Virus record (IMG/VR): IMGVR_UViG_3300047354_000991
Location: 1 to 21,740 of that record
Direction: 5' to 3' (one strand)
Source: a virus
DNA: 21,740 bases
Below are positions 1 to 21,740 of this stretch, one piece after another (within the stretch, counting starts at the first letter, position 1; each line of letters opens with the position of its first letter). The position numbers and the translations under genes were made by a program. The notes under the pieces were generated by a model. That model saw nothing but the letters and a program-made list of their open reading frames with translations, did no database searches and was not told the DNA's origin.

Positions 1-46
1 CCAGGTCATCATAGCCAAGATCAATTTTCTCATGTTTAAACTCCAT
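1..46 (-). CDS. Start of a gene running off the left edge (partial)
   Basis: An ATG at 46 (minus strand) follows the FkbM gene stop codon by two bases and opens a frame reading MEFKHEKIDLGYDDL before the window ends. The tight spacing matches the rest of this operon. The short peptide recalls the N-termini of phage PD-(D/E)XK exonuclease-like proteins in marine T4-like phages, but fifteen residues cannot establish this. No clear Shine-Dalgarno precedes it, so it may be translationally coupled to the gene before it. Confidence 0.5.
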   Translation of the reverse strand, partial: MEFKHEKIDLGYDDL

Positions 47-48
47 AA

Positions 49-732
49 CTATTTCGGTGTGCAAATCACATCCGCCTTTTTATAATTAAAATTATATAAA
101 TCTTTTATATTTTTATCAAACCAGTCCGATAATTTATTTTTTCCAACCTTCATATATTCAATGTACATAATTGGTTTGTGTTTTCTAATTGTATTTAAAC
201 TACCATTAAGTGCATGTATTTCCATACCTTCAATATCTAGTTTAATAAAATCAACTTTATCTAGATTTAAATCATCTATTCTAATGGATTCAACCAAAGT
301 GCTACCTATAGGCTTTTGTCCAACATCTTTAGATTGTGTTAACAATTCAACAGAACCAAATGAGCCAGTTTTTGTATAATCATATATAGGAACATTAATC
401 ACTCCAGGCTCATCACTGATAGCTAAATTAAATGGAAAATAGTTTTTAAACTTATTTAATTCTGTAGTGTGTTTTAAATGTTTAAATACTTCTGGTTGTG
501 CCTCATATGCATATACAGTTAGGTTTTCTAATTTACATCTTAACGAATATGAAAATAATCCATGATTGGCACCAGCATCTATCATTACTGGATTCTTTAT
601 ATCTTTTAATACATCAGCACAAAGCAACACTTCATCTTCGCCAATATATCTGCCAGTATCAATAAGCCTTTTAGCTTGTTTTGTATCGGATGGTATAAGA
701 GATATCTCACCCATGTAACAATCATAAATCAT
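49..732 (-). CDS. FkbM-family SAM-dependent methyltransferase
   Basis: A 227-residue protein with the FkbM-type class I methyltransferase signature: motif I IDAGANHG at residues 51-58 (SAM-binding glycine loop), acidic EAQP at 77-80 at the end of strand 2, KLDIEGME at 164-171, and PIMYIEY near 187-193. FkbM enzymes typically O-methylate sugars or other small acceptors; the acceptor here is unknown. The start overlaps the phoH stop by ATGA, so translation is probably coupled. Phages often carry FkbM genes, possibly for glycan or virion modification or for altering the host surface; that role is inference. Length is normal for the family and nothing is missing. Confidence 0.88.
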   Translation of the reverse strand: MIYDCYMGEISLIPSDTKQAKRLIDTGRYIGEDEVLLCADVLKDIKNPVMIDAGANHGLFSYSLRCKLENLTVYAYEAQPEVFKHLKHTTELNKFKNYFPFNLAISDEPGVINVPIYDYTKTGSFGSVELLTQSKDVGQKPIGSTLVESIRIDDLNLDKVDFIKLDIEGMEIHALNGSLNTIRKHKPIMYIEYMKVGKNKLSDWFDKNIKDLYNFNYKKADVICTPK

Positions 733-1409
733 TTGTAACCTAACATTTCCTTTGCCATAATATAATCCCTAAGAAAATCTGATCTAACAATATCGGCCCA
801 ATTAAATTGAATAATCTCAAAGTTTTTAAGATGTTCGACAATCCGTAAAAACTTTTGTATGCCTTCTTTTTCAAATCCATCTTTAAAATCTGATTGATTA
901 TAATCACCACTAAAAATAATTCTACAGTTTTCACCAACACGAGTAATTACTGAATCAAGTTCATGGAAATTTAAATTTTGCATTTCATCCACAATAATAA
1001 CAGCATTATCTATAGTCATACCACGTATAAATGATGTTGTATGAAATTCAATTTGCTTCGATGAAATAAGCCTATTGTATCCAGCATTATCGCCAATTAG
1101 TTGTGTACACATACCTTGATATGTAATTTCATATGGAGCTTTTTTTTCATCCAAACTACCAGGTAAATAACCAATATCACGAGTTGGAACAACAGATCTA
1201 AAAATTATAATCTTATCATATGGTGTAGCCTTTTCTAGCATGGCCTCCAATGCCAAATACATTGCAACGAATGTTTTACCTGTACCTGCCGAACCAGCTA
1301 ATACTAGATTATCACCATTATCCCAGGCTTCATAGGCCTTTACTTGATTCTCTGTAATAGGATCATGTATAACAAGATCATTAAGTGATGCTTTTGATTT
1401 ACTACTCAT
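729..1409 (-). CDS. phoH: PhoH-like P-loop ATPase
   Basis: A 226-residue PhoH-family protein. Walker A GSAGTGKT lies at 39-46, Walker B VIIVDEMQN at 137-145, the family block FRSVVPTRDIGYLPG at about 70-84, and FSGDYNQ at 166-172. PhoH is an ATPase/helicase-like protein of debated function (RNA metabolism or phosphate-starvation response) and is among the commonest genes in marine myoviruses. Only the ATPase core is present, with no N-terminal PIN or KH domain, as usual for phage versions. It overlaps the preceding gene by 4 nt and the FkbM gene by 4 nt, so it sits in a translationally coupled chain driven from the promoter at 2231-2259. Confidence 0.95.
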   Translation of the reverse strand: MSSKSKASLNDLVIHDPITENQVKAYEAWDNGDNLVLAGSAGTGKTFVAMYLALEAMLEKATPYDKIIIFRSVVPTRDIGYLPGSLDEKKAPYEITYQGMCTQLIGDNAGYNRLISSKQIEFHTTSFIRGMTIDNAVIIVDEMQNLNFHELDSVITRVGENCRIIFSGDYNQSDFKDGFEKEGIQKFLRIVEHLKNFEIIQFNWADIVRSDFLRDYIMAKEMLGYK

Positions 1410-1639
1410 GTTTTAATTTTACTCTGGCGGCCAGCACCTTTATCTATTCTTCCCAACAAATCTTTCCAACCATCGCTAGTGTTCGAATTGGCATGGGTTT
1501 TGATAGATGATACAAAATTGCCTGTCGATAATACTTTAACGATATCATTATCCTCAAGCATTGGTGCTAATTCATGAAATGAACAATTAACATCCCACTC
1601 CTCATTTGTTGAAATTCTACGTAGCGTATACTTCGGCAT
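1406..1639 (-). CDS. Small FmdB-like phage protein lacking zinc-ribbon cysteines
   Basis: A 77-residue protein beginning MPKYTLRRISTNEEW. The open frame extends upstream to 1735, but that extension lies wholly inside the previous gene, and MPKYTLRR matches the usual N-terminus of FmdB-like phage proteins (MPxYxxR), so I start at 1639. It overlaps the upstream gene by 23 nt and phoH by 4 nt. The C-terminal half (FVSSIKTHANSNTSDGWKDL, then basic residues) resembles the tail of marine-phage FmdB-like proteins. No cysteine is present where FmdB zinc ribbons carry two CxxC pairs, so metal binding is probably lost. Function unknown. Confidence 0.7.
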   Translation of the reverse strand: MPKYTLRRISTNEEWDVNCSFHELAPMLEDNDIVKVLSTGNFVSSIKTHANSNTSDGWKDLLGRIDKGAGRQSKIKT

Positions 1640-2195
1640 TATTAAACCACTCCGGTATTGGACGTTTTGTCCATAACATTTTAAACCTATCTTGCTTTGT
1701 TTTGTAATATGCACGATATGATCTAACAGGTTCATTGTAAAAGAAACATTCCGGATTGGTACCCATTGCCAATTTAAATGGTGTCAATGGACCTTTTGGG
1801 ATATTCCTAGGTAATGCCCACAATGCAGACCTTAGCTTAGAATCAGTAGCATGCACTTTATTATACCGATATGTATACTCTTCACAAAGGGCAATAAAAT
1901 GTTGATGATGCCAACGATAGTTGGTATCTGATTCCATAGTCCATACTGTACATGGATGTTTGTGATGCACTGCTTTGTAATAGAGTAACTCTGCCTCGAT
2001 GTCAACATCACCTAAGTCGTAATAATCAACCATACGTTTACCAGATTTAGATGGCCGTTTTTTCTTCTCGCCATCTAGCATCCGATGAGCCGTTGACAAC
2101 ATCTGGGCTGACTCTACAATCATTTTTACAACGTGTTTGTCACATTGCATTTGTGCAGAGATAATAGGACATTGGTCCAGGACAAATATATTCAT
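1617..2195 (-). CDS. Conserved marine-phage protein of unknown function, His-rich
   Basis: A 192-residue protein starting MNIFVLDQCP. It has a characteristic distribution of histidines: CDKHVVKM at 18-25, STAHRM at 34-39, HHKHPCTVW at 77-85 and WHHQH at 95-99, followed by ALCEEYTYRY. This layout occurs in uncharacterised proteins of many marine T4-like phages; the conserved His, Asp and Glu residues suggest a metal site or an enzyme, but I cannot name an activity. It is the first gene after the 2231-2259 promoter. A GGTGGGA element lies 11 nt before the ATG, a long spacing for a Shine-Dalgarno. It overlaps the FmdB-like gene by 23 nt. Confidence 0.8.
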   Translation of the reverse strand: MNIFVLDQCPIISAQMQCDKHVVKMIVESAQMLSTAHRMLDGEKKKRPSKSGKRMVDYYDLGDVDIEAELLYYKAVHHKHPCTVWTMESDTNYRWHHQHFIALCEEYTYRYNKVHATDSKLRSALWALPRNIPKGPLTPFKLAMGTNPECFFYNEPVRSYRAYYKTKQDRFKMLWTKRPIPEWFNNAEVYAT

Positions 2196-2230
2196 AATGT
2201 AATCATTCCCACCATAGTTATTATACTATT

Positions 2231-2259
2231 ATTATACCAAAAATTTCACTACCTGTAAA
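2231..2259 (-). promoter_or_regulatory. Sigma70-like promoter P1
   Basis: On the minus strand TTTACA (2259-2254), a 17-nt spacer and TATAAT (2236-2231), with TGG directly before the -10 giving an extended -10. Predicted start of RNA is about 2224, leaving a leader of about 30 nt before the ATG at 2195. A second TATAAT lies at 2225-2220 without a spaced -35. Same architecture as the promoters at 4057 and 7717. Confidence 0.8.
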
Positions 2260-2275
2260 CCATTATTTTTTTTAG

Positions 2276-2443
2276 TTAAAACGAAAGTTGAACTCCTTGT
2301 GATGTAAGTGTCTTTACCATAAAATCTCTTTTCTTAAGAATATTTTTAGCTTCCATAGATCTACCTTTTTTCATAAGCTTTGCTGCATAATTTTCAAGTT
2401 CAGCTAGATCGTTCTTAAGTCTTTGGATTTGAATGATAGGCAT
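2276..2443 (-). CDS. Small helical protein, 55 residues, unknown function
   Basis: The frame is open up to 2476, but I start at the internal ATG at 2443. It has a good Shine-Dalgarno (AAGGA, 7 nt before ATG), and the longer version would begin inside the terminator hairpin. The product starts MPIIQIQRLKNDLAELENYA, then is Lys-rich with heptad-like spacing of Leu, Ile and Ala, suggesting a single coiled coil or helical hairpin. No family is recognised. It is isolated between a terminator immediately upstream and promoter P1 downstream, so it must be expressed by terminator read-through or from a promoter I did not find. Confidence 0.7.
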   Translation of the reverse strand: MPIIQIQRLKNDLAELENYAAKLMKKGRSMEAKNILKKRDFMVKTLTSQGVQLSF

Positions 2444-2455
2444 GTGAGTTCCTTT

Positions 2456-2489
2456 AAAAAAAACGAGCGCGTACAAATATACACACTCG
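2456..2489 (-). terminator. Intrinsic (rho-independent) terminator
   Basis: In the minus-strand RNA, bases 2489-2480 (CGAGUGUGUA) pair with 2473-2464 (UACGCGCUCG) over ten positions, two of them G-U wobbles, around a 6-nt loop, followed at once by eight U residues (2463-2456). On the plus strand the two wobbles would be C/A mismatches, so the hairpin is built for minus-strand RNA. It lies 27 nt after the stop of the gene at 2516-2935 and only 13 nt before the ATG of the next gene. Confidence 0.88.
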
Positions 2490-2515
2490 CGTTTAGAGTT
2501 AAAAAATTAAAGAGA

Positions 2516-2935
2516 CTAATCTTTGAGTAGACCAGGAAAGGCCTCCTCTACAACTTTACGCGTAATTGATTTATATGGTTTTTTATTAATCATATTGACA
2601 AGAACTTTTGCATCTTCAGGATGTACACCTTCCAACATTGCCAGGAACAATCTTTCTCTTTTCCATTTAGGTAGTTGTTCACTGGCCGCCAAACCTTTTA
2701 CAAAATATTTAAACTTTGTATTTTCTCTAATTAAGTTTGCTGGATGGTTGTGTGGTTCACACGCCTCATATGGTACTTTACCTTCTGGTAGATTCCATTG
2801 AACAGTAGAATCATAAGTACCTCTTAAAACATCCTTTAAAGCCCAACTCTCATTTGTTTTAAGAGTCGCGACCTTATCTGCCTTAGTCTTATCTTTACTT
2901 GCTTTATCTAGAATTTCAAAAACATACTTTCCCAT
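2516..2935 (-). CDS. Conserved marine-phage protein (probably DUF6433)
   Basis: A 139-residue protein starting MGKYVFEILDKASKDKTKA. The middle carries LPEGKVPYEA and KFKYFVKG; the C-terminal part has EGVHPEDAKVLVNMINKKPY and ends VVEEAFPGLLKD. This block order matches the family I know as DUF6433 from marine T4-like phages, whose function is not established. The start has an excellent Shine-Dalgarno (GGAGGAA about 9 nt upstream) and abuts the stop of the RNase H gene. It is the last gene before the terminator at 2456-2489. A TATAAATA octamer 45 nt upstream could give it separate late expression. The family name is from memory. Confidence 0.8.
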   Translation of the reverse strand: MGKYVFEILDKASKDKTKADKVATLKTNESWALKDVLRGTYDSTVQWNLPEGKVPYEACEPHNHPANLIRENTKFKYFVKGLAASEQLPKWKRERLFLAMLEGVHPEDAKVLVNMINKKPYKSITRKVVEEAFPGLLKD

Positions 2936-3787
2936 TTATAAAAATTCCTCCACGGATTCAATCAACATCTTCATATTCTTATTTATAAGATAAGGAAACA
3001 CACGCCCTTTATTTTCCCAAGGATCTTGTGCATTATATTCAGAAATTATTAATTCCTTTATTGCACTTGGTGTTTTATTTAAATCAATAAGGGTTTCATT
3101 ACGTTGGTAATTACGATACCAGGAAGCAGCATATAGCAATTCACCATCCGCCAAATCTTCTATGATGGTTTCTTTTTTCTTTTTTGATAGTGGTGTTTGT
3201 CGTTCGCCATTTACAAAGGTATCATCATGTGATAATATATTAGGTACACCATCACCTGCATCACCAGTAAGGATCTTTTCGATAAGGTTAATCTTTGGGT
3301 TGGCATCCTTAAGTTCTTTTTTCTGCATGTGTGACCACTGGCGAACATTTGAATATTGTTGTAATTGCAGAAAATCCTTGTCGGATGATACAATCATAAC
3401 ATCTTCATATTGGCCAAACTCTTGTGTGTTTTCTACCAAGGTGCCAATAATATCATCTGCCTCACATTGGTCTACATGTAGAACTTTATATGGAAAATTT
3501 TCCTTAATCTCATCCTTGACCAAATGCATAATGCGAAAAGCTTCTTGCCAATCAAAACCTGATTCGTCACGTGATTTTTTACGATTGGCTTTATATTGTG
3601 GATAATAAGTTCTACGCCAATTATTTGGACCATCACAACACAAAATCATTTGGCCATAATCTTGTTTGAACTTTTTATTATACATACGAATAGAATTAAG
3701 AATCATATGTCGTAGCATATTTTCATCATTTACTTTATTAACTGCAATCGTTGCAATTGCAATACCGCTAAAATCCATTAATATCAT
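2936..3787 (-). CDS. rnh: RNase H / 5'-3' flap exonuclease, T4 Rnh type
   Basis: A 283-residue FEN-family nuclease like T4 RNase H, which removes RNA primers and flaps during lagging-strand synthesis. The conserved metal ligands are visible: D5 (LMDFSG), D52 (CCDGPNNWRR, with the helical-arch arginines following), E109/D111/D112 (QCEADDIIG), D136/D138 (SSDKDFLQL) and D176/D179 (TGDAGDGVPN, the helix-hairpin-helix DNA-binding region). Length is close to T4 Rnh (about 305). The ATG overlaps the previous stop by ATGA, so translation is coupled to the small gene at 3784-4023, both read from promoter P2. No key residue is missing. Confidence 0.93.
   Translation of the reverse strand: MILMDFSGIAIATIAVNKVNDENMLRHMILNSIRMYNKKFKQDYGQMILCCDGPNNWRRTYYPQYKANRKKSRDESGFDWQEAFRIMHLVKDEIKENFPYKVLHVDQCEADDIIGTLVENTQEFGQYEDVMIVSSDKDFLQLQQYSNVRQWSHMQKKELKDANPKINLIEKILTGDAGDGVPNILSHDDTFVNGERQTPLSKKKKETIIEDLADGELLYAASWYRNYQRNETLIDLNKTPSAIKELIISEYNAQDPWENKGRVFPYLINKNMKMLIESVEEFL
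2980..2987 (-). promoter_or_regulatory. Possible T4-type late promoter octamer
   Basis: The minus strand reads CTTATAAATAAG here, containing the T4 late consensus TATAAATA, 45 nt before the ATG of the gene at 2516-2935 and inside the end of rnh. Octamers of this composition are expected about twice by chance on one strand of a window this AT-rich, so support is weak. Confidence 0.25.
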
Positions 3788-4023
3788 TGTACTACCTCGA
3801 AATCCGGATCATCATTACTAAGTGCAATCCAACGACTGCCTGCCAATAGGTGTGGTTGATCACAGTTAAGAAATGCAAATGGTCCAATACATTCGCGATG
3901 GGCTGTTGTTTGAATTTTAGGTTGAACATCGACTACAGTAAACGAATCACCAAATTGGTGAATTCGATTTTTACCATGTCTGGATTTACCTTTAAGTTTT
4001 ACTCTATCGCCGGTTTTAAACAT
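3784..4023 (-). CDS. Small beta-rich hypothetical protein, possible SH3/KOW-like fold
   Basis: A 79-residue protein starting MFKTGDRVKLKGKSRHGKN, with a stretch ending DSFTVVDVQPK and then an acidic tail (DDPDFEVV). The GDxVxLKGK opening and alternating hydrophobic pattern resemble small SH3- or KOW-like barrels, but I do not recognise the family. It is the first gene after promoter P2, with AAAGG about 8 nt before the ATG, and it overlaps rnh by ATGA. That position suggests co-expression with replication functions. Confidence 0.75.
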   Translation of the reverse strand: MFKTGDRVKLKGKSRHGKNRIHQFGDSFTVVDVQPKIQTTAHRECIGPFAFLNCDQPHLLAGSRWIALSNDDPDFEVVQ

Positions 4024-4056
4024 AATATGACCTTTACACTTTTTGATTGTGTAACT

Positions 4057-4085
4057 ATTATATCATACTTTTCCATAAATGTAAA
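4057..4085 (-). promoter_or_regulatory. Sigma70-like promoter P2
   Basis: Minus strand TTTACA (4085-4080), a 17-nt spacer, TATAAT (4062-4057), with TGA before the -10 giving an extended -10, followed by AGT. Predicted RNA start is near 4050, about 27 nt before the ATG at 4023. The -35 and spacer overlap the 3' end of the small gene at 4063-4197. Confidence 0.82.
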
Positions 4086-4197
4086 CAAAAATCTGCACTT
4101 GATAGTTAAAAGTTATTGGGTACATTTCAGGATCTGCTAATCTATCACCCCAATATTCTTTTAGTCTTTTGGTAAATGTCTCGAGTGAATCTTGCAT
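4063..4197 (-). CDS. Small conserved-looking phage protein, 44 residues
   Basis: An ATG at 4197 opens a 44-codon frame starting MQDSLETFTKRLKEYWGDRL and ending QIFVYIYGKV. The pattern (TFTKRLKEYWGDRLxDPE, then an aromatic C-terminus) resembles very small proteins seen in marine T4-like phages, so I think it is real. It overlaps the end of the GIY-YIG gene by 37 nt in another frame, and promoter P2 sits in its last codons. Against it: AGG is immediately next to the ATG, which is too close for a good Shine-Dalgarno. Function unknown. Confidence 0.5.
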   Translation of the reverse strand: MQDSLETFTKRLKEYWGDRLADPEMYPITFNYQVQIFVYIYGKV

Positions 4198-4565
4198 CCT
4201 ATAAAACTATTATAATAGTCATCCCTAATTAATACGTCATTTTCAAATTGTAATTTTGCCTCGTAATAGGACATTTCACCTTTGGTACGACACAACCTTA
4301 AGATTTCTCTTTTGTAACCACTTGGCCCTCGCTGTTCAACGAGTAACTGAAGTTCCTTATTAGATCCATAATACCCTCGCCAGTCAGATTCAACTCTGGT
4401 TTTAATCCGTCTAGTTCTTTTACTATTTTTTGGTAATATCTTAGGCCGCCAGAAGTTCTTTTTACCGATATATTTTTTATCTGTATCCAGTTCTGTGATG
4501 AGATAGACAAATCCTTGGTATTCTTCTGGGGTATCGTTATATTCATTATCTTTATAAATCCACAT
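4161..4565 (-). CDS. GIY-YIG-type nuclease domain protein
   Basis: A 134-residue protein with a stand-alone GIY-YIG-like fold: GFVYLITELDTDKKYIGKK at 18-36 (the two tyrosine-containing strands), W38-x-P as often seen in phage members, YYGSNKEL at 65-72, and YYEAKLQFEND at 100-110 containing E102 as the candidate metal ligand. It has no NUMOD or other DNA-binding extension, unlike classical free-standing homing endonucleases. Related proteins are common in marine T4-like phages and their job is not known; host DNA breakdown, DNA repair or homing are all possible. It begins 4 nt after the sulfotransferase stop. Confidence 0.8.
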   Translation of the reverse strand: MWIYKDNEYNDTPEEYQGFVYLITELDTDKKYIGKKNFWRPKILPKNSKRTRRIKTRVESDWRGYYGSNKELQLLVEQRGPSGYKREILRLCRTKGEMSYYEAKLQFENDVLIRDDYYNSFIGCKIHSRHLPKD

Positions 4566-4569
4566 AAAG

Positions 4570-5202
4570 TTATTTATTACTTATGGAAATCCGTTTGTAG
4601 TAGTCACAATCGTTCAATATTGCTTTAAGTTGCCTAATTGTTTCATGTTGTAATTCTTCTCTATGGGTTCCAACTCTACCCTTACGAACTTTCATTGCAT
4701 TTGGATTTTCACTAGTTTTATGTTTTAAGGAATAACCTTTTGAATTAATGGGATCTAAGTGTAAGTTTTTCATGTTATCATATGAACCATGTTCAATTGC
4801 TTCTTTCAATCCTTGAGTTGGTATATCATAATGTTTTAAAACTTCGCATATTACATTATGTGCATCAGCAATAAGATCTTCATATTTTATAACCATGGTA
4901 TTTTTTCTTTTATTTTCTAAAAAGAAAAAATGGTGTTCAATGATCTTATCAATCCAATCAATACAAAATTCATCTATTGTTTGTTCCTTTGCAGTTACAT
5001 CATATTTGCGATGAACCCTTTGGTGGTAATATGAAACGACTGTATCCAAAGGGCATCTTGTCAAATATAGCATTGGTAAATTATGAACTAGTTTATCATG
5101 GGTAAACTTATATAACCCCTTTGCTTTTGTTTTATCTAGCATTACCCTAACCCATGTTCTTCCGGATTTTGGAAATGATACCAAAATAAATTTTTTATTC
5201 AT
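4570..5202 (-). CDS. PAPS-dependent sulfotransferase-like protein
   Basis: A 210-residue sulfotransferase-fold protein. SFPKSGRTW at 9-17 is the 5'-phosphosulfate-binding loop (family consensus YPKSGTTW), RCPLDTVVSYYH at 49-60 is the 3'-phosphate motif with R49 and S57, and RKGRVGTHREEL near 173-184 matches the C-terminal RKGxxGDWK block. Sulfotransferases move sulfate from PAPS to alcohols, sugars or lipids; acceptor unknown. The frame runs open to 5268, but the first 22 codons overlap the zinc-ribbon gene and the P-loop would be unusually deep, so I start at MNKKFILVSF. Its ATG lies within the last codons of the zinc-ribbon gene. It is shorter than cellular enzymes (about 280-300) but keeps all three motifs. 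Confidence 0.85.
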   Translation of the reverse strand: MNKKFILVSFPKSGRTWVRVMLDKTKAKGLYKFTHDKLVHNLPMLYLTRCPLDTVVSYYHQRVHRKYDVTAKEQTIDEFCIDWIDKIIEHHFFFLENKRKNTMVIKYEDLIADAHNVICEVLKHYDIPTQGLKEAIEHGSYDNMKNLHLDPINSKGYSLKHKTSENPNAMKVRKGRVGTHREELQHETIRQLKAILNDCDYYKRISISNK

Positions 5203-5332
5203 GCTCAGATATGTCTGTAACTTCTGCTCTACGACCACAAACTGGACAGAATTCTGGATTCTCACCACCCTCGCAAAGAACTATGGTAACACTATAGCAT
5301 TCTTCACATTCAATTTTGAATTCGTTTTCCAC
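5195..5332 (-). CDS. 45-residue zinc-ribbon protein, GTG start
   Basis: A GTG at 5332 opens a 45-codon frame starting VENEFKIECEECYSVTIVLC (V read as fMet), continuing EGGENPEFCPVCGRRAE. Cysteines pair as CEEC and CPVC around a beta-like linker, the layout of a rubredoxin-type zinc ribbon. AAAGGA lies 5 nt before the GTG. It overlaps the DUF1289-like gene by 23 nt upstream and the sulfotransferase ATG by 8 nt downstream. Small proteins with this layout recur in marine T4-like phages. It probably binds zinc; its partner (RNA, DNA or protein) is unknown. Confidence 0.75.
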   Translation of the reverse strand: MENEFKIECEECYSVTIVLCEGGENPEFCPVCGRRAEVTDISEHE

Positions 5333-5471
5333 AGGATTCCTTTATTTCTTTTTTTCTAATGTCTGTTGCTACTAACCATTCTCTAATTTCATCCTGAGTT
5401 CTACCACAACCAATACAAATATTATCAACCAATGTGCAAATTTTTACACAAGGACTAGAAGTCAATTTCAC
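5310..5471 (-). CDS. DUF1289-like four-cysteine protein
   Basis: Core SSPCVKICTLVDNICIGCGR followed by TQDEIREWLVATD and a basic tail with one more Cys. This matches DUF1289 (SPCxxxCxxD..CxGCxRTxxEIxxW), small proteins with four conserved cysteines predicted to bind metal or an Fe-S cluster. The start is uncertain: the only ATG (5513) would add 14 residues that simply overlap nrdJ, while GTG at 5480 or 5471 and TTG at 5465 lie just before the core. I chose GTG 5471 because GGAG stands just upstream, though at short spacing. It overlaps the last codons of nrdJ and the zinc-ribbon gene, implying coupled translation. Cellular DUF1289 proteins are also short. Confidence 0.75.
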   Translation of the reverse strand: MKLTSSPCVKICTLVDNICIGCGRTQDEIREWLVATDIRKKEIKESCGKRIQN

Positions 5472-7674
5472 ATGCTCCACCCGCACAAGCGGCTGCGGCA
5501 AGTGTATCAACATCTGTAAATACTTGTTCAGTTAAATCTTCATTCCAATTTGGTAATTTTAAGTGTTGTTGAATTTTATTCCATTTATGAAATAGATATG
5601 CATCCTTAAGACAATGCTCGGTTTTCTTAATATCACCTTTTAAATAACTATTGGCAAAATTTTCAAACCTACGGCACCAATCTTGTCTGGCACTATTTTC
5701 GGATGACTCTAAACTAATATCCAATCCAAATCCTTGTGCAGTTGAGCAGGCATCCCATAAATTAGGGAATACCTTCATTGCATCCACAACAAGTCCTGAT
5801 GCAAAAATAGCAGCAGCGCCATATTGTTTAATCATTTGTTTTTCATCAATGACTGCAGTGTTTGGTGCCTGGTTATAATCCTTATCGCCTGACATAGATA
5901 GGAATGAAATACCAGAAAATGAATAACGATTTTCAAATACATATTTTTCTACTTCATCCCAATCATCAACAATAATAGTATTTGATACATTATGGCGTAC
6001 ACCCTCGTCCGCACATAAGTCAACATTGGTACCGGCAACAACCCAATGCTTTTGAGCAGTTTTTACAAGCTCTAGATGTTTTACACCTAGCAAATCATCC
6101 TTGTACATTGAGCCTTTATTTGGAATAATGGGATATGAAATAACAACATCGGTACCATTGGCTGACCATACTGATTCCTCAATCATATATGGATTTGATT
6201 TCATAATGGCCTGTGTAATTTCAGATTCTTTATTCATCTGAATATTGCGAATATATTTTGGTGAATGCTCTGCGTGAATACCACTTGCGGTTTGGAGTAG
6301 TACTGAAGCGTTACCTGATGGTTTAACACAAGTAGTACGAGCAGCAGCGTTAATCCCAATGATGGCAGCAACCTTTTTATTTGTTTCTTTGACAATCTTA
6401 GCACCCTTCTCTAGGATTTTTTCATTAAACAAAACATCTGGGTTATTCATCCAACCTGTAATTGACACACCAAGTAGTGCTTCACGATCAAAGATTTGTT
6501 TTGATACTGGTGAAAGAAATTTAAAGTCTGTATAACCAGCTTGTAGTGTACCAAGGATAGCACCTGCTCTACATGCCTTATAGAAATCCTCTTCGGTTGT
6601 ACACATACCGCCATTGATCTCTGTTAAATTACAACCTTGCCAACCAGACTCACCTTTATATTGTGGAAACATACCAATCTCAACACAAGGATTTGTTGTA
6701 TGTTCTTTTGATGTTGTGAAATAAAACCCTGGTTCACCAAATGATTTGACCGATTCCATAATCTTGGCAAACATTTCTGGTGTAGCCTCATCACGCACAA
6801 TAACGGCAGAATTGTTTGAGCGACCTCGTTGTGGGTTATCAATAAACCAGTTACCAGTTTTGGCATTCATCATCTCATCATCTTCTGGTGAGAATAGACA
6901 AATGGTAGCTGAACGCCGAACGCCACCAGATAATACTGCATCTGCCGCATGCATACAAATATCATATACGGTAATAGGGCGAACATCAATTGGTTCTTTA
7001 GAATCAATAACAAGGCTCTGTAAAATTAACTCAATTTTATCTAGAGATTTGCGTAAACCTTCTGGTCCTGGAGCCTTAAATCCACCAGAAATCTTGGCAC
7101 CTTTCGGTCTAATATTTGTAAGATCAAAGAATACTCTACGACCTTCGTAATCCGGATGTTTACCACCGCCAACAAAATAGGAAGCCATTAGGACATCAAG
7201 TGCTGATGCCCAACCTTCAATAGAATCTTCTACAATATAACCTTTGGCTTGCTTTGTTCTTTGTTGTATTTTTGGCAATTTTGCAATATGGTGTTCCTGT
7301 ACAGAAAATCCTGCACCTGCACCACATAATAGAATATAAAAATATTCACCAAAAAACTCAGCACGATCAGCATAAGATGATGTACAATTATACATTCTCA
7401 TCTGATGTTTCATTAATGAATCACCACCAAATTGTAAGGCACGTTGAGCTCCAAGTACGCGCTGTTCTTTATAAGCCGCACGAGCTTCTTCAATATAGGG
7501 TCTCAAGTTGGTTTCAAATTGTGAATAATTTGTTTCGTGCATTTCAATAACACGATCTACGGCCTCATCCCATGATTCATAGCCGCCGTTGCCTTCCTCT
7601 TTAAACCGGGAATATCCTTCATAAAACTTAGTTTGTGACAAAAAATCCCTAGTGTCTACATTTGGTGTAGCCAT
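5455..7674 (-). CDS. nrdJ: Adenosylcobalamin-dependent (class II) ribonucleotide reductase
   Basis: A 739-residue class II RNR large subunit that reduces ribonucleotides to deoxyribonucleotides using B12. Visible features: N-terminal redox cysteine in YNCTSS (C97), the radical triad NPCVEI (N328, C330, E332), its partner cysteine in GCNLTEI (C348), the phosphate-binding CVKPSGNASVLL (449-460), GIHAEHSP, and C-terminal shuttle cysteines CAGGAC (730, 735) just before the end. All catalytic residues are present and length is typical. No class I small subunit is in the window, nor would one be needed. It is first in its transcript: promoter P3 is about 40 nt upstream and GAGG lies 7 nt before the ATG. 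No B12 riboswitch fits in the short leader. It supplies dNTPs for phage replication. Confidence 0.96.
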   Translation of the reverse strand: MATPNVDTRDFLSQTKFYEGYSRFKEEGNGGYESWDEAVDRVIEMHETNYSQFETNLRPYIEEARAAYKEQRVLGAQRALQFGGDSLMKHQMRMYNCTSSYADRAEFFGEYFYILLCGAGAGFSVQEHHIAKLPKIQQRTKQAKGYIVEDSIEGWASALDVLMASYFVGGGKHPDYEGRRVFFDLTNIRPKGAKISGGFKAPGPEGLRKSLDKIELILQSLVIDSKEPIDVRPITVYDICMHAADAVLSGGVRRSATICLFSPEDDEMMNAKTGNWFIDNPQRGRSNNSAVIVRDEATPEMFAKIMESVKSFGEPGFYFTTSKEHTTNPCVEIGMFPQYKGESGWQGCNLTEINGGMCTTEEDFYKACRAGAILGTLQAGYTDFKFLSPVSKQIFDREALLGVSITGWMNNPDVLFNEKILEKGAKIVKETNKKVAAIIGINAAARTTCVKPSGNASVLLQTASGIHAEHSPKYIRNIQMNKESEITQAIMKSNPYMIEESVWSANGTDVVISYPIIPNKGSMYKDDLLGVKHLELVKTAQKHWVVAGTNVDLCADEGVRHNVSNTIIVDDWDEVEKYVFENRYSFSGISFLSMSGDKDYNQAPNTAVIDEKQMIKQYGAAAIFASGLVVDAMKVFPNLWDACSTAQGFGLDISLESSENSARQDWCRRFENFANSYLKGDIKKTEHCLKDAYLFHKWNKIQQHLKLPNWNEDLTEQVFTDVDTLAAAACAGGACEIDF

Positions 7675-7716
7675 TATATTACCTCGATTGTTTGATTATT
7701 TTATTTTTCTGGTACT

Positions 7717-7745
7717 ATTATATATCATTTGGGAGTCTTTGTAAA
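7717..7745 (-). promoter_or_regulatory. Sigma70-like promoter P3 upstream of nrdJ
   Basis: Minus strand TTTACA (7745-7740), a 17-nt spacer and TATAAT (7722-7717) followed by AGT. The preceding G is shared with P1 and P2. Predicted RNA start near 7710 gives a leader of about 36 nt to the nrdJ ATG. It lies in the 107-nt gap between nrdJ and the gene at 7782, which otherwise holds nothing recognisable. Confidence 0.82.
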
Positions 7746-7781
7746 CCCCTAAATGACGCATCTACCAAAAAGAATTATTAT

Positions 7782-7994
7782 TTAATCCTTAAAATACTTT
7801 TTCAGCATTTCTAGAAAATCATCATATTTAGCAATTTGTTCCATTTCAGTTTCAATTGCCTCCATGATGTCTGGGTGTTCGCCCACTCCAACCGGATTAG
7901 TAAGATATACTTCAACATTCATTCTATGTTTATCAATATGTCCTTTAGCGTGTGATTCGAATGCTGTTAGGATGTCGTCTCTTAAATCAATCAT
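7782..7994 (-). CDS. Small conserved marine-phage protein, 70 residues
   Basis: Starts MIDLRDDILTAFESHAKGHI, continues with EVYLTNPVGVGEHPDIMEAI and ends in a charged helix DDFLEMLKKYFKD. The central NPVGVGEHPD element is a recognisable conserved block of small proteins from marine T4-like phages. There is no known function, membrane segment or cysteine; the pattern suggests two or three amphipathic helices. It is the last gene before promoter P3, with no clear terminator between them. Confidence 0.75.
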   Translation of the reverse strand: MIDLRDDILTAFESHAKGHIDKHRMNVEVYLTNPVGVGEHPDIMEAIETEMEQIAKYDDFLEMLKKYFKD

Positions 7995-8004
7995 TATAAT
8001 TTAC

Positions 8005-8592
8005 CTATTTTTCTATTTTTGCGTTAACCTTACGATGCCCATTCCAAGCAACAAAGCCTCCGATGCGTAGTGCCCAATATGCTAAGTTATTAAGAAAATG
8101 GAATCCATTTTGTTCAATATTAATATCTCTGAAGATCTGATCAGCTTTCTTTTGATCAATCTCTCCCATAGTTGATTTTTTGTCTGCCTTTAGAAGTGTG
8201 GCATACTTATAGGCATAGTCGTGTACCAAACCACCCATCAGTAACACACCAGTTGGTGATAACCATGTATGTAAAAATTTTGGAATTGATGCACCATCAA
8301 ATGTAAATCCTGCAGGGATTACATAATATTCACCATCAATTTCGTATGACCAATCCTGAGCTACCATCCAGTGACGAGTACCAGTAAGCCACATCCATAT
8401 TGCACTCCAGAAACCTTTACCTGCTGTATCAATCTTAAGAGGCTTTAATTGTGGCATTTCAACATATTTAAAACCTATAATGTCTTCATCTTGATCAACA
8501 CCAATTTTGTTGATAATCCATCCAATAATAATAAGAATACCTACAATTGTAAATTGCCACCATGTGACAAGTTGATCAATAATAAAGTCCAT
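8005..8592 (-). CDS. DUF1353 protein with N-terminal membrane helix
   Basis: A 195-residue protein. Residues about 12-29 form a hydrophobic membrane helix, followed by the DUF1353 block: a strand pair YVIPAGFTFDGASIPKFLHT (90-109), GLVHDYAY (121-128) with conserved His and Asp, and RDINIEQNG (155-163). DUF1353 proteins are widespread in tailed phages and unassigned; the HDxxY-type residues have prompted peptidase suggestions, but these remain unproven. Its place next to the spanins suggests a role in lysis or the envelope. The terminal basic segment (WNGHRKVNAKIEK) would stay cytoplasmic or periplasmic depending on topology. Confidence 0.82.
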   Translation of the reverse strand: MDFIIDQLVTWWQFTIVGILIIIGWIINKIGVDQDEDIIGFKYVEMPQLKPLKIDTAGKGFWSAIWMWLTGTRHWMVAQDWSYEIDGEYYVIPAGFTFDGASIPKFLHTWLSPTGVLLMGGLVHDYAYKYATLLKADKKSTMGEIDQKKADQIFRDINIEQNGFHFLNNLAYWALRIGGFVAWNGHRKVNAKIEK

Positions 8593-8601
8593 TAGTGTCT
8601 C

Positions 8602-8853
8602 CTATCTGAGTACTGTGTCTACGTTAGTTATAAATCTGATAATCCTATAATCCTCATCATATTCTACTTCCAACTCTTTACAAGATAAACGAACCGAACC
8701 TGTATATTTTTGAGACCTTCCGCCTCTAAGTCCTCGTTCGATAGTACGTCTAGTAGTTAGGCACTCACTTAAACTTTTACGTATAGTATATTCTTTTAAT
8801 TGTGTCGGTTCTCCAAAAAACAATAACAAAATAAAAAATGTTCCTGTTTCCAT
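8602..8853 (-). CDS. Small exported or membrane-anchored protein, 83 residues
   Basis: Starts METGTFFILLLFFGEPTQLK; residues 5-14 are a short, very hydrophobic segment able to act as a signal or anchor. The rest is soluble and charged, with two cysteines (C31, C58) that could form a disulphide if the protein is periplasmic, and a C-terminal beta-like ending. I do not recognise a named family. It abuts the previous stop (the ATG ends where the upstream TAA begins), inside the lysis/membrane cassette. It might be a small envelope protein, but nothing in the sequence decides its job. Confidence 0.65.
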   Translation of the reverse strand: METGTFFILLLFFGEPTQLKEYTIRKSLSECLTTRRTIERGLRGGRSQKYTGSVRLSCKELEVEYDEDYRIIRFITNVDTVLR

Positions 8854-9315
8854 TTAGTGCCCCGAATGATCCTTGTTTGATGATGGTGCAGGTATATTAC
8901 TATTTGAATGTATTAGATCCATAATATCATTACGAATCTTTTCATGTGTCGCTTCAAGATGCTCAATACGTTTTAACATAAAATCTATCTGCAGTTTCTG
9001 CTGCTGATCAAATGGTGCTTGTCCGCTTTCAATTTCTTCTGTTAATTTTTCGAGCTCTGATGCAATGTGTTCAATCATCATAAACTGTTCAGAGTCTGCT
9101 GGTAATGAACCCATCTCACCTCGAGGCCATTTAATACGAAATTCCGTATTATGCTCAAGGTCTGATTTCATCATAGTCTGAGACGTTTCAAGATTGTTTA
9201 ATCTTTCTACGATACCAAAATAAGCCCATGTTGCAATTGATGCCGCTGCAATTAAACTTATCATATTACGAAGAGGAAGTGCTACCTCCGTATTTTCATT
9301 TAATTTCGTTGCCAT
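8854..9315 (-). CDS. Membrane-anchored coiled-coil protein in the lysis cassette
   Basis: A 153-residue protein with one transmembrane segment (about residues 16-35, NMISLIAAASIATWAYFGIV), then a long heptad-rich region (ERLNNLETSQTMMK and ELEKLTEEIESG) and a His/Ser-rich tail (SSNKDHSGH). The layout suggests an inner-membrane protein with a long coiled coil. Its 20-nt overlap with the o-spanin and its position make a lysis or membrane role plausible. It has only one membrane span, so a holin assignment would be speculative. Related proteins occur in marine T4-like phages without an assigned function. Confidence 0.7.
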   Translation of the reverse strand: MATKLNENTEVALPLRNMISLIAAASIATWAYFGIVERLNNLETSQTMMKSDLEHNTEFRIKWPRGEMGSLPADSEQFMMIEHIASELEKLTEEIESGQAPFDQQQKLQIDFMLKRIEHLEATHEKIRNDIMDLIHSNSNIPAPSSNKDHSGH

Positions 9316-9694
9316 CTGGTTTCTCCGTCACTGCCTTTTCGTAATATACAATGATTTCACCTTGTTGATTTATATATCTTTTTAATTCAGAAATATTCAA
9401 TGCTAGGTTTTCATAATCTTTCATACTTAAAGCAACAAAAGCCAAGTCACCATATAACTCTGTAAACTCTTTTTCAAATTCTTCGAAGTTATCTTTAGTA
9501 ACTACAAAGACTCTTGTATCACTGAGCTGGAGTGGTTTCGGTAAAGCTACTGTTGGTATCTGTACCCTTTCCACTTTGGTTACTACTTTCACTTCCGGTT
9601 CCACCCGGCCGCTGCAACCACTGAGGATTAGGGCGGTTGCCATCACCGCCAGTATCTTCCATAAGACCACGCCACAAGTTTGCTGAAGCGCCAT
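9296..9694 (-). CDS. o-spanin, outer-membrane lipoprotein (Rz1-like)
   Basis: A 132-residue protein with a signal peptide ending in lipobox L24-S25-G26-C27, then a short mature domain with helical heptads (NLALNISELKRYINQQGE). K13 precedes the hydrophobic core of the signal. The start codon lies inside the i-spanin gene in another frame (176 nt overlap), with AAGGA 7 nt upstream. An internal overlap of a small lipoprotein gene with a membrane coiled-coil gene is the classic Rz/Rz1 spanin arrangement; the pair fuses inner and outer membrane at lysis, implying a Gram-negative host. It extends well beyond the end of the i-spanin gene, so it is partly overlapping, not embedded. Confidence 0.8.
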   Translation of the reverse strand: MALQQTCGVVLWKILAVMATALILSGCSGRVEPEVKVVTKVERVQIPTVALPKPLQLSDTRVFVVTKDNFEEFEKEFTELYGDLAFVALSMKDYENLALNISELKRYINQQGEIIVYYEKAVTEKPDGNEIK

Positions 9695-10019
9695 TCATCT
9701 TTCCTTCTAATTGTTTAGAGTCTCGTAATGCTTCCACTACAAGATTTAATTTACTTAGTTTAGTTCTAAGCTCATCTCCATATGCTTCTGCCTTTTGCAA
9801 TGAAGTGGATAATTCTTTATTTAAATTACCAAGCTTTACCATATCTTGTTGTAATGTCGCAACAGATTGCTCTGCAGTCTCTACAGCAGATTCTAGTTTA
9901 ACGTTATTTTCTCGAAGAGTAGCAATAGTTGCTTGTGTAGTATCGTAGTAGTATTTGGCACCATAACCAATACCACCTAGAATTCCAAGAACAATAACTA
10001 AAATATAAATCCTAATCAT
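9519..10019 (-). CDS. i-spanin, inner-membrane coiled-coil protein (Rz-like)
   Basis: A 166-residue protein with an N-terminal membrane anchor (about residues 4-20, IYILVIVLGILGGIGYG), then a long periplasmic coiled coil (about 27-105, including ATLRENNVKLESAV and LNKELSTSLQKAEAYGDEL) and a Gly/Ser/Thr-rich tail. This is the i-spanin layout. The o-spanin gene begins inside it, near codon 109, in a different frame. The C-terminal tail is low-complexity, probably because this stretch also has to encode the o-spanin signal peptide. The start has AAGAG about 8 nt upstream. Confidence 0.8.
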   Translation of the reverse strand: MIRIYILVIVLGILGGIGYGAKYYYDTTQATIATLRENNVKLESAVETAEQSVATLQQDMVKLGNLNKELSTSLQKAEAYGDELRTKLSKLNLVVEALRDSKQLEGKMNGASANLWRGLMEDTGGDGNRPNPQWLQRPGGTGSESSNQSGKGTDTNSSFTETTPAQ

Positions 10020-10050
10020 AACTTACTCTTTAGTTATTTTATGCATCAAA

Positions 10051-11829
10051 TTAACTTGCTTCCCAGATGTATGCTGCGCCTTGGCCAGTAAGAGGGTCGC
10101 CAGAACCACCATCTTCCTGCTTCGCACCTGCAATAATATAATTACCATCATTACTTATGCCTACGCCTTTAGCCCCTGCGGTACCTTCACCAAGATAATC
10201 ATTTGCTTGTGCATCTGATGCTATAATTACTTTTGTTGATGACCAAGTAGAACCAGATTTTTCAAAAACATGAACTCGACCGGCGCCAAAATCAGTATTA
10301 TTTGCAGCATATTCATATCGCGCGCCAATCGCTGCAAGGTTTCCATCATCATTTATTGATACACTGTGTCCAAAACTACCGATATTACCTGGTGTTGTTG
10401 AATGAAGCTGTTGTTGTTGAGTCCATGTATTTACTGATCTTGTAAAGATATAAGCTGCGCCGGCACCGTTATTTGGATCACCTGCACCACCATCCTCATA
10501 AAATGCGCCTACAATAGCTGTAGTACCATCAAAATTTATATCAACTGAATAACCAAAAAAATCACTTTCTTGTGGATCTGATGCTAGTATTTTTTGTTGT
10601 TGTTGCCAATTGCTTAAAGTTCTTTTAAAAATATAAGCTGCGCCACCTTGAGTGGCACCAGTATCTTCGTATTCTGTGCCAATAATAACATATGTTCCAT
10701 CACCACTAATTCCAACTGACGACCCAAATTGATCGTTTGCTTGCGCATCCGATGCTAGTAATTTAGCCTGTTGTGACCAAAAGGAACCAGATCTTGAGAA
10801 GATGTATACAGCGCCAGCTTGGGAGGTGCCGCCATTATCTTTATTATGAGCTGCTATAACTGCATACATACCATCTTTACTTATTGCCACTGAATTGCCA
10901 AATCTATCATCGGCAGTGTCGTCTGACGCAACTAATTTTTGTTGCTGTGTCCAAGTAGAACCAGATCTTGTAAAGATATAGGCTGAACCACTTGCAGAAC
11001 CACCATCATCATCACCTTTAGAACCAATAATAGCTATATCACCGTCGCCATTAATATCAACAGCATAACCAAAATTATCACTATTTGCTGCATCAGATGC
11101 TGTTAAAAAAGCTTGTTGTGTCCATGAAGATCCAGATCTTGTAAAAATGTAAGCTGCACCGGTGTTTGTTGCACCAAAATCTTCATATATTGCACCAACA
11201 ATAGCATAAGTACCATCACTATTAATTCCAACTGAAAAACCGAATTGATCACCAGCACCAGCGGCTGATGCATAGACTTTTGATTCTGTTATAGTTGACC
11301 AATTAGGACCAAACGTTAAACTAAATTCCGTTGTACCAGTACCAAAACTAATTCCATCACTTACCTTAAATGTGAGAGTAGATGATCCCGGTGTAGCACT
11401 ATCTGCACTTAATGGTGTGATTGTAAACACTGACGAATCTTGACTTAATGTTGCAATATTTGCAAATGATCCATCAGATTCTACCGAATATGTTAAGTTG
11501 ATATCAGCGTTATCACTATCGGTTCCAGTTAATGTAATTACAGTAGGAGTGGATCCATCAACTGCTAATGCTATAGCACCAGTAGGATCTATGGTCAATA
11601 AAGGATTAGCATTAATCAATGCGACATTATACCAACCGGAACCATTAGAAACATATATTCGATTTGTAGCAGTAATATATGCCTGATCACCGGAAGTTAA
11701 TCCAGTTGTTGGCAAATCATCCAGGGTTGCATAAACAGTAAGACCACCAGCAACGTTATCTAAACTATTTGCTTTGACATCACCACTATTATCTAATAAA
11801 CTTGCTAATTTTCTGGTTTTAGTGGTCAT
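10051..11829 (-). CDS. FG-GAP seven-repeat propeller fibre/adhesin
   Basis: A 592-residue virion-type protein. Residues 1-26 (MTTKTRKLASLL...) form a short N-terminal motif shared with the gene at 12041; about 30-72 is a module with LPTTGLTSGDQAY; about 75-180 is a cadherin/Ig-like domain (TLTGTDSDNADINLTYSV). From about 182 to the end are seven repeats of 56-61 residues, each with FG-x-SV-x-I-x-xDG, then AIVGA-like, an acidic loop, AAYIF and S-x-W-x-QQ. Seven FG-GAP/VCBS-type repeats predict a seven-bladed propeller; DINGDGD in repeat 2 is a calcium-type loop. It probably acts as a host-binding fibre tip or decoration. No signal peptide, as expected for a phage. It begins at the stop of the small gene before it (TAATG). 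Confidence 0.85.
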   Translation of the reverse strand: MTTKTRKLASLLDNSGDVKANSLDNVAGGLTVYATLDDLPTTGLTSGDQAYITATNRIYVSNGSGWYNVALINANPLLTIDPTGAIALAVDGSTPTVITLTGTDSDNADINLTYSVESDGSFANIATLSQDSSVFTITPLSADSATPGSSTLTFKVSDGISFGTGTTEFSLTFGPNWSTITESKVYASAAGAGDQFGFSVGINSDGTYAIVGAIYEDFGATNTGAAYIFTRSGSSWTQQAFLTASDAANSDNFGYAVDINGDGDIAIIGSKGDDDGGSASGSAYIFTRSGSTWTQQQKLVASDDTADDRFGNSVAISKDGMYAVIAAHNKDNGGTSQAGAVYIFSRSGSFWSQQAKLLASDAQANDQFGSSVGISGDGTYVIIGTEYEDTGATQGGAAYIFKRTLSNWQQQQKILASDPQESDFFGYSVDINFDGTTAIVGAFYEDGGAGDPNNGAGAAYIFTRSVNTWTQQQQLHSTTPGNIGSFGHSVSINDDGNLAAIGARYEYAANNTDFGAGRVHVFEKSGSTWSSTKVIIASDAQANDYLGEGTAGAKGVGISNDGNYIIAGAKQEDGGSGDPLTGQGAAYIWEAS

Positions 11830-12002
11830 TAACCTATACCTTTTTCGTTATAATAGTCGCGGAACCTTTTTAACATTAAAGGTTTCCCTTTTTTCTTTCT
11901 ACGATCATGTACTGTCATTGTTCTATATTTAGGACCCATAGCGGTTGATTTAGGATCTGGTATAGATCCTGTATTAACCGTTGGTGCATCTTCCTTAATC
12001 AT
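11829..12002 (-). CDS. 57-residue basic conserved phage protein
   Basis: An ATG at 12002 opens a frame starting MIKEDAPTVNTGSIPDPKST and continuing AMGPKYRTMTVHDRRKKKGK to a C-terminal LKRFRDYYNEKGIG. The stop overlaps the ATG of the FG-GAP gene (TAATG). The EDAPTVNTGxIPxP opening and Lys/Arg-rich middle match small proteins I associate with fibre regions of marine T4-like phages; function unknown. There is only a modest Shine-Dalgarno (GAGAAG). The gene fills what would otherwise be a 210-nt gap between the two fibre genes. Confidence 0.75.
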   Translation of the reverse strand: MIKEDAPTVNTGSIPDPKSTAMGPKYRTMTVHDRRKKKGKPLMLKRFRDYYNEKGIG

Positions 12003-12040
12003 TAGCTTCTCATTTCCAGTATTAGTTAAACTTTATTCTC

Positions 12041-13366
12041 TTATGTGAAAACTTGTTGTTGGTGTTTACCGACAATTTGCTCAACAGTTTTACCACTAGT
12101 TGTTTGATCATAGTAAACTTGGAAACTTCTGATATTCCATTCCATTGCATTTCTTGATGTGTAGCCAGAAGTATAAGCACCAATATCACCACCATTCCAG
12201 AACACCATTCCTGGCACATCTACATATGGAGTAGAATACCCGCCCGAACCGGTCAACGTTGAGCCAACTTCTGAAGCTAGTGTTGAAGTTCCACCTGTTG
12301 TAACAGGCCACATTCTAAAACCAGAAGAGGTTGTACCATTAATAGAGGCAATGGCATTTCCTCCACCAAACATTCCTAACATCCAATCACCATGGTGATT
12401 GCCGTAAGCGCTGCCGAAGTTTTGGAAGGATGCAAAATTGCCATCCAATCTACCAAATGATGTACTATGAGCTAAGGTTATAGACTTGGCTGCGGCATCA
12501 TCATAAACACCCATTCCAATACAAGCACCACCAGTGCTTGGTAAAAGGAAACTAAATACAATTAAGTCTGTTGTAGCATCAAAACCACCTGTAGTAGATA
12601 AATCGAATATTATAGCATTGTTGATTCCACCACCAGAAGTATTCTGTGTTTTTCCACCGTTGAGACTAGGATAACCATTAACTGTTGCCAAATTAACCGC
12701 TGATCCAAAGGTTGCAGCTACTCCACTTGTTTCATCTAACTCTGGTTCATTTGTTGCATTAGCAATATAGAAATAGTCGCCTTCGAGGAATGTTAGGCTA
12801 ACGGTTGATGAAGAAGTTATAACATGAGAACCATCATTTGCTTTTACTCTTAATGTAAATTCGCCGTCATGGCTAGCATCCGATGATGGTTTTAAAGTAA
12901 TTCTAGGAGTCGTAGCGTGATCAGAACTATCAAGAATACCTGTTCCACCACTACCACTATCCTCACCGTATGCACTATCAAGCTGTAGTGGATATGCAGG
13001 CACAGTCTCATAAGAATAATTAATAGGAAATCCTTCAATATCAGGATCTGCCTTAAAGGTAACTACGGTTGGTGTTCCCGAAGAACTTAAAGCAATAGCT
13101 GATGGCAAAGCAGAATCCCAAGTAGGAACTTCATTTGGACCAGAATAAATTCTATCCCACTCTGTCCCATCCCAATTAAACAATGCATTTTTATCTAAAG
13201 TAAATGCAAGATCACCAGCAGTATTACCAGAAGTTGGTAATGCCGCGGCATTTGCATATGAGGTAGCACCACCACCTCCACCTCCACCGGCACCAAGAGA
13301 AACGTTGGTAGTATTTTCGGCTTCAGTTTTACCTAATATATTTGCGATATCTCTGGTTCTGCTCAT
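12041..13366 (-). CDS. Tail-fibre-like protein with cadherin-like domain
   Basis: A 441-residue protein. The N-terminus (MSRTRDIANILGKTEAENTT) is followed by a polyglycine linker (seven Gly after GAG), then YANAAALPTSGNTAGDLAF, a near-copy of the module in the FG-GAP protein. Next is a cadherin/Ig-like stretch (about 80-195, ADPDIEGFPINYSYE, ending LRVKANDG...VSLTF). The C-terminal half (about 200-430) is Gly/Ser-rich and beta-like, with GDWMLGMFGG, and could be a concanavalin-type lectin domain; that last point is inference. It ends in a short helix (VEQIVGKHQQQVF). Likely a virion adhesin attached the same way as its paralogue. Confidence 0.8.
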   Translation of the reverse strand: MSRTRDIANILGKTEAENTTNVSLGAGGGGGGGATSYANAAALPTSGNTAGDLAFTLDKNALFNWDGTEWDRIYSGPNEVPTWDSALPSAIALSSSGTPTVVTFKADPDIEGFPINYSYETVPAYPLQLDSAYGEDSGSGGTGILDSSDHATTPRITLKPSSDASHDGEFTLRVKANDGSHVITSSSTVSLTFLEGDYFYIANATNEPELDETSGVAATFGSAVNLATVNGYPSLNGGKTQNTSGGGINNAIIFDLSTTGGFDATTDLIVFSFLLPSTGGACIGMGVYDDAAAKSITLAHSTSFGRLDGNFASFQNFGSAYGNHHGDWMLGMFGGGNAIASINGTTSSGFRMWPVTTGGTSTLASEVGSTLTGSGGYSTPYVDVPGMVFWNGGDIGAYTSGYTSRNAMEWNIRSFQVYYDQTTSGKTVEQIVGKHQQQVFT

Positions 13367-13950
13367 TTGTAAATCTCATTTATGGTTATAAAAATTTTTT
13401 GATTTGTTTTAATATGAATTGCTTCATATATTGGTATACCAAAAACATCACCAACAGGCTCGCAATCTTCTTCTATTCTAATTTGATCCTTAGGCCAAAC
13501 CATTTCACTTAATGTTTTGCAAAGTAATTTAGGTTCCTTTACCTTATAAATTCCTGGACCTATTGCATTATTATCAATTAAAAACCATTCATTACCTTCC
13601 AAAATCATATCCAATGTATCAATGCCAAATTTCTTTGTAATATTTTCTAATTGTTTATCTGATAATTCATAATGTTCTTTAATAAGATATAAAGCAGATG
13701 CAAAGGAACCGAGCTTACTTCCACCACCAGGAATATTCGCAATAAGTCTTTTAATGTTGGCACATAATCTTATAAAAGGAGTATAGGCTGCTTTTTTTTC
13801 ACTACTATCAATTTTTTCGTTACGATTTCTTTTTCCGTTTTCGTCAATGATACCAAGCTTATATGCGTCCCAATCCTTCCAATCTAATACCAACATACGA
13901 ATAAATCTAAATGTGTATGCTACATCAGCAGCTCTTTTAAGTAATCCCAT
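13363..13950 (-). CDS. Conserved T4-like phage protein, unknown function
   Basis: A 195-residue protein starting MGLLKRAADVAYTFRFIRML, then DWDAYKLGIIDENGKR and a helical core (FIRLCANIKRLIANIPGGGS, ASALYLIKEHY), with a C-terminal beta part (GDVFGIPIYEAIHI). The YTFRFxxxL...DAYKLGIID and PGGxSKLGSFASALYLIKEH blocks recur in marine T4-like phages near structural genes. It may be a virion or assembly protein, but no function is established to my knowledge. It overlaps the next gene by ATGA and starts at the stop of the previous gene. Confidence 0.78.
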   Translation of the reverse strand: MGLLKRAADVAYTFRFIRMLVLDWKDWDAYKLGIIDENGKRNRNEKIDSSEKKAAYTPFIRLCANIKRLIANIPGGGSKLGSFASALYLIKEHYELSDKQLENITKKFGIDTLDMILEGNEWFLIDNNAIGPGIYKVKEPKLLCKTLSEMVWPKDQIRIEEDCEPVGDVFGIPIYEAIHIKTNQKIFITINEIYK

Positions 13951-14321
13951 TATATTTTCCTTAAAAATTCTACCACAGTTTTATCCATAGCAATTCCTGT
14001 ATATTGATCATTACGAATATAACTTAAATAAAGCAGAACCGGTTTTATTACAGGCCAATGTTTTTCATCCAATTTAAGTTCTAGCATTTTTAATGCAGGT
14101 TCAATGCCAAAAACATTGCTTATTACAATTATATGATTTAACAAAAGCCTATGCGGAAACTCTCCTGTTTCTAAATATCTATTAATCAACCTTTTAATGT
14201 ATTTAAATCTTTTTAAATCTTCAAAAAAATCTTCAATATCAGAAAACTGAGGATTGTAATAATGTTTTGCAGCAAATAAAAATAAGGTATCATTTGTTAG
14301 TTCGTCAAGTTTTTCCATCAT
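13950..14321 (-). CDS. Conserved small phage protein, helical, unknown function
   Basis: A 123-residue protein with KHYYNPQFSDIEDFFEDLKR at about 19-38, then FKYIKRLINRYLETG and LLLNHIIVISNVFGIEPALK. This block order is typical of a helical protein conserved in T4-like cyanophages and related marine phages next to structural genes; I know of no function. Two ATG codons open the frame (MMEK); the second would remove one residue. No good Shine-Dalgarno is visible, so translation probably relies on coupling to the gene 12 nt upstream. Confidence 0.75.
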   Translation of the reverse strand: MMEKLDELTNDTLFLFAAKHYYNPQFSDIEDFFEDLKRFKYIKRLINRYLETGEFPHRLLLNHIIVISNVFGIEPALKMLELKLDEKHWPVIKPVLLYLSYIRNDQYTGIAMDKTVVEFLRKI

Positions 14322-14333
14322 AAAGGTTATATA

Positions 14334-14678
14334 TTAACCTAAAAGATTTTTCATTTTACCAACCAGCGTTGATTGTTTTTCTCTACGATCAAACTCAACA
14401 CCATGTTGTCTACCCAATGCCTCTAGCTCAACTTTACTCATTTCATCCAATGATGTATTATTCATAGGCGCTTCGTTTAATTGTTGAGCATTATTTTCAA
14501 TTTCTGCTTCTTCCATTATGGCTTCCATATCAATTTTTGGTTTAGCCGGAGCAGGTGCTGAAACACCATGCCATGCGTCAATATCACTTTGTGAAATTCT
14601 TTGTGATTTTAACAACTCGCCAGACTTAGGATTAATCCAACCCCTAAGGGTTGGTACTGAGTTTTTAGGACCCTTCAT
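14334..14678 (-). CDS. Small phage protein with C-terminal SAP/LEM-like motif
   Basis: A 114-residue protein. I start at the ATG at 14678 (MKGPKNSVPTLRGWINPKSG), which has GAGGAA about 8 nt upstream; the frame could extend ten codons to 14708, further into the previous gene. The N-terminal GWINPKSGELLKSQRIS block is conserved-looking. The middle is a Pro/Ala linker and acidic region. The last 35 residues (DEMSKVELEALGRQHGVEFD, RREKQSTLVGKM) look like a helix-extended-helix of the SAP/HeH/LEM type, used for binding DNA or for protein contacts. It sits between structural-region genes and is unassigned. Confidence 0.7.
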   Translation of the reverse strand: MKGPKNSVPTLRGWINPKSGELLKSQRISQSDIDAWHGVSAPAPAKPKIDMEAIMEEAEIENNAQQLNEAPMNNTSLDEMSKVELEALGRQHGVEFDRREKQSTLVGKMKNLLG

Positions 14679-15576
14679 TTTCTGTTTCCTCTTCAACCTT
14701 TGGAACATTCATTTCAGCATATGCATTTCTCATATTTTGAATTGATTGTGCAAATGAAACTGATTCAGCTTTCATTGCAGCAGGATCTTTCATTGGAGTA
14801 CCGGGGGCAACAATTTTTGTATCACCCTTTGGGTTATCACCTTTACGTTTTGCTGCAACCTTAACATTTGATGTCATTTTTTCAAAGTTCTTTTTATCAA
14901 TCTCTGGCTCATTTAGATGAGCATCAGGGCCTTTAGCAATCTCTTTATCAGCATCGGCCATCATGTCTTCTGCACCCTTACCTTTACGCATGTCTTTCAT
15001 GGTTTCGGTAGGACCAGCTTTTTCATAATGTTTATCTCTTGATTCAAGGACTGATTTTAAAGCAGTACGAATCTTTGATTCCTTCTGCTCTTTCTTTTCA
15101 GAGTCCATTTTTGGATTCATTTCAACATCACCTTCTTTTCCACCACCCTTAGCTTCTTTTTTCTTTTTTCCAGGAACTGGTTTAGCGCCCATGGCTTTAT
15201 CTTGCCGCTTAATTTCCATGTCTTTATAGTAACCTTCTTCCGTTTTATCTTCATCCATGGCTTTGCTAATTGCTTTTCTACGCTTGTGTAGATATTTGTC
15301 AGAAGAGTCGGTATCGCCATCATTATCGATGTCTTTATCTTTACGATCCTTGTGCTTACCTTTTAATTCTTTTTTATCCACAGGATCCATTGCTTCTTTT
15401 GTTGAGGCAATCCAATTTTTTCCATTGGGATCCTTTGATTCATACTTGCATGATTCAGATACAGGTTTACCGAATTTATCACCACATGATTTGCATACCA
15501 TGCCTTCACATTCTTTTTCGGTTCTCTCTTGGACCGTTTCTTGAGTGGCCCCACTCTTAAAAGGATTAAAATCCAT
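14665..15576 (-). CDS. Charged protein with Cys4 cluster and EF-hand loop
   Basis: A 303-residue, highly charged, low-complexity protein. The start at 15576 (MDFNPFKSGATQ) has AGGAGAA 7 nt upstream; a longer frame to 15618 overlaps the previous gene. Near the N-terminus four cysteines (C23, C28, C31, C43) could bind zinc. Residues 82-93 (DIDNDGDTDSSD) match an EF-hand/dockerin loop exactly at positions 1, 3, 5, 6, 9 and 12, followed by KYLHKRRKAISKAM. The remainder is Lys/Glu/Met-rich and probably disordered. It lacks the N-terminal [LI]-x-E pattern of the six genes upstream of it. Probably virion-associated, unproven. Confidence 0.72.
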   Translation of the reverse strand: MDFNPFKSGATQETVQERTEKECEGMVCKSCGDKFGKPVSESCKYESKDPNGKNWIASTKEAMDPVDKKELKGKHKDRKDKDIDNDGDTDSSDKYLHKRRKAISKAMDEDKTEEGYYKDMEIKRQDKAMGAKPVPGKKKKEAKGGGKEGDVEMNPKMDSEKKEQKESKIRTALKSVLESRDKHYEKAGPTETMKDMRKGKGAEDMMADADKEIAKGPDAHLNEPEIDKKNFEKMTSNVKVAAKRKGDNPKGDTKIVAPGTPMKDPAAMKAESVSFAQSIQNMRNAYAEMNVPKVEEETENEGS

Positions 15577-15586
15577 AATTATTCTC

Positions 15587-15865
15587 CTAAGTAAAATATT
15601 GAGCCACATACGCTCCAACCGCTGCGATTAAAGCGGCATATACAAGTTTATTTATAAGACATACGGTACGATGATTTTCATCTACCTTTTTTTCGATATC
15701 ATCTAATTTTATAGACAATCTGTTTACACGTTCAATTTGATTTGTTTGAAAATCTTGCATTGCAGCAATCTTTTCTTCAGCCCGTGCCAAAGATATCATT
15801 GCTTGTGCCAATTGATCTATCTTTTCTTCAATTCGATCTAGTCTACCATTAGTTGTATCAGGCAT
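15587..15865 (-). CDS. Coiled-coil protein with C-terminal membrane helix
   Basis: A 92-residue protein starting MPDTTNGRLDRIEEKIDQLA; an ATG four codons upstream (15877) is possible, but 15865 has GGA 7 nt before it and overlaps the previous stop as TAATG. Heptads run through residues 8-65 (RIEEKIDQLA, IKLDDIEKKVDEN), and residues 70-90 form a membrane helix (LVYAALIAAVGAYVAQY). The layout resembles XhlA-type phage membrane proteins and small coiled-coil proteins found in T4-like marine phages. Holin-like or virion roles are both possible. Confidence 0.72.
   Translation of the reverse strand: MPDTTNGRLDRIEEKIDQLAQAMISLARAEEKIAAMQDFQTNQIERVNRLSIKLDDIEKKVDENHRTVCLINKLVYAALIAAVGAYVAQYFT
15649..15656 (-). 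promoter_or_regulatory. Possible T4-type late promoter octamer
   Basis: The minus strand reads CTTATAAATAAAC with the late consensus TATAAATA, about 73 nt before the ATG at 15576 and inside the coiled-coil gene. The flanking CTTATAAATAA is identical to that at 2980-2987. Support is weak because the octamer is short and the region AT-rich. Confidence 0.25.
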
Positions 15866-16509
15866 TAGCATTTCCATCTTCTACGCGCTTGGCGTAATCT
15901 ACTGTTTGGATTATTAGCTGCCTTAGGAAATTGTTTCATCTGACCCGCGCTACGAGCACAGTATGATTTCCTACGACCAGCTGCTTTACTACCAGGTTTT
16001 ACTTTACCAGTAACGGCTGTTTTTAAATTACCACCTGTTTTTCTATTATAGGCAGCAACACCTTTTTGCGTCATGCCGGCACCCTTTTCAGTAGCACGAA
16101 AATGTCCCTTTGAATCCTTACCAGTAAGTTTCTTTTCTGATACCTCATCTATTGCAGTGCTAGCAGCTAAGGATGTACCCTGTTTATTTGCTTTTCTTTT
16201 ATCTGCCCGAGCTTTTGTATCTTTTGCTAATTGCGCGGATTTACCTACAGCAACCCTAAGATTAGGTAGCTTTTTATCTTGCTGAGTCATTTCATCAACT
16301 TCTTTACCCTGAGCTTTAGCACGGTACATTTTCTTTACAGCATGTTTTGTTTGCCGTTCAACAGATTTAATTAAGGATGGTTGTTTAACCAATTTTCTCA
16401 GGTGGTTTTTTACCTGACCAGGTGAGTTACCAGCCATAAAAAGTGAAGGAAGTCCTTCAACTTCAACCTTAAATGTCATATCCTCGCAAAAAGATTTAAA
16501 AGATTTCAT
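15865..16509 (-). CDS. Basic protein with C-terminal DUF6321-like domain and CTS-like start
   Basis: A 214-residue, very basic protein. The start MKSFKSFCED has aromatic residues at 4 and 7 and F7-C8-E9, resembling T4 internal-protein targeting sequences. The middle is Lys-rich. The C-terminal ~70 residues (GAGMTQKGVAAYNRKTGGNL, ARSAGQMKQFPKAANNPNSR, then RQARRRWKC) match what I know as DUF6321 of marine phages. It contains KxTGxxLKTAVTGKVKPGS and a cysteine pair, C193 and C214 approximately; function unknown. AAGGT lies about 8 nt before the ATG. It belongs to a six-gene coupled set. Confidence 0.75.
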   Translation of the reverse strand: MKSFKSFCEDMTFKVEVEGLPSLFMAGNSPGQVKNHLRKLVKQPSLIKSVERQTKHAVKKMYRAKAQGKEVDEMTQQDKKLPNLRVAVGKSAQLAKDTKARADKRKANKQGTSLAASTAIDEVSEKKLTGKDSKGHFRATEKGAGMTQKGVAAYNRKTGGNLKTAVTGKVKPGSKAAGRRKSYCARSAGQMKQFPKAANNPNSRLRQARRRWKC

Positions 16510-16510
16510 C

Positions 16511-17191
16511 TTATTTACCTTGTGCTCTTTTTAATGCATCTTGAGTTGGTGCACCCTTTTCGCCTGGTTTACGCATGCGCTCACCTCTAGCCTTTTTAGC
16601 CCTAATGTTTGCCCATAATCCGGCACCTTGTTCATCAACATTGGTGGTTTCTTTATGAACTCTATGGTCCTTACCCATTTTAGTAGCATGTGCAGTGGCT
16701 TTTTTCAGATCACCACCGAATGATTTAGCCGGACCATCCTTTTTACCATTAGTATATTTCTGTACTTGGTAGTTTTCAACTGCACGTGCAATGCCTTTAC
16801 GACGATTAACAAATTTATTAACTGCTTTGTCCATTTTACCATCGCCACGCTGAGCTCTAGCCATTCTGTCTGCCTGTTTACTCATATCATCTGCAGCTTT
16901 TTTGATGTAACTCTTTTTAGTATCTTTAGAGATCTCATCAACCTGGGTAGCCTCCATTGACTTGACTTTCTTACGAGTACCCATGGATTTTGTATCAGGC
17001 TTGTCCATCATACCGTGCATACCTTTACCCGGATCATCTTTACCATGATAACCTTGAGCCTTTGCTGGTGGAAGTTTCTTAATCTTTCCACCTTTTGCTA
17101 GAAAAGCCTTGACTGCATCTGAGTCTTCTTTCTTTTCTTTTGCTTCATCAACGGTTTCTAAAGCTTCTCTTAATTGGAAAAATGTTTTCAT
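16511..17191 (-). CDS. Basic phage protein with CTS-like start, unknown function
   Basis: A 226-residue Lys/Met/Gly-rich protein. It begins MKTFFQLREALE, with F4, L7-R8-E9-A10, a good fit to T4-type prohead protease sites. It contains AFLAKGGKIKKLPPAKAQGY, a KKSYIKKAADDMSKQADRMA helix followed by KFVNRRKGIARAV, and a C-terminal GAGLWANIRAKKARGERMRK. These segments recur in marine T4-like phage proteins without known function. The composition fits a DNA-associated or head-internal protein. It overlaps the next upstream gene's stop by ATGA and ends 1 nt before the following ATG. Confidence 0.72.
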   Translation of the reverse strand: MKTFFQLREALETVDEAKEKKEDSDAVKAFLAKGGKIKKLPPAKAQGYHGKDDPGKGMHGMMDKPDTKSMGTRKKVKSMEATQVDEISKDTKKSYIKKAADDMSKQADRMARAQRGDGKMDKAVNKFVNRRKGIARAVENYQVQKYTNGKKDGPAKSFGGDLKKATAHATKMGKDHRVHKETTNVDEQGAGLWANIRAKKARGERMRKPGEKGAPTQDALKRAQGK

Positions 17192-17439
17192 TTTCTTACC
17201 TTTGCTGCCAGATCTTTATCTGCCTTACCCCATGTACCAGAAGATTTTGTTACGAATGAATTAACCCTTGCCATGCCCCATTGCTGTGGAGTTGTACCTG
17301 GTCTATGACCAGTTTTCCATGCCGCCATACCGCGATTATAGACTTTACGAAGAATACCTATAGGCATACCGGACTTTTCAGCTTTTGCTGCTAAACCTTT
17401 TTTCTCTTCTTCGGAAAGATATTGAGCAAATCTAATCAT
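17188..17439 (-). CDS. Small DUF5824-like protein with CTS-like start
   Basis: An 83-residue protein starting MIRFAQYLSEEE, which aligns residue for residue with the T4 internal-protein leader (F4, Y7, L8-x-E10). The rest is one compact domain: KSGMPIGILRKVYNRGMAAW then KTGHRPGTTPQQWGMARVNS, typical of the family I know as DUF5824 in marine phages, with no established function. AAGGAAAC stands about 5 nt before the ATG. It is overlapped by ATGA at both ends. If the leader is cut after E10, the product is a 73-residue basic domain. Confidence 0.78.
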   Translation of the reverse strand: MIRFAQYLSEEEKKGLAAKAEKSGMPIGILRKVYNRGMAAWKTGHRPGTTPQQWGMARVNSFVTKSSGTWGKADKDLAAKVRK

Positions 17440-18752
17440 TTTGTTTCCTTATTTTTCTTTTGAGTATCTCTCATACGCGCGCGATCCATCATACGATCAT
17501 GTTTGATTTTATCGGCTTGTTTTTCTCTTTCAATTCTTTTCTTTGCCATAGTCTGCATTTCATTTTCACCAAACATTTGTTTAAATCTTTTGGTGTGTAC
17601 ACTAGGTTTTGTTTTAGCATTAGCATCACCAGGAGCTGGTTTGTATGCCTTTGGGTTATCATCGGACATCTTTGCTTGCTTTTTAAATTGAGCATCACGT
17701 TTAATTTTAGTAGACTTTTTTAAACCTTTATGGTAATTAACAGGTTGACTACCTTTACGATCTCCAATATCTGGATCTTCTGGATTTTTTTGTTCTACAA
17801 TAAGATCATCTTGTGAAATGATATTTTCATCATCATATTGTTTTTTAGTTGAAAAATCTGCAACTGTAAATATCTCTGTTTGTTCACTCACACTTTGTGA
17901 AAAAGATGCGGTTTCATACTCAGGTTTCTTTTCGTCAACTCTTTCAATTGCATCTAACCATTTACGATACGTATTGCCGGTTCCTTCAACAATAACATAG
18001 TTAGAGCCTAGTCTTTGGATGGTACCAAGCTCGCCAGTGTCTTTAATGACTACCTGATCACCTTGTTTAAATAATTTACCATCAACATATGATTCTCTTA
18101 GTTCTGATATAGGATTTAATTGTAAATGATTCTTAAATTCTTTTTGCTCATTTAATCCTAATCCTTTTCTGACTGAATTAAAGAGTTTTCTTGCATCCGA
18201 ATTGCTAACCCTTTTCGGGAGACCTTGGGCAAATGATGTGAAGTCGTTCGATTTCGCTGCCTCACGCTGCTTTGTAGCACTCGCACCTTCCGAGCCCTCT
18301 GCATCCGGATCTCTCTGGCCCGCACTGACAACATTAATTTTTCTAAAGTTATAAAACCCATGCTTACCTTTTTTACCATTATATCTATTGATAAGAATAT
18401 CAAATTCATTAACACGATCAGAACCAACAACCATTGTAATATTAACATATCCTTCATCATAAAGAGCAGTTAACGCGTCAAAAACTGTTTTAACTTTTTT
18501 ATTTGACATAATGGATCTGGCATGTCTAGGAAACATTTTCCTTGCACTTTTTACTTTATCAGAATATTGCAATGGATTCTTTTTATTATCCTGTGTCTGT
18601 GACAAATATACTCTGTACACTGATGATTTGGATAAGGATGCCAATTTATCTAGTAGTTTCTCATGGCCAATTGTAGGCGGATTCATTCTGCCAAAGGTGA
18701 AAAATACTACTTTTTCTTCTTCAATTAAATATTTACTAAAAGAATTAATCAT
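17436..18752 (-). CDS. HIGH-type nucleotidyltransferase fused to a basic tail
   Basis: A 438-residue protein. Leader MINSFSKYLIEEE (L9-I10-E11). Then a cytidylyl/adenylyl-transferase-like Rossmann domain: GRMNPPTIGHEKLL at 21-34 (TxGH, nucleotide-phosphate site), VVGSDRVNEF at 108-117, and GASATKQREA at 156-165 (ISxTxxR-type motif). These enzymes transfer NMP from an NTP to a phosphate-bearing acceptor; the acceptor is unknown. Residues about 220-272 resemble an SH3/KOW barrel (KQGDQVVIKDTGELGTIQRL). The last ~130 residues are Lys/Arg-rich and likely disordered. The combination of leader, enzyme and basic tail parallels T4 Alt in being a possibly head-packaged enzyme. Both ends overlap neighbours by 1-4 nt. 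Confidence 0.82.
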   Translation of the reverse strand: MINSFSKYLIEEEKVVFFTFGRMNPPTIGHEKLLDKLASLSKSSVYRVYLSQTQDNKKNPLQYSDKVKSARKMFPRHARSIMSNKKVKTVFDALTALYDEGYVNITMVVGSDRVNEFDILINRYNGKKGKHGFYNFRKINVVSAGQRDPDAEGSEGASATKQREAAKSNDFTSFAQGLPKRVSNSDARKLFNSVRKGLGLNEQKEFKNHLQLNPISELRESYVDGKLFKQGDQVVIKDTGELGTIQRLGSNYVIVEGTGNTYRKWLDAIERVDEKKPEYETASFSQSVSEQTEIFTVADFSTKKQYDDENIISQDDLIVEQKNPEDPDIGDRKGSQPVNYHKGLKKSTKIKRDAQFKKQAKMSDDNPKAYKPAPGDANAKTKPSVHTKRFKQMFGENEMQTMAKKRIEREKQADKIKHDRMMDRARMRDTQKKNKETK

Positions 18753-19279
18753 TAACCTTTTTTCCGTGCCACTTCTTTTTTACGAACATCTTTATACATT
18801 CTGCGTGCCAACATTTTAATTCGTCTTTGCACAACTGGTTTTTCTAGACGTTTTTCTATCTCTTGCCTACGCGCAAAAGATAGATCACTTTTATCAATTC
18901 CTTTAGTTATTTTTTTAAGAATTAATTTACGAGCCGCTTTTTGTGATCTTCTTTTAAGAACATCAGGTTTTGCCATACGTCTTTTGGCGCGATCTCTACC
19001 TAATTTAATTTTGGATTTATATCTTCTAAATTGCCTGGATTTTGCTAGACGTTGTCTAATATCCAATGCTTCATCTGTTTCAACAGATTCACCAATTGGA
19101 CCACCTTCACCAGTACCAACACCAAATTTTCTACGGCGATACGCACGATAATTTGTTAGCTCATCCTCACCAGGACGATACTCAGTCTGATGTAAATCAT
19201 CAAATGATAATGGCTTTTGTTCTAGAGGTGACTGACCGTCCATCTCTAATAGGTCTTTAAAACGAAGCAATCTTGCCAT
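18752..19279 (-). CDS. Extremely basic conserved phage protein with CTS-like start
   Basis: A 175-residue protein. The start MARLLRFKDLLEMDG contains F7 and L10-L11-E12, a two-residue-shifted version of the leader seen in its neighbours. From about residue 70 it is dominated by Arg and Lys in helices (LAKSRQFRRYKSKIKLGRDR, KPDVLKRRSQKAARKLI, RRIKMLARRMYKDVRKKEV). The conserved middle (DEALDIRQRLAKSRQ) appears in many marine T4-like phages. The charge suggests nucleic-acid binding or condensation. GGAAGGAAC precedes the ATG. It might instead be an assembly factor; no family function is known to me. Confidence 0.76.
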   Translation of the reverse strand: MARLLRFKDLLEMDGQSPLEQKPLSFDDLHQTEYRPGEDELTNYRAYRRRKFGVGTGEGGPIGESVETDEALDIRQRLAKSRQFRRYKSKIKLGRDRAKRRMAKPDVLKRRSQKAARKLILKKITKGIDKSDLSFARRQEIEKRLEKPVVQRRIKMLARRMYKDVRKKEVARKKG

Positions 19280-19281
19280 CG

Positions 19282-20511
19282 TTAGTTCCTTCCTGGTTTA
19301 TCCCATCCCTTTAATATATTTGGTGAAAAGTTTGCGTATGAGAACTCCATACGGTCCACAATTTTCACTGCATCACCACCAAGTTTATCTATTGCAACAT
19401 AACCTTCTTGGCCTGTTGTGCGATATCCTTTATTAGTCTTTAAGAACGTCTGTACATTATTTAACTTATTAAGTATATTTATAAGTTTTAATTTTGCTAA
19501 AATAATGTATTTTTGTAAATCAAACATAAATTTTAATGATTTTTTATTCTCTGCAGAAAAAAATGAAAGTACTTCATCTAGTTTTGCTTGTTGTGCAGAT
19601 TTACCTTTTTCGGTTGACCGCTTAGATATTTCGGTACGGTATCTGCCTTTGATCCAAGATATGAGTTTATTGACATGTTGAGTTGTGTTTTGCACAACCT
19701 CACCTTTTCTAACATACGTGTTATTAAAAGTTTCAATTGTTTGAGCAAGTTTTTGATTCCTTTCAAGTTGACGTAAAGTAGTTCCACTAATTTTATTAAA
19801 TATTTTCCCGGCTTCACTTAATAGTGCATTTACTTCCTTAGTGTCTTTTTTTGACATAGTAAATTGAGTCATATCTCTTAACATTGCATCTTGAGACCAA
19901 ACGTTTTTGGACCTTTTTAACTTGGATACATCAACCCCAAATTTGTTTTTCATTCCTTCGAATGTTGATCCTGAATAGCTCGTATGCCATACAATTCCAA
20001 TTTTTGTTGACGTAACTTCCCTGGCCATGTCCGTCCCAGCCGGTATTGCATATACAATTGTATTAGGGTGAAAGGTAATATAGTCCTTACCTTTGATTTT
20101 AGTTTTTTTGACATCGCCAGGCCCATAGAGAAAATCACCTTGTATTACTCCTTTAATTCCTAATTCAGGTAAATACTGTAAAGCGAGTTTAAGTTTTGCA
20201 TTAAGATCGCCAGAAGTATCAGCATCAATATCAGCATTACTCTTGTATACTTTGGGAGATTTGTTAAAGATCCCTTTTTTCGCCACGAAGAATCGGCCAT
20301 CACTAGGATCAGTCCCAGCAAACACAGCAGGAGCACCATCCCATTTAACAGATACATTTCCATCGTGTTCTCCTCCTAACATATCTCTCATTGATCGTAA
20401 CGCCATTATAGCATCACGAGTTCCATTTACACCACCATAAAGAACTTTATCCTCGATGTGTGTCATATGAGTATTTTTTTGTTCTGTAATATAAGAACTA
20501 AAATTTTCCAT
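19282..20511 (-). CDS. Ligase-fold nucleotidyltransferase-like protein (DUF6267-like)
   Basis: A 409-residue protein. Leader MENFSSYITEQ (F4, Y7, I8-T9-E10). Ligase-superfamily motifs occur in order: motif I KWDG at 56-59 (K56 the candidate adenylated lysine), motif III-like GVIQGDFLYG at 121-130, motif IV EGYV at 369-372 and motif V VKIVDR at 382-387. Residues about 190-360 form a long helical insertion between III and IV, unusual for ligases. I associate this architecture with DUF6267 of marine T4-like phages, whose activity is not established. It could be a DNA/RNA ligase, a capping-like enzyme or a degenerate relative. It starts at the stop of the structural gene (TAATG). Confidence 0.78.
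   Translation of the reverse strand: MENFSSYITEQKNTHMTHIEDKVLYGGVNGTRDAIMALRSMRDMLGGEHDGNVSVKWDGAPAVFAGTDPSDGRFFVAKKGIFNKSPKVYKSNADIDADTSGDLNAKLKLALQYLPELGIKGVIQGDFLYGPGDVKKTKIKGKDYITFHPNTIVYAIPAGTDMAREVTSTKIGIVWHTSYSGSTFEGMKNKFGVDVSKLKRSKNVWSQDAMLRDMTQFTMSKKDTKEVNALLSEAGKIFNKISGTTLRQLERNQKLAQTIETFNNTYVRKGEVVQNTTQHVNKLISWIKGRYRTEISKRSTEKGKSAQQAKLDEVLSFFSAENKKSLKFMFDLQKYIILAKLKLINILNKLNNVQTFLKTNKGYRTTGQEGYVAIDKLGGDAVKIVDRMEFSYANFSPNILKGWDKPGRN
19476..19483 (-). promoter_or_regulatory. Possible T4-type late promoter octamer
   Basis: The minus strand reads CTTATAAATATAC with TATAAATA inside the 3' part of the ligase-like gene, 197 nt before the next ATG (19279). This is the weakest of the three octamers because of its distance from a start codon. 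Confidence 0.18.
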
Positions 20512-21314
20512 TAATCGTTATCCACCAAAATAATTGAAAAGTCCGAGGCTACTGTAGCATTCGATGCTCCATTTACTCTTAGATCAATATCTGTTTTTTC
20601 ATTAAATTTAAGAGGTACAGGAAAATCTAACTGTTGATTATTCTGATATAATGCCATTACCGTTTGTGAACGAAAGGCTCCACCGAAAGGTCTTGCAAAT
20701 AATGATAAAACAGTTTCTTGATTCTTAGATGCAGATGCATGAATATTCATCATATATCCAGTTTTTCCGGCCGGTACTGTATAGAAACATTGCAATGTTT
20801 GGCCATATCCTGCAGCAATTTCTGTTACTACAGTTGTTCCATTTTTTACAGATATTTTACCAACATTTGTATCATCATGCATGAAGGCACGATTGACTCT
20901 ATGAAATATAGTTGAACCTGCGACTGGTGATGTGCCTGTGAGTGTTAGTGTTTCCTCTACAAAATTATAATCTGTATCCAATCCTTGAATTGTAATATCG
21001 CCAGTGTCAGATCCCGAACCAGATACAGCTGTAATAGTATCAGCTACGGTGGCCCAAGGATAAAGGGCAGAGGTAGATGTATCTGCTGCAGTCCATACGG
21101 TAGACCAACCAGACCCAGAAGTGCCAAAGACTGCACCATATTTGTGCACACCAGCATATCCATCCAAATCTCCGGCCGCAATAATAACATTTGATGCTGC
21201 GCCAAATGTGTTAATAATATTGCCATCTTCATCAGAAATCATCACAACTTCGTGAATATCACGATTTGCATTTGAATGATAATGTCTACCTCTGCTTACA
21301 GAATATTGTGCCAT
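20511..21314 (-). CDS. Beta-rich virion structural protein
   Basis: A 267-residue protein starting MAQYSVSRGRHYHSNANRDI, then a Gly/Ser/Thr-rich beta protein with GDITIQGLDTDYNFVEETLT at about 104-123, HRVNRAFMHDD, a YTVPAGKTGYMMNIHAS block, and a C-terminal beta part ending FSIILVDND. The ITIQGLDxxYxxVEETLTLTGT and VPAGKTGYM blocks are typical of virion structural proteins of marine myo- and podoviruses. It has no leader of the [LI]-x-E type, unlike its downstream neighbours. It begins immediately after the upstream stop codon. Precise location in the virion is unknown. Confidence 0.78.
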   Translation of the reverse strand: MAQYSVSRGRHYHSNANRDIHEVVMISDEDGNIINTFGAASNVIIAAGDLDGYAGVHKYGAVFGTSGSGWSTVWTAADTSTSALYPWATVADTITAVSGSGSDTGDITIQGLDTDYNFVEETLTLTGTSPVAGSTIFHRVNRAFMHDDTNVGKISVKNGTTVVTEIAAGYGQTLQCFYTVPAGKTGYMMNIHASASKNQETVLSLFARPFGGAFRSQTVMALYQNNQQLDFPVPLKFNEKTDIDLRVNGASNATVASDFSIILVDND

Positions 21315-21740
21315 TTAAATTTTCACTCTAGGTTTAATTGTACCTTGGGTTACAGTCTGAATTTTAATATCTTTTCTATTTACTGATTTAATTGCCAAAA
21401 CATTACCGGCAGCATTACTCAACAATCTTACCTTTTCAACTGGATCATCCGGATCCAATTTTACACTGGCGTTATTATTAATAAAGATTACCGGGGTTGT
21501 TCCAAAATACACACCAGCTACTTTCGCATACTCATCTTCTATTTTTTTGTATTCTCTAGGATATGCCTTTTGGATTGCTTCTAGATTTTTAGGTCCAACT
21601 TCATTTTGTCCTTTACCAGCAGATTTTAGTCCTAATTCATTTTTTAATCTTACCAGCTCATTAACCATTTTACCTAATGCAGCAGTACCACCTAATTTAA
21701 ATCCATATACTGTTTTATCATTTGCAGAATATAAACTAGC
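21315..21740 (-). CDS. C-terminal part of a phage structural-region protein (partial)
   Basis: The frame is open from the right window edge: reading in from 21740 gives ASLYSANDKTVYGFKLGGTA, then ALGK before the internal ATG at 21668. The gene therefore almost certainly starts outside the window and the Met at 21668 is internal. It continues with a helical region (NELVRLKNELGLKSAG), AYPREYKKIEDEYAK, GVYFGTTPVIFINNN, VRLLSNAAGNVLAIKSV and a basic end (TIKPRVKI). I do not recognise a named family; similar C-termini occur in marine phage structural-region proteins. The stop is adjacent to the next ATG. Confidence 0.7.
   Translation of the reverse strand, partial: ASLYSANDKTVYGFKLGGTAALGKMVNELVRLKNELGLKSAGKGQNEVGPKNLEAIQKAYPREYKKIEDEYAKVAGVYFGTTPVIFINNNASVKLDPDDPVEKVRLLSNAAGNVLAIKSVNRKDIKIQTVTQGTIKPRVKI

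Follow-up and report, generated by a model that had tools for sequence, protein, structure and literature searches.

A probable cassette of T4-type capsid-targeted cargo genes in a fragment of a T4-like marine phage

The DNA analysed here (the window) is a 21.7-kb viral fragment (21,740 nt) from the IMG/VR record IMGVR_UViG_3300047354_000991. Between positions 15865 and 20511 it carries six consecutive genes, all of which are present as open reading frames on the minus strand, with ATG at each of the predicted starts. Ordered by gene start, their leaders are MENFSSYITEQ (20511), MARLLRFKDLLEM (19279), MINSFSKYLIEEE (18752), MIRFAQYLSEEE (17439), MKTFFQLREALE (17191) and MKSFKSFCED (16509). In all six an aromatic residue is followed by (L/I/F)-x-E within the first 12 residues, and the shared leader described in the original prediction is real. 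Two of the leaders, MENFSSYITE at 20511 and MIRFAQYLSE at 17439, stand in the T4 register, as had been proposed. Three of the six genes (20511, 18752 and 17439) fit a strict T4-register pattern, whose internal background is about 0.0005. A looser pattern, [FY]xx[FYLI]xE or [FY]xx[FYLIVM][LIVMF]xE near the start, matches six of six, having been tuned to take in all of them, and its background is about 1.3% of internal windows in phage C48C1. Among the other 28 genes of the window it matches only the gene at 49-732 (MIYDCYMGE, by eye an FkbM-type methyltransferase), which was judged a chance hit.

The cassette proteins are very basic, as was first noted, with a net K+R minus D+E of +11 to +35 and a pI of 9.6-10.7; the corresponding net values for three flanking genes (20511-21314, 15587-15865 and 14665-15576) are -11, -2 and +2. 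Their description as otherwise unrelated needs some qualification, in that there are PHROG families with DUF6267-cytidylyltransferase and cytidylyltransferase-DUF5824 fusions, HTVC008M gp130 being cited with the latter. The proposed bounds of the cassette also hold in part: the gene at 20511-21314 indeed has no leader, but the cassette reaches past 20511, the truncated gene at the window end belonging to a tagged family. Homologues of this gene (L025, L043, L046, L021 and L051) begin MKKFNTYLKEMAM or MQRFRTYLKEMAAV and similar, which makes it a probable seventh leader gene. The features are collected in Table 1.

Table 1. Genes and predicted leaders of the proposed cassette and adjoining genes
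Feature	Coordinates	Strand	Basis
Gene truncated at window end, C-terminal half, probably a seventh with leader	21315..21740	-	tagged homologues
267-aa phrog_8198 protein, no leader, interrupts cassette	20511..21314	-	PHROG match, pattern absent
DUF6267 protein, 409 aa, leader MENFSSYITE in T4 register	19282..20511	-	Pfam PF19782, E 2.7e-105
DUF6267 leader, residues 1-10, predicted cut after E10	20482..20511	-	leader pattern
Basic 175-aa protein, leader-like MARLLRFKDLLE, weak member	18752..19279	-	relatives mostly without full pattern
Cytidylyltransferase / NMNAT-like protein, 438 aa, leader MINSFSKYLIE	17436..18752	-	phrog_3041, E 2.6e-78; PF01467
Cytidylyltransferase leader, residues 1-11, predicted cut after E11	18720..18752	-	leader pattern
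DUF5824 protein, 83 aa, leader MIRFAQYLSE in T4 register	17188..17439	-	PF19141, E 1.6e-18
DUF5824 leader, residues 1-10	17410..17439	-	leader pattern
Basic 226-aa mosaic protein, short-register leader MKTFFQLRE	16511..17191	-	leaders of relatives, shared module
226-aa protein leader, residues 1-9	17165..17191	-	leader pattern
214-aa protein, FKVEVEGLP domain and C-terminal DUF6321, short-register leader MKSFKSFCE	15865..16509	-	PF19846, E 1e-12
214-aa protein leader, residues 1-9, F-C-E off L/I consensus	16483..16509	-	leader pattern

Aromatic residues at about positions 4 and 7 are found in the DUF6267 protein, the cytidylyltransferase (shifted by one relative to T4), the DUF5824 protein and the 214-aa protein, and a closing L/I-x-E in DUF6267 (I-T-E), the cytidylyltransferase (L-I-E), DUF5824 (L-S-E) and the 226-aa protein (L-R-E). 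The leader is kept in 50 of 56 distinct relatives of DUF6267, in 41 of 41 distinct N-termini of relatives of the cytidylyltransferase and in 34 of 43 distinct relatives of DUF5824. The 226-aa protein has L at the second aromatic position, and its tag recurs in relatives beginning MKTFDQLREE, MKTFFQLREG and MKTFFELRES; its C-terminal GLWANIRAKK module occurs elsewhere behind other leaders, as separate leader proteins MITFKKFISEKGPGLWANIRAKK. The 214-aa protein had been singled out as a weak fit, and it does have F-C-E in place of L/I-x-E. Its relatives begin MKSFKSFYEAM, the DUF6321 tag is kept in part (7 of 11 distinct N-termini), and other contigs have DUF6321 alone with a leader to itself; podovirus forms are leaderless. 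The other expected weak fit, the 175-aa protein, is weaker still: its leader is in a shifted register, with L at the second aromatic position, and only two of 30 distinct relatives have the full pattern, so that the cleavage consensus L/I-x-E is not kept in most of the family. Most of these relatives retain RFKD[LMI] without the cleavage glutamate, and from these alignments the gene should be dropped from the set of processed cargo.

The DUF6267 protein carries the ligase-like motifs KWDG, EGYV and KxV, and K56-W-D-G59, E369-G370-x-V372 and K383-x-V385 are invariant in 51 sequences. Members of the ATP/NAD-dependent polynucleotide ligase superfamily are characterised by motifs I (KxDG), IV (EGxV) and V (KxV), all of which are seen in DUF6267. 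An AlphaFold model, for which the input was the window and IMG/VR loci only, has a pLDDT of 84.7, with residues 1-15, including the leader, disordered. Comparison with the PDB by sequence gave nothing significant, Foldseek returned unrelated folds at best (E 0.085) and a DNA ligase adenylation domain at E 1.7 only, and hhalign against T4 Rnl2 was not significant; because all three comparisons failed to reach significance, the ligase reading is taken from the motifs only. A literature search, covering few subscription papers, found no paper naming DUF6267. For the cytidylyltransferase, too, a sequence search of the PDB gave no significant match, and searches of Pfam and PHROGs with other leader families returned no known function.

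Related loci were fetched by homology to the cassette families, and the 294 so obtained contain 325 strict-tag genes in 23 families, compared with two that have the reversed motif; a strict-tag count of 294 compares with a shuffled mean of 4.5 and a maximum of 15. In these loci, then, the pattern is not equally common at unrelated gene starts, which was one way in which the original prediction might have failed. Among 175 distinct leaders, 97% have F at position 4, position 7 is F or Y, and 93% have L or I at position 8, where the pattern allowed any of LIVMF. At the level of families the same preferences are seen for L/I (20 of 23, against a background of 60%, p 0.005) and for F (23 of 23, against 46%, p 2e-8). 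The conserved positions are thus F4, F/Y7, L/I8 and E10. In T4, genetics has assigned head targeting to residues 4 and 7 and processing to residues 8 and 10, with gp21 cutting at L/I-x-E (PMC9026906), and the two sets of positions coincide.

It might be argued that the shared starts reflect recombination joints or a regulatory element in the DNA, with no peptide signal, given that the genes are tightly packed with short overlaps and that modules are shuffled behind different leaders across contigs. However, synonymous codons differ at the conserved leader residues, the residues between them vary freely, and the location of the motif differs by as much as three codons. We consider this origin extremely unlikely, and reject it because the codons vary at conserved residues.

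Cleavage of the leader calls for a gp21-type protease in the phage. An initial test of six relatives detected the gp21 family (PF03420) in five, C48C1 and S-CREM2 among them, and of another 15 long contigs 12 had it, so this element of the original prediction stands for most long relatives, though none was found within the 21.7-kb window, which is a fragment. The leader could also be a pure scaffold-docking tag, by which proteins dock to the prohead core and stay uncut. Three observations would suit such a tag: T4 proteins with Asp at position 10 are still targeted but no longer processed (PMC9026906), the family of the 175-aa protein retains just the RFKD portion, and the starts in HTVC008M-like phages are degenerate. 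Against it, the 93% L/I at position 8 was not imposed by the pattern and fits a protease consensus rather than docking alone, and E10 of DUF6267 is present in 55 of 55 sequences when the family is aligned by protein body and not by leader pattern. We consider uncut docking unlikely.

The original prediction would also be in difficulty if the proteins were absent from virions. This is not borne out for the cytidylyltransferase, orthologues of which appear in published lists of virion proteins for S-SM1 (PMC3037559), S-SCSM1 (PMC9602691), S-CREM2 (PMC10665884) and S-SZBM1 (PMC9146016). All four are tagged: MKKFSAFLNEA, MKSFLQFLKEA, MKNFSSFLTEA and MRFRQFIIEA, respectively. Since a tagged enzyme is present in purified particles of four relatives, the tag can mark proteins that a phage carries into its host; for the remaining cassette families, virion presence would follow from the tag. 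In S-CREM2 the virion proteins with the tag also include a SAM hydrolase (MKDFDSFLEEF) and a kinase (MKRFDAFLTEEE), and four of five strict-pattern proteins were detected in virions (uncorrected Fisher p 0.012, for one of three pattern versions tried). With the loose pattern the enrichment in the same data was not significant (p 0.13), and only the strict pattern is therefore used for this claim; many virion-detected proteins of unknown function there have no leader. The S-SZBM1 data offer a weak second test, with 30 proteins identified and about 45 genes left out: one of three strict matches was detected, and gp191 (MKSFKSFLSES) and gp192 (MKTFKQYITEA), which have perfect leaders, are absent from the 30.

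It is worth adding that the annotated start of the C48C1 cytidylyltransferase is set too far downstream and cuts off the leader. The tag is not universal in this family, because the copies in HTVC008M-like phages are leaderless even though gp21 is present. Leaderless homologues also occur in HTVC023P, HTVC010P, S-TIP28, Eistla and HTVC202P, that in the podovirus HTVC202P being a DUF5824 homologue, and all podovirus homologues examined are without the tag.

CsCl-purified virions can hold contaminants, as the S-CREM2 authors themselves point out (PMC10665884); abundant proteins may be left by this purification, and even a translational repressor of the RegA type is among the proteins marked as virion proteins in the S-SCSM1 record. 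Detection in virions could accordingly be carry-over, and the shared start a short amphipathic helix with another purpose, such as localisation to the membrane, nucleoid or replication complex of the infected cell. We regard this as very unlikely: the conserved residues fall on the mapped T4 targeting and processing positions (PMC9026906), the cytidylyltransferase recurs in four independent virion proteomes, and the podovirus homologues examined lack the tag.

Our preferred explanation, to which we give a probability of roughly 0.83, is that the window holds a cassette of T4-type capsid-targeted cargo genes from a T4-like marine phage (Kyanoviridae type), the products being probably trimmed by the prohead protease and possibly injected. 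The cargo proposal of the original prediction is thus supported by leader conservation, the protease in relatives and the tagged cytidylyltransferases in virions, with the exception of the 175-aa protein. Judged by their sequences, at least five of the six cassette proteins carry a T4 internal-protein-like capsid-targeting sequence. We propose that the leader aromatics at about positions 4 and 7 bind the prohead core, so that the protein would be incorporated into the head as it forms. A prohead protease of the gp21 family would then cut after the glutamate of L/I-x-E and free the basic cargo among the DNA. Trimming is probable; exit of the freed cargo with the DNA at infection is possible.

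The closest known system is that of T4 IPI, IPII and IPIII, which have the same ten-residue leader (aromatics at 4 and 7, L/I at 8, E at 10) on basic cargo from variable genes, the gp21-family protease being present in the relatives here. The cassette differs in that its cargo, found in marine myoviruses, includes putative enzymes and mosaic proteins, and in that some leaders are shorter (F-x-x-[LIF]-x-E) or shifted by one residue. Other T-even phages, too, are noted to have varying complements of basic proteins with leaders of this kind (PMC9026906), whereas here at least 23 families are seen in ocean phage contigs. Trimming after glutamate during head maturation is shared with the phiKZ and SPN3US head proteins that have prohead protease propeptides, but the phiKZ motif is S/A-x-E and the proteins are unrelated to those of the cassette. 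Cyanophage virion-associated enzymes (cytidylyltransferase/NMNAT-like, kinase, SAM hydrolase and Cas9-like; PMC10665884, PMC9602691, PMC9146016, PMC3037559) include a cytidylyltransferase of the same family with the same leader; the available parts of these papers report virion association, and some suggest carriage in the virion, but they describe no leader. The literature search, with its few subscription papers, linked 'capsid targeting' to cyanophage only through the reference list of one paper. The capsid-targeting mechanism is already known, and its extension to marine enzyme cargo appears to be unreported.

A T4-type leader would explain how cytidylyltransferase/NMNAT-like enzymes repeatedly reach cyanophage virions. 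It ties four published proteomes together by a sequence rule that is testable on existing mass spectra, and it flags gene starts annotated too far downstream, as in C48C1. Some twenty other families, most without a known function, become candidates for cargo carried in the virions of abundant ocean phages. We think it somewhat more probable than the contrary that marine T4-like phages rely on one short, portable head-targeting tag to load a large and rapidly changing repertoire of proteins for host takeover, among them ligase-like DUF6267, NMNAT-like cytidylyltransferases, SAM hydrolases, kinases and Cas9-like nucleases. If this is true, the set of proteins injected by a major group of ocean viruses would be readable from gene starts.

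The window, 21,740 bases of viral DNA, is a fragment of a T4-like marine phage. Judged by the cassette genes (the first six in the table), its closest annotated relative is phage C48C1 (Kyanoviridae, 156 kb), with identities of 63% for the DUF6267 protein and 54% for the cytidylyltransferase. All six minus-strand genes of the original prediction are present as described, all six products are basic (pI 9.6-10.7), and all six match its loose pattern for a T4-type capsid-targeting-like leader.

Features of the window and of related loci (L numbers denote fetched loci)
Feature	Sequence	Position	Strand	Remark
DUF6267 protein	window	start 20511	minus	PF19782, E 2.7e-105
175-aa protein	window	start 19279	minus	orphan
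Cytidylyltransferase/NMNAT-like protein	window	start 18752	minus	phrog_3041, PF01467
DUF5824 protein	window	start 17439	minus	
226-aa mosaic protein	window	start 17191	minus	
214-aa protein	window	start 16509	minus	DUF6321 domain at C-terminus
Truncated gene at window edge	window	21315-21740		member of seventh leader family
Gene between truncated gene and DUF6267	window	20511-21314		no leader
303-aa neighbour	window	14665-15576		no leader
AKxxGLxxxGxGxWxDxxGxxVA module	L085 (S-CREM2)	within 10579-12846		
AKxxGLxxxGxGxWxDxxGxxVA module	L112	within 24177-25340		
AKxxGLxxxGxGxWxDxxGxxVA module	L113 (S-SCSM1)	within 28819-30048		
gp93	L113 (S-SCSM1)	31626-31835		
Cytidylyltransferase	L001 (C48C1)	23448-24857		

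A strict pattern requires [FYW]xx[FYW][LIVMF]xE close to the N-terminus; at internal positions in two genomes its frequency is about 0.0005 per sequence window. Counted across the whole C48C1 proteome it occurs in 6 of 206 proteins, where 0.11 would be expected by chance, and five of the six lie at 57-69 kb, the same region as the DUF6267 and cytidylyltransferase genes. In 294 IMG/VR loci (3,441 called genes), retrieved by DUF6267 and cytidylyltransferase homology, 325 genes carry it at any near-start ATG, versus 2 with the reversed motif; the first ATG only gives 294 matches, versus a shuffled mean of 4.5. Since cassette families served to retrieve the loci, a fairer count is the one outside the bait families: 73 leader genes, from 20 further families. 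Among 175 distinct leaders, 97% have F at position 4 and 93% have L or I at position 8 (by family 23/23, p 2e-8, and 20/23, p 0.005); neither bias is imposed by the pattern, and both point the same way, to a real leader. Synonymous codons differ at the conserved leader residues.

Retention was scored among distinct relatives, with start codons picked without reference to the pattern. The leader is kept by 41/41 cytidylyltransferases, 50/56 DUF6267 proteins, 34/43 DUF5824 proteins (21 strict) and 7/11 homologues of the 214-aa protein; four families of flanking genes together score 1/25. The 175-aa gene was not borne out as processed cargo: its leader is retained in 2/30, and it is not counted because the family keeps RFKD[LMI] without the glutamate. 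Outside this scoring, relatives of the 226-aa protein start MKTFDQLREE, MKTFFQLREG and MKTFFELRES. In other contigs its GLWANIRAKK module, and likewise the DUF6321 domain, lies directly behind its own leader; domains are thus shuffled behind leaders. The annotated start of the C48C1 cytidylyltransferase is 66 bases downstream of a GTG at 63448. Translation from that GTG gives (M)IKNFSQYLLEEE, so the annotated protein lacks the leader. Upstream of DUF6267, relatives have a variable set of leader proteins of 265-491 aa with no Pfam match (L210, L246, L070, L026, L230, L018, L037, L074), some nuclease-like by eye (L074, L037).

The leader of T4 itself is MKTYQEFIAEA, as quoted in the original prediction; the leaders of some relatives are close to it, for example MKTYQKFITEKK on a cytidylyltransferase. 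In the ten-residue T4 capsid targeting sequence, residues 4 and 7 direct the protein to the prohead and 8 and 10 serve processing, gp21 cleaving after L/I-x-E (PMC9026906). The marine leaders are conserved at these positions. The gp21-type protease (PF03420), sought in relatives, occurs in both C48C1 and S-CREM2, as well as in 3/4 long contigs from the DUF6267 clade to which the window belongs and in 12/15 further long contigs.

Predicted virion presence is supported, by orthology, for one family of the six: cytidylyltransferases are listed in the virion proteomes of S-SM1 (PMC3037559), S-SCSM1 (PMC9602691), S-CREM2 (PMC10665884) and S-SZBM1 (PMC9146016), and all four carry the leader. In S-CREM2, five proteins match the strict pattern and four of these were detected in the virion (p 0.012). 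Leaders are also seen on its virion SAM hydrolase (MKDFDSFLEEF) and APH-like kinase (MKRFDAFLTEEE), and its virion-detected Cas9-like protein has RFASFMAEA beginning at residue 18. This protein and similarly placed cyanophage proteins (L085, L095-L098) start M(S/T)xSRWSxW-like, with the motif only at 18-20, as if the leader followed a conserved extension. S-CRM01 has a parallel block, in order a kinase (MISFDQFLSEK), MKKLDQFLTEK and a cytidylyltransferase (MKLFNQFFKEAE). A module of about 35 residues, with the approximate consensus AKxxGLxxxGxGxWxDxxGxxVA and possibly a second cargo module, comes after the leader: twice in the S-CREM2 kinase, also in the S-SM1 and S-SCSM1 cytidylyltransferases, and partly in the S-CREM2 Cas9-like protein. 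S-SCSM1 virion protein gp93 has a leader-like C-terminal KKRTFKEFLEYIE. In the 303-aa neighbour there is a KDxDNDGDTDSSDKYLHKRRKAI module with similar counterparts in gp92, a virion protein of S-SCSM1, and in S-SM1 gp191; this neighbour may reach the virion in a different way.

KWDG, EGxV and KxV, motifs shared with nucleotide ligases, are invariant in DUF6267, but a fold search gave no significant match, so that a ligase-like function is a lead from motifs. A further lead concerns the NMNAT-like enzyme, which others have proposed to influence the NAD levels of the host (PMC9602691).

Leaders are absent from the DUF6321 homologues of HTVC023P, HTVC010P, S-TIP28 and Eistla and from the DUF5824 homologue of HTVC202P; neither gp21 nor gp23 was found in eight leaderless-DUF6321 contigs of 15-59 kb, possibly fragments. 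DUF6267 is leaderless in P-HM2, S-SZBM1, S-CRM01 and S-SM1, and the S-SZBM1 protein (gp141) is absent from its published virion list. Since leaderless homologues occur, including the cytidylyltransferases of gp21-bearing HTVC008M-like phages, the tag is gained or lost on a protein, rather than fixed to it.

A T4-type leader on marine enzyme cargo appears to be new to the literature searched, mostly outside subscription journals. The cassette proteins, the 175-aa protein excepted, are putative cargo, possibly processed, located in the head and injected.
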